Origin: Propioniciclava coleopterorum
GTDB taxonomy: Bacteria > Actinomycetota > Actinomycetes > Propionibacteriales > Propionibacteriaceae
NCBI RefSeq assembly: GCF_011393335.1
Contig: NZ_CP049865.1
Location: 1,506,722-1,570,721 of the forward strand
Reading direction: 5' to 3'
Length of the DNA stretch: 64,000 nt
Shown: piece by piece, positions 1 to 64,000 of the stretch
Layout of the letters: every line of letters starts with the position of its first letter
Numbering within the stretch: the stretch's first letter is position 1
Made by a program: the position numbers and the translations under genes
Notes under the pieces: model-generated
What the model was told of the DNA's origin: nothing
Databases searched by the model: none
What the model saw: only the letters and a program-made list of their open reading frames with translations

Positions 1-1
1 C

Positions 2-1255
2 AACCGCCCCGGCGTCATCGACCTCATCGAGGCCAGCGCGTACGGCCGGCTGCCCTGGCTGTTCGGCGTCCGGAACGCCCGGATGGCGGCGTCCCCGTTC
101 GGGATGCTGCGCGGATCCGCGGCGATGATGGCCTGGGACGTCGCGAACCTGCCCGCCACCGGCGTCCAGACCGTGGCGTGCGGCGACGCGCACATCGGCA
201 ACATCGGCTTCTACCGCAGCCCCGAGGGCAACCAGGTGATCGACCTCAACGACTTCGACGAGGCGCACACGGGCTGCTGGGAGTGGGACCTGCGGCGGCT
301 CACGGCGTCCATCTGGGTGCTGGGGCGCGACAACGGCGCCACCGAGGAGCAGTGCGAGGAGGCCGTCCGGCACTGCGTGGCGGCCTACCGCGACGAGGTC
401 AGCTTCCTGTCCAAGCAGCCGCTGCTGTGGCGGGCCTACGACCAGCTCGACCTGGAGAACCTGCACTCGACCGTCACCGAGGAGGCGCTGCGCGACGAGA
501 TCATCCGCGCCGCGACCGCCGCCCGCAAGCGCACCTCCGACCGCAAACTGCCCAAGCTCACCGGCGGTGCCACCACGGCGTCCCGGATCGTCGACGACCC
601 GCCGCTGGTGACCCACCCCGACCCGGCCGAGGTGGAGGCGCTGGCCCAGGGGCTGGACGCCTACCTGACGACCCTGACGCCGCAGTGGCGCCGCATCGTG
701 GGCGGCTACACGCTCGTCGACATCGCCCACAAGGTGGTCGGGGTCGGCTCGGTGGGGCTGCGCGCCTGGGTGGCCCTGCTGGTGGGCTCGCGCGAGGACG
801 ACGTGCTGTTCCTGCAGCTCAAGCAGGCGCAGCGCTCGGTGCTGGCGCCGTTCGTGCACGGCGAGCGGGCCTGGCACGAGCACCAGGGCCAACGCGTCGT
901 GGAGTACCAGCAGGTGCTGCAGACCGTCTCGGACCCGCTGCTGGGCTGGACGACCGTCGGCGAGCACCAGTACTACGTCCGCCAGTACCGCAACATGAAG
1001 GGCGGCGTCCCGCTGGACAACATGCCGCCCGCCTCGCTGATCGACTACTCGGGCATCACCGGCCACCTGCTCGCGAAGGGCCACGCCCGCACGTCGGGCG
1101 CCTCGATCATCTCGGGCTACCTCGGCAAGAAGGAGTCCGCCGTGGACGCCTTCGTCGCGTGGGCGCGCGCCTACGCGGACCAGACCGAGGCCGACCACGC
1201 CGAGTTGGTGGCGGCCATCGCCGCCGGACGCCTCCCCAGCGAACCCGGGGTCTGA
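2..1255 (+). CDS. DUF2252 family protein, 5' end cut by window
   Basis: The reading frame is open from base 2, so the true start lies upstream of the window; an internal ATG at 83 is not the start because conserved family sequence (RNARMAASPFGMLRGSA) spans it. DUF2252 proteins share a kinase/phosphotransferase-like fold. The expected GDAHIGNIG and DLNDFDEAHTG motifs are present, resembling the catalytic and metal-binding loops of aminoglycoside-phosphotransferase-like enzymes. The substrate of the family is unknown. It ends about 70 bases before the shikimate dehydrogenase-like gene, which has its own likely -10 (TAGGGT at 1290-1295), so the two are probably not obligatorily co-transcribed. 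Family assignment is firm; function is not known. Confidence 0.85.
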   Translation, partial: NRPGVIDLIEASAYGRLPWLFGVRNARMAASPFGMLRGSAAMMAWDVANLPATGVQTVACGDAHIGNIGFYRSPEGNQVIDLNDFDEAHTGCWEWDLRRLTASIWVLGRDNGATEEQCEEAVRHCVAAYRDEVSFLSKQPLLWRAYDQLDLENLHSTVTEEALRDEIIRAATAARKRTSDRKLPKLTGGATTASRIVDDPPLVTHPDPAEVEALAQGLDAYLTTLTPQWRRIVGGYTLVDIAHKVVGVGSVGLRAWVALLVGSREDDVLFLQLKQAQRSVLAPFVHGERAWHEHQGQRVVEYQQVLQTVSDPLLGWTTVGEHQYYVRQYRNMKGGVPLDNMPPASLIDYSGITGHLLAKGHARTSGASIISGYLGKKESAVDAFVAWARAYADQTEADHAELVAAIAAGRLPSEPGV

Positions 1256-1324
1256 GCCACCCACCGGCACCCGCCCGCCTGCCTCCCGTTAGGGTGGCGC
1301 CACCGACATCCCCGGGAGGGAACC

Positions 1325-2155
1325 ATGCGCGAGATCGCCACCGGCCTCACCAAGGACACGACGCTGTGCATCTCGCTGTCGGGACGCCCCGGCAACACCG
1401 GCACCCGCTTCCACAACTGGCTCTACGACGCCCTGGGCCTCGACTTCGTCTACAAGGCGTTCACCACGACCGACATCGCCGCGGCCATCGCCGGCGTGCG
1501 CGGGCTGGGCATCCGCGGCTGCGCCGTGTCGATGCCGTGGAAGTCCGACGTGATCGCGCTGGTCGACGAGCTGGACGCCTCCGCGCGCGCCATCGACTCG
1601 GTCAACACCATCGTCAACACCGACGGTCGCCTGGTGGCCCACAACACCGACTACGTCGCGGTCGCCTCGCTGCTGGCCTCCCACCGCGTCCCGGCCGACC
1701 GCGCGGCCGCCGTGCTCGGCTCGGGAGGGATGGCGAAGGCGACCGTCGCCGCCCTGCGCGACGCGGGCTTCGGCGACGTCACCGTCGTGGCCCGCAACGA
1801 GGCGAGCGGGGCCGCGCTGGCGCAGCGCTACGGCTGCGCCTGGGCGCCGGAGCTGGGCGACGTACGCCCGGCGACGCTGGTCAACTGCACCCCGGTCGGG
1901 ATGGCGGGCGGGCCCGAGGCGTCCGACCTGCCGGTCCCCGTGGACGCCGTCGCGGCGGCCGACGTGGTGTTCGACATGGTGCCGATGCCCGCCCGGACGC
2001 CGCTGATCGAGGCCGCGGACGCCCGCGGCAAGACGATCATCACCGGCGCCGAGGTGATGAGCCTGCAGGCGCTGGAGCAGTTCGTGCTCTACACCGGCGT
2101 CCGGCCCGACCCCGCCCTGGTCGCCGAGGCGACGGCGTTCTCGCGGCTCAGCTGA
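1325..2155 (+). CDS. shikimate 5-dehydrogenase-like (AroE family) protein
   Basis: 276 residues, normal for AroE-type NADP-dependent dehydrogenases. The N-terminal substrate domain has an SLSGRPGNTGTRFHN motif in place of the usual SxS-P-HN signature; the catalytic lysine is in AVSMPWK and the paired aspartate in HNTDY. The Rossmann nucleotide-binding loop is VLGSGGMAK. The diverged substrate loop suggests a paralogue (quinate/shikimate-type or unknown substrate) rather than the main aromatic-pathway AroE, but this is inference. A GGGAGGG ribosome-binding site sits about 6 bases before the ATG, and TAGGGT at 1290-1295 is a plausible -10. The next gene is convergent. Confidence 0.85.
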   Translation: MREIATGLTKDTTLCISLSGRPGNTGTRFHNWLYDALGLDFVYKAFTTTDIAAAIAGVRGLGIRGCAVSMPWKSDVIALVDELDASARAIDSVNTIVNTDGRLVAHNTDYVAVASLLASHRVPADRAAAVLGSGGMAKATVAALRDAGFGDVTVVARNEASGAALAQRYGCAWAPELGDVRPATLVNCTPVGMAGGPEASDLPVPVDAVAAADVVFDMVPMPARTPLIEAADARGKTIITGAEVMSLQALEQFVLYTGVRPDPALVAEATAFSRLS

Positions 2156-2203
2156 CTGTCCCGGACCCGTCCGGGCCGCATCACAGCTGCCGACGGGCCG
2201 GGA

Positions 2204-2836
2204 TCAGGGGGCGAGGCGCTCGCGCACCCAGTCGGTGCCGTGCAGGCGGTAGCGGAGCCGGTCGTGCAGCCGGGAGTCGCGGCCCTGCCAGAACTCCCAG
2301 GTGTCGGGCAGCAGCCGGTAGCCGCCCCAGGACGGCGGCCGCTGCGGGTCCTCGCCGTGGCGGCGCTCCGCGTCCGAGGCCGCCCGCTCCAGCAGCGCCC
2401 GGTCGGGGATGACCGTCGACTGCACCGCCGCCCACGCCCCGAGCCGGCTGCCCAGCGGCCGGGACCGGTAGTACGCGTCGGACTCCTCCGGCGACACCCG
2501 CACCACCTCGCCCTCGATCCGCACCTGCCGCTCGAGCGGCGCCCAGAAGAACAGCAGCGCCGCCTGCGGGTTCGCGGCCAGATCCTCGCCCTTGCGCGAG
2601 TCGTAGTGGGTGAACCACACCAGGCCGCGCTCGTCGAACTCCTTCAGCAGCACAGTGCGCGCCGAGGGCCGGCCGCGCAGGTCCGCGGTCGCCAGGCTCA
2701 TGGCGTTGGCCTCCACCCCGTCCAGCGTCCGGGCCTCCTCGAACCAGCGCGTGAACAGCGCGAGCGGGTCCGCGCCCGCGGCGTCCTCGTCGAGCGCGCC
2801 CTTCACGTACGCCTGCCGCAGCCCCGAAACGTCCAT
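2204..2836 (-). CDS. pdxH: pyridoxamine 5'-phosphate oxidase
   Basis: FMN-dependent enzyme oxidising pyridoxamine or pyridoxine 5'-phosphate to pyridoxal 5'-phosphate in the cytoplasm. At 210 residues it has the family length. The FMN-binding core is seen in RTVLLKEFDERGLVWFTHY and SRKGEDLAANPQAALLFFW, and the C-terminal dimerisation signature in EFWQGRDSRLHDR. No Shine-Dalgarno precedes the ATG; instead TAGGGT (2843-2848 on the complementary strand) lies 6 bases upstream, so the mRNA is probably leaderless. Convergent with the preceding gene and divergent from the following one, hence monocistronic. Confidence 0.93.
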   Translation of the reverse strand: MDVSGLRQAYVKGALDEDAAGADPLALFTRWFEEARTLDGVEANAMSLATADLRGRPSARTVLLKEFDERGLVWFTHYDSRKGEDLAANPQAALLFFWAPLERQVRIEGEVVRVSPEESDAYYRSRPLGSRLGAWAAVQSTVIPDRALLERAASDAERRHGEDPQRPPSWGGYRLLPDTWEFWQGRDSRLHDRLRYRLHGTDWVRERLAP

Positions 2837-2950
2837 GCCGACACCCTAGAACGGCGTCGGGGTCCACGGGCCGGGATGCGGGCCGCCCGCCCCTCGGACG
2901 GCCCCACCGTCGCCCGATAACTGCCCTCACGCGGTGGAATACTGACGGGC

Positions 2951-5497
2951 ATGAGCGCATCGGGGGATCTTGGCGGTAAGGGCGCCAACCTCGTGATCCT
3001 GCGGGAGGCCGGGCTGCCGGTCCCCCCGTTCGTCGTGCTGCCCACCGGCGAGTACGACACCTTCGTGTCCGAGTCGGGCCTGGAGGCCCGGATCGCCTCC
3101 GCGCTGCGGCGCGGCGCCGCGGCCGCGTCCGACGAGATCCGGGCCGCGTTCACCGGGGCCACCATGGGCGCCGAGCAGCGCGTCCGCGTCCTGGACGCCG
3201 TGGCGCACGTCGCCGACGGCCCGGTCGCGGTCCGCAGTTCCGCCACCGCCGAGGACCTGCCGGGCATGAGCTTCGCCGGGCAGCAGGACAGCTTCCTCAA
3301 CGTCGTGGGCGCGCCCGCGATCCTCGAGGCCGTCGTCGCCTGCTGGGCCTCGCTGTGGACCGAGCGGGCCATCGCCTACCGCGATCGGCTCGGCTTCGAC
3401 CAGGCCGAGGTCAGCCTCGCGGTGGTCGTCCAGACCATGGTGGACGCCGACGCGGCGGGCGTCCTGTTCACGGCCAACCCGCGCACCGGACGCCGCGACG
3501 AGACGGTCGTGGACGCCGCCTTCGGGCTGGGCGACGCGCTCGTCTCGGGCGCCGTCATCCCCGACAACTACGTCCTCGACCCCGAGACCGGCGCGCTGCG
3601 CGAGCGCGTCCTGGCCGGTTCGCGCGCGGCGCTGAACGCCACGCAGCTGGAGGCGCTGGTCGCGCTCGGGCGGCGCATCGTCGAGCTCTACGACGTCCCC
3701 ATGGACATCGAGTTCGCGACCCAGGGCGACGAGCTCTTCGTCGTGCAGGCCCGCCCGATCACCGGCTTGTACCCCCTGCCGCCGGCCAACCCCAGGCCGC
3801 ACCCCACCCCGGAGGTGTGGTTCAGCGTCGGGGCCTTCCAGGGCGTCCTGGAACCGCTCACGCCGCTGGGGCAGGACGCCCTGCGGATGATGCTGTCGGC
3901 GGCGCCGCGCGTGATCGGGCGCCGCGCCGACTGGCGGAGCAACCGGGCCGTGCAGGTCGCCGGGGAGCGGCTGTGGCTGCGCGTCGACCCCCTGCTGCGC
4001 ACCCGCGCGACCCGCACCCTCCTGGGCCGGTTCCTGCCCTTCGTGGAGCCGGGCTCCCTCGGGATCCTGAACGCCCTGGGCGAGGAGCCGGGACTGCGGC
4101 CCACGCACGCGGCGCCGCCCGCGGCCATCATGGCCGCGCTGGCCGCGTTCGGGTCGCGGGTCGCGTCCCGGGCGCGCATGAACATCCGCAACCCCGAAGC
4201 CGGGCGCCGTCACGTGGACCGCGCCGCCGCGCGGCTGGTGGCGGGCGTCCAGGCCGAACTCGCGCGCGCCGCGGGCGCCGCGACGCCGCAGGAGCGGCTG
4301 ACGGGCCGCGCGCACGCGCTCGTGTCCATGACCGACCAGGCTCTGCCGGCGCTGCTGCCGGTGTTCGGCCCGATCATGGTGCCCTCGATCCTGCAGCTCA
4401 CCACGCTGCGCGAGCTGGCGGCCAAGACGGGGCTGCCGAACGCCGACGCGCTCGCCCTCAACGTGATGCGGGCGCTGCCGGGCAACGTCACCACCGAGAT
4501 GGACCTGCGGCTCTCCGACGTGGCCGCCACCATCAAGTCCGACGCGAACGCGTGGGGCTGGGTCGCCGAGACGTCCGCCGACGACCTGGCGCGCCAGTTC
4601 CTCGCCGACGGGCTGCCCCGGGTGGCGCAGCGGGCGCTGGGCGACTTCATGGCCGACTACGGCATGCGGGGCGTCGCGGAGATCGACCTCGGCGCCCCCC
4701 GCTGGCGCGACGACCCCGCGCCGGTCATGCACACGGTGAAGTCGTACCTGACCCTCCCGGCGGACGCGCAGCCGCGCGCCGTCCACCTGGCCGGCCAGCA
4801 CGAGGCCGGCCGGTCGATCCGCGCCCTGATGGACGCCTCGACGCCGGGCCGCGCGGACAAGATCCGCCGCGCCGCCAAGGCGATCCGCGGGCTCGCCGGG
4901 GCCCGCGAGACCCCGAAGTTCACCATGATCCGAGCGTTCGGGCTGATCCGCGACGGCCTGGACGCCTCGGCGGCCGAACTGGTCGAGCAGGGGCGGCTCG
5001 GGGCGGCGTCCGACCTGGTGTTCCTGCGTTTCGACGAGATCACGCGCGCGTTCTCGGCCGACTGGCACGAGGTCGTGGCCCAGCGACGCGAGGCCTACGA
5101 GACCGAGAGGCGCCGCACCCAGGTGCCGCGCGTCCTGGTGGAGGACGGCCGCGCCCTGTACGACGGCCTGTCGGCGGGTGAGGGCGACCTGCACGGCGCC
5201 GGGGTGTCCCCGGGCGTCGCCGAGGGGCCCGTCCGCGTGGTGCGCGACCCGCGGACGACCCAGCTGGTGCCGGGCGAGATCCTGGTGTGCCCGGGCACCG
5301 ACCCGGCCTGGACGCCGCTGTTCCTGACCGCGGGCGGGCTCATCACCGAGGTGGGCGGGCTGATGACGCACGGCTCGGTCGTGGCGCGCGAGTACGGCAT
5401 CCCGGCCGTGGTCGGCGTCCACGACGCGACGACGCGGCTGACCGACGGCCAGCGCATCCGGCTGGACGGCACGTCCGGCGTCATCGAGTTCGTCTAG
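2951..5497 (+). CDS. PEP-utilising, rifampin-phosphotransferase-like enzyme
   Basis: 848 residues. The N-terminal ATP-grasp-like PEP/pyruvate-binding domain has GGKGANL (8-14) and AVRSSATAEDLPGMSFAGQQ (93-112). The C-terminal swivelling phosphohistidine domain has MTHGSVVAREYGIP with the likely phospho-carrier His at 807. Between them is a roughly 450-residue helical domain. A true PEP synthase carries a TIM-barrel PEP domain after the His domain; this protein stops just after it. This ATP-binding/middle/His order and length match rifampin phosphotransferase (about 870 residues), which transfers the beta-phosphate of ATP to the antibiotic. Other members of this architecture have unknown substrates, so actual rifampin inactivation is not established. 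Confidence 0.75.
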   Translation: MSASGDLGGKGANLVILREAGLPVPPFVVLPTGEYDTFVSESGLEARIASALRRGAAAASDEIRAAFTGATMGAEQRVRVLDAVAHVADGPVAVRSSATAEDLPGMSFAGQQDSFLNVVGAPAILEAVVACWASLWTERAIAYRDRLGFDQAEVSLAVVVQTMVDADAAGVLFTANPRTGRRDETVVDAAFGLGDALVSGAVIPDNYVLDPETGALRERVLAGSRAALNATQLEALVALGRRIVELYDVPMDIEFATQGDELFVVQARPITGLYPLPPANPRPHPTPEVWFSVGAFQGVLEPLTPLGQDALRMMLSAAPRVIGRRADWRSNRAVQVAGERLWLRVDPLLRTRATRTLLGRFLPFVEPGSLGILNALGEEPGLRPTHAAPPAAIMAALAAFGSRVASRARMNIRNPEAGRRHVDRAAARLVAGVQAELARAAGAATPQERLTGRAHALVSMTDQALPALLPVFGPIMVPSILQLTTLRELAAKTGLPNADALALNVMRALPGNVTTEMDLRLSDVAATIKSDANAWGWVAETSADDLARQFLADGLPRVAQRALGDFMADYGMRGVAEIDLGAPRWRDDPAPVMHTVKSYLTLPADAQPRAVHLAGQHEAGRSIRALMDASTPGRADKIRRAAKAIRGLAGARETPKFTMIRAFGLIRDGLDASAAELVEQGRLGAASDLVFLRFDEITRAFSADWHEVVAQRREAYETERRRTQVPRVLVEDGRALYDGLSAGEGDLHGAGVSPGVAEGPVRVVRDPRTTQLVPGEILVCPGTDPAWTPLFLTAGGLITEVGGLMTHGSVVAREYGIPAVVGVHDATTRLTDGQRIRLDGTSGVIEFV

Positions 5498-5643
5498 GCG
5501 GGCACCGGCCGGGTGGGCAGCGGGACTCCCGTGGGCGTTCGCCATCCCGGGGCCGGCGATCAGCCCTATCCGCCTGGGCGATCGGGGGTCGGCGACCCGC
5601 CCTACCCGCCTGCCACGATCGCCCCCGGGTCGGCAGCTCCGCC

Positions 5644-8321
5644 CTACCCCTCCTGGGCGGCGAGGTCGGCGCGCAGCATCTCGGCGAGCTGGCGCACCTC
5701 CTCGTGGTCGGGGTCCGAGGACCAGTCCTCGGGGTCACCGAGCGCCGCCAGGGCGTCCGCGTACCGCTCGGTCGAGCCGAGCGTGCGGGCGCGGGAGGAC
5801 CGGAACGCGCGCCGGAGCTGGGCGAAGTCCCCCTCCTCCAGCGGCCGCGCAGCCCCGGCTCGATCAGCGCGTCCGCCTCGAACCGGTTCAGCGCGACATC
5901 CGCGGCGTCGAGGGCGGCCAGCGCCTCGTCGAACCGCCCCAGCGTCGTGAGCGGCTTGCTGCACCACCAGTGCGCGAAGGTCTCGGCGTGCGGGTCATCC
6001 ATGAGCCGCGCCTGCCCCAGTGCCGCCTCGAACGTCGCCAGGGCGTCCGCGTCGTCGTCCTGGCGCCACTGCAGGTGCCCCAACTCCCCCAGCGCGGCGA
6101 ACGCGCTGCCGGAGGGCCCCAGGGCCGCGTGCTCGCGGACGGCGAGCGCCGCGAACTCCCGGGCGCGTCGCAGGTCGCCGATGTCGGCGTCGTACTCCCC
6201 CGCCTGCCCCGCCGCCGACGCCCGGTCGACCGGATCGTCCAGCAGACCCAGCGCCCGCTCGGCGATCTCGGCGGCCTGCACCGGCCGCCCCAGCGCCGAC
6301 AGCACGGCCGCCTGGTTGAGGATCAGCTGCCCGGCGGGCTGCCGCTGCCGCGCCTCGGCGGCCGCGGCGGACGCCTCGGCGAGCAGCGCCTCGGCGGCGG
6401 CCAGGTCGTCGCCGGCCGTGGCGGCCTGCGCACGGTAGGTCAGCGCCTGCGCCCACAGCGTCGGGCAGCCGGCGTCCCAGGCCAGCCGGCCGGCCTCCAC
6501 GACGGACGCGCTGGCCTCGGCCGGTCGCTCCAGTTCGTCGAGCAGGACGCCGCGGGCCAGCAGCAGGCCGCCGCGTTCGTCGGGCAGTTCGTCGGGCTGC
6601 AGCAGGCCGAGCGCCTGCTCGACCGTGGCCAGCGCGAGGAGGGGATCCTCCTCGACCCGCTCCGCGGACGCGGCCGCGATCAGGGCGCGGATCCGCCACG
6701 ACTCCCGCGCGGCCGGCGCCATCGACGTGAGCGCGTCGGCCAGCCGGGACGCCTCGTCGGAGTCGTCGGCACCCCGCAGCGCCATCAACTGGGCGCGCAT
6801 CACCTCCTCCAGCGTCCCGATCCGGTCGATCTGGCCCACGATGGCGCGGATGCGGTCGCGGTCGCCGGCCGCGGACGCCATCCGCTCCTCCACCAGCAGC
6901 GCCTCGCCCGTCAGGCCGGCGCGGCGATACAGGTCGCGGGCGTGGACCAGCCGCTCGTCGGCGGGGTCCTGCGCGCGGAGGGCCACGTAGCCGCGTACCT
7001 CCAGCAGCGCCGCCGCGGTCAGTTGCCAGGAGTCCTCCGAGGTCGCGAGCGCGGCGAGCCGCTCGGCCCGGATCACCTCCCAGGCGGCGGTGATCCGCAG
7101 CACCTCGGCCTCGCCGCCGAAGTGGTCGGCGGCCTCGATGGCCGCGGCGAGCGCCCCGATGTCGGTGAGGTCGAGCGCGCGCAGGTCGGGCGAGCCGGGC
7201 ATGGAGGAGCGCTCCGGCACGGGGATCTCGCTGAGCGGGTGGCGGCCGACCGCGCCCAGGTCGACCGGCCCCAGGTCGGGCGCGGCCAGGATCGCCTCGA
7301 CCACGTCCCCGATCGCGCCGGTGCCGTTGCGCCGGTCGAACTGTCGCGCCAGCTCGCGGGCACGGGCCTGCAGCCGGTCCGCGGCGTCCCGTGCCCTCTC
7401 GCCCGGGACCAGCGGCAGGTCGGCGTGCCCGGCCGCCACGAGCGCGCGGCAGAGCGCGGACGCGTGCGCGCAGAACTCCATCTCCGCCTCGGGCGACGCC
7501 GGGTCGGTCAGGTCGCGCCAGCGCGCGCGGAGCAGTTCGACGCCCCGGCCCAGGTTGTGGGTGCGGGCGCAGAACCCGATCAGCCGGCCCGCGATCGAGG
7601 TGGCGGCCGACCGGTCGCGGACGGCCCGCCAGGACAGGGCGTGCAGTTCGGCCGCCTCCTCGCCGCGTCCGACGGCCACCAGGGACGGCAGCAGGACCGA
7701 GATCGCGTCCTCGGGCTCCTCCGCGCAGCCCAGTTCGCCGGCCAGGACCCGCTCGGCCGCGGCGACGGCCTCCGCGTGCCGCCCCAGGGCCGACAGGTGG
7801 CGGGCCATGGTGGTCGGCTCGCAGGCCTCGCAGTCGGACAGGTCGGTGCGCTCGGCGCCGACCCACGCGGCGTAGGCGTCGGACGCCTCCGCCTCGCCCA
7901 GGACGTGCGCGTCCAGGATGTACTCCGACTTCAGCACCGGCTGCAGCGCGCGCCGGTGGCGCCCGTAGCGCGCGCGCATCTCGGCGACGGCCTCGCGCGC
8001 CCGGCTCAGGTCGGTGTCGGGGACGTCCAGCAGGGCGCCGACGAGCCACTTGTTCATCCACAGCACGGCGTCGACGTCGGCCTCATCGGTGATCCGTCCG
8101 GCGTCCAGCCGGTCCAGGAGCCAGCCGAGCGTCTCGGGGAGCCGCTCACCGTCGCCGAAGGTCTGCGCCTGCGCCAGCCCCATCCGGACGGCCACCTGCG
8201 CGGCCTCGTCGCCGGAGGCGTCGGCCAGTTCGAGCGCCGAGAGCAGCAGGGGGACCTGCTCCTCGTAGGGGAGACGGTCGGCGTCCTCGATCAGCGCGGT
8301 GAGGCGTTCCTTGTCGTCCAT
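5644..8321 (-). CDS. large helical TPR-like repeat protein (frameshifted)
   Basis: Unknown function. About 892 residues once a one-base deletion is repaired. The sequence is a string of Ala/Leu/Glu-rich helix pairs (for example DALATFEAALGQARL and FDEALAALDAADVAL), consistent with tetratricopeptide-like repeats; I see no DNA-binding, ATPase or membrane domain. The frame breaks in the CCCC run at 5853-5856: upstream the frame reads to EADALIEPG, downstream the conserved-looking ending (LEEGDFAQLRRAF to LRADLAAQEG) continues in the -1 frame and stops at 5644. The uninterrupted frame instead gives about 130 residues of Arg/Pro/Ser-rich out-of-frame sequence. AGGAG precedes the ATG by 4 bases. 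A scaffold or helical sensor domain is possible but unsupported. Confidence 0.65.
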
Positions 8322-8399
8322 GGCACTCCTGGGTTGTGCGGCGGGTGCCCCAACCCTAGGCGCACACCGGGCATCGTCCCGGTCGGCCCGGGAATCCGC

Positions 8400-9659
8400 T
8401 CAGGATCGGGCGGCCGCGGGGCCGAAGACGTCGGTGCGGGCCAGCCGGGCCGCCAGCCCGAGCAGGGCGCACGCCAGGCCGAGCACCACCGGCATCCCGA
8501 GCGCCGTGTGCGGGCCGGACGCCTCGATGAGGCCGCCGGCCAGCGACGCCCCGAGGCCGACCCCGGCGGTCATCGCGGTGGACAGCAGCGTCAGGACCAG
8601 GGTGTTCCCGGCGCTGGCCAGCCGCTCGGCGGCCGCGTAGCTGGAGACGAGCAGCGGGGCGACGCACAGGCCGGCCGCGAGGCAGGCGGCCGCCAGGGCG
8701 ACCGGGGTGGCCGCCAGCATCAGGGCCGCGCCCGCGATCGCCAGCAGCGTCCCGGCGCTGATGACGCGGGTCGGGAGCGACCAGCGCGCCAACAGGTGCG
8801 TCAGCATGCCCGAGACGGCGCTGCCGACGCCCAGGAAGGCGTAGACGACCCCGGTGAAGCCGGCGGCGGGCGTCTCGGCGAGCGAGGCGGTGACGCCGGT
8901 CTGCACCGATCCGAAGACCAGGCCGACGCACAGCGCGACGGCGACCCAGGGGGCCAGCAGGCCGCGGTGGTGGATCCGGCCGCCGACGTGCGCGACCGGC
9001 GCGTGCCCGCCGCGGACGCGCGCGGCGAAGCCCAGTTGGGCCACCAGCAGGAGGGCGAGGGAGACGCCCAGCGCGACGACCGGCGACACGGCGGCGGCCA
9101 GCGTGGCGCCCAGCACCGGGCCGACGACGAACGAGATCTCGTCGGCGACGGTCTCGTACCCCATCGCGACCTCGACGCGGCGGGACGAGTCGGGCCGGCC
9201 GGCGAAGCGGGCCGACCAGGACGCGCGGGCCATGGCGCCGACCTGGGCGTTGGACGCGCCGACGAGGGCGGCGAGCGCCAGCGCGACGCCCAGGGGCGCG
9301 CCGGTCCAGGTCAGGGAGATCAGGCCCAGGATGCCGAGCGCCGACGGCGCCGTCAGCCAGATGAGGGTCCGCCGGTGCCCGATCCGGTCGGCGAGCGCGC
9401 CGACGAGCGGGGCGCCGACGACGCCGCCCAGGCTCAGCGCGCCGACCATCAGGCCGGCGGCGGCGAAGGATCCGGTGAGCACCCGGCCGTAGACCAGGAG
9501 CGTGAGGGGGAGCATCGCGACGGGCAGGCGGGCCAGGAACGCCAGCGCGAGCCAGGACCAGCCGGCGCTGCCGGCGAGCAGGGTGAGGGTGCCCTCGCGG
9601 GGAGCGGGGACGCTCGGTGCGGGGGTGTCGGTGGAGAGGGGCTGTCGGGTGAGACTCAT
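8400..9659 (-). CDS. MFS transporter, 12 membrane segments
   Basis: 419 residues, hydrophobic throughout with about twelve predicted membrane helices and a short Ser/Thr/Pro-rich N-terminus. The cytoplasmic loop GALADRIGHRRTLIW between helices 2 and 3 is the major-facilitator signature (G-x-x-x-D-R-x-G-x-R-R). The start ATG at 9659 was chosen because GGAGT lies just before it; longer in-frame sequence upstream is low-complexity and not transporter-like. Substrate not predictable; the general shape is that of drug or metabolite efflux proteins. Lies head-to-tail behind the TMEM175-type gene with a 128-base gap. Confidence 0.85.
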   Translation of the reverse strand: MSLTRQPLSTDTPAPSVPAPREGTLTLLAGSAGWSWLALAFLARLPVAMLPLTLLVYGRVLTGSFAAAGLMVGALSLGGVVGAPLVGALADRIGHRRTLIWLTAPSALGILGLISLTWTGAPLGVALALAALVGASNAQVGAMARASWSARFAGRPDSSRRVEVAMGYETVADEISFVVGPVLGATLAAAVSPVVALGVSLALLLVAQLGFAARVRGGHAPVAHVGGRIHHRGLLAPWVAVALCVGLVFGSVQTGVTASLAETPAAGFTGVVYAFLGVGSAVSGMLTHLLARWSLPTRVISAGTLLAIAGAALMLAATPVALAAACLAAGLCVAPLLVSSYAAAERLASAGNTLVLTLLSTAMTAGVGLGASLAGGLIEASGPHTALGMPVVLGLACALLGLAARLARTDVFGPAAARS

Positions 9660-9787
9660 GGGTACTCCGTGCGCGCGGATCGGGGTGCGCATCCCCCACC
9701 CTGACGCGCGCATGCCTAACAACCGTGAACCAGGATACCCCGCCTGCACCCCTTTCCGCGAGACCGTCCCGCCGAAGGGGGCTCTGG

Positions 9788-10505
9788 TCAGGGGCGATGC
9801 TCCGCCTTGCCGGGCAGCGCCCGGCGGATCAGCCGCTCGGCGGGGCCGACGAGGAACATCAGGAACATGGGGAAGTAGCTCACGCCGGGGACCGTCAGCG
9901 CGATGAGCAGCGCGACGCCGAACAGCAGCACCATCGCGAGGTCGGCGGCCAGCCCGTGCAGCACCTGGTCGCGGTAGGCGCTGCCCAGCTCGGGGTGCCG
10001 CAGCAGCCACGTCCGCTGCAGCGCCGACATCAGCCCCACCAGCGCCATCCCGCCGATGTAGACGCTCTTGGCGATGGGGTCGCCCGTGGGGCCTGCCCCG
10101 ACAGCGCGGTGGCGACGGGCAGCCACACGATGCTCAGCAGCCACCCCATCGTGAACCACATCAGCGGCGTGTCGACCCGCTCGACGCGGCGGAACATCTG
10201 GTGCTCCCGGACCCAGAACATGGCGATGAGCGCGAAGCTCATCACGAAGCTGAACAGCTGCTGGGAGTGGTGGCCGAGCCAGGCGCCCGCCGTGACCTCC
10301 TCGGTGCCGAGTTCCCCGGCCGCCTCCATCAGCGGGAGGATCAGCAGCGTCATCGCGATGGCCACCACAGCGTCCACGAAGGCGGCGGTGCGCTCGGCGC
10401 CGAACCTGCTGGGCGGCGCCTCCGGGCGCGCCGCACCCTCCTGCGCGCCGTCGGCGGGCTGCGGCGCGGCGGGCGGCGTCCGGGCTGGTTCCTGGGGGCG
10501 GACAT
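9788..10505 (-). CDS. TMEM175/DUF1211-type membrane protein (two frameshifts)
   Basis: Bacterial TMEM175 homologues are potassium-permeable channels with an N-terminal R-F-S-D-type motif. Here RFGAERTAAFVDAVVAIAMT is the corresponding first helix, and five further hydrophobic helices follow. The gene is broken twice by one-base losses: in the GGGGG run at 10494-10498 (between an ATG start at 10505 and the PQEPARTPPAAPQPADG leader) and in the CCCC run at 10096-10099 (joining VATALSG to AGPTGDPIAKSVYIGG). Restoring both gives 239 residues. AGGAG lies 6 bases before the ATG. The first Arg of the motif and the DAVVAIAM helix support the family; channel activity is inferred. Confidence 0.72.
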
Positions 10506-10584
10506 CTGCGGCTCCTGACCGGGGGCGGGGGCGTCCCCGAACCAGGTTATGCCCGGTCGGGGTCCCCGCCCACGATCCGGACGC

Positions 10585-13500
10585 CTACGCGACGACCACC
10601 AGCAGGTCGCCGCCCTCGACGGTCTGCGACGGTTGGACGGCCAGCCGCTCGACGGTGCCGGCGACCGGGGAGGTGATCGCGGCCTCCATCTTCATGGCCT
10701 CGATCGTCGCGATGGGCGCGCCCGCCTCCACGGTGTCGCCGGGGCGGACCGTGACGGTCACGACGCCGGCGAACGGCGCGGCGACCTCGCCGGGGACGTC
10801 GGGGTGCGCCTTCTCCGCGACGGCCTCGACCGCGCCGACGGCCTCGTCGCGCACCAGGACCTGCCGCATCTGGCCGTTGATGGTGGCCAGCACGGGTCGC
10901 TGCCCGCGCTCGTCCGGCTCCCCGATCGCCTGCAGGCTCATCAGCAGCGTCTTCCCGCGCTCGATCGGCACGTCGTGCTCCAGGCCGGGCTCGAGCCCGT
11001 GCAGGAACTGCCGCGTGGTGAGCACCGAGAGGTCGGAGTACTTCTCGGTGGCCTCCAGGTAGTCCCGGGTGGGGCCGGGGAACAGCAGCCGGTTGAGGGT
11101 GGCGCGCGGGTCGGAGTCGAGCGCGGCCGCGTCCGCGTCCGACAGCTCGGTCTCGACCGGGCGGGTGCGGCGTCCGGCCAGCGCCTTGGTGCGGAACGGC
11201 TCGGGCCAGCCGCCGGGCGGGTCCCCGAGGTCGCCGTTGAGGAAGCCGATCACCGAGTCGGGGATGTCGTACTTCTGCGGGTCGGCCTCGAACGCCGCCG
11301 GGTCGATGCCCTGCCCGACGAGGGCCAGCGCCAGATCGCCGACCACCTTGGAGCTCGGCGTGACCTTGACGATGTTGCCCAGCATGGCGTTCGCGGCCGC
11401 GTACATGTCCTCGATCGCCTCGAACCGGTCCCCCAGGCCGAGCGCGATGGCCTGCTGCCGCAGGTTGGACAGCTGGCCGCCCGGGATCTCGTGCCGGTAG
11501 ACGCGGCCGGTGGGGCCGGGCAGTCCGGACTCGAACGGCCCGTAGAGGTGGCGGACGGCCTCGAAGTACGGCTCGAGGTCGGACGCCGCGTCCAGCGACA
11601 GCCCCGTGGCGCGCCCGGTGTCGTCGGTGGCCGCGATCAGCGCCGACAGCGAGACCTGCGACGTGGTGCCCGACCAGGGCGCCGCGGCGGCGTCCACGGC
11701 GTCCACACCGGCGCCGATGGCCGCCAGCAGCGTGCCGAGCTGCCCGCCCGCGGTGTCGTGGGTGTGCAGGTGCACCGGCAGGTCGAAGTTCTCGCGCAGC
11801 GCCGTGACGAGCCGGGCGGCCGCCGGGGCGCGCAGCAGGCCCGCCATGTCCTTGATCGCCAGGATGTGCGCGCCGGCCTCGACGAGCTGCTCGGCCAGGC
11901 GCAGGTAGTAGTCGAGGGTGTAGAGCCGCTCGCCGGGCGAGGTCATGTTGCCCGTGTAGCACAGCGCCGCCTCCGCGACGCCGTGGTCGGTGGCCAGGAC
12001 CGCCTCGATCGCCGGCCTGATCTGCTCGACGTTGTTGAGCGCGTCGAAGATCCGGAAGATGTCGACGCCCGAGCGGGCCGCCTCCGCGACGAAGGCGTCG
12101 GTGACGGCCAGGGGGTAGGGCGTGTAGCCGACGGTGTTGCGCCCGCGCAGCAGCATCTGGATCGGGATGTTGGGCAGCAGCTCGTGCAGCGTGTCGAGCC
12201 GGGCCCACGGATCCTCCTTGAGGAACCGCAGCGCCACGTCGTAGGTCGCACCGCCCCAGGCTTCGACCGAGAACAGCTGGGGCAACAGCCGGGCGATGTG
12301 GGGGGCGACGTTCATCAGGTCGCGGGTGCGCACGCGGGTGGCGAGCAGGCTCTGGTGCGCGTCGCGGAACGTGGTGTCGGTGACCGCGACCGCCTCCTGG
12401 GCGCGCAGCGCGCGGGCGAACCCGGCGGGACCGAGCTCGAGCAGCCGCTGCCGGCTGCCGGCCGGCGGCGGGGCCTGCACGTCGAGCGGCGGCAGCTTGT
12501 GGCGCGCGACCACCGGCGTCCGGGGGTCGCCGTAGGGCTTGTTGACGGTGCGCTCGGCGAGGTACTGCAGCAGCTTGGTGGCGCGGTCGGCGCTCTGGCG
12601 CGGGTGCAGAAGTTCGGGGCGCTCGTCGATGAAGGACGTGGTGGCGCGCCCGGCCTGGAAGTCCGGGTCGGCCAGCACCGCCCGTAGGAAGCCGATGTTG
12701 GTGCTGACGCCGCGGATCCGGAACTCGGCCAGCGCGCGGGCCGCGCGCCGGGCCGCGGTGGCGAAGTCGCGGCCGCGGCAGGTGAGCTTGACCAGCATCG
12801 AATCGAAGTGCGCGCCGATCTGGGCGCCGGCGAACACCGTGCCGCCGTCGAGCCGGATCCCGGCGCCGCCCGGCGTCCGGTAGACGCCGATGGTGCCGGT
12901 GTCGGGCCGGAAGCCGTTGGCCGGGTCCTCGGTCGTGACGCGGCACTGCAGCGCGGCGCCGCGGACGTGGATGGACTCCTGGGTCAGGCCGAGGTCGGCC
13001 AGCGTCTCGCCGGCCGCGATCCGGATCTGGCTGCTGACCAGGTCGACGTCGGTGACCTCCTCGGTCACCGTGTGCTCGACCTGGATCCGCGGGTTCATCT
13101 CGATGAACACGTACCGGTCGTCGGCGCCCAGCAGGAACTCCACGGTGCCGGCGTTCACGTAGCCGATGTGGCGGGCGAAGGCGACGGCGTCCGCGCACAT
13201 CCGGTCGCGCAGGGCGGGGTCGAGGTTGGGGGCCGGGGCGAGCTCGATGACCTTCTGGTGGCGGCGCTGCACCGAGCAGTCGCGCTCGTAGAGGTGGATG
13301 ACGTCGCCGGTGGCGTCGGCGAGGATCTGCACCTCGATGTGGCGGGGGCTCTCGACGGCCTCCTCCAGGTAGACGCGGGCGTCGCCGAACGCCGCGTCGG
13401 CCTCGCGCATGGCCTCGGCGAGGGCGGGCTCGAGGGCGTCGCGCGACTCGACGCGGCGCATGCCGCGGCCGCCGCCACCGCTGACCGCCTTCACGAAGAC

Positions 13501-13962
13501 GGGGAAGCCGATCTCCTCGGACGCCGCCAGCAGCGTCGCCACGTCGGTGGACGGCGCGGAGCCGCGCAGCGTCGGCAGCCCCGCCTCCCGCGCCGCCGCG
13601 ATCGCCGAGGCCTTGTTGCCCGTCAGCTCCAGCACGGCCTGCGGCGGGCCCACGAACGTGATGCCGGCCGCGGCGCACCGGCCCGCCAGGTCGGGGTTCT
13701 CGCTGAGGAAGCCGTAGCCGGGGTAGACGGCGTCCGCGTGCGCCTCCTGCGCGGCCCGCAGCACCCCGTCGACGTCGAGGTAGGCGCGCACCGGGTGACC
13801 CTTCTCCCCGATGACGTAGCTCTCGTCCGCCTTGAGCCGGTACTCCGAGAGCCGATCCTCGTACGGGAAGACGGCGACGGTGGTGATGCCGAGCTCGGTG
13901 GCCGCGCGGAAGGCGCGGACGGCGATCTCGCCACGGTTGGCGACCAGGATCTTGGCGAACAT
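10585..13962 (-). CDS. pyc: pyruvate carboxylase
   Basis: Biotin enzyme carboxylating pyruvate to oxaloacetate (anaplerosis). About 1125 residues with all three parts: N-terminal biotin carboxylase (KILVANRGEIAVRAFRA, then GFPVFVKAVSGGGGRGMR and FIEMNPRIQVEHTVTEEV), central carboxyltransferase of the alpha/beta-barrel type (TTFRDAHQSLLATRVRT and the metal-site HLHTHDTAGG) and a C-terminal biotinyl domain with the acceptor lysine in EAMKMEAAI. ATG 13962 is preferred over a TTG nine bases upstream because TAGATT (13970-13975, complementary strand) lies 7 bases before it, giving a leaderless start. Stands alone; divergent from nothing within 80 bases. Confidence 0.96.
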   Translation of the reverse strand: MFAKILVANRGEIAVRAFRAATELGITTVAVFPYEDRLSEYRLKADESYVIGEKGHPVRAYLDVDGVLRAAQEAHADAVYPGYGFLSENPDLAGRCAAAGITFVGPPQAVLELTGNKASAIAAAREAGLPTLRGSAPSTDVATLLAASEEIGFPVFVKAVSGGGGRGMRRVESRDALEPALAEAMREADAAFGDARVYLEEAVESPRHIEVQILADATGDVIHLYERDCSVQRRHQKVIELAPAPNLDPALRDRMCADAVAFARHIGYVNAGTVEFLLGADDRYVFIEMNPRIQVEHTVTEEVTDVDLVSSQIRIAAGETLADLGLTQESIHVRGAALQCRVTTEDPANGFRPDTGTIGVYRTPGGAGIRLDGGTVFAGAQIGAHFDSMLVKLTCRGRDFATAARRAARALAEFRIRGVSTNIGFLRAVLADPDFQAGRATTSFIDERPELLHPRQSADRATKLLQYLAERTVNKPYGDPRTPVVARHKLPPLDVQAPPPAGSRQRLLELGPAGFARALRAQEAVAVTDTTFRDAHQSLLATRVRTRDLMNVAPHIARLLPQLFSVEAWGGATYDVALRFLKEDPWARLDTLHELLPNIPIQMLLRGRNTVGYTPYPLAVTDAFVAEAARSGVDIFRIFDALNNVEQIRPAIEAVLATDHGVAEAALCYTGNMTSPGERLYTLDYYLRLAEQLVEAGAHILAIKDMAGLLRAPAAARLVTALRENFDLPVHLHTHDTAGGQLGTLLAAIGAGVDAVDAAAAPWSGTTSQVSLSALIAATDDTGRATGLSLDAASDLEPYFEAVRHLYGPFESGLPGPTGRVYRHEIPGGQLSNLRQQAIALGLGDRFEAIEDMYAAANAMLGNIVKVTPSSKVVGDLALALVGQGIDPAAFEADPQKYDIPDSVIGFLNGDLGDPPGGWPEPFRTKALAGRRTRPVETELSDADAAALDSDPRATLNRLLFPGPTRDYLEATEKYSDLSVLTTRQFLHGLEPGLEHDVPIERGKTLLMSLQAIGEPDERGQRPVLATINGQMRQVLVRDEAVGAVEAVAEKAHPDVPGEVAAPFAGVVTVTVRPGDTVEAGAPIATIEAMKMEAAITSPVAGTVERLAVQPSQTVEGGDLLVVVA

Positions 13963-14044
13963 GGCGGCCAATCTAGGTGACGCGACCCGTGCCGGTCACG
14001 GGGGAGGCGTGCCGCCCCCGCCCGGCAGGTGCCGCAGCGGCGCC

Positions 14045-14560
14045 TCAGTCCTCCAGGGCGGCGGTGCGGGCGGCGCCGTCGGCGTCCCCGAAGAGCAGTT
14101 CGGTCATCACGACGTGGACGCGTTCGACGTCCGGCACGTCGGGCAGCGTGACCGGTGCCTCGGCGGCGGTGGTGAACCGCAGCGTCCCGCAGCCGAGCAG
14201 CCGGTCGGTGAGCGAGCGGTCGTAGGTGACGTTGTTGATCCGGCTCAGCGGCAGGTCGTGGCCCGCCTTGTTGAGGATGCCGTGGCGGGTGATCACCCGC
14301 CGGTTCGTCAGCGTGTAGGTCGAGGTCCGCCAGCGCAGGTACGGCAGCAGCACGAACGGCACCACCATGATCGCCGCCACCGCCGAGATGCCCCAGCCGA
14401 TCCACGGCTGCGCCGTCGGGGGCATCAGCGTCCACCCGATGAGCACCGCGAGCAGCAGGGCGAACAGCATGATGCCGGGCAGGATCAGCGCCTTCGGGTG
14501 GGTGCGCAGGTGCAGCACGACGGACTCGTCGGCGCCGAGGAGCTTGCGGGGCAATGCCAT
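14045..14560 (-). CDS. PH-domain (bacterial PH2-type) membrane protein
   Basis: 171 residues. Residues 1-30 form a short soluble segment, followed by two adjacent membrane helices (ALILPGIMLFALLLAVLIGW and GWGISAVAAIMVVPFVLLPY) and then a pleckstrin-homology-like beta domain containing the typical YTLTNRRVITRHGI and LPLSRINNVTYDRSLTDRLLG motifs. Proteins of this kind (YdbT/DUF304 type) are small membrane proteins of poorly known function. The in-frame GTG/ATG upstream adds a short Cys/His-rich run, so MALPRK at 14560 is the more likely start. Convergent with nothing; lies just downstream of pyc on the same strand order but on its other side. Confidence 0.82.
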   Translation of the reverse strand: MALPRKLLGADESVVLHLRTHPKALILPGIMLFALLLAVLIGWTLMPPTAQPWIGWGISAVAAIMVVPFVLLPYLRWRTSTYTLTNRRVITRHGILNKAGHDLPLSRINNVTYDRSLTDRLLGCGTLRFTTAAEAPVTLPDVPDVERVHVVMTELLFGDADGAARTAALED

Positions 14561-14664
14561 GCAGCAATGGTGGCACGGCACGAAACGCCGTCCCATCCGG
14601 GTCCGCCCGGGGCAGCATCCGCAACCCCCCTCGCGAGGGCCCCACGTCTCGTACCCTGAGGCGT

Positions 14665-15273
14665 ATGGAGGCCCGCAGCTACGTGGAGAACATCGCCAAC
14701 CGGACGACGATGCGGGGCGTCGTGCACGACATGACCCGCATCCTGATGGTGGCCGCGCTCGTGGCCGGTCCCACCGTGATGCTCGCGACGTCCTTCCACC
14801 CGCTGGCCATCATCATCGGGTCGCTGCTCCTGATCCTGGGCGTCGTCCTGATCCGGGACGCCGTCGTCGTGGGGCGCCGGCTCCGGGAGGAGCCCCTCGA
14901 CCTGGCGTTCGAGCCCGCCCCGGACCGCGGTCCGGTCACGCCCGGCGTGCTGCTCGGCGTCGCCGGCGGCATCGGGCTGTTCGCGGTCGTGCTGCTGCTG
15001 GTCGCGTCGGTGATGGGCGACATGTCACTGGGCATCAGCTGGGGCGCCATCGGGCTGGGGCTCGCGCTGGTGATCGCGGCGATGTCGCTGCCGACGTTCG
15101 GCGTCCAGAAGAAGAAGTGGGCGGTGCTGTCCCGCGTCCTGGACGCGCACCCCGACCAAATCCCCTACCTGCAGGACGCCCGCCGGCGGTTCCCCCAGGA
15201 CGCGCCGTTCCCGTTCGAGGCCCCCACCGACGTGGTGGTCATCCCTCCGGAGGCGGCGGCGCGTCGCGGATGA
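14665..15273 (+). CDS. unknown four-helix membrane protein
   Basis: 202 residues, not recognised. Two hydrophobic hairpins are visible: residues about 27-65 (ILMVAALVAGP to LLLILGVVLIRDAVVV) and about 95-150 (GVLLGVAGGIGLFAVVLLLV to IAAMSLPTFG), followed by a soluble tail with PDQIPYLQDARRRFPQDAPF. ATG 14665 is chosen because TACCCT (14652-14657) sits 7 bases upstream, a leaderless start pattern; the longer frame upstream overlaps the promoter of the PH-domain gene. Its 3' end overlaps the 3' end of the convergent methyltransferase gene by 35 bases. Confidence 0.65.
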   Translation: MEARSYVENIANRTTMRGVVHDMTRILMVAALVAGPTVMLATSFHPLAIIIGSLLLILGVVLIRDAVVVGRRLREEPLDLAFEPAPDRGPVTPGVLLGVAGGIGLFAVVLLLVASVMGDMSLGISWGAIGLGLALVIAAMSLPTFGVQKKKWAVLSRVLDAHPDQIPYLQDARRRFPQDAPFPFEAPTDVVVIPPEAAARRG

Positions 15274-15844
15274 GCGGCACGAAGACGTAGCCGCCGCTGC
15301 GCGAGATCGCCGCGCGACGCTCCCCGTCCAGCGCGACCAGGACCATCGCCCCGTCCACCGGGACCACGAGGCGACCGCCGGGCGCGAGCTGGTCGATCAG
15401 GTCGGCGGGCAGCTCGTCGGCCATCGCCGAGACGAGGATCCGGTCGAACGGCGCCTCCTCCGGCGCCCCGAGGACGCCGCGGGCCGCGGCCCGGATGCGG
15501 GCCCACGGGCGCGCCACGGCGTCCAGGTTCGCGGCGCCCCACCGCACGAGCTCGGGGACGCGCTCCACCCCGAGCACCGCGCCCGTCTCGCCCACCAGGT
15601 GAGCCAGCAGGGCCGTGGTCCAGCCGGAGCCCGCGCCGACGTCGAGGACGCGCTGGCCGGGGCGGGCGTCCAGCAGCGTCAGCATCGCCGCCACGGTCCG
15701 GGGCTGGCTGTTGGTCTGCCCCCACCCGATGCTCAGGGCGCCGTCGAGCCCGGCGAGCGCCCGCTCGGCCGGCCTCAGGAACCCCGGCCGGGGCGTCTCG
15801 TCGAAGGCCCGCGCCACCCGGGCTCGGGCGTCGGCGTCCGTCAT
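15239..15844 (-). CDS. protein-L-isoaspartate O-methyltransferase family protein
   Basis: 201 residues. The SAM-binding motif I is VLDVGAGSGWTTALLAHL, and the upstream IGWGQTNSQPRTVAAML block corresponds to the PCMT signature in which the substrate loop contacts isoaspartate; DRILVSAMADELP and LAPGGRLVVPV are the post-motif strands. Members repair or methylate damaged aspartyl residues, though some actinobacterial homologues serve other methyltransfer roles. TAGCCT (15851-15856, complementary strand) is 6 bases before the ATG with no Shine-Dalgarno, so a leaderless transcript is likely. Confidence 0.85.
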   Translation of the reverse strand: MTDADARARVARAFDETPRPGFLRPAERALAGLDGALSIGWGQTNSQPRTVAAMLTLLDARPGQRVLDVGAGSGWTTALLAHLVGETGAVLGVERVPELVRWGAANLDAVARPWARIRAAARGVLGAPEEAPFDRILVSAMADELPADLIDQLAPGGRLVVPVDGAMVLVALDGERRAAISRSGGYVFVPLIRDAPPPPEG

Positions 15845-15901
15845 GGCCCCAGGCTAGCCCCGGGGTCGGCTCCCGCCGATGCCCCGCGGGAGGCCGGCCG
15901 C

Positions 15902-17590
15902 TCAGCGACGCTGCAGTTGCAGCACCGGCTTGGTGACCTCGGAGAAGAAGTCGTTGCCCTTGTCGTCCACGACGATGAAGGCCGGGAAGTCCTCGACCTC
16001 GATCTTCCAGACCGCCTCCATGCCGAGTTCGGGGTACTCCAGCACCTCCACGGCCTTGATGCAGTCCTGCGCCAGCCGGGCGGCGGGCCCGCCGATGGAG
16101 CCGAGGTAGAAGCCGCCGTGCGCGTTGCAGGCGTCGGTGACGGCCTTGGAGCGGTTGCCCTTGGCCAGCATCACCTTGGAGCCGCCGGCGGCCTGGAACT
16201 GCTCGACGTAGGAGTCCATCCGGCCGGCGGTGGTGGGCCCGAACGAGCCCGACGGCATGCCCGCCGGGGTCTTGGCCGGCCCGGCGTAGTAGACCGGGTG
16301 GTCCTTGAGGTACTGCGGCATGTCCTCGCCGGCGTCCAGGCGCTCCTTGATCTTGGCGTGCGCGATGTCGCGCGCCACGACCAGGGTGCCGGTGAGCATG
16401 ACGCGGGTCTTGACCGGGTGCTTGGTCAGCTCGGCGAGGATCTCGTCCATCGGCTTGCCCAGGTCGATCCGCACCGCGGCGCCCTTGCCGGTGCCGGAGA
16501 CGCCGTGGGAGTCGTCGTCGAGGTCGGCGTCCACCACGTCGGGCAGGTACTGGCCCGGGTTGGTCTCCAACTGCTCGATGAAGGCGCCCTCGGGGGTGAT
16601 CTTCGCCAGGCACTGCCGGTCGGCCGAGCAGGATACGGCGATCGCGACCGGGAGCGACGCGCCGTGGCGCGGCAGCCGGATCACGCGGACGTCGTGACAG
16701 AAGTACTTGCCGCCGAACTGGGCGCCGATGCCGAAGTCCTGGGTGAGCTTGAGGACCTTCTCCTCCATCTCCAGGTCGCGGAAGCCGTGCGCGGCGATCG
16801 AGCCCTCGTTGGGGAGGTCGTCGAGGTACTTCGCGGAGGCGTACTTGGCCGTCTTGAGCGCGAACTCCGCCGACGTGCCGCCCACGACGATCGCGAGGTG
16901 GTACGGCGGGCAGGCCGCGGTGCCCAGGGCGCGCAGCTTCTCGTCCAGGAAGGCCATCATGGCCTCCTCGTTGAGCACCGCCTTGGTCTCCTGGAACAGG
17001 AAGCTCTTGTTGGCCGAGCCGCCGCCCTTGGCCATGAACAGGAACTTGTAGCCCTCCTCGTGGCCCGGCGCGGTGTCGGCGTACAGCTCGATCTGCGCCG
17101 GCAGGTTCGAGCCGGTGTTCCTCTCCTCCCACATGGTGATCGGCGCGTTCTGGCTGTAGCGCAGGTTGAGCTGGGTGTAGGCCTCGTAGATGCCCTTGCT
17201 GAGCGCCTTCTCGTCGGGGCCGTCAGTGAGGACGCGCTGGCCGCGCTTGCCCATCACGATCGCGGTGCCGGTGTCCTGGCACATCGGCAGGACGCCGCCG
17301 GCGGCGATGTTGGCGTTCTTCAGCAGGTCCAGCGCGACGAACTTGTCGTTCTCCGACGCCTCGGGATCCTCCATGATCGCCCGGAGCTGGGCCAGGTGCG
17401 CGGGGCGCAGGTAGTGGGCGATGTCGTGCATCGCCACGGCCGCGAGTTCCTCCAGCACCTCGGGCGCGACCTTCAGGAACGTCGTTCCGTCGGGGCCCTC
17501 CACGGTCGTAACACCCTCGGTGGTGACGAGGCGGTAGGTCGTCCCGTCGGGCCCGATGGGCAACATGTCTTCGTAGAGGAAATCGGCCAT
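15902..17590 (-). CDS. class I fumarate hydratase (iron-sulfur)
   Basis: Interconverts fumarate and malate in the TCA cycle; class I enzymes use an oxygen-labile [4Fe-4S] cluster. About 562 residues, matching the fused alpha-plus-beta form. Recognisable segments: [18 protein letters not shown] with a cluster cysteine, the [20 protein letters not shown] segment in the C-terminal domain, and [19 protein letters not shown]. The start ATG 17590 was chosen over one 45 bases upstream because AAGGAG lies 7 bases before it. Divergent from the GDPD-like gene at 17728 across a 137-base gap that must carry promoters for both. Confidence 0.93.
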
Positions 17591-17727
17591 TTCTCGCTCC
17601 TTCTTCGCGGCCGAACCATCGTCCCACAGGGGCACCTACGGTTCAGGCCGCACGGGGAATCTCACCCGGGTAGACTGCCGTGGGTCACGTCATCCACGGA
17701 CGTATGCCGCTGACAAGGAGAATCGGT

Positions 17728-18588
17728 TTGTTCGGAGCCACACCTCACGCCGAGACCAACGCGTTGCTGAACCGGCTGACCCAGCACGCGCGCCCGCTCG
17801 TCGTCTCCCACGGTGGCGTCGCCGTCGGCGTCGTCTCCAGCAACACCACCCTCGCGGTCCGCGGCGCGCTCCTGTCCGGCGCGGACGCGGTCAAGATCGA
17901 CGTCTCCAGCAGCATCGACCACATCTTCTACGCGTTCCACGACGGCACCGAGCCGGAGTCGCTGGGAGTGGAGCAGAACATCCAGACCATGTCGGCGGCC
18001 ACGATCAACGGCCTGTCGTACCAGCACCGCAACCGGCCGGGACGCCCCGCGCGGGTCGAGCGGCTCACGAACGTGCTGACGGCCTTCAAGGGCCGCGAGA
18101 TGGTGTTCGCCCTCGATCGCTCGTGGTGGCGCTGGCCCACCCTGCTGAAGGTGCTGGACGGCCTGCAGATGGCCGAGCAGTGCCTGCTGAAGGTGCCCGC
18201 CTGGGAGTTCGACGCGATCGACAAGCTGCGCGCCCACCGCACCAAGTACCCGGTGCTGGCCATCTGCTCGACGCTGGAGGAACTCCGCGCGCTCCCCCAC
18301 GACGACGCCGAGGTGAACCTCGTCGGCATCGAACTCATCGCCCTGGACGAGGAGAGCCCCTGGTTCGACGCCGAGGTGCTGGCGGCGCTGCGCCGCCAGG
18401 GCCTGCTCACGTGGGTCAACAGCGAGACCATGACCACCGGCGTCCCGCTGTTCGCCGACCACGACGACGAGCGGGCCGTCGCGGAGAGCCCGTCGGCGGC
18501 CTGGTCGCGCATCCTCGACCTCGGCGTGGACGCCGTGCAGACCGAGTACCCGTGGCTGCTGCACGACCTGCGGGAACTCCGATCGTGA
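17728..18588 (+). CDS. glycerophosphodiester phosphodiesterase-like protein
   Basis: 286 residues from a TTG start. GDPD-family TIM barrels begin with a His-Arg-Gly motif and an E-x-D pair; here the equivalents are VVSHGGVAVG and GADAVKIDVSSS, so the usual Arg and Glu are replaced (HGG and KID). Barrel-end elements VDAVQTEYPWLLHDLREL are retained. Altered active-site residues make classical phosphodiesterase activity uncertain. TTG at 17728 is preferred because AAGGAG is 7 bases upstream; an in-frame ATG at 17704 precedes that site and has none. The stop overlaps a GTG of the next tiny gene (GTGA), implying coupling. Confidence 0.6.
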   Translation: MFGATPHAETNALLNRLTQHARPLVVSHGGVAVGVVSSNTTLAVRGALLSGADAVKIDVSSSIDHIFYAFHDGTEPESLGVEQNIQTMSAATINGLSYQHRNRPGRPARVERLTNVLTAFKGREMVFALDRSWWRWPTLLKVLDGLQMAEQCLLKVPAWEFDAIDKLRAHRTKYPVLAICSTLEELRALPHDDAEVNLVGIELIALDEESPWFDAEVLAALRRQGLLTWVNSETMTTGVPLFADHDDERAVAESPSAAWSRILDLGVDAVQTEYPWLLHDLRELRS

Positions 18589-18745
18589 CGCTCACGCCCG
18601 AAAGCCCGGCCGGCCCGGACTCACCGCGCCGCCCGCCCCGCTCGGGGCGGCGACCCGCGCCATCCTCGCGGTGGCCGGCATCATCGCCGGCCTGTGCCTG
18701 CTGGGCGGCGTGCTGCTGGTGGCGGCGGCCTTCTTCCTCATCTAG
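18585..18745 (+). CDS. tiny single-helix membrane protein (frameshifted)
   Basis: Not recognised. A GTG overlaps the stop of the upstream gene by four bases (GTGA). From it the frame reads VTLTPESPAGP, and the continuation one frame back reads LTAPPAPLGAATRAILAV and a clear membrane helix ending AAAFFLI before a stop at 18743-18745. Adding one base in the CCC run near 18614-18616 joins the two into a 53-residue protein: a Pro-rich soluble N-terminus and one C-terminal membrane helix. The hydrophobic part and the four-base overlap argue that it is real, but it is short and has no homology I can name. Confidence 0.45.
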
Positions 18746-18806
18746 GGACCCGCCCGGCCGCCGTCCTCAGGGGCGCGCTCCCGGGGTGGCGTTTAGGCTG
18801 TCACAG

Positions 18807-19304
18807 GTGACGATCAGCATCCGCCCCGCCCGCACCTCCGACGTCCGCGCCATGCAGGACCTCATGACGCCCTACGTGCGCCGCCGCATCGTGCTGGGCA
18901 AGGAGACCGTCGCGCTCTACGAGATGATCCAGGAGTTCCTGGTCGCCGAGAGCGAGGGCGAGGTCGTCGGCTTCGGCGCCCTGCACGTGATGTGGGAGGA
19001 CCTCGGAGAGATCCGCACCCTGGTGGTCAGCCCCGACGCCGGCGGCCAGGGCATCGGCCGCCGCCTCGTCGCCGCCCTGGAGGCGCGCGCCGTCGACCTC
19101 GGCCTGTCGCGACTGTTCTGCCTCACGTTCGAGGTGGAGTTCTTCGCCCGCAACGGCTTCGCGCCCATCGGCGAACACGTGGTGGCCCCCGACGTCTACG
19201 CCCAACTGGTGCGCAGCCCCGACGAGGGCATCGCCGAGTTCCTCGACCTCGCCCACGTCAAGCCGAACACCCTGGGCAACACCCGGATGCTCAAGCACCT
19301 GTGA
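18807..19304 (+). CDS. argA: amino-acid (glutamate) N-acetyltransferase, short ArgA-like GNAT
   Basis: 165 residues of a single GNAT domain resembling the short actinobacterial N-acetylglutamate synthases (as in Mycobacterium), which start arginine biosynthesis without the amino-acid-kinase domain of E. coli ArgA. Visible: N-terminal ISIRPARTSDVRAMQDLM, acetyl-CoA P-loop VSPDAGGQGIGRRLV, and family-specific FEVEFFARNGFAPIGEHVV. GTG 18807 is preceded by TAGGCT (18794-18799) 7 bases upstream and no Shine-Dalgarno, a leaderless pattern. Not linked to other arg genes here. Symbol is by functional analogy. Confidence 0.78.
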   Translation: MTISIRPARTSDVRAMQDLMTPYVRRRIVLGKETVALYEMIQEFLVAESEGEVVGFGALHVMWEDLGEIRTLVVSPDAGGQGIGRRLVAALEARAVDLGLSRLFCLTFEVEFFARNGFAPIGEHVVAPDVYAQLVRSPDEGIAEFLDLAHVKPNTLGNTRMLKHL

Positions 19305-19308
19305 GCGC

Positions 19309-19968
19309 TCAGGGCACCATCCGGTAGCCCACCCCGCGCACCGTCTCGATGCGGCGGTCCCCCACCTTGGCGCGCAGGTAGCGCACGTACACGTCGACCA
19401 CGTTGGAACCCGGGTCGAAGTCGAACCCCCACACCCGGCTGAGCAGCTGCTCGCGACTCAGGACCTGGTCGGGATGCCGCATCAGCGTCTCCAGCAGGCC
19501 GAACTCGCGTGCGGTCAGCTCCACCTGCCGCCCAGACGCCTCCGCGCGGCGCGTCCGCAGGTCCAGCGAGAGGTCCCCGCAGCGCAGCACCGTCTCCTCG
19601 GGCTTCGCCGCCGCGCGCAGCCGCAGCCGGACGCGGGCCAGCAGTTCGTCGAACGAGAAGGGCTTGCGCATGTAGTCGTCGGCGCCGCCCTCGAGGCCCG
19701 CGACGGTGTCGTCGACCTCGCCGCGCGCGGTCAGGATGATGACGGGGATGTCGTGGCCCTCGGCCCGCAGCCGACGCAGCACCGCGAAGCCGTCCAGGTC
19801 GGGCAGCCCGATGTCGAGGATCATCAGGTCGAAGTCGCCGCCGCTGGCCAGCGCGTAGGCGGCGATGCCGTCGGTGGCGAGCTCGGTGGTGAACCCGCTG
19901 CGACGCAGCCCCTTGTCCAGGAAGGACGCGATGCGCTCCTCGTCCTCGGCGATCAGGATGCGGTTCAC
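19309..19968 (-). CDS. OmpR/PhoB-type response regulator
   Basis: 219 residues. Receiver domain at 1-115 with acidic pocket EDE (8-10), phospho-acceptor Asp at 52 (MILDIGLPDLDG), Thr in ILTAR and Lys in YMRKPF. The C-terminal winged helix includes LTAREFGLLETLMRHPDQVLS and the recognition/wing end VDVYVRYLRAKVGDRRIETV with GVGYRMVP at the C-terminus. GTG 19968 overlaps the stop of the upstream histidine kinase (GTGA), so the two are translationally coupled. Likely binds the palindromic region 21756-21795 (inference). Last gene of the three-gene operon starting at 21712. Confidence 0.92.
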   Translation of the reverse strand: MNRILIAEDEERIASFLDKGLRRSGFTTELATDGIAAYALASGGDFDLMILDIGLPDLDGFAVLRRLRAEGHDIPVIILTARGEVDDTVAGLEGGADDYMRKPFSFDELLARVRLRLRAAAKPEETVLRCGDLSLDLRTRRAEASGRQVELTAREFGLLETLMRHPDQVLSREQLLSRVWGFDFDPGSNVVDVYVRYLRAKVGDRRIETVRGVGYRMVP

Positions 19969-21398
19969 AGCGGTGCCTCCTCGGACGGGTCGACCGGCCG
20001 CAGCGGCAGGTCGAGGGTGAAGGTCGCGCCCGCCCCGGGCGCGCTGGTCAGGTCGACGTGGCCGTCGTGCGCCTGCGCGATGCTGCTGACGATCGACAGC
20101 CCCAGCCCGGTGCCGGTGCGGCGGGCCTCGCCGGCACCACGCGTCCGGCGATCGAAGATGCGCTCGGCGTCCTCGCGGGTCACGCCGGTGCCCTCGTCGC
20201 GCACCCACAGCCGCAGCCGGTCGCCCTCGACGAGCGACCCGATCCCGATCGTCTGGCCGGGCCCGGTGTGGGCCGCCGCGTTCGAGATGAGCTGCATCAG
20301 GGCCTGCGTGAGCCGTTGCTCGTCGCCCAGGAACGTCGCGTCCGCCACGTGGTCGATCACCCAACGGCGGTCCGCCAGCGGACGCGCCTTCGCCATCACC
20401 TCGGCGACCAGGTCGGCCGGGTGGACGCGGTCGAGCCGCACGAACCCGGGCTCCTCGGACTGCGCGAGCACCGACAGGTCGCCCACCAGCCGGTCCATCC
20501 GCTCGATCTCGTCGATGACCAGGCCCAGGGTCTCGCGCTGTTCGGCGGGGTCGTCGCCCATCAACTCCAGGTGGCCACGCATGATCGTCAGCGGGGTGCG
20601 CAGCTCGTGGCCGACGTCGTGCAGGAACTCGCGCTGCCCCACGAAGGCGGTCTCGAGCCGGTCGAGCATCGCGTTCACGGTGGCGGCGAGCGCGGCCACG
20701 TCGTCCTGCCCCGTCACCTCGATGCGTCCCGACAGATCGGACTCGCTGATGGACTGGGCAGTGGTGCGCACCTGCCGGATCGGCGCGAGGATCCGGCCGG
20801 CGATGAACCAGTTGGCCAGCGTCGCGAGCACCAGCGCCAGTCCGCCGACCACGGCGAGGATCCAGGTCGCCTCCACGGCGTGCCGGCGCTCGTCGGCGGT
20901 GAACTTCGCGATGACGAACGTCGCCGCGCGCGGGTCCGCCGGCACCTCCACCGGCATGGCCGCGACGTAGGCCTGGCCCACGGGGGCGTCGACCATCCGG
21001 TCCCGCGGCAGGCGCTCCGCCGCGGCCCAGGCGACCACCTCCGGTTGCAGGTCGAGCCGCGTGGGCGGCTGATACGGGCTGCGCCGGGCGGCCGCGCCGT
21101 CGATCACGGTGAAGAAGGTCTCGTCGGCGTCGGGGACGTTGGTGCGCAGGTAGGCGGTCAGCAGGGCGTCCACGTCGGTGTACGCGCTTCCCGTGGCGGG
21201 GTCGACCGCCGTGCCGACGTAGGCGCGCAGCTTGGTCGCCTCGTGCCCGAGTTCCTCGGCCACGCGGGCGTCGCCGCGGTTGAACAGGACGGCCGCGACG
21301 ATGGCCACCGAGCCGGCCAACGCGAGCGCCAGCGAGAAGCTCATCAGCCCCACCAGGCGGGCCCGCGCGCTCACGGGCGGGGAATCGGATCGGGTCAT
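19965..21398 (-). CDS. sensor histidine kinase
   Basis: 477 residues: membrane helix 1 at about 14-38, an extracytoplasmic domain of roughly 140 residues, membrane helix 2 at about 178-200, HAMP linker, then the dimerisation domain with the phospho-accepting His 264 in HDVGHELRTPLT. The ATPase part has an N box (ISNAAAHTGPG), DEGTGV and GTGLGLSIV. The extracellular domain has no recognised ligand-binding motif. Its ATG overlaps by one base the stop of the Asp-rich gene (TGATG), and its own stop overlaps the response-regulator start, so the three proteins are made together. Confidence 0.92.
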   Translation of the reverse strand: MTRSDSPPVSARARLVGLMSFSLALALAGSVAIVAAVLFNRGDARVAEELGHEATKLRAYVGTAVDPATGSAYTDVDALLTAYLRTNVPDADETFFTVIDGAAARRSPYQPPTRLDLQPEVVAWAAAERLPRDRMVDAPVGQAYVAAMPVEVPADPRAATFVIAKFTADERRHAVEATWILAVVGGLALVLATLANWFIAGRILAPIRQVRTTAQSISESDLSGRIEVTGQDDVAALAATVNAMLDRLETAFVGQREFLHDVGHELRTPLTIMRGHLELMGDDPAEQRETLGLVIDEIERMDRLVGDLSVLAQSEEPGFVRLDRVHPADLVAEVMAKARPLADRRWVIDHVADATFLGDEQRLTQALMQLISNAAAHTGPGQTIGIGSLVEGDRLRLWVRDEGTGVTREDAERIFDRRTRGAGEARRTGTGLGLSIVSSIAQAHDGHVDLTSAPGAGATFTLDLPLRPVDPSEEAPL

Positions 21399-21712
21399 CA
21401 GTCGTCCGGGTCGTCCGGGTCGTCGACGCCGTCGTCGTCGCAGTCGTCGTCGTCATCGTCGCCCGCCACGCACACGGACCCGGCGCCCGCCGGCTGAGCC
21501 CCGGACGCGGCGGGCGACGGCTCGGTGGCCGTCGGCTCCGGCGTGGGGTTCGTCATGGGCGCGACCGGGGCCGCCGGGGCGCTCGGCGCCACCACGGCCT
21601 CGCCCAGCGCCGGGCTCACCGGACGGACGAGCAGGGTGGTCACCGCCCACACCAGGGCGATCGCCAGGGGCACCAGGAGGAGCACCGGCAGGGGGACGCG
21701 GAGCTTCGGCAT
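21398..21712 (-). CDS. membrane-anchored Asp-rich protein ahead of the sensor kinase
   Basis: 104 residues, not recognised. One N-terminal membrane helix (about 8-30), a Pro/Ala/Thr-rich linker, and a tail with AGDDDDDDCDDDGVDDPDDPDD (written here in parts: AGDDDDDDC then DDDGVDDPDDPDD) holding about 17 Asp in 26 residues and two Cys. By topology the tail is probably outside the cell. Such polyacidic tails bind divalent cations. The DNA encoding it is a GTC-rich simple repeat including a tandem GTCGTCCGG, so length variation by slippage is possible. First gene of the operon with the kinase and regulator (one-base overlap), so it may feed the signal to the kinase. Confidence 0.6.
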   Translation of the reverse strand: MPKLRVPLPVLLLVPLAIALVWAVTTLLVRPVSPALGEAVVAPSAPAAPVAPMTNPTPEPTATEPSPAASGAQPAGAGSVCVAGDDDDDDCDDDGVDDPDDPDD

Positions 21713-21755
21713 GGTTCCACTGTGCCCGACGCGTCCGCCCGATCGCCCCCCGGAA

Positions 21756-21795
21756 GGGTGAGAGTCCTCTCATGTGGGTGAGACCACTCTCACCG
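21756..21795. promoter_or_regulatory. tandem double palindrome, probable regulator binding site
   Basis: Two 20-bp repeats lie end to end. The first contains TGAGAG-TC-CTCTCA (21759-21772), a perfect dyad; the second contains GGTGAGA-CCAC-TCTCACC (21777-21794), also perfect. GGGTGAGA recurs exactly 20 bp apart (21756-21763 and 21776-21783). A third, degenerate copy (CTCATGAG then GCTCACC) lies at about 21800-21816. The block sits 45-60 bases from both divergent starts (21712 and 21857), so it could control the two-component operon and the DUF4956-VTC operon together. Confidence 0.7.
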
Positions 21796-21856
21796 TGCAC
21801 TCATGAGCCGCTCACCTCGGCGCACCAGGGTGGAGACACGACCGAGAGGAGCCCCC

Positions 21857-22537
21857 ATGCTCACCCTGACCGCCCTGGTGGCCATCACCACCGACCTGAT
21901 CGCCGCCGTCGTCCTGGCGGTGGTGCTGTACTACCGCCGGCATCGCCGCCGCGACCTGATGTTCGCCTTCCTCGCGCTCAACGTGGGCGTGCTCGCCGTG
22001 GCGACGGCGCTCGGCTCCGCGCAGGGCACGGGGGTGGGGCTCGGCCTGGGCCTGTTCGGCGTGCTCTCGATCATCCGGCTGCGCTCCGACCCCATCAGCC
22101 AGGCGGAGGTCGCCTACTACTTCTGCGCCCTCGCGCTGGGCCTGATCGCCGGCCTCGCGCCGGTGGCCTGGTGGCTCACCCCGCTGTTCGCGGCGCTGCT
22201 GCTGACCGTCGTCTACGTCGCCGACCACCCGCGCTGGTCGCGCCGGGTCCGCACCCTCACGCTCACCCTCGACGTCGCGGTGCGGGACGCCGACCGCCTG
22301 GAGGCCATCGTCGGCCAGGTGGTGAACGGCCGGGTGACGCGCGCGGACGTCCGCGAGCTCGACCTCGTCCGCGACCTGACGCTGGTCGACGTGTGGTTCG
22401 AGCCGCACGAGAGCCCCGCCCGCCAGGTTCGCACCCCCGCGTCCCCGTCCCTGCCCGCGCCGTTCCCGCAGCGCACCGCCGCCTCGGTGGAGCAGGCCCG
22501 CGGCTGGACGCCGAGCCGGGCGGGGGCCACCCGATGA
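21857..22537 (+). CDS. DUF4956 membrane protein
   Basis: 226 residues. Four to five membrane helices in the first 120 residues (ITTDLIAAVVLAVVLYY, LMFAFLALNVGVLAVATALG, LGLGLFGVLSIIRL, and a pair around 85-120), then a soluble domain with LDVAVRDADRLEAIVGQVV. The GLFGVLSIIRLRSDPISQAE segment is the hallmark of DUF4956. The family is commonly paired with VTC-type polyphosphate polymerases, as here. GAGAGGAG lies 6 bases before the ATG. The stop overlaps the VTC gene (ATGA). Its role is unknown; a membrane partner of the polymerase is a reasonable inference. Confidence 0.85.
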   Translation: MLTLTALVAITTDLIAAVVLAVVLYYRRHRRRDLMFAFLALNVGVLAVATALGSAQGTGVGLGLGLFGVLSIIRLRSDPISQAEVAYYFCALALGLIAGLAPVAWWLTPLFAALLLTVVYVADHPRWSRRVRTLTLTLDVAVRDADRLEAIVGQVVNGRVTRADVRELDLVRDLTLVDVWFEPHESPARQVRTPASPSLPAPFPQRTAASVEQARGWTPSRAGATR

Positions 22538-23331
22538 CCGGCGGCGGCCCGCAGGGCCGGGTCGGGCGCGACGGCGCCGCGCTGGCGGGGCTGGCCGCCC
22601 CGCTGGCCCCGCTCAGCCTCGCGGAGGTGACCGAGTCCGCCGCGCTCCAGACCCGCGTCGATCGCAAGTACCTGATCCCCACGGCGACGCTCACCCGCCT
22701 GGTGGCGGGCCTGGGGCCCGGCCTGGGCGTCCTGGCCATCGACGGGCGCCGGGTCTTCGGCTACGAGTCGATCTACTTCGACACTCCCGACTTCGGCATG
22801 TTCCGCGATCACGTGCAGGGCCGCCGGCTCCGCACCAAGGTCCGGACGCGCCGCTACGTCGACTCGGGCCTGACGATGCTCGAGGTCAAGGAGAAGGGCG
22901 GGCGCGGGCAGACGGTCAAGCACCGGACGCCGTGGTCGGGCGCCGACCTCGACCGGCTCGTCGGGCGCGACGACGGCCGCGGCTTCGTGGACGCCGTCCT
23001 GGCGCCCCGGCACCGTGCCGACGACCTGCGGCCGGCCCTGGTCAGCCGCTACCGCCGCACCACGTTCGTCGACCCGGACGCCGGCCTGCGGCTGACCTGC
23101 GACGTCGACCTGTCCTTCGACGGGTCCGGACGCTCGGTGCAGGTGCCGGCGGGCCGCGTCCTGGTCGAGACGAAGTCGGCCACGGGGCGCAGCGAGGCCG
23201 ACCGGCTGCTGCACCGGCTCGGGCAGCGCGAGATCCCGATCAGCAAGTACTGCGCGGGCGTGGCGCTGACCGCCGGGCTGCCCGCGAACCGCTGGCACCG
23301 GACGCTGACCCGCTACCTGGCGGCCGCCTGA
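22534..23331 (+). CDS. VTC-domain (polyphosphate polymerase-type) protein
   Basis: 265 residues. The VTC domain is a CYTH-like tunnel enzyme that polymerises ATP gamma-phosphate into polyphosphate in yeast Vtc4. Basic and acidic tunnel residues are visible: QTRVDRKYLIP, YESIYFDTPDFGMF, RRLRTKVRTRRY, MLEVKEKGGRG, and the C-terminal VLVETKSATG with IPISKYCAG. Length fits stand-alone bacterial members. Starts by ATGA overlap with the DUF4956 gene, so the pair acts as a unit. Polyphosphate synthesis is inferred from the fold, not shown. Confidence 0.85.
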   Translation: MTGGGPQGRVGRDGAALAGLAAPLAPLSLAEVTESAALQTRVDRKYLIPTATLTRLVAGLGPGLGVLAIDGRRVFGYESIYFDTPDFGMFRDHVQGRRLRTKVRTRRYVDSGLTMLEVKEKGGRGQTVKHRTPWSGADLDRLVGRDDGRGFVDAVLAPRHRADDLRPALVSRYRRTTFVDPDAGLRLTCDVDLSFDGSGRSVQVPAGRVLVETKSATGRSEADRLLHRLGQREIPISKYCAGVALTAGLPANRWHRTLTRYLAAA

Positions 23332-23343
23332 CCCGGCGGCGGC

Positions 23344-23889
23344 CTACAACGGGGGCTCGGAGCCCAGCGGCAGGGCGGCCAGCGCGGCGAGCGCGTGGTC
23401 GTCGACCCGCTGCACGGTCCACTCGTCCATCGCGAACGCGCCCAGCGAGCGGTAGAAGTCCAGCGACGGGGTGTTCCAGTCCAGCACCGTCCACTCGAAG
23501 CGGGAGTAGCCGCGCTCGATGGCCAGGCGGGCCAGCGTGATGAGCAGGTCGCGCCCGAAGCCGCGGCCGCGGTGCTCGGGCTCGATGAACAGGTCCTCCA
23601 GGTACAGGCCGTTGCGCCCGGTCCAGGTGGAGTAGTTCAGGAACCACAGCGCCATCCCCACGACCCGGCCGTCCTCCTCGACCACGTGGCCGAAGACGCT
23701 GGGGTGGTCGCCGAACATCACCCGCGTCAGGTCGTCGGGGACCGCCACGACGGCGTCCGGCTCCTTCTCGTACTCGGCCAGCGCGCAGATCAGGCGGTGC
23801 AGGTCGGGGACGTCGCCGGGCTCCGCGAGCCGGATGCGCACGGCCGAGTCGCCCGGTCGGTCCACCGCCGGGCTCGACTCCGCGCTCAC
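23344..23889 (-). CDS. GNAT acetyltransferase (diamine-acetyltransferase-like)
   Basis: 181 residues from GTG 23889. GNAT fold with IRLAEPGDVPDLHRLI at the N-terminus, the spermidine-acetyltransferase-like LYLEDLFIEPEHRGRGFG, and the C-terminal NTPSLDFYRSLGAFAMDEW. The YLEDLFI-P-RGxGxG arrangement is typical of diamine/thialysine acetyltransferases (SSAT group), so polyamine or a small amine is a likely substrate (inference). Start overlaps by four bases the stop of the preceding small GNAT (GTGA), implying coupled translation. Confidence 0.82.
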   Translation of the reverse strand: MSAESSPAVDRPGDSAVRIRLAEPGDVPDLHRLICALAEYEKEPDAVVAVPDDLTRVMFGDHPSVFGHVVEEDGRVVGMALWFLNYSTWTGRNGLYLEDLFIEPEHRGRGFGRDLLITLARLAIERGYSRFEWTVLDWNTPSLDFYRSLGAFAMDEWTVQRVDDHALAALAALPLGSEPPL

Positions 23890-24161
23890 GCGACCAGGTC
23901 CTGGTACTCGGGGTGCCGGGCGATCCAGCCCGCCACGTACGGGCACTCGGGCACGATCGTGACGCCCTCCGCGCGCGCCTCGTCCAGGGCGGCCCGGACG
24001 AGTTCGCCGGCCAGACCGCGGCCCTCGAACGCCTTCGCCACCTCGGTGTGGGGCAGCACCCACACGCCGTCGCCGGCTTCGTAATCGAGCTGACCGGCCA
24101 TTTCGCCGTCGACCCAGACCTCGAACCGGTTCTCCTCGGGATTCCTCAACACGTCGGCCAT
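23886..24161 (-). CDS. small GNAT-like acetyltransferase (YjdJ/COG2388 type)
   Basis: 91 residues, the normal length of this minimal GNAT subfamily. Seen: EVWVDGEMAGQLDYEA, VLPHTEVAKAFEGRGLAGEL (acetyl-CoA loop) and the conserved Cys in IVPECPYVAGWIARHPEY. Members act on unknown substrates; the cysteine is thought to matter. TAGGTT (24168-24173, complementary strand) is 6 bases before the ATG, a leaderless start. Leads a two-gene operon with the larger GNAT. Confidence 0.85.
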   Translation of the reverse strand: MADVLRNPEENRFEVWVDGEMAGQLDYEAGDGVWVLPHTEVAKAFEGRGLAGELVRAALDEARAEGVTIVPECPYVAGWIARHPEYQDLVA

Positions 24162-24235
24162 GGGTCCAACCTAGCCCGTGACCACGCCCGTTAGCGTCTG
24201 CGTCAACCTCGTCCGTTTCAACTAAACTCCGCCGC

Positions 24236-25508
24236 ATGGCACTCACTCGACGCACCCTGTTCGCGGTGGGCGGCGGCCTCGCCGCCACGACCGCGCTCGC
24301 CGCGTGCGGCTCCAACACCGGCCGCACCCCGCCCCCACCGCCGGTGGGGACACCTCCAAGCCGACGATCTCCAGCTGGTACCACCAGTACGGCGAGGACG
24401 GCGTCGAGTCGGCACTGCGCACCTGGGCCGGCGAGTACCCCAGCGCGAAGGTCGACGTGAACTGGGTGATGTCGGACTACGAGAAGGCCCTGTCGGCGGC
24501 GCTGCTCACGCCCACGGCCCCCGACGTGTTCGAGAACGCCAACGGCCCGACCCTGGACATGATCAAGTCCGGCCAGGTCACCGACCTCACCGACGTGGTG
24601 GGCTCGGCCCGGGCGCAGTTCACCCCGCCGGTGCTGGCGCGGATGACCTACCAGGACAAGATCTGGGCGGTCCCGCAGACCGTCGACATGCAGCTGCTCT
24701 ACTACCGCAAGTCGGCGCTCGCCGCGAAGGGCCTGCAGCCCCCACCACGCTCGAGGAGCTCACCCACGTCGCCAACAGCGTCGCGACCCCCGAGATGGGC
24801 GGCTTCTTCGCCGGCCAGGACGGCGGCATCGGCGTGCTGGGGCTGCTCCTGATGTGGGCCGCCGGGCTGAGCGAGATGAACCCCGAGTTCACCAAGGCCA
24901 CCTTCAACGACCCGGCGCTGTACGCGTCGGTGGCCGAGTTCAAGAAGCTGTTCGACTCCCCCGGCATGGTGAAGTCCGCCTCCGCCGACTGGTCGGACGC
25001 CTCCCCCTTCATCAACGGCGAGACCGCGATGCAGTGGGGCGGCCTGTGGGACCTGACCAAGGTGACCGCGGCGCACGGCGACGACGTCGGCGTACTGCCC
25101 TTCCCGGGCTCCGGCGCGACCGGCAAGCAGGTCGTGCCGTTCGGCGCGTTCAGCGCCTGCGTCTCGGCCAAGAGCGCCAACGTCACCGTCGCGAAGAACT
25201 TCGTCAAGTGGCTGTGGGTCGACTCCGACGACAAGCAGGTCGAGTTCAGCGACGCGTTCGGCGTCCACATCCCCGCCAAGCCGGCCCTCTACGACAAGGC
25301 GACCAAGGTGGCCTCGGGCCCGGGCGCGGACGCCGCGGCGTTCGTCACCGATCTCGGCCGCTCCAACGCCCTGTTCTGGACGTCGGCCTCCGGCGAGGCG
25401 TACTCCACGGCCCTGTCGAACGTGGTGAAGAACGGCGCCGATCCCGCGGCCGAGTTCACCGCGGCGTCCGACAAGGTGGACGCCGAGCTCAAGCGCGTCA
25501 ACGGCTAG
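24236..25508 (+). CDS. sugar ABC transporter substrate-binding lipoprotein (two frameshifts)
   Basis: Lipoprotein capturing a sugar outside the membrane for the two permeases downstream. Signal: MALTRRTLFAVGGG with a twin-arginine-like TRR and the lipobox LAAC (Cys 24). The mature protein has extracellular solute-binding (family 1) features: SSWYHQYGEDGVESALRTW, TPTAPDVFENANGPTLD, YQDKIWAVPQTVDMQLLYYR, MQWGGLWDLTKV. Two one-base losses break it: GGGG at 24346-24349 (restores PVGDTSKPTISS) and CCCCC at 24739-24743 (restores LQPPTTLEELTHVAN). Repaired length 424 residues. TAAACT (24223-24228) is 7 bases before the ATG: probably leaderless. Confidence 0.82.
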
Positions 25509-25512
25509 CCCC

Positions 25513-26430
25513 GTGCCCGGCCCGCGCGCGGGCACGACGCTCGCCCGCAGCAACCGGCGGTGGTTCTGGGTCTTCGTGGCCCCGTTCCTCGTCGGTCTGC
25601 TGGTGTTCGTGTACGTCCCCCTGCTGTGGAGCCTGGCGCTGTCGCTGTTCGACGCCCGCAACACCGTCACGCCGACGCGGTTCGTCGGGCTGGACAACTA
25701 CGCCTACCTGCTCAGCGACCGGCTGTTCCTGTCCTCGCTGGGCACGTTCATCGTGTTCGCGCTGTTCATCGTGCCGGTCACGTTCGCGTGCTCGCTCGCG
25801 CTGGCCCTGCTGCTGCAGCGGATCACGGTGCTGCGGGCGTTCTTCCGGTCGGTGTTCTTCATCCCCACCGCGGTCAGCTACGTCATCGCCGCGATGGTGT
25901 GGCGGATGTCGTTCTTCAACGGGGCCCGATTCGGGCTGGTGAACACGCTGCTGGTCGCCGTGGGACAGCAGCCCGTGAACTGGCTCGGCGGGGAGAACGA
26001 CTGGTACTGGTTCGTCCTGGTGTCGCTGCGGCTGTGGCTGCAGGTCGGCTTCTACATGATCCTGTTCATCGCCGGGCTGAACCAGATCGACCCCCAGCTC
26101 TACGAGGCGGCGGCGCTCGACGGCGCGGGCGCCTGGAAGCGGTTCTGGTACGTCACGTTCCCGCTTCTGCGGCCCACGGCCGTCGCGGTCTCGATGCTGC
26201 TGCTGTTCAACGCCTTCCAGGCCTTCGACGAGTTCTACAACACCCTCAATACCGCGGGCGGCTACCCGCCGTACGCCCGGCCGCCGCTGGTGTACCTGTA
26301 CCTGATCACGTTCGGCGGCGGCAGCCAGGACCTCGGCGTCGGCTCGGCCGGCACCATGATCCTCACCCTGGTGATCCTGGTGTTCTCGTTCCTGCAGAAC
26401 CGGCTGCTCGCGATCGGGGCGGACAAGTGA
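25513..26430 (+). CDS. sugar ABC transporter permease (MalF type)
   Basis: 305 residues, GTG start 4 bases after the binding-protein stop. Six membrane helices, beginning WFWVFVAPFLVGLLVFVYVP. The EAA loop that contacts the ATPase is YEAAALDGAGAWKRFWYVTF. Works as heterodimer with the next gene. No ATPase gene is nearby, so a shared ATPase (as MsiK in other actinobacteria) would be required; this is inference. Confidence 0.9.
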   Translation: MPGPRAGTTLARSNRRWFWVFVAPFLVGLLVFVYVPLLWSLALSLFDARNTVTPTRFVGLDNYAYLLSDRLFLSSLGTFIVFALFIVPVTFACSLALALLLQRITVLRAFFRSVFFIPTAVSYVIAAMVWRMSFFNGARFGLVNTLLVAVGQQPVNWLGGENDWYWFVLVSLRLWLQVGFYMILFIAGLNQIDPQLYEAAALDGAGAWKRFWYVTFPLLRPTAVAVSMLLLFNAFQAFDEFYNTLNTAGGYPPYARPPLVYLYLITFGGGSQDLGVGSAGTMILTLVILVFSFLQNRLLAIGADK

Positions 26431-27254
26431 AGCCCCGCCGCAGCGGCCAGGTCGCCGCCTACGTCGCGGCGTCGCTGCTCGCGGCGCTGTTCCTGCTGCC
26501 GTTCTACATCATCGTCCGCAACGCGTTCTCCACCCAGCAGGCGATCGTGTCGCCGCGCTGGCGCTGGTGGCCGGACGCCGTGGACGGCTCGACGCTGGCG
26601 TCCGTGCTGGGGAACCCGAACCTGGGGATCGTGCCCGCGCTGGTGAACTCGGCCGTCGTGTCGGTCGCCCAGACCGCGCTGACGGTCGTGATCTCCCTGA
26701 TGGCCGGCTACGCGCTGGCGCGCTGGCGGACGCGGGCGTCCAAGGTGGTGCTCGGGCTGACGGTGTTCACCCTGATGGTCCCCGCGATGGTGACGTTCAT
26801 CCCCACGTTCGTCATGGTCAGCTCGCTGGGCTGGATCAGCAGCTACCGCGGCCTGGTGGTCCCGGTGATCTTCTCGGCGTTCGCCACGTTCATGTTCCGG
26901 CAGGGCTTCCTGGACTTCCCGCGCGAGCTCGAGGAGGCCGCCGCGATCGACGGCGCGAACACGTGGACGACGTTCTGGCGCATCGTCGTCCCCAACGCGA
27001 TGGGCACGGTGGCGGCCGTGGGCACGATCACCTTCATCGGCGCCTGGAACGCCTTCCTGTGGCCGCTGCTGATCGCGCAGGACCCGCAGATGCGCACCAT
27101 CCAGGTGGTGCTGAGCCAGTTCATGACCAGCCAGGGGACGCGCTACCCCGAGATGTTCACCGGCGCGCTGATCGGCATCGTCCCGGCGCTGCTCGTCTTC
27201 GTCTTCCTGCAGCGCTGGCTGGTCCAGGGCGTGGAGCAGTCTGGCCTGAAGTGA
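26427..27254 (+). CDS. sugar ABC transporter permease (MalG type)
   Basis: 275 residues from GTG 26427, overlapping the previous stop by four bases (GTGA). Six membrane helices and the EAA loop LEEAAAIDGANTWTTFWRIV near the middle. The pattern of a short N-terminus followed by VAAYVAASLLAALFLLPFYI fits MalG-type second permeases of the CUT1 sugar family. Last gene of the three-gene uptake operon; the next gene is convergent. Confidence 0.9.
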   Translation: MKPRRSGQVAAYVAASLLAALFLLPFYIIVRNAFSTQQAIVSPRWRWWPDAVDGSTLASVLGNPNLGIVPALVNSAVVSVAQTALTVVISLMAGYALARWRTRASKVVLGLTVFTLMVPAMVTFIPTFVMVSSLGWISSYRGLVVPVIFSAFATFMFRQGFLDFPRELEEAAAIDGANTWTTFWRIVVPNAMGTVAAVGTITFIGAWNAFLWPLLIAQDPQMRTIQVVLSQFMTSQGTRYPEMFTGALIGIVPALLVFVFLQRWLVQGVEQSGLK

Positions 27255-27341
27255 GCCCGCCCGGGTGGGAATCTCCCGGCCCGGTGCCGCCGACGCGCCG
27301 CCGCTCCACGGCGGGGGCCCACCCGCGGCGTCCGGCTGGAG

Positions 27342-28756
27342 TCAGGGCCGAGCATCGGACGCGGCCCCGCCGGGCGTGCCGGGGCCGGGCAGCCCGAACC
27401 AGCTGATCACCCCGCCCAGACCCAGCGCCGCCGCGCACCACAGCATGGCCGCGTGGTGGGCGGCGGTCAGCGCCACCGGGTCCGCGTAGGCGCGGCCGCT
27501 CAGCCCCACGACCGCGGGGAGCGCCGCGACGGCCAGCAGCGACCCGGCGCGCGCGACCGCGTTGTTGACCCCGCTCGCCGTGCCGGACATCGTCTGGGGC
27601 GCGGCCGCGAGCACCGTCGCGGTGAGCGGCGCCACCAGCAGCGCCAGCCCCAGCGCGAACAGCGTCAGGCCCGGCAGGACGCCCCGCACGTAGGTGGTGC
27701 CCGGCCCGATCCCGGACAGCAGCGCGACCCCCACCGCGCACAGCAGCGGGCCGACCGTCATGGGGATCCGGGGCCCGATCCGCTGCGAGAGCGCGCCGGC
27801 CCGGGACGAGAGCAGCATCAGCGCCAGCGTCACCGGGAGCGTCGCGACGCCGGCGATCAGCGGCGACCAGCCGACCGAGATCTGCAGTTGCAGCGCCAGC
27901 ATGAAGAAGACGGCGCCCATGGCCCCGTAGACCAGGAACGTCATGAGGTTCGACGTCGTGAACGTGCGGTCGGAGAAGAGCCGCAGCGGCACCAGCGGCG
28001 TCGCCGCCGCGCGCTGCCGCAGGACGAAGCCGACGGCCGCGGCGACGCCGATCCCGCCCGCGATCCAGCTCTCGCCGCCGCCCGCCGCGGTCAGGGCGTA
28101 CGTCACGGCGGCCAGCGCCACCACCGACAGCAGCGCGCCGGCCAGGTCGAACCGCTCCCCGCCTCGGGGTTGGACGACTCGGGCGCGAACTTCAGGCAGA
28201 CGACGATCACGACGACGCACAGCGGCACGTTGAGCCAGAAGATCGACGGCCAGCCCGCGTGCTCCAGCAGCCAGCCGCCCACGAACGGGCCCACCGCCGA
28301 CGCGATCCCCGAGACCCCCGACCACGTCCCGATGGCCGCGGCGCGGTCCTCGGGGGCGAACCCCGCCTGGATGATCGCCAGGGCGCCCGGGGTCACCAGC
28401 GCCGCCCCGACTCCCTGCAGGATGCGGAAGGCGATCAGCCAGCCCACCCCCGGCGCCAGGGCGCACAGCGCCGACCCGACCGCGAAGACCACCATGCCCG
28501 CGAGGTAGACCCGGCGCCGCCCCAGCCGGTCGCCGAGCGCTCCCCCGACGAGCACGAGCGACGCCAGCGCCACCAGGTAGCCGTTCACGACCCATTGCAG
28601 GGCGTCGAGCTCGGCGTTCAGGTCGTCCCCGATGGTCTTCAGGGCGATGTTCACCACCGAGCCGTCCAGGATGCTGATGCCCGAGCCGAGGGTGAGCGCG
28701 GCGAGCGTCAGGCGTCCCGCCCGCTCGGAGCGCCGCAGCGGTGCCGGGGTGGTCAT
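27342..28756 (-). CDS. DHA2-type MFS drug exporter (frameshifted)
   Basis: EmrB/QacA-like proton-driven exporter with about 14 membrane helices; 471 residues when repaired. Motif A is GGALGDRLGRRRVYLAG, motif D1/B-like LDGSVVNIALKTI in helix 1, and motif C-like IASAVGPFVGGWLLEHAGW in helix 5. A one-base loss in the CCCC run at 28157-28160 splits the gene: SSNPEAG (N part) continues as ERFDLAGALLSVVALA (C part). The start ATG 28756 was chosen by alignment with family N-termini. Divergent neighbours are unrelated in function; substrate unknown. Confidence 0.82.
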
Positions 28757-28819
28757 GGGCCCATCGTCTCTCCGCTGGCGCCCGCGCACCATCCCCGCGG
28801 ACGCCTCGGGGCGGTCCCG

Positions 28820-30067
28820 TCAGCGGGGCTCGCGCAGCCCGACCCGGATCACGTGGTCGTTGACGAAGCGTCCGGCCGGGTCGACGCGCTCGAACACCGC
28901 CCTGGCGTCGGCCAGCCGGGGCACGACCCGCTCCAGCCCCGGCCGGTCGAACAGGTGCAGCTTGCCCCAGTGCGGCCGGGCGGCGTACGGCTCCAGCGCC
29001 GCCTCGACGCCCACCAGGGCCGCCCGCACGGCGGCGTCCCGGTTCTGCCAGGTGAAGTGGAGGGCGACGCTGTCCCGCTCGTACGCGGGGCTGAGCCACA
29101 GCCCGTCGGCGGCCGCGGTGCGGATCTCGCTCACGATGAGGTGCTCGCGGAACCCGTCGGCGACCGCCCGGACGGCCGCGAGCGCGGCCGGGGCGTCGGC
29201 GCGCGCGACGAAGTACTCCGATTGCAACTCGCCGCCCCACGAGGGTTCGGCGTCCGCCCGGAAGTGCGGCACCCGCAGGTACCAGGGCCCGGCGACGCCG
29301 AGTCGGGTGATGTTGTCGCCGCTGCCGATCGGGGAGACCGCGTCCGGGGACCGGCGGGCGTCCAGCACCGCGTCGGGGACCGGCGACGTCTCGTCCGCGA
29401 CCCGGCGCTTCACCCACAGCTGGCCCGCGCCGTCGGCCTCCCAGCGCGTGAACAGCGAGACGCTCTCGGCGAACGAGGTCACCGCGTCCAGGTCGGTCAG
29501 TAGCGCGTCCCAGCTGAGCCCGTGGTACACGTCCTGCCGCACCAGGTGGCGCGGCACCACGTCGAGCGTCAGGTCGGTCACGACGCCGAACGCGCCGACC
29601 CCGACGGCCAGGGCGGCGAAGTCGGCGTCGCCGCGCGCGACCTCGTGCAGGATCCCGTCCGCGTCCAGGAAGCGCAGCGAGCGGACCGCCGTCGTCAGGA
29701 CGCCCAGGCGGTCCCCCGAGCCGTGGGTGGCGGTCTGCGTGGCCCCGCCGACGTTGATGTGCGGCAGCGAACCCATGTTGTGCAGGGCCCGGCCCGCGGC
29801 GTCGAGGTCCTCGACGATCGCGGCGTACCGGGTGCCGGCGGTGACCAGCGCGGTGCCCGCGTCCGGATCGATGATCGCCGGCGCCTCCGTTCCGGTGACG
29901 TCGATGAGGGTGCCCGCGGTGTCCGGGAGGTCGGTGAAGGAGTGCCGGGTGCCGAGCGCGTGCACGGGGCCCGGACGCCGCAGCACGGCCCTGATCTCCC
30001 CCACGTCGCGGACCCGCACCAGCGCCGGCGCCGTGTACCGGTGCGATCCCGCCCAGTTCTGCTCCAT
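28820..30067 (-). CDS. FAD-dependent alditol/xylitol oxidase-like protein
   Basis: 415 residues, the length of Streptomyces alditol oxidase (about 418). VAO-fold FAD domain at the N-terminus with HALGTRHSFTD, whose His is the position used for covalent FAD attachment in alditol oxidases; GSLPHINVGGATQTATHGSG is the pyrophosphate loop. The cap domain ends with ARPHWGKLHLFD and RFVNDHVIRVG, typical of the sugar-alcohol/aldonolactone oxidase group. Oxidises the C1 of a polyol with oxygen, giving H2O2 (family knowledge). GGAGGAAGGG precedes the ATG. Monocistronic. Confidence 0.85.
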   Translation of the reverse strand: MEQNWAGSHRYTAPALVRVRDVGEIRAVLRRPGPVHALGTRHSFTDLPDTAGTLIDVTGTEAPAIIDPDAGTALVTAGTRYAAIVEDLDAAGRALHNMGSLPHINVGGATQTATHGSGDRLGVLTTAVRSLRFLDADGILHEVARGDADFAALAVGVGAFGVVTDLTLDVVPRHLVRQDVYHGLSWDALLTDLDAVTSFAESVSLFTRWEADGAGQLWVKRRVADETSPVPDAVLDARRSPDAVSPIGSGDNITRLGVAGPWYLRVPHFRADAEPSWGGELQSEYFVARADAPAALAAVRAVADGFREHLIVSEIRTAAADGLWLSPAYERDSVALHFTWQNRDAAVRAALVGVEAALEPYAARPHWGKLHLFDRPGLERVVPRLADARAVFERVDPAGRFVNDHVIRVGLREPR

Positions 30068-30175
30068 GCCGGTCCCTTCCTCCGAGGTGGCACGACCCTA
30101 GCGGCACGTCCGGGCGCCGCGCCGCCGTGACTGCGGCCCTGGGTCGGCGGCGGGAGGGGGTGGTTGGATGGACGC

Positions 30176-31089
30176 ATGACCGCCCCAGTGATCGACGTGC
30201 GCGATTTCACCATGACCTTCGGCGAGAAGGACGTGGTCCACGACCTGTCCTTCGAGGTGGCCCGCGGCGAGACCTTCGGGCTGCTCGGGAGCAACGGCTC
30301 CGGCAAGACCACGACGCTACGGGCGCTGCTGGGCATCTACACCCCCACCGCCGGCGACCTGCTCGTCAACGGCCGCCGGTTCGACCCGGCCGACAACAAC
30401 TCGCTGGGGTACCTGCCCGAGGAGCGGGGCTGTACCGCAAGGAGAAGGTCATCGACGTGATGACCTACTTCGGCCAGCTCAAGGGGATGAGCCGCGGCGC
30501 GGCCACGCTGTGGTCGATGGCGTTCCTGCAGCGCGTCGGCCTGGGCGACCACGCCCGCGTCCGGCTGGACAAGCTGTCGGGCGGCCAGCAACAGAAGGTG
30601 CAGGTCGGCGTCACGGTCATGAACAACCCCGACATCATCATCCTCGACGAGCCCACCAAGGGCTTCGACCCCGTCAACCGCCGGCTGCTGCTCGACATCG
30701 TCGAGGACCAGCGCCGCGCCGGGGCCACGATCGTGATGATCACCCACCAGATGGAGGAGGTCGAGCGGCTCTGCGACCGCGTCCTGCTGCTCAAGGACGG
30801 CCGCTCGGAGGCCTACGGCACGATCGAGCAGGTCCGCGAGGCGTACGGCGGCCACGTGGTCCGGCTGCAGTACTCCGGCGAACTGCCGCCGCCCCGGGGC
30901 TGGGTCGTCACCACGCAGGAGCGCAACTACGCCGAACTCCGGCTCGCGGACGGCGTCGACGACCAGGCCGTGCTGCGCGACCTGCTGGACGCCGGCGTCG
31001 TCGTCCAGCGGTTCGACGCCACCAGCGCGAGCATGGAGCAGGTGTTCCTGACCATCTACGGGCACGCCCCCGAGGAGGCCGCCGCATGA
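30176..31089 (+). CDS. ABC-2 exporter ATP-binding protein (frameshifted)
   Basis: 304 residues when repaired. Walker A LLGSNGSGKTTT, Q loop in YLPEERG, signature LSGGQQQKVQV, Walker B IIILDEPTKGFDP and switch His ITHQMEE; the C-terminal DUF4162-like tail follows. A one-base loss in GGGG at 30426-30429 breaks the frame just after the Q-loop: PEERG should continue LYRKEKVIDVMTYF. NatA-type ATPases drive export (for example of Na+ or peptides). Its stop overlaps the permease start (ATGA), so the two are one transporter. Confidence 0.85.
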
Positions 31090-32333
31090 ACGCCCACAAC
31101 TTCGGCACCGTCCTGGCGTTCGAGCTGCGCCGGACGCTGCTGCGCCCGGTCTACTGGCTCACCACCCTGAGCGTCCCCGTCCTGATGATCGCCATCATGG
31201 CGCTCACGATCTTCAGCAACTCCTCGGCGGCCAGCCAGGCGGAGTCCGCCGCCGAGGGCGTCACCTTCGCCTACGCGGACGCCTCCGGCATCATCGTCCC
31301 CGAGGTCGCCGCCCGCCTCGGCGGAACCCCCGCGCCGGATCCGGCCGCCGCCGCGCAGGCGGTGCGCGACGGCTCCTCCGACGCGTTCATCTCGGTCCCC
31401 GCGGACCCGACGGCCGAGCCCGTCAGCGTGGTCGCCCGCGACGACGGCCTGTTCAACTCCGGGCACTGGGGCGCGCTCGGCGAGCGGCTCGTCCAGGAGT
31501 CGGCCGCCGCCCGGATCGGGGACCCCCGGCTGGCCTCCCTCACCCGCAGCGTCCCCGTGACCCTGGAGCTGTGGAAGGACGGCCGGCTCAGCCCCGGGGT
31601 CGCGGGCGCGATCCTGCCCGGCTTCTTCCTCGTCCTGCTGTACGCGGCGATCCTGATGCTGGGCCAGCAGATGCTCAACATCACCGTGGAGGAGAAGGAG
31701 AACCGGGTCACGGAGATGATCCTGACCACGATCAAACCCAGCGTGCTGATCCTGGCCAAGGTGGTGGCCGTCATCATCGCCGGGGTCGTCCAGGTCGCGG
31801 TCTTCATGATCCCGGCGCTGGTGTGGCTGGGGGTGACCGGGGGCGCGGGGATCCCCAGCGGGCCGTCCGGGGCGGGCGCGGCGCTGCCGAGTACGCTCGT
31901 CGTGGACCCCGGGGCGATCGCGATCGCCGCCCTGCTGTTCGTGGGCGGCTTCAGCCTGTTCACCGCCCTGCTGGTGACCGTGGGCGCGATGATGCCGACC
32001 GTCAAGGACGCGAGTTCGGCGTTCGCCGCGGTGATCCTGCTCATGTTCCTGCCGCTGTACATGCTGCAGGTCATCGCGAGCGATCCGTCGGCCGTGGTCA
32101 CGCAGGTGCTCACGTACTTCCCGATCACCGCGCCCATCACGGCCCAGATCCGGAACGCCACCGGGACGCTGAGCCTCCCCGAGGCCCTGATCGCGATCGT
32201 CGTGCTGTACGTCAGCGCGGGCGTCCTGTTGTGGCTGGCCGTCCGGTTGTTCGGGCAGGGGTCGATCTCCTACAACAGCCGGCTGCGGTTCTCAGCGCTG
32301 CGCGACGCGGTGCGCGGCCGCAAGACGGCCTGA
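31086..32333 (+). CDS. ABC-2 type permease (NatB-like)
   Basis: 415 residues: one membrane helix at about 22-44 (TLSVPVLMIAIMALTIF), a large extracytoplasmic domain of about 130 residues, then five to six helices in the C-terminal half, with the conserved MLNITVEEKENRVTEMILTT segment between them that is characteristic of the NatB/ABC-2 family. ATGA overlap with the ATPase. Followed directly by a strong hairpin terminator at 32343-32379. Confidence 0.87.
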   Translation: MNAHNFGTVLAFELRRTLLRPVYWLTTLSVPVLMIAIMALTIFSNSSAASQAESAAEGVTFAYADASGIIVPEVAARLGGTPAPDPAAAAQAVRDGSSDAFISVPADPTAEPVSVVARDDGLFNSGHWGALGERLVQESAAARIGDPRLASLTRSVPVTLELWKDGRLSPGVAGAILPGFFLVLLYAAILMLGQQMLNITVEEKENRVTEMILTTIKPSVLILAKVVAVIIAGVVQVAVFMIPALVWLGVTGGAGIPSGPSGAGAALPSTLVVDPGAIAIAALLFVGGFSLFTALLVTVGAMMPTVKDASSAFAAVILLMFLPLYMLQVIASDPSAVVTQVLTYFPITAPITAQIRNATGTLSLPEALIAIVVLYVSAGVLLWLAVRLFGQGSISYNSRLRFSALRDAVRGRKTA

Positions 32334-32342
32334 GAGCACACG

Positions 32343-32379
32343 CACGAGGGGCCCGGTCGTGACGACCGGGCCCCTCGTG
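32343..32379. terminator. strong hairpin terminator
   Basis: A perfect 17-bp stem (arms 32343-32359 and 32363-32379) with a TGA loop, ending the ABC exporter operon. No long T tract follows, as is common in high-GC genomes; because the stem is symmetric it may also end the convergent yceI transcript at 32410. Confidence 0.8.
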
Positions 32380-32409
32380 GTGTCGGCGGCGGGGTGCGCC
32401 GCTGCGCGA

Positions 32410-32955
32410 TCAGGCCTGCTTGATGGCCGAGACCTCGAACTCGAGGACGACCTTGTCGGCGACCAGGAAGCCGCCGGTCTCCAGGGCGGCGTTCCAGGTG
32501 AGGCCGAAGTCGGAGCGCTTGATCTCGGTCGAGCCCTCGAAGCCGACGCGGGTGTTGCCGAAGGGGTCCTTGGCCTCGCCGGTGAACTCGAAGGGGACGG
32601 TGACGGGCTTGGTGACGCCGTGCACGGTCAGGTCGCCGGTCACCGAGACGGTCTCGCCGTCGACGACGAAGTCGGTGCCGGTGAAGGTGATCGTCGGGAA
32701 CTTCTCGACGTCCAGGAAGTCGGCGGAGCGGACGTGGGCGTCGCGGTCGGCGTTGCGGGTGTCGAGGCTGGCGGCCTGGATCGTGACCTGCAGCGTGGAG
32801 GACTCCGGGTTCGCGCCGTCGACCGTCGCGCTGCCCTCGAACTGGCCGAAGGAACCGCGCACCTTGGTGATCATCGCGTGACGGGTCACGAAGCCGATCT
32901 CGGTGTGGGCGGGGTCGAGGACGAAGGTGCCCTTGAGCTCGTTGAGCTGGGTCAT
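32410..32955 (-). CDS. YceI family protein
   Basis: 181 residues of a single lipocalin-like YceI domain that binds polyisoprenoid-type lipids in characterised members. Motifs: TFVLDPAHTEIGFVTRHAM at the start, FGQFEGSATVDG, LTVHGVTKPVTVPFEF and EIKRSDFGLTWNA. No signal peptide, so cytoplasmic, as for many actinobacterial copies. Start 32955 chosen for AAGGAG 9 bases upstream. A palindromic operator lies at 33040-33057. Confidence 0.9.
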   Translation of the reverse strand: MTQLNELKGTFVLDPAHTEIGFVTRHAMITKVRGSFGQFEGSATVDGANPESSTLQVTIQAASLDTRNADRDAHVRSADFLDVEKFPTITFTGTDFVVDGETVSVTGDLTVHGVTKPVTVPFEFTGEAKDPFGNTRVGFEGSTEIKRSDFGLTWNAALETGGFLVADKVVLEFEVSAIKQA

Positions 32956-33039
32956 GGTGGGTGTCTCCTTGTTGGGTGTGGACGCCACCAGCGGGGTGGG
33001 GGCGTCCGGCGTGCGGTACGTCTCCAGGTTACGTCGTGA

Positions 33040-33057
33040 TAGTTGAAGTGTCAACTA
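33040..33057. promoter_or_regulatory. palindromic operator GTTGA-N4-TCAAC upstream of yceI
   Basis: TAGTTGA-AGTG-TCAACTA is an 18-bp dyad with perfect 7-bp arms, 85 bases before the yceI start. It resembles the binding sites of MarR-family redox regulators, for example the GTTGAYRYRTCAAC core reported for RosR of Corynebacterium. A near-identical dyad is at 53346-53359. Confidence 0.65.
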
Positions 33058-33109
33058 ACACTTCGCCCGGTTTGGCCCTGGCTTCCCGCAGGCCTGTAGT
33101 GTGACGCGT

Positions 33110-33148
33110 GACTAGGACACGGTCTCTAGCTGACTACGACACGGTCTC
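33110..33148. repeat. direct repeat pair upstream of citrate synthase
   Basis: GACTAGGACACGGTCTC (33110-33126) and GACTACGACACGGTCTC (33132-33148) differ at one base and are 22 bp apart, about two helical turns, ending just before the AAGGAGGAG ribosome-binding site. Candidate regulator site, or part of the 5' leader. A plausible promoter lies upstream: TTGGCC (33072-33077), 17-bp spacer, TGTAGT (33095-33100). Confidence 0.55.
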
Positions 33149-33161
33149 AAGGAGGAGCTCT

Positions 33162-34445
<1,284 letters not shown>

Positions 34446-34460
34446 CCCGCAGCACACGCG

Positions 34461-34490
34461 AGGGCCCGGACGAGCGCTCGTCCGGGCCCT
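34461..34490. terminator. perfect 30-bp palindromic terminator after citrate synthase
   Basis: AGGGCCCGGACGAGC followed immediately by its exact reverse complement (15-bp arms, no separate loop). It lies 16 bases after the citrate synthase stop; it can act on both strands and also lies near the end of the convergent gene at 34625. Confidence 0.8.
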
Positions 34491-34624
34491 TCGCCATGCC
34501 CGACCGAGATCCGCGTCCCGGGCGGCCTTCGGTCATCGGGTTCGGAGGGTCGGTGCCCGGACGCGCCGGATGTCGCGGCGCCTCGGCGGATGCTCGGGTC
34601 CGTACCCGTCGCCCGGCGCGCGGC

Positions 34625-35161
34625 TCAGTGCGGGGAGGAGGGCGAGGGCGGCACGCCGCGCGTGGTGCGCCCCGCGGGTGCCGGGCGGCGGCCGTCCAGC
34701 AGCCGCCCCATCAGCGCGGACGCCGACCGCACCGCCTGCTTCACCCGGGCCGTGCGCCGCAGGTCCAGCCGCCACTGGACGCCGGGCACCGACTCCGTGA
34801 ACCCCAGCGCACTCAGGAACCGCGCGGGGAGGTGCCGGCAGTCCGACGGCCCGTGCGTGCCGCCCGCGACGAGGTAGCGCAGCCGCCGCGTCCCGACGAC
34901 CACCGCGGCGGCCCGCTGGACGAGCTGGCTGCCCACCAGCTCCCCCACGTCGTCGGGCCGCACCCACAGCTGGGTGATGACGACCGAGGCGACCGGGTAG
35001 AGGCCGCCCAGCTGGTCGGCGGGGCTGCAGGTGGCCAGCCCGATGACCTCGCCGTCGCGCACGACCTTGAAGCCGAACGCCGAACGAGGGGCGGGACGGC
35101 CGCACCACGGACACCGCAGTGTGGCCAGGTCGTTGCTGTCCACCGCGACGAGCGACCGCAT
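34625..35161 (-). CDS. unknown protein with N-terminal CxxC motif
   Basis: 178 residues, not recognised. N-terminal LRCPWCGRPAP holds a CxxC pair suggesting a metal or redox site. A middle segment (VVRDGEVIGLATCSP, ITQLWVRPDDVGELVGSQLV, ARFLSALGF) has the order of a degenerate GNAT fold. The last 30 residues are basic and Pro/Ser-rich. AAAGGAGG lies 6 bases before the ATG, one of the strongest ribosome-binding sites in the window. Divergent from the aminotransferase gene with about 47 bases between starts. GNAT-like is my best guess, with low certainty. Confidence 0.55.
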   Translation of the reverse strand: MRSLVAVDSNDLATLRCPWCGRPAPRSAFGFKVVRDGEVIGLATCSPADQLGGLYPVASVVITQLWVRPDDVGELVGSQLVQRAAAVVVGTRRLRYLVAGGTHGPSDCRHLPARFLSALGFTESVPGVQWRLDLRRTARVKQAVRSASALMGRLLDGRRPAPAGRTTRGVPPSPSSPH

Positions 35162-35208
35162 CGCGCACCTCCTTTGGACCCGTCCCGTCCAAGTGGGAGA
35201 CTGGGCGG

Positions 35209-36519
35209 GTGAGCTCTCTCGAACCGTCCCACCGCGATACGCGGATGGATCCGTACATCGACCAGTATGCAGACCGCACGGGGTCCATGACCGTGTCCGC
35301 AGTCCGAGCTCTCTTCTCCGTCGCCAACCGACCCGAGGTGGTCTCGCTGGCCGGCGGCATGCCCAACATCACCGACCTGCCGCTGGGCAGGCTGGGCGAC
35401 TCGTTCGACAAGCTGGTGCAGACCAAGGGCGTCCAGGCCATGCAGTACGGGTCGGGCCAGGGCGAACCGTTCATGCGCGAGAAGGTCGTCGACGTCATGG
35501 CCGAGGAGCAGATCCGCGCCAACTCCGACGACGTCGTCATCACGTGCGGCTCGCAGCAGGCGCTCGACCTGGTCACGCGCATCTTCATCAACCCCGGCGA
35601 CGTCGTGCTGTGCGAGGCGCCGAGCTACGTCGGCGCCCTGGGCACCTTCAACGCCTACCAGGCCGAGATCCACCACGTCGCCATGGACGAGCACGGGCTC
35701 GTGCCCTCCGCCGTGAAGGAGGCCGTCACCACGCTGCGCGCCGCGGGCAAGAGGGTGAAGTTCCTCTACACGATCCCGAACTTCAACAACCCCACGGGCA
35801 TCCAGCAGCCGCTCGAGCGCCGCAGGGAACTGCTCGCCGTCGCCCACGAGCTCGACCTGCTCGTCGTCGAGGACAACCCCTACGGCCTGCTCACCATCGA
35901 GGGCGAGCCGCTGCCCGCGCTGCGCTCGATGGACCCCGACGTCATCTACCTGGGCTCGTTCTCCAAGACCTTCGCGCCCGGCTTCCGCATCGGCTGGGTG
36001 CTCGCGCCGCACGCGGTGCGCGAGCGGCTCGTGATCGCCCAGGAGGCGGCCGTGCTCAGCCCGCCGGTGTTCAGCCAGTTCGCCATCACCGACTACCTGG
36101 ACAACTTCGACTGGCGCGGCCAGATCGTCGCGTTCCGGGACATGTACCGCGCCCGCCGCGACGCGATGCTGCAGGGCCTGTCGGACCACATGCCGGCCGC
36201 GGCGACGTGGACGCGTCCCACCGGCGGCTTCTTCGTGTGGCTCACGCTGCCCGAGGGCCTCGACTCCCAGGCGCTGCTCGCCCGCGCGGTGAGCGAGCGG
36301 GTCGCCTACGTCCCCGGCAACGCCTTCTACGCCGACGGCTTCGGCAGCCGCAACATGCGGCTGTCCTACTGCTTCCCCACGCCCGAACGGATCTACGAGG
36401 GCACCCGCCGGCTCGGCAAGGTGATCCGCGACGAGCTGGAGATGCGGGCGACCTTCGGGCTGCCCGCCACCGAGGTGCCCCACACGCAGGTCGGCGGCCC
36501 GGCCCCGGACCTGAGCTGA
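35209..36519 (+). CDS. PLP-dependent aminotransferase, class I/II
   Basis: 436 residues from GTG 35209. Fold type I transaminase related to the 2-aminoadipate/alpha-aminotransferase and MocR C-terminal group: VSLAGGMPNITDLPL, the PLP-contacting PNFNNPTGIQQPL and VVEDNPYGLL, and Schiff-base Lys in LGSFSKTFAPGFRIGW. No GntR-like DNA-binding domain is attached. The substrate is probably an aromatic, branched or alpha-aminoadipate-type amino acid; not determinable. About 14 bases before the ligase gene, so likely co-transcribed. Confidence 0.87.
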   Translation: MSSLEPSHRDTRMDPYIDQYADRTGSMTVSAVRALFSVANRPEVVSLAGGMPNITDLPLGRLGDSFDKLVQTKGVQAMQYGSGQGEPFMREKVVDVMAEEQIRANSDDVVITCGSQQALDLVTRIFINPGDVVLCEAPSYVGALGTFNAYQAEIHHVAMDEHGLVPSAVKEAVTTLRAAGKRVKFLYTIPNFNNPTGIQQPLERRRELLAVAHELDLLVVEDNPYGLLTIEGEPLPALRSMDPDVIYLGSFSKTFAPGFRIGWVLAPHAVRERLVIAQEAAVLSPPVFSQFAITDYLDNFDWRGQIVAFRDMYRARRDAMLQGLSDHMPAAATWTRPTGGFFVWLTLPEGLDSQALLARAVSERVAYVPGNAFYADGFGSRNMRLSYCFPTPERIYEGTRRLGKVIRDELEMRATFGLPATEVPHTQVGGPAPDLS

Positions 36520-36533
36520 ACGAGAGGATTTCC

Positions 36534-37538
36534 GTGTCGAACAACGTCATCGTCCTGGCAGGCGGCCTCTCCCATGAGCGGGACGTCTCGCTGCGCTCGG
36601 GACGCCGCGTCGCCCAGGCCCTGCGCGACAGCGGCCACAACGTGATCGAGGCCGACGTCAACGCGACGCTGCTGGAGACCCTGGCCTCGGTCGAGGATCC
36701 GGTCGTCTTCCCCGTGCTGCACGGCGGCGCCGGCGAGGACGGCGCGCTGCGCGAGGTGCTCGATCTGCTCGGCGTCCCCTACGTGGGCTCCAACGGACCG
36801 GCGTCCCGGGTGGCGTTCGACAAGGCCGTGAGCACCCCCATCGTCACGTACGCCGGCATCGCCACCCCCGCCCAGTCGGCGCTCCCCCACGGCATGTTCC
36901 GCGAGCTCGGCGCCGCGAACCTGGTGGACGCCCTGGCCGCGAAGATCGGCTTCCCGATGATGGTGAAGCCCGCCCGCAGCGGCTCCGCGCTCGGCAGCGC
37001 CAAGGTCGAGGACGCCGCGGGCCTCCCCTCGGCCGTCGTGGGGGCGTTCTCCTACGGCGACATCGCGATCGTGGCCGAGTTCATCGAGGGCACCGAGGTC
37101 GCCGTGTCGGTCATCGACACCGGCGACGGCCCGCAGGCGCTGCCCGCGGTCGAGATCCGGCCCAGCTCCGGCGTCTACGACTACACGGCGCGCTACACGG
37201 CCGGCGCGACCCGGTTCCTCTCCCCCGCCCCGATGGACGCCGACGTCGCCGCCGCCTGCGCGGAGATGGCGCTGACCGCCCACCGCGTCCTGGGGCTGCG
37301 GGACCTGTCCCGCACCGACATGATCGTGCGCGACGGCGTCCCCTACTTCCTGGAGGTGAACGTCGCCCCGGGCATGACCGAGACGTCGCTGCTGCCGCTG
37401 GCGATCGAGGCGTCCAGCGCGACGTTCTCCGAGGTGTGCGCCCGCCTGGTCGAGGCCGCCCGGACCCGGGCCGCCGCCGGTGTGGCGGAACCGGCGCCGC
37501 AGATCGCCACCGACGACCCGGAGGACGCTCCTGCATGA
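36534..37538 (+). CDS. D-alanine--D-alanine ligase family protein
   Basis: 334 residues from GTG 36534, with GAGAGGA upstream. ATP-grasp ligase: N-terminal VLAGGLSHERDVSLRSGRRV, PVLHGGAGEDGALREVLD, PMMVKPARSGSALG, and the metal/phosphate end FLEVNVAPGMTETSLLP typical of Ddl. It would join two D-alanines for peptidoglycan precursor synthesis. Whether it is the main Ddl or a second copy cannot be told here. Overlaps SURF1 by four bases (ATGA). Confidence 0.85.
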   Translation: MSNNVIVLAGGLSHERDVSLRSGRRVAQALRDSGHNVIEADVNATLLETLASVEDPVVFPVLHGGAGEDGALREVLDLLGVPYVGSNGPASRVAFDKAVSTPIVTYAGIATPAQSALPHGMFRELGAANLVDALAAKIGFPMMVKPARSGSALGSAKVEDAAGLPSAVVGAFSYGDIAIVAEFIEGTEVAVSVIDTGDGPQALPAVEIRPSSGVYDYTARYTAGATRFLSPAPMDADVAAACAEMALTAHRVLGLRDLSRTDMIVRDGVPYFLEVNVAPGMTETSLLPLAIEASSATFSEVCARLVEAARTRAAAGVAEPAPQIATDDPEDAPA

Positions 37539-38278
37539 ACACCCGCGCGAAGCAGGTCGGGCTGGTCACCCTCGGCGCCGTCGTGGCGGCCGTGATGATC
37601 TTCCTCGGCCTGTGGCAGATGCAGGTGTTCGTCGACAAGGGCAACCGGTCGGTGGAGGATCGCGCGGCGCAGCCGCCAGTGCCCCTCGCCGAGCACATCG
37701 CCACGACGGGTGAGATGGGCGACATCTACGGCAAGCAGGTCACCTTCACCGGTACCTTCCTGCCCGAGCAGGAGGTCCTGATCCCCACCGGGGACGGGCG
37801 GCGCGTCCTCACGGCGCTCGAGTTGACGGACGGCCGCGTCCTGCCCGTGGTGCGGGGGCTGGCCCCCGGCGAGGCCACGTTCGCCGAGCCTCCGGCCGGC
37901 ACGGTGACCGAGACCGGATTGTTCCTGCCCGGCGAGGGCGACCCTGACGGGGTCGTGCCCGACGGCGTCCTGCGGACGGTGCGGATGCCGCTGCTGGCCC
38001 AGCAGTGGCCCCAGCAGCTCGTGTCGGGGTTCGTGACCCTCAACGCCGAGGAGTCCGCGGCCCAGGGGCTCGAGCACGCCCCGGTGACGCTGCCCGGCGG
38101 CGAGGGCTCGGCCCAGAACGGCGGGTACGCGTTGCAGTGGTGGGTGTTCGCGGCGTTCGCGCTCGGGATGTCCATCAAACTCGCGCATACCCTGGGTGTG
38201 CAGGATCGCAGGCGTGAAGAGGGAGAGCTCGCCGCTCCCCCGGCGCCCGCGCCGACCAAGGAGGACCAGACCGCATGA
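37535..38278 (+). CDS. SURF1 family protein
   Basis: 247 residues. SURF1 assists assembly of cytochrome c oxidase (heme A insertion into subunit I). Layout is typical: N-terminal membrane helix with VGLVTLGAVVAAVMIFLGLWQ, a periplasm-side domain with LGxWQ-like motif and VTFTGTFLPEQEVLIPTG, and a C-terminal helix (YALQWWVFAAFALGMSIK). The last ~20 residues are Pro/Ala/Glu-rich. Lies in an overlap-linked operon (Ddl-SURF1-DUF3817). Confidence 0.9.
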   Translation: MNTRAKQVGLVTLGAVVAAVMIFLGLWQMQVFVDKGNRSVEDRAAQPPVPLAEHIATTGEMGDIYGKQVTFTGTFLPEQEVLIPTGDGRRVLTALELTDGRVLPVVRGLAPGEATFAEPPAGTVTETGLFLPGEGDPDGVVPDGVLRTVRMPLLAQQWPQQLVSGFVTLNAEESAAQGLEHAPVTLPGGEGSAQNGGYALQWWVFAAFALGMSIKLAHTLGVQDRRREEGELAAPPAPAPTKEDQTA

Positions 38279-38705
38279 GCATGTCGCTGGACAACGCACC
38301 GCTGGAGCCCGAGGACGTCCCCGGCATCAAGGGGCGCTGCTGCGCTACCGGGTGATGGCCTGGATCGTCGGCGTCCTGCTGGTGGTGCTCGTCCTGGTCG
38401 GGATGCCGCTGAAGTACTTCGGCGACAACGACGCCGTCGTGGTGGCGACCGGCGTGCCGCACGGCTGGCTCTACATGGTGCTGCTGATCACCGCCTACGA
38501 CCTCGGACGCCGCGTCAAGTGGCCCTGGGGCCGGCTGATCCTGATCGCGCTGGGCGGCACGGTGCCGTTCATGTCGTTCGTGGCCGAGCACTACGCCACC
38601 AAGGACGTGAAGACCCGCCTCGCCGCCGTGGAGACCGCCCAGGCCCAGGCGCCCGCCCCCGACGTGGTGCCCGCCCCGACGACGAGCGCTGACGCACCGC
38701 CCTGA
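38275..38705 (+). CDS. DUF3817 membrane protein (frameshifted)
   Basis: 143 residues when repaired. ATGA overlap with SURF1. After MSMSLDNAPLEPEDVPGIKG the frame is lost in GGGG at 38331-38334; one extra base restores ALLRYRVMAWIVGVLLVVLV and three membrane helices (WIVGVLLVVLVLVGMPLK, GWLYMVLLITAYDLG, LILIALGGTVPFMSFVAEHY), the DUF3817 pattern. The tail is Ala/Pro-rich. Commonly found beside SURF1 in actinobacteria; no biochemical role known. Confidence 0.8.
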
Positions 38706-39048
38706 TCCTGGGAGCCGGCTTCACCGCGTTCTCCGAGCGCGGACGCGTCCCTGTGATCGCCCCTCGCGGCAAGCCGGCGCAATGACCCTCGTGGTGGTGA
38801 GCGCAGAGGCACCGGTTCCGCGCCGCTCCGCGCCGGCGTCCCGGCCGACGGCCAGATCGGGGACGGGAGGCGTCTGAACCGCGTGCCCCGCAGGGTCCCG
38901 CCATCGTGCCGAGAGGTGCCTCGATGCTCCGGGGTCGTGGTTCGGCATGCGCGGTGTCAGGCCTGCCTCTCCGGCCACGGCCCCGATCCCTCGGGTGAGG
39001 CCCTGACGGAGCCAAGAAGGAGCTTGACCGACCTATGGGTTTGTCGAT
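38706..39048. other. gene-free stretch between DUF3817 and parB
   Basis: No credible gene on either strand. It lies between two convergent transcripts, with a locally AT-richer end (39040-39056) that forms the parB stop region. I see no clear terminator hairpin. Confidence 0.5.
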
Positions 39049-40014
39049 TTATTCCTCTGTCGCTACTCCCTGGCGGAGCACCACCAGGATCCGGTCGAGG
39101 TCCTCTTCGCCGGCGAACTCGATCGTGATCTTGCCGCGGCTCTTGCCGATCTGGACGTTCACCCTGGTGTCCAGGCTGTCGGTCAGCGCCTGCGTGAGTG
39201 CGGACGCCCGCGGCGACGGCGCACGCGTGACCGTCCGGCGGGCGCGGGGCGTGCCATCGCGCTGCCCGAGCGCGATGATCTCCTCCACGGTCCGCACGCT
39301 CAGCCCCTCGGCGACGATCCGCTGGGCCAGGCGCTCCTGCTCGACCGGGTCCCCCACCATCAGAAGCGCCCGGGCGTGGCCCGCTGACAGGACACCGGCC
39401 GCCACACGCCGCTGCACGGGCGCCGGGAGGCGCAACAGCCGGATGGTGTTGGAGATCTGCGGGCGCGAGCGCTTGATCCGGGTGGCGAGTTCCTCCTGCG
39501 TGCAGCCGAAGTCGTCGAGCATCTGCTGATAGGCGGCCGCCTCCTCCAGGGGGTTGAGCTGCACCCGGTGGAGGTTCTCCAGGAGGGCGTCCCGCAGCAG
39601 GTCGTGGTCGGCGGTCTCCCGCACGATCGCCGGGATGACGTCCCGCCCCGCGGCCCTGGTCGCGCGCAGACGCCGCTCCCCCATCACCAGTTCGTAGCCC
39701 TCGCCCAGGGGCCGGACGACGATGGGCTGCAGCAGGCCCACCTCCTTGATGGAGTCGACCAACTCGGCGAGGTCGTCCTCGTCGAAGATCTGCCGCGGCT
39801 GCTTGGGGTTGGTGGTGATGAGCGCCAGGGGGATCTCCGCGAATGCGGATCCCTCCGGCGCTGCCACCAGCGTCTGCGGCGGCTCAGGGCTTCTGCTCTC
39901 CGCGGTCGCGGCGGGCGCGGGATCCGGGGCCGATGCTGTGGTCTCCGGCCCGGTGGGGCGGATCAGGTCGCCCAGGCCCCGGCCCAGTCCGGTGCGCTGT
40001 CGTGGTGCTGGCAT
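39049..40014 (-). CDS. parB: chromosome-partitioning protein ParB
   Basis: 321 residues; CTP-dependent DNA clamp loading at parS to segregate origins. N-terminal RTGLGRGLGDLIRP, the first nucleotide box EIPLALITTNPKQPRQIFDE, box II GERRLRATRAAGRDVIPAI, the helix-turn-helix EELATRIKRSRPQISNTIRL, and a C-terminal dimer domain ending VVLRQGVATEE. Follows parA with 33 bases between. Acts at the two parS sites in parA. Confidence 0.95.
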   Translation of the reverse strand: MPAPRQRTGLGRGLGDLIRPTGPETTASAPDPAPAATAESRSPEPPQTLVAAPEGSAFAEIPLALITTNPKQPRQIFDEDDLAELVDSIKEVGLLQPIVVRPLGEGYELVMGERRLRATRAAGRDVIPAIVRETADHDLLRDALLENLHRVQLNPLEEAAAYQQMLDDFGCTQEELATRIKRSRPQISNTIRLLRLPAPVQRRVAAGVLSAGHARALLMVGDPVEQERLAQRIVAEGLSVRTVEEIIALGQRDGTPRARRTVTRAPSPRASALTQALTDSLDTRVNVQIGKSRGKITIEFAGEEDLDRILVVLRQGVATEE

Positions 40015-40047
40015 GGTGGTCTCCTCTGTGGTCGTGCGGCCGGCGGG

Positions 40048-40956
40048 TCAGATGGTGGGGGTCACGCCGCGTTCGGCGATCTCCCCCGCCGCCTTCACGT
40101 AGGCCTGTGCGCCCACGGATGCGTACTGGTAGGTCAGGACGGTCTGCCCGAAGGACGGCGCTTCCGCGACGCGGACCGACCGCGGGATCACCGTTTCGAG
40201 CGTCTCGCGGGCGAAGTGGCGCCGAACCTCGTCGGCCACCTGCGACGCGAGCTTGGTCCGGCCATCGAACATGGTCAGGATGACGGTCGAGAGCATGAGC
40301 CCGTCGTTGAGTCGGCCCTTCACCAGGTCGATGGTCCTCAGGAGCTGCGTCACGCCTTCGAGCGCGTAGTACTCGCACTGGATGGGGATCAGAATCTCGT
40401 GGGCGGCCACGAGGGCGTTCAGGGTAAGCAGTCCCAGCGACGGCGGGCAGTCGATGAGGACGTAGTCGACGTAGTAGTCGTCGAAGAAGGCGTCCAGGGC
40501 GGACCTGAGGCGTGTTTCACGTGAAACGGCCGCCACGAGGCCGATCTCCGCGCCGGCGAGGTCGATGGTCGCGGGCAAGACCCAAAGACCCGGCACCTCC
40601 GGGCATCGCGCGACGGCATCAATCAGCGGCAGTTGATCCACAAGGACCTCGTAGGTGCCGACCGTGCCCTCGTCGTGCGGCACGTTGAGGGCCGTGGAGG
40701 CGTTGCCCTGGGGATCCACGTCGATCAGTAGGACGCGGAGCCCGCCTTGGGCGAGGCCCGCGGCGATATTGACAGCCGTGGTGGTCTTTCCCACCCCGCC
40801 CTTCTGATTCGCCACGACCATGATGCGTGGGGCATCCGGCTGGGGGAGCGACGGCGTTTCACGTGAAACATCCGCCAGGTCGTCCGGACGCTCCAGCGGT
40901 GGCAGGTCCATCGACGACGGCTCCGTCGCGCTCACATCGCTGCTTGTCGGGTCCAC
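40048..40956 (-). CDS. parA: chromosome-partitioning ATPase ParA
   Basis: 302 residues from GTG 40956. Deviant Walker A in VVANQKGGVGKTTTAVN, Walker A' DVDPQGNAST, Walker B VLIDCPPSLG. The GTG is chosen for AAGGAGG 4 bases upstream; an upstream in-frame start lacks one. Two parS sites are embedded in its coding sequence, each translating to VSRET. Forms the segregation system with ParB. Confidence 0.94.
   Translation of the reverse strand: MDPTSSDVSATEPSSMDLPPLERPDDLADVSRETPSLPQPDAPRIMVVANQKGGVGKTTTAVNIAAGLAQGGLRVLLIDVDPQGNASTALNVPHDEGTVGTYEVLVDQLPLIDAVARCPEVPGLWVLPATIDLAGAEIGLVAAVSRETRLRSALDAFFDDYYVDYVLIDCPPSLGLLTLNALVAAHEILIPIQCEYYALEGVTQLLRTIDLVKGRLNDGLMLSTVILTMFDGRTKLASQVADEVRRHFARETLETVIPRSVRVAEAPSFGQTVLTYQYASVGAQAYVKAAGEIAERGVTPTI
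40514..40527. promoter_or_regulatory. parS site 1 (inside parA)
   Basis: GTTTCACGTGAAAC, a perfect 14-bp palindrome identical to the universal parS core, preceded by T. ParB nucleation site. Confidence 0.95.
40856..40869. promoter_or_regulatory. parS site 2 (inside parA)
   Basis: GTTTCACGTGAAAC followed by A, the second exact parS core, 342 bp from the first, near the 5' end of parA. Confidence 0.95.
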
Positions 40957-41575
40957 ACGGCCTCCTTGTCGAACGAGCCCGCTCAGGATATCGCTCCGTC
41001 CGACCCGACACACATCCGCCTTCCCGGGCGTGCCACATATCTCGACCCTCCACAGCCGGCCCGGCGCTCCCGGCCCCCGTCACGCACATCCACCCAAGTA
41101 CGGCGGTCGTCCTGCCCGCACCGGGGGAGCGCAAGAGGATGGCCCTTGCGCTCCCGGGGGAGGACGTCGGCTCCACACGGTTCCACAGGGGAGCGGGCCT
41201 GGCACTGCCAGCCACCCGCAGCGGTTCCGTCTCCACCCGGCTCGGAGCTGCGGGCCAGTTGGCGCAGCGAGCACACGTCTCGTTCACCTACGCCGTGGCT
41301 GGTCGGACCGCCCCACAGCCGCCGTCGTCCGCGGGCACCCGTCCTCCCGTAGGTCAGGGCGAAGCGTGCCGCCATCGAGAGCAGCGATAAGACGACGCTC
41401 GCCGAGACGTTAGATTGTTTTACGTGTATATAGCGTTGTCGACATACCGTTATATGACTTTGACGGCGTGCGACCGGCACGTCGGTGCGGGGAGTTGTCA
41501 TGGGCGGGATCGAGCCCTGGCCGACGGCGATCAGGTCCCGTGCAGGGGAGTCGAGGGCGCCCTGACGGCGACCAG
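40957..41575. other. gene-free region with AT-rich dyad between parA and the TetR gene
   Basis: About 620 bases without a convincing gene on either strand. The distinctive part is 41409-41470, far lower in GC than its surroundings. It contains an imperfect dyad, GTGTATATAGCG (41424-41435) facing CGTTATATGAC (41448-41458) around GTCGAC. It could hold a promoter for parA, 450 bases away, or be a remnant of removed DNA. Confidence 0.5.
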
Positions 41576-42160
41576 TCACCGCGGGGCCGTCGAAGCCTCC
41601 ATGGACGCGAGCAGGGAGCGGAGCGTCGCATGGTCGTCGGGGGAGGCCTCGCTGCCGGTCAACCGGTGCAGGATCATCCCCTCGACGGTCGCCATCACCG
41701 TGGCGGCCGCGCGCGGACGCAGTTCCCCCTGCGAGGCGACTCCGAGCGCCGCGCCCAGCAGCGCTGAGCCCAGGGCCGTCAGGTCCTCGCGTCCGGCCAG
41801 CACGAGACCGCCGAGCCGCTCGTCGTCCGCGAGTTCCACGAACATCGCGTACCGCGCGCGCGTCAGCGCGCGGTTCACCGTGACCGAGCGCTCCACGTAG
41901 CGGAGCATCATCGTGGCGAGATCGTCGACCGAACGCGGGTCGGCGCCCCCCAACGCGCGAACGCTCTCCTTGTCGCGCTCCACGAGGCGCCCCAGCGTGC
42001 CCTCCAGCAGCGCCCGGCGCGTCCGGAAATGGTTCGAGGTGGTCCCCAGCGGGACGCCCGCCTCGGCGTCCACGCGGCGGTGCGTCAGCGCGCGCATGCC
42101 GTCGCGGCCGATCAGCACCAACGCGGCATCCACGACCCGCTCGCGTCGATCGCTCACCAT
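41576..42160 (-). CDS. TetR family repressor
   Basis: 194 residues. N-terminal helix-turn-helix: ERVVDAALVLIGRDGMRALTHRRVDAEAGVPLGTTSNHF, with the T-x-x-x-x-A-x-x-G-V core (described by its parts: RALTHRRVDAEAGVP). The ligand domain is helical and unassigned. TAGTGT (complementary to 42167-42172) is 6 bases before the ATG: leaderless. This -10 is inside palindrome 1, so the protein very likely represses itself and the divergent monooxygenase. Confidence 0.9.
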   Translation of the reverse strand: MVSDRRERVVDAALVLIGRDGMRALTHRRVDAEAGVPLGTTSNHFRTRRALLEGTLGRLVERDKESVRALGGADPRSVDDLATMMLRYVERSVTVNRALTRARYAMFVELADDERLGGLVLAGREDLTALGSALLGAALGVASQGELRPRAAATVMATVEGMILHRLTGSEASPDDHATLRSLLASMEASTAPR

Positions 42161-42165
42161 GGGAC

Positions 42166-42203
42166 AACACTACATCAGTAGTGTTCTTCACTACACCAGT
42201 AGT
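42166..42203. promoter_or_regulatory. tandem palindromic TetR operators with overlapping promoters
   Basis: Palindrome 1, AACACTAC-ATCA-GTAGTGTT (42166-42185), and palindrome 2, ACTAC-ACCA-GTAGT (42190-42203), share the core ACTAC-N4-GTAGT and have centres 21 bp apart. Palindrome 1 contains the repressor -10; palindrome 2 abuts the monooxygenase -10 (TAGTCT, 42203-42208). Confidence 0.82.
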
Positions 42204-42214
42204 AGTCTCGCCGC

Positions 42215-43237
42215 ATGAAGGCACAGAGTGCAGCCGTGATCGGCGGCGGGATCGGCGGGCTGACTACGGCCAACACCCTGGTGCGCGCCGGGTGGCACGT
42301 CACGGTGTACGAGCGTTCCCCGGGGCTTCCCGCCACCGGGACGGCGCTCGGGCTGTGGCTGCCTGCCCGTCGGGCGCTCGCGCGGATCGGCGTCGAGCAG
42401 GCCCTCGCCGCCATCGGCGTGGAGCAGCGCGCCGGGGAGATCCGTCGTTGGGACGGCACTGTGCTGGGCCGCGCCGGCTCGGGTCGTGCCGCCGTCCTGC
42501 TGATCTCCCGCCCGGAGCTCACCAGGGTGCTCGCCGAGGCGCTTCCCCCGGGCGTCCTCCGCCTGGGAGAGCCCGCTCCGCCGCTCGCCGACCTCGCTGA
42601 GCACGACGTGATCATCGGGGCGGACGGCATAGGGAGCCGGACGCGAGCATCGCTGTTCGGCGAACGGTCAGCCCCGCGATCGCTCCGGATGACCGCCTGG
42701 CGGGGCTGGGTTCCCGGGGAAGCCGCCACGACGTCGGAGTCGTGGGGGCCGGGGGCGCTGTTCGGCATCACGCCGCGCGACGGCGGGCTGACCAACTGGT
42801 TCGCCGCCGTCCGAACGCCCGCCGCCGCGGACCCCTCCCTGGAGGCCCTCAGAACCCGCTACCGGGGCTGGCATCCCGCGGTCCAGGACGTCCTGCGCCG
42901 TGTGGACGAGGAGTCCATGCTGGTGCACGAGCTTCTCGAGACCCCGCGGCTGCCCGCCTACGTCCGGGGTCGCGTGGCGCTGCTGGGGGACGCCGCCCAC
43001 GCCATGTCGCCCAACCTGGGGCGTGGCGCCTGCGAGGCGATCGTCGACGCGGTCGTCCTCGGTGAGGAGTTGGCCCGCCACCCCGTCCCGCTGGCGCTCC
43101 GGCGCTACGACCGCAGGCGGCGCCTGCCCGACACCGCGATCGCCCGCGCCTCGCGGGTGATGGGTCGGGTCGCGACGGCCACCTCGGGCACAGGGCTGCG
43201 GGACGCCGCCCTCGGGATCACGATGCGGCTGGCCTGA
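42215..43237 (+). CDS. FAD-dependent monooxygenase (PHBH/UbiH type)
   Basis: 340 residues. AVIGGGIGGLTTANTLVRAGW is the GxGxxG FAD loop (quoted in part: IGGGIGGLTTAN), IIGADGIGSRTRASLF is the DG motif, and VALLGDAAHAMSPNLGRGAC is the GD motif contacting FAD and NAD(P)H. Such enzymes hydroxylate aromatic or antibiotic substrates; the divergent TetR suggests response to a small molecule. TAGTCT is 6 bases before the ATG with no Shine-Dalgarno: leaderless, and controlled by the operators at 42166-42203. Confidence 0.87.
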   Translation: MKAQSAAVIGGGIGGLTTANTLVRAGWHVTVYERSPGLPATGTALGLWLPARRALARIGVEQALAAIGVEQRAGEIRRWDGTVLGRAGSGRAAVLLISRPELTRVLAEALPPGVLRLGEPAPPLADLAEHDVIIGADGIGSRTRASLFGERSAPRSLRMTAWRGWVPGEAATTSESWGPGALFGITPRDGGLTNWFAAVRTPAAADPSLEALRTRYRGWHPAVQDVLRRVDEESMLVHELLETPRLPAYVRGRVALLGDAAHAMSPNLGRGACEAIVDAVVLGEELARHPVPLALRRYDRRRRLPDTAIARASRVMGRVATATSGTGLRDAALGITMRLA

Positions 43238-43301
43238 CGCCGCCCCAGGAGACCAAGATCCTCCGCGGACGCGAGCGGGATCACCCTCGTGTGGGCTCAG
43301 C

Positions 43302-43942
43302 TCAGTCCGCGATCCGGTGGCAGATGACCAGCCAGGTAGGGTCGGCGTCCGGGTAGGCGCGCTCGTCCCGGACCTCGGCGACGAGCCCGCGCTTGCGCAG
43401 GGCGCCGCGGGCCTCCTCGACCTCCTGCTCGGCCGAGGATCCCTTGAGCGCGACGATCCGGCCCTCGGGCGCCATCAGCGGTTCGCACCACTGCACGAGT
43501 CGGGGGAGTGCGGCCACGGCGCGGGACGTCACGACGTCGTAGCTGCCGTGGTGCACGAGCGGATCCCTGTCCGAGGCCTCCGCGGCGCGGCCGCGGATCA
43601 CGGTCACGCGGTCGGAGAGCGCCAGTTCCTCCACCACGCCGCCGAGGAAGGTGGCGCGGCGCTGCAGCGGTTCGAGCAGCGTCACGCGCAGGTCGGGTCG
43701 GGCCAGGGCGAGCGGGATGCCCGGCAGGCCGGCGCCGCTGCCCACGTCGACGACCGTGGCGTCGGCCGGCACCTGCGGCGAGACGGCCAGGCTGTTGAGG
43801 ACGTGCCGCTCCCAGACGCGCTCCACCTCGCGGGGGCCGATCAGGCCCCACTCCGCCCCCGCGTGGCGAGCAGCTCGGCGTAGGCCTCGGCGCGGCCGAG
43901 GTCCTCACCGAACAGCGCGCCCGCGATGGGCGGGGTCTCCAC
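43302..43942 (-). CDS. rsmG: 16S rRNA m7G527 methyltransferase (frameshifted)
   Basis: 213 residues when repaired. RsmG methylates G527 of 16S rRNA. SAM loop VVDVGSGAGLPGIPLALARP, RHVLNSLAVSP upstream of it, and TSRAVAALPRLVQWCEPLM. GTG 43942 lies 4 bases after the jag stop. The true N-terminus (VETPPIAGALFGEDLGRA, ending LLATRG) is joined to AEWGLIGPREVERVWE only if one base is added in the CCCCC run at 43856-43860. An intact-looking shorter ORF begins at 43826 and misses this part. Confidence 0.88.
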
Positions 43943-43946
43943 GGCG

Positions 43947-44627
43947 TCAGCCCTTGGGCAGCACGACGACGCGCCGGCGGGGCTCCTCGCCCTCGGACTC
44001 GCTGGAGAGCCCGGCGGCGGCGACCGCGTCGTGAACGATCTTGCGCTGGTAGGGGTTCATGGGGGAGAGCCGGACCGGCTCGCCGGTGCTCTCCACCTCG
44101 GAGATGGCGTCGGCGGCCAGGTCCTGCAGCGAACGGCGCTGCTTGTCCCGGTAGCCCGCGATGTCGAGCATCAGGCGGCTGCGGTGACCGGTCTCGGTCA
44201 TCACGGCCAGGCGCGCGAGCTCCTGCAGGGCGTCCAGCACCTCACCGTCCTTGCCGACGAGCACCTCCGAATCGGTGATCACCGAGACGTGCGCCCGGCC
44301 CGACTCGTTGAAGGTGTCGATGTCGCCGTCCAGATCCGCGATGTCGAGGAGCTCCTCGAGGTAGTCCGCGGCGATCTCGCCCTCGTTGTTGAGGGACTCC
44401 TCGCGCTTGCTGACCCGGGGCGCGGAGCCTTCGGCCGGCTCCTCCTCGTCGCCCTCCGCAGCCTCGGCTGCCTGCTCCGAGCGCTCACCGTCGGTGGCCT
44501 CGGCCTCGGTGCCCTCGGCGTGGGGGACCTCGACCTCGGCGTCCGACGATGCGGCCTCGGCGGCCTCGACCTCGGTCACCTCGACGTCGGCGTCGACCTG
44601 CGATGCGGTCTGCACATCCTCACTCAT
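43947..44627 (-). CDS. jag: Jag/SpoIIIJ-associated KH-R3H RNA-binding protein
   Basis: 226 residues. The N-terminal ~90 residues are Glu/Asp/Ala-rich and probably disordered. The KH domain (SVITDSEVLVGKDGEVLDAL) and R3H domain (MNPYQRKIVHDAVA) follow. Jag (KhpB) binds RNA and is tied to cell-wall growth and to YidC in the conserved rnpA-yidC-jag cluster. The ATG has no strong ribosome-binding site; it is 28 bases after the yidC stop. Confidence 0.9.
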   Translation of the reverse strand: MSEDVQTASQVDADVEVTEVEAAEAASSDAEVEVPHAEGTEAEATDGERSEQAAEAAEGDEEEPAEGSAPRVSKREESLNNEGEIAADYLEELLDIADLDGDIDTFNESGRAHVSVITDSEVLVGKDGEVLDALQELARLAVMTETGHRSRLMLDIAGYRDKQRRSLQDLAADAISEVESTGEPVRLSPMNPYQRKIVHDAVAAAGLSSESEGEEPRRRVVVLPKG

Positions 44628-44655
44628 GGTTGTCACTTCCTCGTGGGGGCCAGCC

Positions 44656-45744
44656 CTACTGGCCGGGCCGTGCCTGCTTGCGGTTGGCGCGCGATCCCTT
44701 GTTCGGCTGCTGCCGCTGGATCCGCTGCTTCCCCGACTCATTCGTGGGCGCGGACGCGCCCGGCTGGTCGGTGCTCGTGGACTCCTTCGACGTCGTCGAG
44801 GAGGTGTTCTGGCGGGCCACCTTGGTGGGATCGCCGGCGACGGCGGGGCCCTTCTTGCGGCGCATCTTCGCGCGGCGCTCGGCCATGATCTTGTCGGGAT
44901 CCTTGCCCTTGGCGCGCGTGCGCTCCTCCCAGTCGATGAACGCGGGCGTGCCGGGCGTGGGGTTGTTGTGGATCAGGATGTACTGCTGGCCCAGCGTCCA
45001 CAGGTTCGAGGCGAGCCAGTAGATCATGACGCCGATGGGGAAGTTCACGCCGGTGAACAGGTAGATGGCCGGGAAGATGTAGAGCATCATCTTCTGCTGC
45101 TGCGCCATCGGGCCGGTCAGCGCCTCGGGCGGCATGTTCTTGCGGAGCAACTGCAGCTGCGTGATGAACAGCGTCGCCGTCATGCCGATGATGAGGACCA
45201 CCGCGACGAAGAACGTCGAGTTGAAGTTGGTGAGGCCGTTCACGGCCAGCGTCGCCGAGATCTCCGCGCCGAAGATCTGCGCGTGCTGCAGCGAGCTGGC
45301 CAGGTGCGGGGCCTGCTCGAAGAAGTAGCCCTTGGGCTGGCCGTGCGCCGCGCCGTTCAGCACGTAGAACAGGCCCAGGAAGATCGGCATCTGGATCAGC
45401 AGAGGCAGGCAGGAGGCGGCCGGGTTGACGCCCTCCTCCTGGTACAGCTTCATGACCTCTTGGCCGTACTTCTCGCGGTCGTTGCCGTACTTCTCCTGCA
45501 GGGCGCGCGTCTTCGGCGCGACCAGCTGCATCTGGCGCGAGCTGTTGATCTGCTTCACGAAGAGCGGGATCATCAGCATCCGGACCACGATGGTCAGGGA
45601 GACGATCGACAGCGCCCACGTCCACCCCGAGTCGGGATGCAGGATGTGGCTGTACAGCCAGTGGAAGCCGACCAGGATGCCCGACATCGCGGCGTAGATC
45701 GGCTGCATGATCGTGTCGAGAAAACCGAGGATCCCGTCAAACAC
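44656..45744 (-). CDS. yidC: membrane protein insertase YidC
   Basis: 362 residues from GTG 45744. Conserved core: [20 protein letters not shown] with the hydrophilic-groove Arg, [14 protein letters not shown] cytoplasmic hairpin, [17 protein letters not shown] and the C-terminal five-helix end, then a basic tail. No N-terminal periplasmic domain, as in Gram-positive Oxa1-type YidC. AGAAGGTG lies about 5 bases before the GTG. In the assembled sequence this frame runs on upstream into yidD, but that fusion is an artefact of a one-base loss. Confidence 0.92.
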
Positions 45745-45975
45745 GGTGCACCTTCTGAACGTCAGTGGTCGGCACGGGGTCGAAGCCCCCTGCGACCAGG
45801 GATGGCAGCGCACGAGGCGCCTCATGGTGAGCCAGGTGCCCTTGATGGCCCCGTGTCGCTGGACGGCTTCCAGCGAGTAGGCCGAACACGTGGGGTAGTA
45901 CTTGCACACGTCCCCGTACAACGGGCTGATCACCGCGCGGTAGGCCTTGAGCAGGCCGATCAGGACGTACTTCAT
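45737..45975 (-). CDS. yidD: YidD membrane-insertion-efficiency factor (frameshifted)
   Basis: 79 residues when repaired. [22 protein letters not shown] and [13 protein letters not shown] are the family signatures, including the conserved cysteines. The family ending G-G-[FY]-D-P-V-P is lost to a one-base loss in the CCCCC run at 45786-45790; with it, [17 protein letters not shown] ends at a stop at 45737-45739, overlapping the yidC start by 8 bases. Starts by ATGA overlap with rnpA. Confidence 0.88.
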
Positions 45976-46313
45976 GCCGCCACGCCGAGCTTGCCGAGCG
46001 CGGAGTCCCACGCGGCGGCGAAGTCCGGCCCGAGGCGTCCGGACGCGGCGGCCGGCAGGGCCCGCACCACGACGGCGACGGGTTGCGGGGTGTGCGGCAG
46101 CCGCGCGGCGACGAGGTGCCTCAGCTGCCGCTTCACCCTGTTGCGGGTGACGGCGTCGCCGACGGCCTTGGAGACGACGAAGCCCGCCCTGGACGGCGGG
46201 TCATCGGTGCGGCGCGCGTGGACCACCAGGGTGTGCCGGCCCGCCCGGACACCATCGCGCACCACGGAACGGAACTCGTCCGAGGTGCGCAATCTGTGTT
46301 CGGGAGGCAGCAC
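45972..46313 (-). CDS. rnpA: ribonuclease P protein component
   Basis: 113 residues from GTG 46313. RNase P protein with [17 protein letters not shown] at the start and the RNR signature [19 protein letters not shown]. Helps the catalytic RNA mature tRNA 5' ends. Follows rpmH by 19 bases and overlaps yidD by four. The longer frame upstream of the GTG lies antisense-free but inside rpmH and is not RnpA-like. Confidence 0.93.
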
Positions 46314-46332
46314 CGCTGCGGTGGGTTCGGCG

Positions 46333-46470
46333 TCAGCCGGCGAGGCGGACGCGGCCCTTGCGACGGCGCGCGGCCAGGATGGCGCGGCCGGCGCGGGTGC
46401 GCATGCGCAGGCGGAAACCATGGGTGCGGCTGCGACGCCGGTTGCTCGGCTGGAAAGTGCGCTTGCTCAC
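46333..46470 (-). CDS. rpmH: 50S ribosomal protein L34
   Basis: 45 residues from GTG 46470, read directly from the sequence: [20 protein letters not shown] then [20 protein letters not shown] and RLAG. This is the complete, highly conserved L34. GGGAGAAC lies about 6 bases upstream. It heads the rpmH-rnpA-yidD-yidC-jag-rsmG run. Confidence 0.97.
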
Positions 46471-46793
46471 GCCTGTTCTCCCTCATGATCACGGTTGGAT
46501 CGGATCGACTGTGCCCACGGTGGACACAGGCATCGTCGAGGCGACGACTACCCAACGATACGCGGCGACGTCCGATTCGGGCAAACCGGAGCCGCCGAAC
46601 GGGACAAGTCGAGGCGACACGCCGAGCGGGGGTGGAATCCGCCGGCATCATTTGCCGGGCCCTGTGGACACGGACTACCGTGGCACCCCAACAGCACATG
46701 CGGATCCGCCTTTCGCGCGGACGCGCGCTTGTCCACACCTGTGGACGACGGTTGTGGACACATATCCCTCGGGGGATTGAGGAGAGATTTTCG
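46471..46793. promoter_or_regulatory. rpmH-dnaA intergenic region with DnaA boxes
   Basis: Divergent promoters for rpmH and dnaA. DnaA-box-like nonamers: TGTGGACAC (46663-46671), TTGTCCACA (46729-46737, exact), TGTGGACGA (46740-46748) and TGTGGACAC (46753-46761). The cluster is within 130 bases of the dnaA start, suggesting autoregulation or a second origin-side binding patch. Confidence 0.75.
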
Positions 46794-48176
46794 ATGGCCG
46801 ACGACGCTCTCGCCTCAGCGTGGGATCACGTCATCACCTCGGCTCCGACCCCGGTGAAGGTGTGGGTCAAGGCGGCACAGCCGCTGGCCCTGCACGAGTC
46901 CACCCTCCTGGTCGCCGTGCCCAACGACTTCAGCCGTGAGCGCATCGCCTCGCGCAACCGCGCGCTCATCGAGGACGCGCTGTCCAGCTTCTACGGCCGG
47001 CCCATCCACATCGCGGTCAGCGTCGACGCGTCGCTGGAGCCCGACGAGAACGACGCCGACACCGCCGAACCCGAGCTTCCCCTCGACGTCGCCTCGCACG
47101 GGCTGGGGGCCTCGCAGGTCGCGCCGTCGAGCCTGAACGGCGACCGGCTCAACCCCAAGTACACGTTCGAGAACTTCGTCATCGGCAGCTCGAACCGGTT
47201 CGCGCACGCCGCGGCCGTCGCCGTCGCCGAGGCCCCGGGCAAGTCGTACAACCCGCTGATGATCTACGGCCCCTCGGGGCTGGGCAAGACCCACCTGCTG
47301 CACGGCATCGGCCACTACGTGCGGCAGTACTTCCCCCAGGTGCGCGTGAAGTACGTCTCGACCGAGGAACTCACCAACGACTTCATCAACGCGATCTCGG
47401 AGAACCGCACCGTCGAGTTCCGCCGCACCTACCGCGACATCGACGTCCTGCTGATCGACGACATCCAGTTCCTGGAGAGCAAGATCCAGACCCAGGAGGA
47501 GTTCTTCCACACCTTCAACACCCTCCACAACGCGCAGAAGCAGATCGTGATGACCTCCGATCGCCCGCCGAAGGCGCTGGAGGCGCTCGAGCCGCGGCTG
47601 CGGAGCCGGTTCGAGTGGGGCCTGCTGACCGACATCCAGCCGCCCGACCTCGAGACGCGGATCGCGATCCTGCGCAAGAAGGCCGCCGCCGAGCACCTCA
47701 TGGCCACGCCCGAGGTGCTGGAGTTCATCGGCGGCAAGATCGCCACGAACATCCGCGAACTGGAGGGCGCGCTGATCCGGGTGACGGCGTTCGCGTCGCT
47801 GAACCATCAGCCGGTCGACCTGCGCCTGGCCGAGGAGGTGCTGCGCGATCTGATCCCCGAGGGGGTCGAGGCGCAGATCACGCCGCCGCTGATCATGAGC
47901 CAGACGGCCAACTACTTCAACATCACCATCGACGACCTGTGCGGCCCCGCCCGCACGCACGTCCTGGTGACCGCGCGGCAGATCGCGATGTACCTGTGCC
48001 GCGAGCTGACCGACTTCTCGCTGCCGGCGATCGGACGCCTCTTCGGCGGCCGCGACCACACCACGGTCATGCACGCCAACAAGAAGATCCGCCAGCTGAT
48101 GGCCGAGCGCCGCACGATCTACAACCAGGTCACCGAGCTCACGAACCGGATCAAGCAGGCCGCCTCGGCCCACTAG
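46794..48176 (+). CDS. dnaA: chromosomal replication initiator DnaA
   Basis: 460 residues. Domain I at 1-80 ([20 protein letters not shown]), linker, AAA+ domain with Walker [18 protein letters not shown], Walker [14 protein letters not shown] and arginine-finger region, and domain IV with the box-recognition [15 protein letters not shown]. The ATG at 46794 follows GAGGAG. Slightly short linker compared with other actinobacteria. Starts replication at the adjacent oriC. Confidence 0.97.
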
Positions 48177-48400
48177 CCGCCCCGCCGCGCGGCAGCCTCG
48201 TCGACGGTGCCCGCTGCTTCGCTCCACCCCTGCGTCGCCGCATCCCCACAGCGACTCGACTGACCTGTGCCGCAGCCGCGTGTTCATCGACCGGTCACCC
48301 CGCCGACGCCGGGTTGGCCGGGACGCCGGCGTCCGTTCACCGCGTCCTGGCCGACGCGTCACCCACCGTTGGCCGGCCGCCGAGTTCTCCCCAGATCGCC

Positions 48401-48600
48401 TGTGGACAACACCGTCGTTCTGTGGACATCAAGACAGTCCCGCCGCTCACCCACAGATCCTCCCCGTGTAGTTTCGAGTTCTCCACACGATCGCCGAGGC
48501 CGAAACGCCGAGCCGACAGGCGCATTCGAGCGCTGTCCACGAGATCCACAGCCGTGATGATGACAAGGAGTAGTTACACATCTCCTTCTCTCCTAAGTCT
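48401..48600. promoter_or_regulatory. probable oriC between dnaA and dnaN
   Basis: DnaA boxes: TGTGGACAA (48401-48409, exact), TGTGGACAT (48421-48429), TTCTCCACA (48479-48487), CTGTCCACG (48533-48541) and AGATCCACA (48542-48550), in both orientations. They are followed by the AT-richer 48551-48600, a candidate unwinding element. The rest of 48177-48400 has no gene. Confidence 0.85.
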
Positions 48601-48627
48601 GGCGGTGGGTACATGTGGGCAACAGGC

Positions 48628-49077
48628 TCACGGACGCGTCAGGCACACCGACGACAGCGTCGGCAGGTCGAAGTGCCGGGCGTGGGCGAACAAGCGGGCG
48701 TCCGGTGCGATCGCGAAGCTCGCCCGATCCGGGACGCCGACCAGCTCGGTGCCGGCGGGGCCGCGTTGCGCGGTGACGCCGACGGGGTAGCCCTCCGGAT
48801 GCCACTCACCCCGGCCCTGATCGGAGCGCCAGACGGCGGCGAACTGCACCAGCAGGAAGCGGTGCGCGTCCGCCAGGGCGGCGAACCGGGCCCGCGTGAC
48901 CTCCGTGCCGCGCGACCAGCGCACCACCGCGTAACCGCCCGCCTCGTCGGCGCGGAGCGACCACTCGACCTCCAGGTCGCCCCAGCCGAGCAGCGCGGGC
49001 GCGGGGCTGCGGCGCACCATCGCGACGCGGCGGGCCCACGTCTCGATGAGTTCGGCGGCGAACGACGAATCGGGCAC
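48628..49077 (-). CDS. unknown protein between oriC and dnaN
   Basis: 149 residues from GTG 49077, preceded by GGGGGAGGGG. Not recognised. The sequence looks like a folded globular domain: FAAELIETWARRVAM, DLEVEWSLRADEAGGYAVVRW, FAALADAHRFLLVQFAAVW, GYPVGVTAQRGPAGTELVGV. No membrane segment or signal. Transcribed towards oriC, against the direction of dnaA and dnaN. Real on coding character; biological role unknown. Confidence 0.6.
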   Translation of the reverse strand: MPDSSFAAELIETWARRVAMVRRSPAPALLGWGDLEVEWSLRADEAGGYAVVRWSRGTEVTRARFAALADAHRFLLVQFAAVWRSDQGRGEWHPEGYPVGVTAQRGPAGTELVGVPDRASFAIAPDARLFAHARHFDLPTLSSVCLTRP

Positions 49078-49161
49078 GGCCCCTCCCCCGTGATGCTGGC
49101 GGCTGCGCGCCGTCGGTCTGGATATGATCGGACAGCAGCCAACCACGACCTGGGAGCATCA

Positions 49162-50322
49162 GTGAAGATTCGAGTCGAGCGCGACGTTCTGGCCGACGCC
49201 GTCCAATGGGTAGCCCGCAGCTTGCCGAACCGCCCCAGCGTCCCGATCCTCGCGGGTCTCCGCCTCGAGGCGGCGGGTGGCGACGTGGTGCTGTCGACGT
49301 TCGACTACGAGACGTCCGCGAAGGTCACCATCCCGGCCGACGTGAAGGACGAGGGCGTCGCGCTGGTCTCGGGCCGGCTGCTCGCCGACATCGCCCGCAG
49401 CCTGCCGGCCAAGCCGGTCGACCTGACCTCCGACGACACCAAGCTGGAGATCACCTGCGGCAGCGCCCGCTTCACGCTGCAGCTGCTGCCCGTGGCCGAG
49501 TACCCCGACCTGCCCTCGATGCCGGCGTCCACCGGCACCATCACGCCGGACATGTTCGCCCAGGCCGTCTCCCAGGTCGTCGTGGCGGCCGGACGCGACG
49601 AGCTGCTGCCCGTGTTCACCGGCGTCCGGCTCGAGATCGAGGGCGACACGCTGTCGCTGCTCGCGACCGACCGCTACCGGATGGCGCTGAAGGAACTCCC
49701 GTGGAACCCCGCCAAGCGCACCGACGACGCCGCCGCCCTGGTGCCCGCGCGCGTGCTGTCGGAGTCGTCGAAGTCCATGACGGCCGGCGAGAAGATCTCG
49801 CTGTCGCTGGCCGGCGGCGACGCCGGTGACGGGCTGATCGGCTTCGAGGGCGAGGGCAACAACGGCGTCCGCCAGATCACCACGCGCCTGCTGGACGGCG
49901 AGTTCCCCAAGGTGCGCCACCTCATGAACGTCCAGCCGGCGGTCACCGTCCGGGCGAACACGTCCGAGGTCGTCGCGGCGGTGAAGCGCGTCGCGCTGGT
50001 CGCCGAGCGCAACACGTCGCTGCGCATGATGATCGCCGAGGACCACATCACCTTCGAGGCCGCGACGGGCGACCAGGCCCAGGCCGTCGAGGCCGTCGAG
50101 GCGACCGTGGTGGACGAGACCGGCAACGGCCTGGCCATGAACGCGGCCGGGTTCAACCCGCACTACCTGCTGGACGCCCTCAACGCGCTCGACACCCCGT
50201 ACGTGAACTTCGGCTTCACCGCGCCCGGCAAGCCCTGCCTGCTGACGCCGCTGGTCGAGATCGACGGCGAGCCGTCGACCGACTACAAGCACGTCATCAT
50301 GCTCATGCGCCTGCCGCAGTGA
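49162..50322 (+). CDS. dnaN: DNA polymerase III beta sliding clamp
   Basis: 386 residues from GTG 49162 with TGGGAG upstream. Three-domain clamp: [20 protein letters not shown] at the start, conserved [16 protein letters not shown] in the second, and the C-terminal MRLPQ (clamp-loader/polymerase cleft edge). Ring around DNA giving processivity. recF begins 8 bases after the stop. Confidence 0.97.
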
Positions 50323-50329
50323 GCGGGGC

Positions 50330-51904
50330 GTGTTCGTCACCCACCTCAGCCTGGCCGACTTCCGGTCCTGGCCGTTCGCCGAACTGGAGTTCGGGCCCGG
50401 CGTCACGACGCTGACCGGACGCAACGGCCAGGGCAAGACCAACCTCGTCGAGGCCGTGGAGTACCTCGCCACGCTGGGGTCGCACCGCGTCGCCTCGGAC
50501 GCCCCGCTGATCCGGTTCGGGTCGCCGCGGGCGATCGTCCGGGCGCGGGTGCAGGCCGGCCTGGACGACCCGCGCGCGCTGGCGCTCGAGATCGAGCTCA
50601 ACGCCGGCAAGGCCAACCGCGCGTCGCTGAACCGGGGCCCGCTCAAGCGGCCCCGCGACCTGCTCGGGGCGCTGCGGGTCGTGCTGTTCGCCCCCGACGA
50701 CCTGGCGCTGGTGAAGGGTGACCCGTCGGATCGTCGGCGGTTCATCGACGAGCTCGTCACGCAGCGGTGGCCCCGGATGGCGGGGGTCCGCGCCGACTAC
50801 GACCGCGTCCTGCGGCAGCGTTCGGCGCTGCTGAAGTCGCTGGGCGGCCGCCGCGGACCGGTCGGCGGAGACGTGGCGTCGACCCTCGACGTGTGGGACG
50901 AGCAGCTCGCGCGCCTCGGCGGGGAACTCCTGCACGCGCGGCTGCAGACCCTGGTCGACCTGGCCGAGCCGGTCGCCGAGGCCTACCTCGCCATCGCCCC
51001 CACCAACAACGTCGCCCGGGTCGCGTACCGGTCCAGCTCGCTGGGCCTGGATCCGCAACCCGGCGAGGGGCTGCCCATGGTGTCCGCACCGGGGGCGACC
51101 CACTCGATGGCATCCGAGGCGCCTGACGCGATGGCGTCTGACCCGATGGCTTCTGGCCTGGAGGGGCTCGAGCCGACGGCGTCTGACCCGATGGCGTCCG
51201 AGCGGCCGGCGTCCGACGGCACGGCATCCGGGTCGGCGACCGAGGCGTCGGCTCGTGGGGCGGAGCGCACGCGTCCCGCGGCCCGCGGCTCCGTGCTGGA
51301 CGCCTCGCCCGACGACCTGGCGGCGGTGCTGCGGGAGCGCATGCTCGCCCGCCGGCAGGAGGAGATCGCCCGCGGCGTCACGCTCGTGGGGCCGCACCGC
51401 GACGATCTCGTGCTGTCGCTGGGGCCGTTGCCCGCCAAGGGGTACGCCTCGCACGGGGAGTCGTGGTCGTTCGCGCTGGCGCTGCGGCTGGGCGCCTACG
51501 CGATGCTGCGCGCCGACGGGGTCGAGCCCGTTCTGGTCCTGGACGACGTCTTCGCCGAGCTGGACGAGGTGCGGCGGGCGCGGCTGGCCGAGCGGATCGC
51601 CGGCGCGGAGCAGGTGCTGATCACGGCCGCGGTCGCCTCCGACGTCCCGGAGTCGCTGGCCGGGCGCCGCTACGGCATCGCCGACGGCGCGGTCACGCTG
51701 CTGGACCCGGGCGCCGCGGCCGCGCAGACTGACAACGTGACACCAGCCCCGTCGCCGGCCCCACCGAGCGGCGGACGCGGCGCGCAGACTGAAGATGCGA
51801 CCGCTGGCCCGGCGCCCGCCCCACGGAGCGGCGAGGGCGGCGAGGGCGGCGCGCAGGACGAGCAGGAGGGGGAGGCGAGCCCGGATGGGGACCGACCCGA
51901 CTGA
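50330..51904 (+). CDS. recF: recombination protein RecF with insertion and long tail
   Basis: 524 residues against about 360-400 for usual RecF. Walker [10 protein letters not shown] (30-38), signature [14 protein letters not shown] (374-387), Walker [13 protein letters not shown] (402-413): all intact, so an active SMC-like ATPase that loads RecA at gaps. Two additions stand out: residues about 241-325, a low-complexity Ala/Ser/Asp/Met/Pro-rich insertion with MASDPMAS-like repeats, and a C-terminal tail of about 65 residues with a tandem 20-residue duplication (AQTDN... and AQTED...). GTG start 8 bases after dnaN; its end overlaps the DUF721 gene by 20 bases. Confidence 0.93.
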
Positions 51905-52442
51905 CCCGCGCGCTCCCGGGACGCCCGGGGAGGGCGACGAAGGCTTCGAGGAGGTCGCCTTCGAGCCGACCGGGCTCGACCTGGCCCGGCAGATCGCCGA
52001 AGCGGCCGGACGCGCGGTCCCGGTGCAGCAGCCGCGGAAGAAGAAGCCGCGCGCGCGGCGTCCGGGACGCCAGGGCGATGCCGGCCGGGGCGACCCGATG
52101 CCGCTGGGGGACGCGCTGGAGCGCGTCATCTCGGAGCGGGGCTGGTCCGCCGAGGTGAACGTGCACCTGCTGATGGGGCGGTGGGCCGAGCTGGTCGGCC
52201 CGATGGTGGCCGAGCACAGCGCGCCCGAGGCGTACGCCGACCGGGTGCTCGTGGTGCGCACGAGTTCGACGGCGTGGGCGTCCCAGCTGCGCCTGATGGC
52301 GCCCCAACTGCTCGCCAAGATGAACGCGTCGCTGGGCGACGGGACGATCAAGCGCGTCCAGATCATCGGGCCGCGGGCCCCGAGCTGGAAGCACGGCCCC
52401 CGCTCCGTGCAGGGGCGAGGGCCGCGCGACACCTACGGCTGA
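51885..52442 (+). CDS. DUF721 (DciA-like) protein
   Basis: 185 residues. The C-terminal DUF721 domain ([59 protein letters not shown]) is the KH-like module found in DciA, a helicase-loading factor. The N-terminus is acidic then has a basic patch ([14 protein letters not shown]). ATG 51885 is chosen because it starts within the recF end (20-base overlap). Standard neighbour of recF in actinobacteria. Confidence 0.85.
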
Positions 52443-52447
52443 GCCGC

Positions 52448-53332
52448 TCAGGCGCTGAGCCGCACCAGGTTGCCCCACGGATCGTCGAGCTCGACCGCGG
52501 ACGAGGCGTCGGTCCGCACCTGGACGCCGCGGGCGCGTGCCCGGGCCGTCAGGTCGGCGACGTCGGCGTCCGTGGGCAGCACGACGTCGACGCGTCCCAG
52601 GCCCATTCCCGGCGTCCGGAGCCCGACGCCCTCGGACTGCCAGGTGTTCATCGCCATGTGGTGGTGGTAGCCGCCCGCGGACACGAACAGGGCGCCCGGT
52701 AGCTCGGCGGTCACGTCGAAGCCGAGCGTGTCGACGTAGAAGTCCAACGCCTGGGCGGTGTCGCCCACCTTGAGGTGCACGTGGCCGACCGTGGTGCCGG
52801 CGGGCAGCGCCGCGCGGGCGCCGGGGTCGGTCTCCACGAAGTCGCGGGCCTGCGGGGTGAGGTGGTCGCGCAGGAAGCCGTTCGGGTCGATGTAGAGGGT
52901 GTCCATCCGGACGCGGCCGTCGACCCACGTCCACTGGTCGCGCGGCCGGTCGTGGTAGAGCTCGACGCCGTTGCCCTCGGGGTCGTCGAGGTAGAAGGCC
53001 TCGGAGACGAGGTGGTCGCCCGAGCCGGTGAACAGCTCGGGGCGGGCCAGCGCGAAGGACGCCAGCGTGGTCGCGAGCGCGCCGGGGGAGTCGTGCAGGA
53101 TCGCGGTGTGGAACAGCCCGGCCGTCCGGCGCTCGCCGCGGGGCAGGTCGGGGCGGTGCCGCAGCGTGACCAGCACGTCGGAGCCGCGGCCCAGGTCGAC
53201 CTGGTCGCCGCGCTCGGCGATCTGGTCCAGCAGCAGGACGTCGCGGTAGAAGGCGGTCATGGCGTCCAGGTCGGCCACGTCGAGGGCGACGCCGCCCATG
53301 CGGGTCGCCTCGGGCAGGGTGCTCGTGCTCAT
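52448..53332 (-). CDS. VOC-family dioxygenase/glyoxalase (CatE-like)
   Basis: 294 residues made of two vicinal-oxygen-chelate repeats: MGGVALDVADLDAMTAFYRD and VGHVHLKVGDTAQALDFYVD each start one. Metal ligands are expected at VALDV-like His positions and at FHTAIL, EGNGVELYHD, VGHVHLKV and the terminal VELDDPWGN. Resembles Bacillus CatE catechol 2,3-dioxygenase. It follows an operator (53346-53359) shared with yceI, consistent with a role in quinone or electrophile stress; this is inference. Convergent with DUF721. Confidence 0.82.
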   Translation of the reverse strand: MSTSTLPEATRMGGVALDVADLDAMTAFYRDVLLLDQIAERGDQVDLGRGSDVLVTLRHRPDLPRGERRTAGLFHTAILHDSPGALATTLASFALARPELFTGSGDHLVSEAFYLDDPEGNGVELYHDRPRDQWTWVDGRVRMDTLYIDPNGFLRDHLTPQARDFVETDPGARAALPAGTTVGHVHLKVGDTAQALDFYVDTLGFDVTAELPGALFVSAGGYHHHMAMNTWQSEGVGLRTPGMGLGRVDVVLPTDADVADLTARARARGVQVRTDASSAVELDDPWGNLVRLSA

Positions 53333-53345
53333 GTCACTCCAAACA

Positions 53346-53359
53346 GTTGATACGTCAAC
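53346..53359. promoter_or_regulatory. palindromic operator GTTGA-N4-TCAAC before the VOC gene
   Basis: GTTGATACGTCAAC, a perfect dyad with 5-bp arms, 13 bases before the VOC start and thus overlapping its expected promoter. Same core as the yceI operator at 33040-33057. Confidence 0.65.
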
Positions 53360-53698
53360 CATATTCCCCGAGGTGGGCTCGCGCCAGCCCCGACGCCCGT
53401 TCCGGCGGCGGGCACAACGGCGTGAGGGAGCGGTTACCGGCGGGGGCGCAGGGACGCCGTGGGCGCGCTGCAACCCCCCGGAGCCGTACCCGGGGTCGGA
53501 TCACGGGGGGCGGAGACGCCCAATCGGCCTGCAAACGCGTGTGAGCGGCACTTCCGCGGCGCGACACCCCCCGCATTCGCGGTGGTCAAGTCGTGGTTTG
53601 CCCCCCGCCTCGGGTAGAATGGAGGGGTTGAGTGGTCGCCGCCCCCGCACCCCCGGTTCGCGGTGCGGCGTCCGTGTGCCAAGGGAGAAGAGAGCGCC
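53360..53698. promoter_or_regulatory. gyrB upstream region
   Basis: About 340 bases without a gene. The likely gyrB promoter has a -10 TAGAAT at 53615-53620; a -35 is not clear. Otherwise GC-rich, nothing else seen. Confidence 0.5.
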
Positions 53699-55759
53699 TT
53701 GACGGCAGAGAACAGCACCGCGCACCGGACGGCCGGTTCGGCCACGACCGCGGTCGAAGAGGGCAGGTACGACGCCTCGGCCATCACCGTCCTGGAGGGC
53801 CTGGAGGCCGTCCGTAAGCGGCCCGGCATGTACATCGGATCCACCGGCGAACGCGGCCTGCACCACCTGGTGTATGAGATCGTCGACAACTCCGTCGACG
53901 AGGCGCTGGCGGGCTACGCCGACACCATCACGGTCACGCTCCTGCCCGACGACGGCGTCCGCGTCACCGACAACGGCCGCGGCTTCCCCGTCGACCTGCA
54001 TCCCAAGGAGAAGATCCCGGCGGTCACGCTGGCGCTGACGGTGCTGCACGCCGGCGGCAAGTTCGGCACGGGCGGCTACAAGGTCTCCGGCGGCCTGCAC
54101 GGCGTGGGCGCGTCCGTGGTCAACGCGCTGTCCGATCACCTCATCGTCGACGTCAACCGCGACGGCTACCACTGGCACCAGGCGTTCTCCCTCGGCGTCC
54201 CGGACGCCGACCTGCAGCGCCTCGACCCGCTCACCGACGAGGACGAGATCGGGACGACCGTGACGTTCTACGCCTCGCCCGACATCTTCGAGACCACGCA
54301 CTACAACTGGCAGACGCTGGCCAACCGGTTCCGCGAGATGGCGTTCCTGAACAAGGGCCTGTCCATCACGCTCATCGACGAGCGTCCGGCCGGCTCCCCG
54401 AGCACCGAGGACGCCGAGAGCGGCCTGGACGAGTTCGTCGACGACACCGCCGACCACCCCGCTGAGATCACGTTCCGCTACGACGACGGCCTCATCGACT
54501 ACGTGAAGTACCTCACGGGCAACAAGGAGGTCATCCACCCGACGGTCATCGCGATCGACGCCGAGTCGAAGGCCGACGAGCTGTCGCTCGAGGTCGCGAT
54601 GCAGTGGAACAGCTCCTTCACCGAGGGCGTCCACACCTTCGCCAACACGATCAACACCCACGAGGGCGGCACCCACGAGGAGGGCTTCCGCGCCGCGCTG
54701 ACCAACACCGTGAACCGGTGGGGCGAGACGTGGGGGATGATCAAGAAGAAGGAGGATCGTCCCTCCGGCGACGACATCCGCGAGGGGCTCACGGCGATCA
54801 TCTCGGTCAAGCTGGGCAACCCGCAGTTCGAGGGCCAGACCAAGACCAAGCTGGGCAACACCGAGGCCAAGAGCTTCGTGCAGAAGGTCGTCAACGACCT
54901 GCTGGGCGACTGGTTCGAGAAGAACCCCGCCGAGGGCAAGGACATCATCCGCAAGTCCCAGGCCGCCGCGACCGCCCGGCTGGCCGCGCGCAAGGCCCGC
55001 GACATGGCCCGCAACCGCAAGGGGCTGCTCGGCTCGACGTCGCTGCCGGGCAAGCTGGCCGACTGCAGCTCCCGCAACCCCGTCGAGTGCGAGGTGTTCA
55101 TCGTCGAGGGTGACTCCGCCGGAGGCTCGGCCAAGGGCGGACGCGACCCGCGCACGCAGGCGATCCTGCCGATCCGCGGCAAGATCCTGAACGTCGAGAA
55201 GGCGCGCCTGGACCGCATCCTGGCCAACAAGGAGGTCGAGGCGATCTTCAACGCGCTCGGCACCGGGTTCTCCGACGAGTTCGACATCGAGCGCCTGCGC
55301 TACTACAAGATCGTCCTGATGGCGGACGCCGACGTCGACGGCGCGCACATCCGGACGCTGCTGCTGACGCTGCTGTTCCGGTTCCTGCGTCCGCTGATCT
55401 CGGCCGGTCACGTCTACCTGGCTCAGCCGCCGCTGTTCCGGCTGCGCTGGACGAACGCGCCGCACCAGCTCGCCTACTCCGACGAGCAGCGCGACGAACT
55501 GCGCGACGTCGGCCTCGCCGAGGGCAAGAAGCTGCCGCAGGTCAACCCGATCCAGCGCTACAAGGGCCTGGGCGAGATGGACGCCGAGGACCTGTGGAAC
55601 ACCACCATGGATCCCGCGCAGCGCACGCTCGCGCAGGTGACCCTCGAGGACGCCGCGGCGGCGTCCGACATGTTCAGCATCCTGATGGGCGAAGACGTCG
55701 AGCAGCGCCGGAGCTTCATCCAGCGCAACGCCAAGGACGTCCGGTTCCTCGACATCTGA
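53699..55759 (+). CDS. gyrB: DNA gyrase subunit B
   Basis: 686 residues from TTG 53699. ATPase (GHKL) part: [51 protein letters not shown] part with [14 protein letters not shown] and the DADVDGAHI metal site; PLxxR/RYKGLGEM at the C-terminus. The TTG is chosen for AGGGAG/GAGAG upstream; a GTG at 53663 would add a short Arg-rich run. Cuts and supercoils DNA with GyrA. Confidence 0.95.
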
Positions 55760-55769
55760 CATCGGTCAG

Positions 55770-55799
55770 AGACGACACAGTGGTTAGGAAGACGACACA

Positions 55800-55802
<3 letters not shown>
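55770..55802. repeat. direct repeat at gyrA start
   Basis: AGACGACACAGTG occurs at 55770-55782 and 55790-55802, 20 bp apart; the second copy contains the gyrA GTG start and the first an out-of-frame GTG. The interval TGGTTAGGAA carries the ribosome-binding site (AGGAA). Confidence 0.6.
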
Positions 55803-58620
<2,818 letters not shown>

Positions 58621-58628
<8 letters not shown>

Positions 58629-59091
58629 CACCCAGCAGCGCACCACGTCGGGCTTGACCCTGGCGCCCGCCAAGCAGGCGTCGGCGTCCGAGCCGGATGG
58701 TCGCGTGCGCCCCAGCACCCGGACGCGGCGGGCCCGCCTGCGCATCTCGCGCGTGGACCCGTGGTCGGTGATGAAGACCTCGTTCCTGTTCTCGATCGCG
58801 CTGGGGATCATGATGTCCGTCGCGGTGTACATCGTGTGGACCCTGATGGGCGCCTCGGGCATGTTCGAGGCGATCAACCAGGCGCTCACGATGCTGTTGT
58901 CCTCTGACCAGGACCAGACCAGCGTCCGGTTGGAGGACTTCGTCAACACCAACAAGGTGATGGGGTTCACCGCGCTGTTCGCCGTGATCAACGTGGTGAT
59001 CCTGACCGCGCTGGGCACGATCTTCGCGTTCCTCTACAACCTCTCCGCCAACATCCTCGGCGGCCTGGAGCTCACGCTCGCCGAGGACTGA
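58621..59091 (+). CDS. DUF3566 transmembrane protein
   Basis: 156 residues from GTG 58621, overlapping gyrA by 8 bases with GAGGAGG 6 bases upstream. N-terminal 45 residues are soluble and basic; the DUF3566 domain begins [20 protein letters not shown] and has two membrane helices ([37 protein letters not shown]). Always found after gyrA in actinobacteria; role unknown, proposed links are to cell envelope or growth. Confidence 0.9.
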
Positions 59092-59103
59092 TACTCGCGC
59101 ACG

Positions 59104-59135
59104 AAGGCCGGCCCCCTCTGGGGGCCGGCCTTTCT
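59104..59135 (+). terminator. intrinsic terminator after gyrA-DUF3566
   Basis: 13-bp perfect stem (59104-59116 with 59120-59132), TCT loop, followed by T-rich TTTCTG. Ends the gyrB-gyrA-DUF3566 operon. Confidence 0.85.
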
Positions 59136-59406
59136 GCTGTCTGGGCGCCGACCCGCGAGCCGCGGTGGGTGTCCGGCTCGCTCAGGCGGGACTCGGACTG
59201 CGATCCCCGCTCGGTGACTCCGTCTTGGTCAACGCCGGGCCCGGGTTTGGAGCTCTGCGGCCTGCGCCCTGTCGTTCTGGTGCCCCGAGACGCGCCGTTG
59301 GGGAGTCGAACCCCTTGTCGTGACTCGGCGGTGCGGCACTGGTGGCACCAGAACGACACGCGTCGGCGTTGGTCGCCTTCGCTGCGCGCGGCCGGTGTCG
59401 GGTCGC
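59133..59406. repeat. gene-free stretch with 15-bp inverted repeat
   Basis: TGTCGTTCTGGTGCC (59270-59284) and its exact reverse complement (59344-59358) bracket 59 bases. Inside is GGGGAGTCGAACCCC, which on the complementary strand resembles a tRNA T-arm, but no complete tRNA can be folded. No gene seen. Confidence 0.6.
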
Positions 59407-60057
59407 TCAGGCGGCGAGTTCGGCGAGGAAGCCGCCCAGCTGGGTGGGGTTGTGGGCGATCGCCGCGGCGTCCCGCCCCTCGGCGAGAGGGCCGTACCCC
59501 CAGGTCACGAAGACGCTGCGCAGCCCCTGGTCAGTGGCGCCCTTCACGTCGTGCAGGCGGTCGCCGACCATGATCGCGCCCTCGGCGTCCACTCCCTGGT
59601 CCTTGAGCAGGCCGAGCGCCCGCCCGATCACCCAGCCCTTGCCGGCGTTCTCCTCGGTGATGTCGGCGCCGGCGATCGCCGCGAAGTAGCCGGCGATGCC
59701 CTTGGCCTCGGCGATGCGGGCCGCGAGGTCCTCGCGCTTGGAGGTGGCCACGGCGAGCGTCCAGCCGTCCTCGGTGAGGTGCCTCAGCAGGTCCTCGATG
59801 CCGGGGTACAGCGGCGCCTGGGTCATGGTCTCGACGTAGATGCCGCGGTAGGTGTCGCGGAACTCCACGGCACGGTCCACCGGGACCCCGAGCACCTGGG
59901 TGATCCCGGTGAGCAGCGGGGGACCGACGAACCCCTTGAGGGCCTGGTCGTCCGGGACGGGGAAGCCGAGCCGTGTCAGGGCCTCCTTGGCCGCGCCGAT
60001 CACGGTCGGGCCGCTGTCCACGAGGGTGCCGTCGAAGTCGAAGAGTGCCACGCGCAT
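59407..60057 (-). CDS. HAD phosphatase (phosphoglycolate-phosphatase-like)
   Basis: 216 residues. HAD motifs: nucleophile Asp in FDFDGTLVDSG, Thr/Ser in AVATSKREDLAARI, Lys and the acidic pair in IMVGDRLHDVKGA. The C1 cap domain is helical. Most similar in layout to Gph/PGP and small-molecule phosphatases; substrate uncertain. ACCCTA (60064-60069) on this strand reads TAGGGT in the gene direction, 6 bases before the ATG: leaderless. Confidence 0.87.
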   Translation of the reverse strand: MRVALFDFDGTLVDSGPTVIGAAKEALTRLGFPVPDDQALKGFVGPPLLTGITQVLGVPVDRAVEFRDTYRGIYVETMTQAPLYPGIEDLLRHLTEDGWTLAVATSKREDLAARIAEAKGIAGYFAAIAGADITEENAGKGWVIGRALGLLKDQGVDAEGAIMVGDRLHDVKGATDQGLRSVFVTWGYGPLAEGRDAAAIAHNPTQLGGFLAELAA

Positions 60058-60180
60058 GCGTCCACCCTAGGCGGACGCCGTTCGGTCCCCACGGCGAGCC
60101 CACCACGCAGCCGCCGGGAGGTCGGATTTTGAGGGTGGGGCTCCGAGGCGGTAACGTTCTGCTCTGCGTCCAGCACGCGC

Positions 60181-60257
60181 GGGCCTATAGCTCAGACGGT
60201 TAGAGCGCCGCCCTGATAAGGCGGAGGTCACTGGTTCAAGTCCAGTTAGGCCCACCA
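60181..60257 (+). tRNA. tRNA-Ile (GAU)
   Basis: 77 bases including encoded CCA. Acceptor GGGCCTA pairs with TAGGCCC (60247-60253); anticodon loop CTGATAA gives GAT; T arm GGTTCAAGTCC. All stems pair. Same position after gyrA as in many actinobacteria. Probable integration target of the element beginning downstream. Confidence 0.97.
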
Positions 60258-60295
60258 CGAAAAACCCCCTCCCACTAGGGCAGGGGGTTTTTTCG
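60258..60295. terminator. bidirectional terminator after tRNA-Ile
   Basis: CGAAAAACCCCCT facing AGGGGGTTTTTTCG with an 11-base loop. A-tract one side and T-tract the other give terminator function in both directions. Confidence 0.9.
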
Positions 60296-60304
60296 TTCCT
60301 CAGC

Positions 60305-60323
60305 GGGGAACTCATGGGGAACT
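60305..60323. repeat. GGGGAACT direct repeats, 11 bp apart
   Basis: GGGGAACT at 60305-60312 and 60316-60323, one helical turn apart, just beyond the tRNA terminator, the place where recombinase or excisionase arm sites would be expected in an attL. Confidence 0.4.
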
Positions 60324-60432
60324 TTGAGGCGCTTGTTCCGCTCCCCTCGAGACCTCATGTCCTGCCCGGTGTCCGCCAACACCCCTCCTCGGCACTTCTG
60401 GTTGGCGAGAGCTACTGGAGGGACGGGGCGTC

Positions 60433-60723
60433 GTGGATGAGTCGTGGGCGCTGGGTTTGGCGTTGGGTCATGTGCGGAGCGCGGTGGCCGCGTTCGTGGC
60501 GGCAGAGGATCCGTCCGGGGAGTCGTTGTTCCTGGCGGCGGAATGCCTCGAGTTGGAGGGGTTGCTCGCCGATCTGCGTGTTGAGCCCGCGCTGGTCGAT
60601 CCTGGCGTGGACGCGATCGCCTCGTTGGACGCGGCGTCCGAGGCATTGGTCGCGGCGCGGCCGGTGGTTCCGCTGGCGCTGTGGGCCGGTCTGCAGGCGG
60701 TGCGGGCGAGGGCCGCCCGATGA
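60433..60723 (+). CDS. unknown helical protein, element gene 1
   Basis: 96 residues from GTG 60433. Not recognised. Predicted all-alpha, Ala/Leu-rich (ALGHVRSAVAAFVAA, LAAECLELEGLLADLRVE). Stop overlaps the next gene (ATGA), giving an overlap-linked trio with the next two. No transmembrane segment. Together with the following genes it forms the first genes after the tRNA. Confidence 0.6.
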   Translation: MDESWALGLALGHVRSAVAAFVAAEDPSGESLFLAAECLELEGLLADLRVEPALVDPGVDAIASLDAASEALVAARPVVPLALWAGLQAVRARAAR

Positions 60724-62165
60724 CCACCACGGTCGGGATGCTGCTGGACGACGTCCACACCCGCGCCTGGGACCTGTGTGCGGAACTCGAGGACCGGCGT
60801 GCCGAGAATCGCTACGGCGAGCGCGGCCTGGAGGTTCTGGCGGTATGGCCCAGGTTGGCGACCGCAGCTCTCCGCGTCCTGGACGCGGTGCCACTGGAAC
60901 CGGCATGGCTGGACGACATGGGGTCCGTCCGGTTGGTGTTGGGCCAAGTCGGGCGAGGGGTGCTCGAGGCCACGGCCGACAACGGTTCCGCAGCAGCGTC
61001 CCTGAAGCCCGATCCAGCGGTGGGCGAGCTGGCGCTCCGATTGGGGCTGATCGCGGACCTGCTGGTTGGCGAGAAACCGGCGCGCACCGATGTGGACCGG
61101 GCTGCTCTGGAGGGCTTACAGGCCAACGTCGTCTCGATCGTTCACGCCGTGGCCACGGTGTCCCTGCCACTCCTGCAGGACCGGGACCATCTGCAGGCGC
61201 CTCGATCGGTGCTGGCTGCTGTCAAGGCCCGCACGGAACGGTTCGCGATGATCCCCGCCGAACGACGGAGCGGCCGATACGAGGACGTGGGCGCGGTCAC
61301 GTCGAAGTCGTTGGACGCTGCGATCTCGACCTGGGTGCACGCCACGGTAGACATCCTGAGCTCGCGCCGGGGGGTGAGCCAGGCGGCCCTCCAGGTCGCC
61401 GCGGGTGACGCCTTGATCCTCACCGCGACGGCAGGAACGGTCTGCGCGGCGGCCCGCCGGCTAGGACTTGTGGACGCAGACCGGGCAGCCGTGGCCACCT
61501 CGGCGCTGGGAGCGGCGCACGCCGCTTGGCGGCGGCCGGCAGCGTGGCCGGAAACGGTCCGACTGGAGGGAGTCCGTGACCCCGAACATGTCCACGCGTC
61601 GCGTCAGCTCCGGAAGCTGGTCACCGACAACCTGCGCCAGGGGCGGGACTGGTTGCCGCCCGAGCGCATGGCTGACCGGTTCGACATGGGGCTACTACTG
61701 GGCACGATGCGCCGCGGCGTTCATGGGGTAGGAAACGTGGCGTTGGCCCACTTCCAAGCTCTCGACACGCTGGTGCGTGGACGCGGCCGACTGTGGATCG
61801 CTGCATCCGCAGTCACCCAAGCGGCTTACCGCGGGCCAACGACCATTGAGGCCGCTCTCCGTCACGGTTGGGTCCAGATGCCGCTAGGCGAGCCCGCCGG
61901 TCGTGCACTCCATGCCGACGCGAAACACGCCCTCGACATGACCACGATGGCCCTTGCTGCTCTGGACCGCACCGCAGCCTCTGTCACCACCCGTCAGTCC
62001 GACGGTGGGCTGCGGTGGGACCGCGCCCGGATCGTGGCAGTCGAGACGACGGACCAGCCCGTCCTGTTCGAGACCGTTCGTTCCTCGCCCTTGGCCGGCT
62101 TCCGGGCCGAACAGCGGAACCCGATCCAGCTCGGCGGCCGTCCCGCGCCGGGACCGCGACGGTGA
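60720..62165 (+). CDS. unknown helical protein, element gene 2
   Basis: 481 residues, ATG 60720 overlapping the previous stop. Not recognised. Long helical protein with no signal or membrane helices; blocks such as VAVWPRLATAALRVLDAVP (near the N-terminus), SRQLRKLVTDNLRQGRDWLP and LHADAKHALDMTTMALAAL. Stop overlaps the primase-like start (GTGA). Likely an accessory, element-borne gene by position; no function assigned. Confidence 0.6.
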   Translation: MTTTVGMLLDDVHTRAWDLCAELEDRRAENRYGERGLEVLAVWPRLATAALRVLDAVPLEPAWLDDMGSVRLVLGQVGRGVLEATADNGSAAASLKPDPAVGELALRLGLIADLLVGEKPARTDVDRAALEGLQANVVSIVHAVATVSLPLLQDRDHLQAPRSVLAAVKARTERFAMIPAERRSGRYEDVGAVTSKSLDAAISTWVHATVDILSSRRGVSQAALQVAAGDALILTATAGTVCAAARRLGLVDADRAAVATSALGAAHAAWRRPAAWPETVRLEGVRDPEHVHASRQLRKLVTDNLRQGRDWLPPERMADRFDMGLLLGTMRRGVHGVGNVALAHFQALDTLVRGRGRLWIAASAVTQAAYRGPTTIEAALRHGWVQMPLGEPAGRALHADAKHALDMTTMALAALDRTAASVTTRQSDGGLRWDRARIVAVETTDQPVLFETVRSSPLAGFRAEQRNPIQLGGRPAPGPRR

Positions 62166-64000
62166 CCCCTGCCATCCCCCCGCCGCGCAGCGACGCTCCG
62201 CGCGGGGAGGTCGACGCTTGGGTGTTGACTGGTCGGATCAGCCCGCGACGCGTGGTGCGCTCCGCAGGGGTGGATGGCGATGGTCAGCCGCTCAACAGCT
62301 ACCCGCTGGTCCATCCCATCGCAGGGGCACGACCCCGGACGCCGTGGGCCGTGCACCTCGCCGACGCGACCGGTCGCTATCGACTGTTGTGCGTCGATTT
62401 GGACGCTAACGGTTCGTCCGAGGCCGCCGCCGCGGACGCCACTCAGTTCGGCGAGCTGGTGTCCGAACTGGGGATCGAGCACCTGGTGTGCGCGTCCGGA
62501 CCCACGGGCGGCCGGCACGTGTGGATCGGACTGCGCGACGCACTGGACGCCGAGGCGGTCCGCGCCCTGGCGTACCTGCTGAAGGCCTGGCTGCCCTCCC
62601 TCGATGTCGCACCGCTGACCAACCCGACTTCGGGATGCGCGCGCCCCCCGGGTGCACCGCATCGCCTCGGGGGTAACTCGCAAGTGATCGCCGGATCGGT
62701 GGCGGTGCTCACCGAACCCACCGTCACCACAGGCCAGATCCACGCGCTGATGAGCCGGGTCGCCGACCACGTCCATGCAGTCGAGCCGGCGACCCAGCCG
62801 ACGCGATCCCGTCCCGTTGCGGTGGTGGACGGAATGCCGTTCCTGCCCGGGACCAAGCGGGCCCTCTCAGCGTCCTGCCGAGGGCTGCTGGAGGCGACCC
62901 CGACCGGAGACCTGTCAACCGTGCTGTGGCGGGTGCTCTGCGGCGCAGCGGCGGCCCGCTGGCGGTTCAGGGACGTCTTGGCGCTCGCCGACGCGCCAGG
63001 GCTCGAGCACGCCCGCACCCTCCGCGCGGGGGCAACCCGGATGCCACGCCCGACACGCGGGCCAGCGTCCCCAACGGCGATGCTGCGCCGCCAGTGGACC
63101 CGCGCCGTCCAGGCAGTCGCCCAACTCGGCCCCGGCCAAGCCATTGAGGGCACCGATAAGGGCTTCGACACCCGCGCTGAGGTCGTCACAGAACTCGTCC
63201 GCACCGTGCAGCGTCGAGCGGACGCCACTGCCGGTCGGTGGGGCCGCTCCCGAGCGTGCCACGCGCAGCGGCGCGTCCTGGATGCGCTGTGCCTGTTCCA
63301 CCTCCAAGGCGTCCGTCCCGACGAGGTCGAGGCCGACATCCGCCGCCTGGCAATGACCTGCGGCCTCGACCGCGAGACCGCCCGGCGATCCCTGCTCGCG
63401 CTGACGACCGACGGCTGGATCACCCGAACCCAGTCCGCCGCCGGGCGCCGCGGTGCTCGCTGGTCCATCGACCCGGGCGGCGCCGTCCACAGCCGCATCA
63501 GCGAGCTGCTGTCACAAGCGGACCCGCGCCCCGCTGGCACCGGCTCCGCCCTGCGCTCCGCGCTCCTCAACCAGCTCGCGGACCGGCTGAACGACAACGC
63601 ACACGATGCCTTCGCCACCAACGGTGGCCTGGGCCCCGACGCCGGCACCCTCTACGGACGCTTGAGGGAACCGATGGACGCCGCGGAGTGCTCCTACCTT
63701 CTGGGGTGGTCAATCGACAAGACGACCATCATGCTTGATCGGTTGAATTCGGTCGGCCTGGTTGAGTGGCGCGAGCGATGCTGGCGGCGCGTTGACACCG
63801 CGCAGATTGACCAAGTCGCGATCGCCCTGGGAACCAACGGAGTAGGGCAGCGACGAGCCGACCTCTACGCCGTCGAGCGGACCCTGTGGGCTTGGTGGTG
63901 CACCGAAGTCGAGCAGCTGCGCACGGTGCGGTCTCAGCGTGGCTCCCAACGCGTCCGACAAGCGCGTTCATGGCCTCCCCACCCCCGACGTCACAACGGA
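62162..64000 (+). CDS. primase-polymerase-like replication protein, 3' end beyond window
   Basis: At least 613 residues, open to the window edge (no stop seen). GTG 62162 overlaps the previous stop. The N-terminal region matches the archaeo-eukaryotic primase/PrimPol pattern of mobile-element replication proteins: RLLCVDLDANG (Asp 79 and 81, metal motif), ASGPTGGRHVWIG (112-124, motif II-like), then NPTSGCARPPGAPHR. Further on is a winged-helix region (RRLAMTCGLDRETARRSLLA) that would bind the element origin. This identifies the locus as an integrated mobile element. Codon use is slightly more AT-rich than in the core. Confidence 0.72.
   Translation, partial: MTPAIPPPRSDAPRGEVDAWVLTGRISPRRVVRSAGVDGDGQPLNSYPLVHPIAGARPRTPWAVHLADATGRYRLLCVDLDANGSSEAAAADATQFGELVSELGIEHLVCASGPTGGRHVWIGLRDALDAEAVRALAYLLKAWLPSLDVAPLTNPTSGCARPPGAPHRLGGNSQVIAGSVAVLTEPTVTTGQIHALMSRVADHVHAVEPATQPTRSRPVAVVDGMPFLPGTKRALSASCRGLLEATPTGDLSTVLWRVLCGAAAARWRFRDVLALADAPGLEHARTLRAGATRMPRPTRGPASPTAMLRRQWTRAVQAVAQLGPGQAIEGTDKGFDTRAEVVTELVRTVQRRADATAGRWGRSRACHAQRRVLDALCLFHLQGVRPDEVEADIRRLAMTCGLDRETARRSLLALTTDGWITRTQSAAGRRGARWSIDPGGAVHSRISELLSQADPRPAGTGSALRSALLNQLADRLNDNAHDAFATNGGLGPDAGTLYGRLREPMDAAECSYLLGWSIDKTTIMLDRLNSVGLVEWRERCWRRVDTAQIDQVAIALGTNGVGQRRADLYAVERTLWAWWCTEVEQLRTVRSQRGSQRVRQARSWPPHPRRHNG

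What the first reader, a model, noticed from the sequence alone, without database searches (positions are those of the whole stretch)
21756..21816. Tandem double palindrome between a two-component operon and a DUF4956-VTC operon
Two perfect dyads sit in 20-bp repeats (about two helical turns), with a third degenerate copy, midway between divergent operons for Asp-rich protein/kinase/regulator and a DUF4956-VTC polyphosphate-polymerase unit. It is a strong candidate for the regulator's own binding site, and if so the signal system controls polyphosphate-type chemistry. I do not know a published link of this exact arrangement.
Basis: partly seen in the sequence, partly recalled or inferred. Interest (0 to 1): 0.72.

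Follow-up and report, generated by a model that had tools for sequence, protein, structure and literature searches.

The report
Two-component switch for polyphosphate polymerase
The paired DNA palindrome very probably is the docking site through which a bacterial sensor system switches on both itself and a neighbouring predicted polyphosphate-making membrane unit, and the same wiring recurs in distant relatives.

Summary
Two perfect dyads, TGAGAG-TC-CTCTCA (21759-21772) and GGTGAGA-CCAC-TCTCACC (21777-21794), lie between an Asp-rich/kinase/regulator operon and a DUF4956-VTC operon. One dyad alone would be unremarkable. Comparative genomics makes them the response regulator's box. TGAGA-N4-TCTCA occurs 43 times in 24 of 40 relatives' kinase-regulator loci (reversed control 0; resampled mean 0.3), before kinase genes and small membrane proteins with Asp-rich or Ser/Pro tails. 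It lies upstream of DUF4956-VTC in 10 of 56 loci examined; all 10 genomes carry the regulator. In eight of eight fetched genomes of another family the genes stand collinear (Asp-rich, kinase, regulator, box, DUF4956, VTC; box strict in four, degenerate in four). Promoter matrices from hand-picked sites of other genomes rank box 2 on the + strand and box 1 on the - strand first in the window, so each box fits one promoter. Best explanation: phosphorylated regulator binds both boxes, activates DUF4956-VTC and autoregulates its own operon. Binding, polyphosphate synthesis and the signal are untested. CusRS is the nearest known architecture; this gene set was not found in the papers searched.

The parts
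19309..19968 (-). OmpR/PhoB-family response regulator (219 aa)
   Evidence: PF00072 and PF00486; recognition-helix stretch SN[VI][VI][DE][VT][YF][VI]R in 39 of 40 relatives' regulators (the 40th, L161, is cut there) and in none of 9 own paralogs
19965..21398 (-). Membrane histidine kinase (477 aa; HAMP, HisKA, HATPase)
   Evidence: Pfam; relatives family-wide
21398..21712 (-). Small protein: N-terminal hydrophobic helix, Pro/Ser/Thr linker, Asp-rich tail (104 aa)
   Evidence: ORF; no Pfam or NCBIfam family; similar architecture beside the box in relatives
21719..21724 (-). Predicted -10 element CACAGT of the Asp-rich/kinase/regulator promoter; start codon directly downstream (21712), leaderless by prediction
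   Evidence: offset 48 from box and start codon at offset 60, as in 8 of 16 and 9 of 16 relatives' kinase promoters
21759..21772 (-). Box 1, TGAGAG-N2-CTCTCA palindrome; predicted regulator site serving the minus-strand operon
   Evidence: top hit of kinase-promoter matrix in the window, 31.6 against 6.0 for the best unrelated site; matrix from 11 of 16 sites
21777..21794 (+). Box 2, GGTGAGA-N4-TCTCACC palindrome; predicted regulator site serving DUF4956-VTC
   Evidence: top hit of small-protein/VTC-promoter matrix in the window, 34.2 against 1.7 for the best unrelated site
21800..21815 (+). Half-sites CTCAT (21800-21804) and CTCAC (21811-21815), 11-bp ladder continuing from box 2
   Evidence: same offsets (21-25, 32-36) in relatives' promoters; matrix without the palindrome ranks this position 2nd of 127,908
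21826..21831 (+). Predicted -10 element CAGGGT of the DUF4956-VTC promoter
   Evidence: offset 47 from box 2, the position of the -10-like TTGACT-type element in relatives
21857..22537 (+). DUF4956 membrane protein (226 aa; five helices then a beta-alpha-beta-beta domain in a moderate-confidence model)
   Evidence: PF16316, 184.5 bits; AlphaFold2 model, mean pLDDT 69.6, pTM 0.46
22534..23331 (+). VTC-domain protein, predicted polyphosphate polymerase (265 aa)
   Evidence: PF09359, 95.4 bits; profile matches yeast Vtc4 structures, E 7.9e-12

Best explanation
The site is a pair of operators for the response regulator encoded at 19309-19968. Each operator is a TGAGA-N4-TCTCA palindrome, and box 2 is followed by an 11-bp ladder of half-sites that takes the place of the -35 region. 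The kinase senses an unknown envelope signal and phosphorylates the regulator. The regulator binds box 2 and activates DUF4956-VTC, and binds box 1 and autoregulates the Asp-rich/kinase/regulator operon. DUF4956-VTC is predicted to make polyphosphate at the membrane. Shown here by comparison: conservation of the box, its link to this regulator and, in part of the relatives, to DUF4956-VTC, and the promoter geometry. Inferred: binding, direction of control (activation), polyphosphate synthesis, and the signal.
For: Box in relatives' kinase-regulator loci: 43 sites in 24 of 40 loci, reversed control 0, 30 Markov resamples mean 0.3, maximum 2. Family-wide: 302 matches against 18 for the reversed control; 126 of 198 genomes against 15 of 198. 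73 of 89 genomes with a kinase match of E below 1e-50 have the pattern against 53 of 109 without (Fisher 1.5e-6, not corrected for phylogeny). Recognition helix conserved with the box. Box within 250 bp upstream of DUF4956 in 10 of 56 loci, and all 10 genomes carry the regulator ortholog. Eight of eight fetched genomes of family f49 have Asp-rich, HK, RR, DUF4956 and VTC collinear, with a box between RR and DUF4956 that is strict in 4 and degenerate in 4. Matrix test assigns box 2 to the plus and box 1 to the minus promoter. The minus promoter matches the commonest kinase-promoter offsets exactly.
Against: No binding data exist. 46 of 56 DUF4956 loci lack the strict box, including ones in genomes that do carry the regulator (G029, G057, G122). 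16 of 40 kinase-regulator loci lack a strict box, though several of those contigs are cut short. 53 of 109 genomes without a kinase match at my threshold still hold at least one match to the pattern; at least one of them, G024, has a regulator ortholog and a fragmented kinase. The co-occurrence test does not correct for relatedness. The matrices were built from hand-picked sites, and the kinase matrix leaves out 5 of the 16 aligned promoters, whose geometry differs; without the palindrome that matrix ranks the box-1 position only 72nd of 127,908.
Confidence: 0.85

Rival explanations
1. The boxes regulate only the Asp-rich/kinase/regulator operon (autoregulation), and DUF4956-VTC merely lies downstream with its own promoter.
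For: Many relatives' kinase-regulator loci carry the box with no DUF4956 or VTC match in the stretch fetched. 46 of 56 DUF4956 loci lack the strict box.
Against: Box 2 with its ladder and -10 fits the plus-strand promoter class. The box precedes DUF4956-VTC far from the kinase locus in G021 and G027 and on another contig in G053, and between RR and DUF4956 in f49.
Confidence: 0.08
2. A different transcription factor, for example a LacI-type repressor, binds the palindromes.
For: A TGAGAGCGCTCTCA site elsewhere in the same genome looks like a LacI-type operator (the label is recalled).
Against: The box tracks the kinase-regulator locus across families. The ladder and the fixed distance to a -10 are activator geometry. 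I did not search the region for a LacI gene.
Confidence: 0.05
3. The palindromes act in RNA or DNA structure (terminator, attenuator, recombination site).
For: Perfect dyads can form hairpins; I did not fold them.
Against: No terminator-like site in 21650-21900. By the predicted -10 elements both boxes lie upstream of the transcription starts.
Confidence: 0.02

Closest known systems
CusRS/CusCFBA of E. coli (heavy-metal CusR/CopR/CzcR regulators)
   Same: Operator in the intergenic region of divergent operons, one of them the two-component operon; the regulator turns on both (passage of PMC10920338). RR and HK score best against the heavy-metal models TIGR01387/TIGR01386 among NCBIfam. The CusR box is a dyad of similar layout (recalled).
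   Different: Below the curated cut-offs of both models; different half-site; predicted targets are an Asp-rich protein and DUF4956-VTC, not a metal efflux pump.
PhoP of M. tuberculosis / PhoB-type direct-repeat activators
   Same: OmpR/PhoB fold; PhoP recognises direct repeats of 7-bp motifs with a 4-bp spacer (start of the abstract of PMC4832192 in the listing), which matches the 11-bp ladder here.
   Different: Here a palindrome precedes the ladder and the repeat is CTCAY (PhoP's TCACAGC is recalled; one search shows only that the paper holds that word).
CutRS/CssRS of Streptomyces
   Same: Actinobacterial two-component systems with a defined regulator motif.
   Different: The CutR motif is TAWATAAA and the cutRS promoter was not bound by CutR in the SPR assay (passages of PMC12802291).
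Pel-linked accessory genes cotH, polyphosphate polymerase, DUF4956 in streptococci, clostridia and bifidobacteria
   Same: The same DUF4956 and polyphosphate-polymerase pair (passages of PMC7112168).
   Different: Linked there to pel exopolysaccharide genes and cotH; no two-component box is described in the passages seen.
Yeast VTC complex (Vtc4)
   Same: The VTC profile aligns to Vtc4 structures, E 7.9e-12, and shared charged positions are invariant.
   Different: Pfam shows only the VTC domain, no SPX domain; the partner gene is DUF4956; activity untested.

Membership tests
OmpR/PhoB response regulators | Receiver plus winged-helix Trans_reg_C | tested here: met
   97.2 and 97.1 bits, above cut-offs
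Heavy-metal response regulator subfamily TIGR01387 | Score above curated cut-off 279.2 | tested here: not met
   226.1 bits
Heavy-metal sensor kinase TIGR01386 | Score above curated cut-off 292.55 | tested here: not met
   184 bits
MtrA equivalog NF040689 | Score above cut-off 300 | tested here: not met
   194.7 bits
CseB equivalog NF041733 | Score above cut-off 350 | tested here: not met
   188.5 bits
PhoB equivalog TIGR02154 | Score above cut-off 296.2 | tested here: not met
   188 bits
VTC polyphosphate polymerases | VTC/CYTH domain | tested here: met
   PF09359 95.4 bits, cut-off 23; Vtc4 profile match
VTC polyphosphate polymerases | Conserved basic/acidic tunnel residues | tested here: inconclusive
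   23 invariant columns in 18 sequences, with R41, K45, K102, R104, R106, E117, K119, K129, R131, R186, E212, K214, S237 and K238 among them, in a profile that aligns to Vtc4; that these are the catalytic tunnel residues is recalled, not tested
VTC polyphosphate polymerases | Polyphosphate synthesis from ATP | not testable with these tools
   needs an assay
DUF4956 | PF16316 domain | tested here: met
   184.5 bits, cut-off 30.6
Regulon of this two-component system | Box at the system's own locus in relatives | tested here: met
   24 of 40 loci, reversed control 0 of 40
Regulon of this two-component system | Box upstream of DUF4956-VTC in relatives | tested here: met
   10 of 56 loci strict, 4 more degenerate; the other loci lack it
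Regulon of this two-component system | Direct binding by the regulator | not testable with these tools
   needs EMSA or DAP-seq
Pel-linked VTC/CotH clusters | pel or cotH genes alongside | not tested
   Pfam was run on 7 local proteins only

The most novel reading that the evidence does not exclude
A surface-polyanion switch: one sensor system jointly controls a membrane-anchored polyaspartate protein and a minimal membrane polyphosphate polymerase/exporter (DUF4956 as the membrane pore, VTC as the enzyme). It would tune how much organic and inorganic polyanion the cell puts at its surface, for example to bind cations, with the Asp-rich tail feeding back on the kinase.
Probability: 0.2. Interest if true: 0.82.

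Novelty: new variant of a known kind. Interest (0 to 1): 0.62.

Why it matters
DUF4956-VTC pairs are common in this family (75 of 198 genomes have a DUF4956 match), but I found no report of their regulation in the searches made. A conserved sensor system, a conserved DNA box and a small acidic membrane protein tied to the same enzyme give a route to learn when and why bacteria make VTC-type polyphosphate. They also give a genome-wide search key for the regulon across actinobacterial families.

Tried and rejected
Single-dyad significance: rejected as evidence, because 501 dyads of this kind occur in the window. The 20-bp phasing as the meaningful feature: rejected, since spacing differs in relatives. 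Membership in the heavy-metal, MtrA, CseB and PhoB models: none reached its cut-off. CutR motif: does not match. Kinase sensor-region model from a single sequence: pLDDT 53.5, no conclusion drawn. The sensor region is little conserved in 44 aligned kinases. Fold search with the DUF4956 model: no match with E at or below 0.001, best 0.17, so no fold relative is claimed. Single-sequence PDB search with VTC gave only weak unrelated hits, best E 0.034; the profile search found Vtc4. Simple promoter/terminator scan: nothing. Literature searches: DUF4956, VTC domain/CotH/polyphosphate, TGAGA/TCTCA with response regulator, CutRS, aspartate-rich with two-component, CusR box/HprR, polyaspartate/kinase (no paper), VTC domain with kinase/regulator. 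I looked at the listings, several of them capped at 8-20 rows, and at passages of five papers: PMC7112168, PMC12345266, PMC12802291, PMC10920338 and PMC2879425. None showed this arrangement; most subscription journals are not in that library.

Rows left out: of the 42 promoters aligned as small-protein or kinase promoters, the matrices use 24 of 26 small-protein promoters (without L173 and the second L190 site) plus 7 DUF4956 promoters, and 11 of 16 kinase promoters (without L167, L176, L180, L189, L190). The 42 were themselves picked by hand from the boxes.

Full report
What is there. The 144-bp intergenic region 21713-21856 separates an Asp-rich/kinase/regulator operon on the minus strand from DUF4956-VTC on the plus strand. 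It holds two perfect dyads: TGAGAG-TC-CTCTCA at 21759-21772 and GGTGAGA-CCAC-TCTCACC at 21777-21794. One such dyad is ordinary in this window (501 with arms of 6 or more and loops up to 8), so the case rests on comparison. In the whole 3.67-Mb genome the pattern GGTGAGA-N3-5-TCTCA gives four hits, three at this locus and one elsewhere. TGAGANNNNTCTCAT gives one.

Is it the regulator's box? Kinase matches were found across the family: 186 of 198 genomes at E up to 1e-30. By my threshold of E below 1e-50, read from that listing, 89 genomes have a kinase ortholog and 109 do not. I fetched kinase-regulator loci from 40 of the 88 other genomes with such a match: the 20 best-scoring plus 20 further down, picked by hand; several contigs are short. 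TGAGA-N4-TCTCA occurs 43 times in 24 of the 40 loci (444,411 bp). The reversed pattern never occurs, and 30 first-order resamples give a mean of 0.3 and at most 2. Family-wide, TGAGANNNNTCTCAT gives 302 matches (a full palindrome counts on both strands) in 126 of 198 genomes, against 18 matches in 15 of 198 for the reversed control. It is commoner where the kinase ortholog is present: 73 of 89 against 53 of 109. That test is not corrected for phylogeny, and the threshold misplaces at least G024, which has a regulator ortholog and a fragmented kinase. In a class-wide sample the strict ATGAGAGNNCTCTCAT is in 52 of 394 genomes, and I saw no control match in the listing.

The regulator's recognition-helix stretch is shared by 39 of the 40 regulators (the 40th, L161, is cut at that point) and by none of the nine OmpR-type paralogs of the window's genome. 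The regulators in these loci are mostly 57-70% identical to the window's; L175 shows 43% in the segment reported.

What the box controls in relatives. It precedes the kinase gene itself and one or two small proteins with an N-terminal hydrophobic segment, a Pro/Ser/Thr-rich linker and a low-complexity tail. The tail is Asp-rich in some genomes and Ser/Pro-rich in others. Some boxes precede other kinds of gene. The window's Asp-rich protein belongs with the small proteins by architecture; no family model matches it.

Promoter geometry. I aligned 26 small-protein promoters and 16 kinase promoters picked by hand. Taking the first base of the box as 0, small-protein promoters favour CTCAT at 32-36 (50-73% per base) and T at 22 (65%), an 11-bp ladder, with a -10-like element near 47-52. 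Kinase promoters have a [TC]ANNNT element at offset 48 in 8 of 16 (mean 0.3 per offset) and a start codon at offset 60 in 9 of 16. In the window, the minus strand from box 1 has CACAGT at 48 and ATG at 60. The plus strand from box 2 has CTCAY at 10, 21 and 32 and CAGGGT at 47. Matrices were built only from other genomes: 31 small-protein/VTC sites, and 11 of the 16 kinase promoters, those with the common geometry. They were run over both strands of the 64-kb window. The first ranks box 2 plus strand first (34.2; best unrelated site 1.7). The second ranks box 1 minus strand first (31.6; best unrelated 6.0). A matrix of the ladder and -10 without the palindrome ranks the box-2 position second of 127,908. 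The kinase-type matrix without the palindrome is weaker: the box-1 position ranks 72nd of 127,908.

Link to DUF4956-VTC. I examined 56 DUF4956 loci: those given a locus (the best-scoring ones) and L005. The box (TGAGA or TAAGA, N4, TCTCA) lies within 250 bp upstream in 10: in G000, G021, G027, G053, G596, G602, G608, G616, G621 and G634. All ten carry the regulator ortholog. In G021 and G027 the kinase-regulator locus is hundreds of kilobases away, and in G053 it is on another contig, so the link is not mere adjacency. In family f49, 12 genomes had a match and I fetched 8. All eight have kinase, regulator, DUF4956 and VTC collinear with a box ladder between regulator and DUF4956, strict in L297, L299, L300 and L302 and degenerate in L298, L301, L303 and L304. 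An Asp-rich reading frame precedes the kinase in all eight. Against the link: 46 of 56 loci lack the strict box, including ones in genomes that have the regulator (G029, G057, G122). CACA-type repeats at 11-bp spacing appear in 24 of 56 loci, all 24 among the 35 from the window's family (shuffled mean 0.7 of 56).

The enzyme. The VTC protein has PF09359 at 95.4 bits. A profile of 18 relatives aligns to yeast Vtc4 structures (E 7.9e-12) with charged positions invariant. That supports, but does not show, polyphosphate synthesis. DUF4956 gave a moderate model (mean pLDDT 69.6) of five helices and a beta-alpha-beta-beta domain, with no significant structural match.

Mechanism. The most likely reading is that phosphorylated regulator binds both boxes, with box 2 and its ladder replacing the -35 of the DUF4956-VTC promoter and box 1 autoregulating the minus operon. 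Activation rather than repression is inferred from the geometry. The nearest known layout is CusR acting on divergent cusRS and cusCFBA from one intergenic box (passage of PMC10920338). Direct repeats of 7-bp motifs with 4-bp spacers are known for M. tuberculosis PhoP (start of the abstract of PMC4832192 in the listing).

Novelty. An OmpR-type system with its operator between divergent operons is a known kind. The box, the ladder and the regulated set (acidic membrane protein plus DUF4956-VTC) were not found in the searches listed under Tried and rejected, so I call it a new variant. The species of the window and of the G-numbered genomes were not identified.

Noticed in passing
L090 (G000:C1:2386379-2387074, minus) and 18-bp match at G000:C1:2387138-2387155: A second DUF4956-VTC pair of the same genome (59% identical DUF4956) has GTTCACCTTCCGTTAACC upstream, the genome's only match to GTTNACC-N4-GTTNACC, resembling the PHO box of Streptomyces (motif recalled).
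   Followed up: partly
L086-L118 upstream regions: 24 of 56 DUF4956 loci examined carry CACA direct repeats at 11-bp spacing (shuffled mean 0.7), suggesting OmpR/PhoB-type control by another regulator.
   Followed up: partly
L005-L083, e.g. L021, L038, L041, L047, L070, L071, L073, L074, L076: 22 of 79 VTC loci have an OmpR-type regulator match within 3 kb upstream or 3.5 kb downstream of VTC. In eight, regulator and kinase lie upstream of VTC on the same strand, and in L073 they are divergent from it. At 32-41% identity these are unlikely to be orthologs of the window's system.
   Followed up: partly
L004 (G000:C1:2422519): TGAGAGCGCTCTCA with a second similar site nearby, upstream of an ORF that looks like a sugar-binding lipoprotein; looks like a LacI-family operator rather than this regulon (labels recalled).
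   Followed up: no
L163, L171, L175, L181, L183, L185, L186: Box-preceded small membrane proteins in other genomes have Ser/Pro repeat tails in place of Asp-rich tails.
   Followed up: no
L100/L139 (G057): A different kinase-regulator pair (RR 43% identical) lies next to DUF4956-VTC without the box.
   Followed up: no
G596 and G602 (L305, L306, L312, L313): In these two f50 genomes the regulator ortholog (65%) lies about 10 kb from a boxed DUF4956-VTC pair.
   Followed up: no
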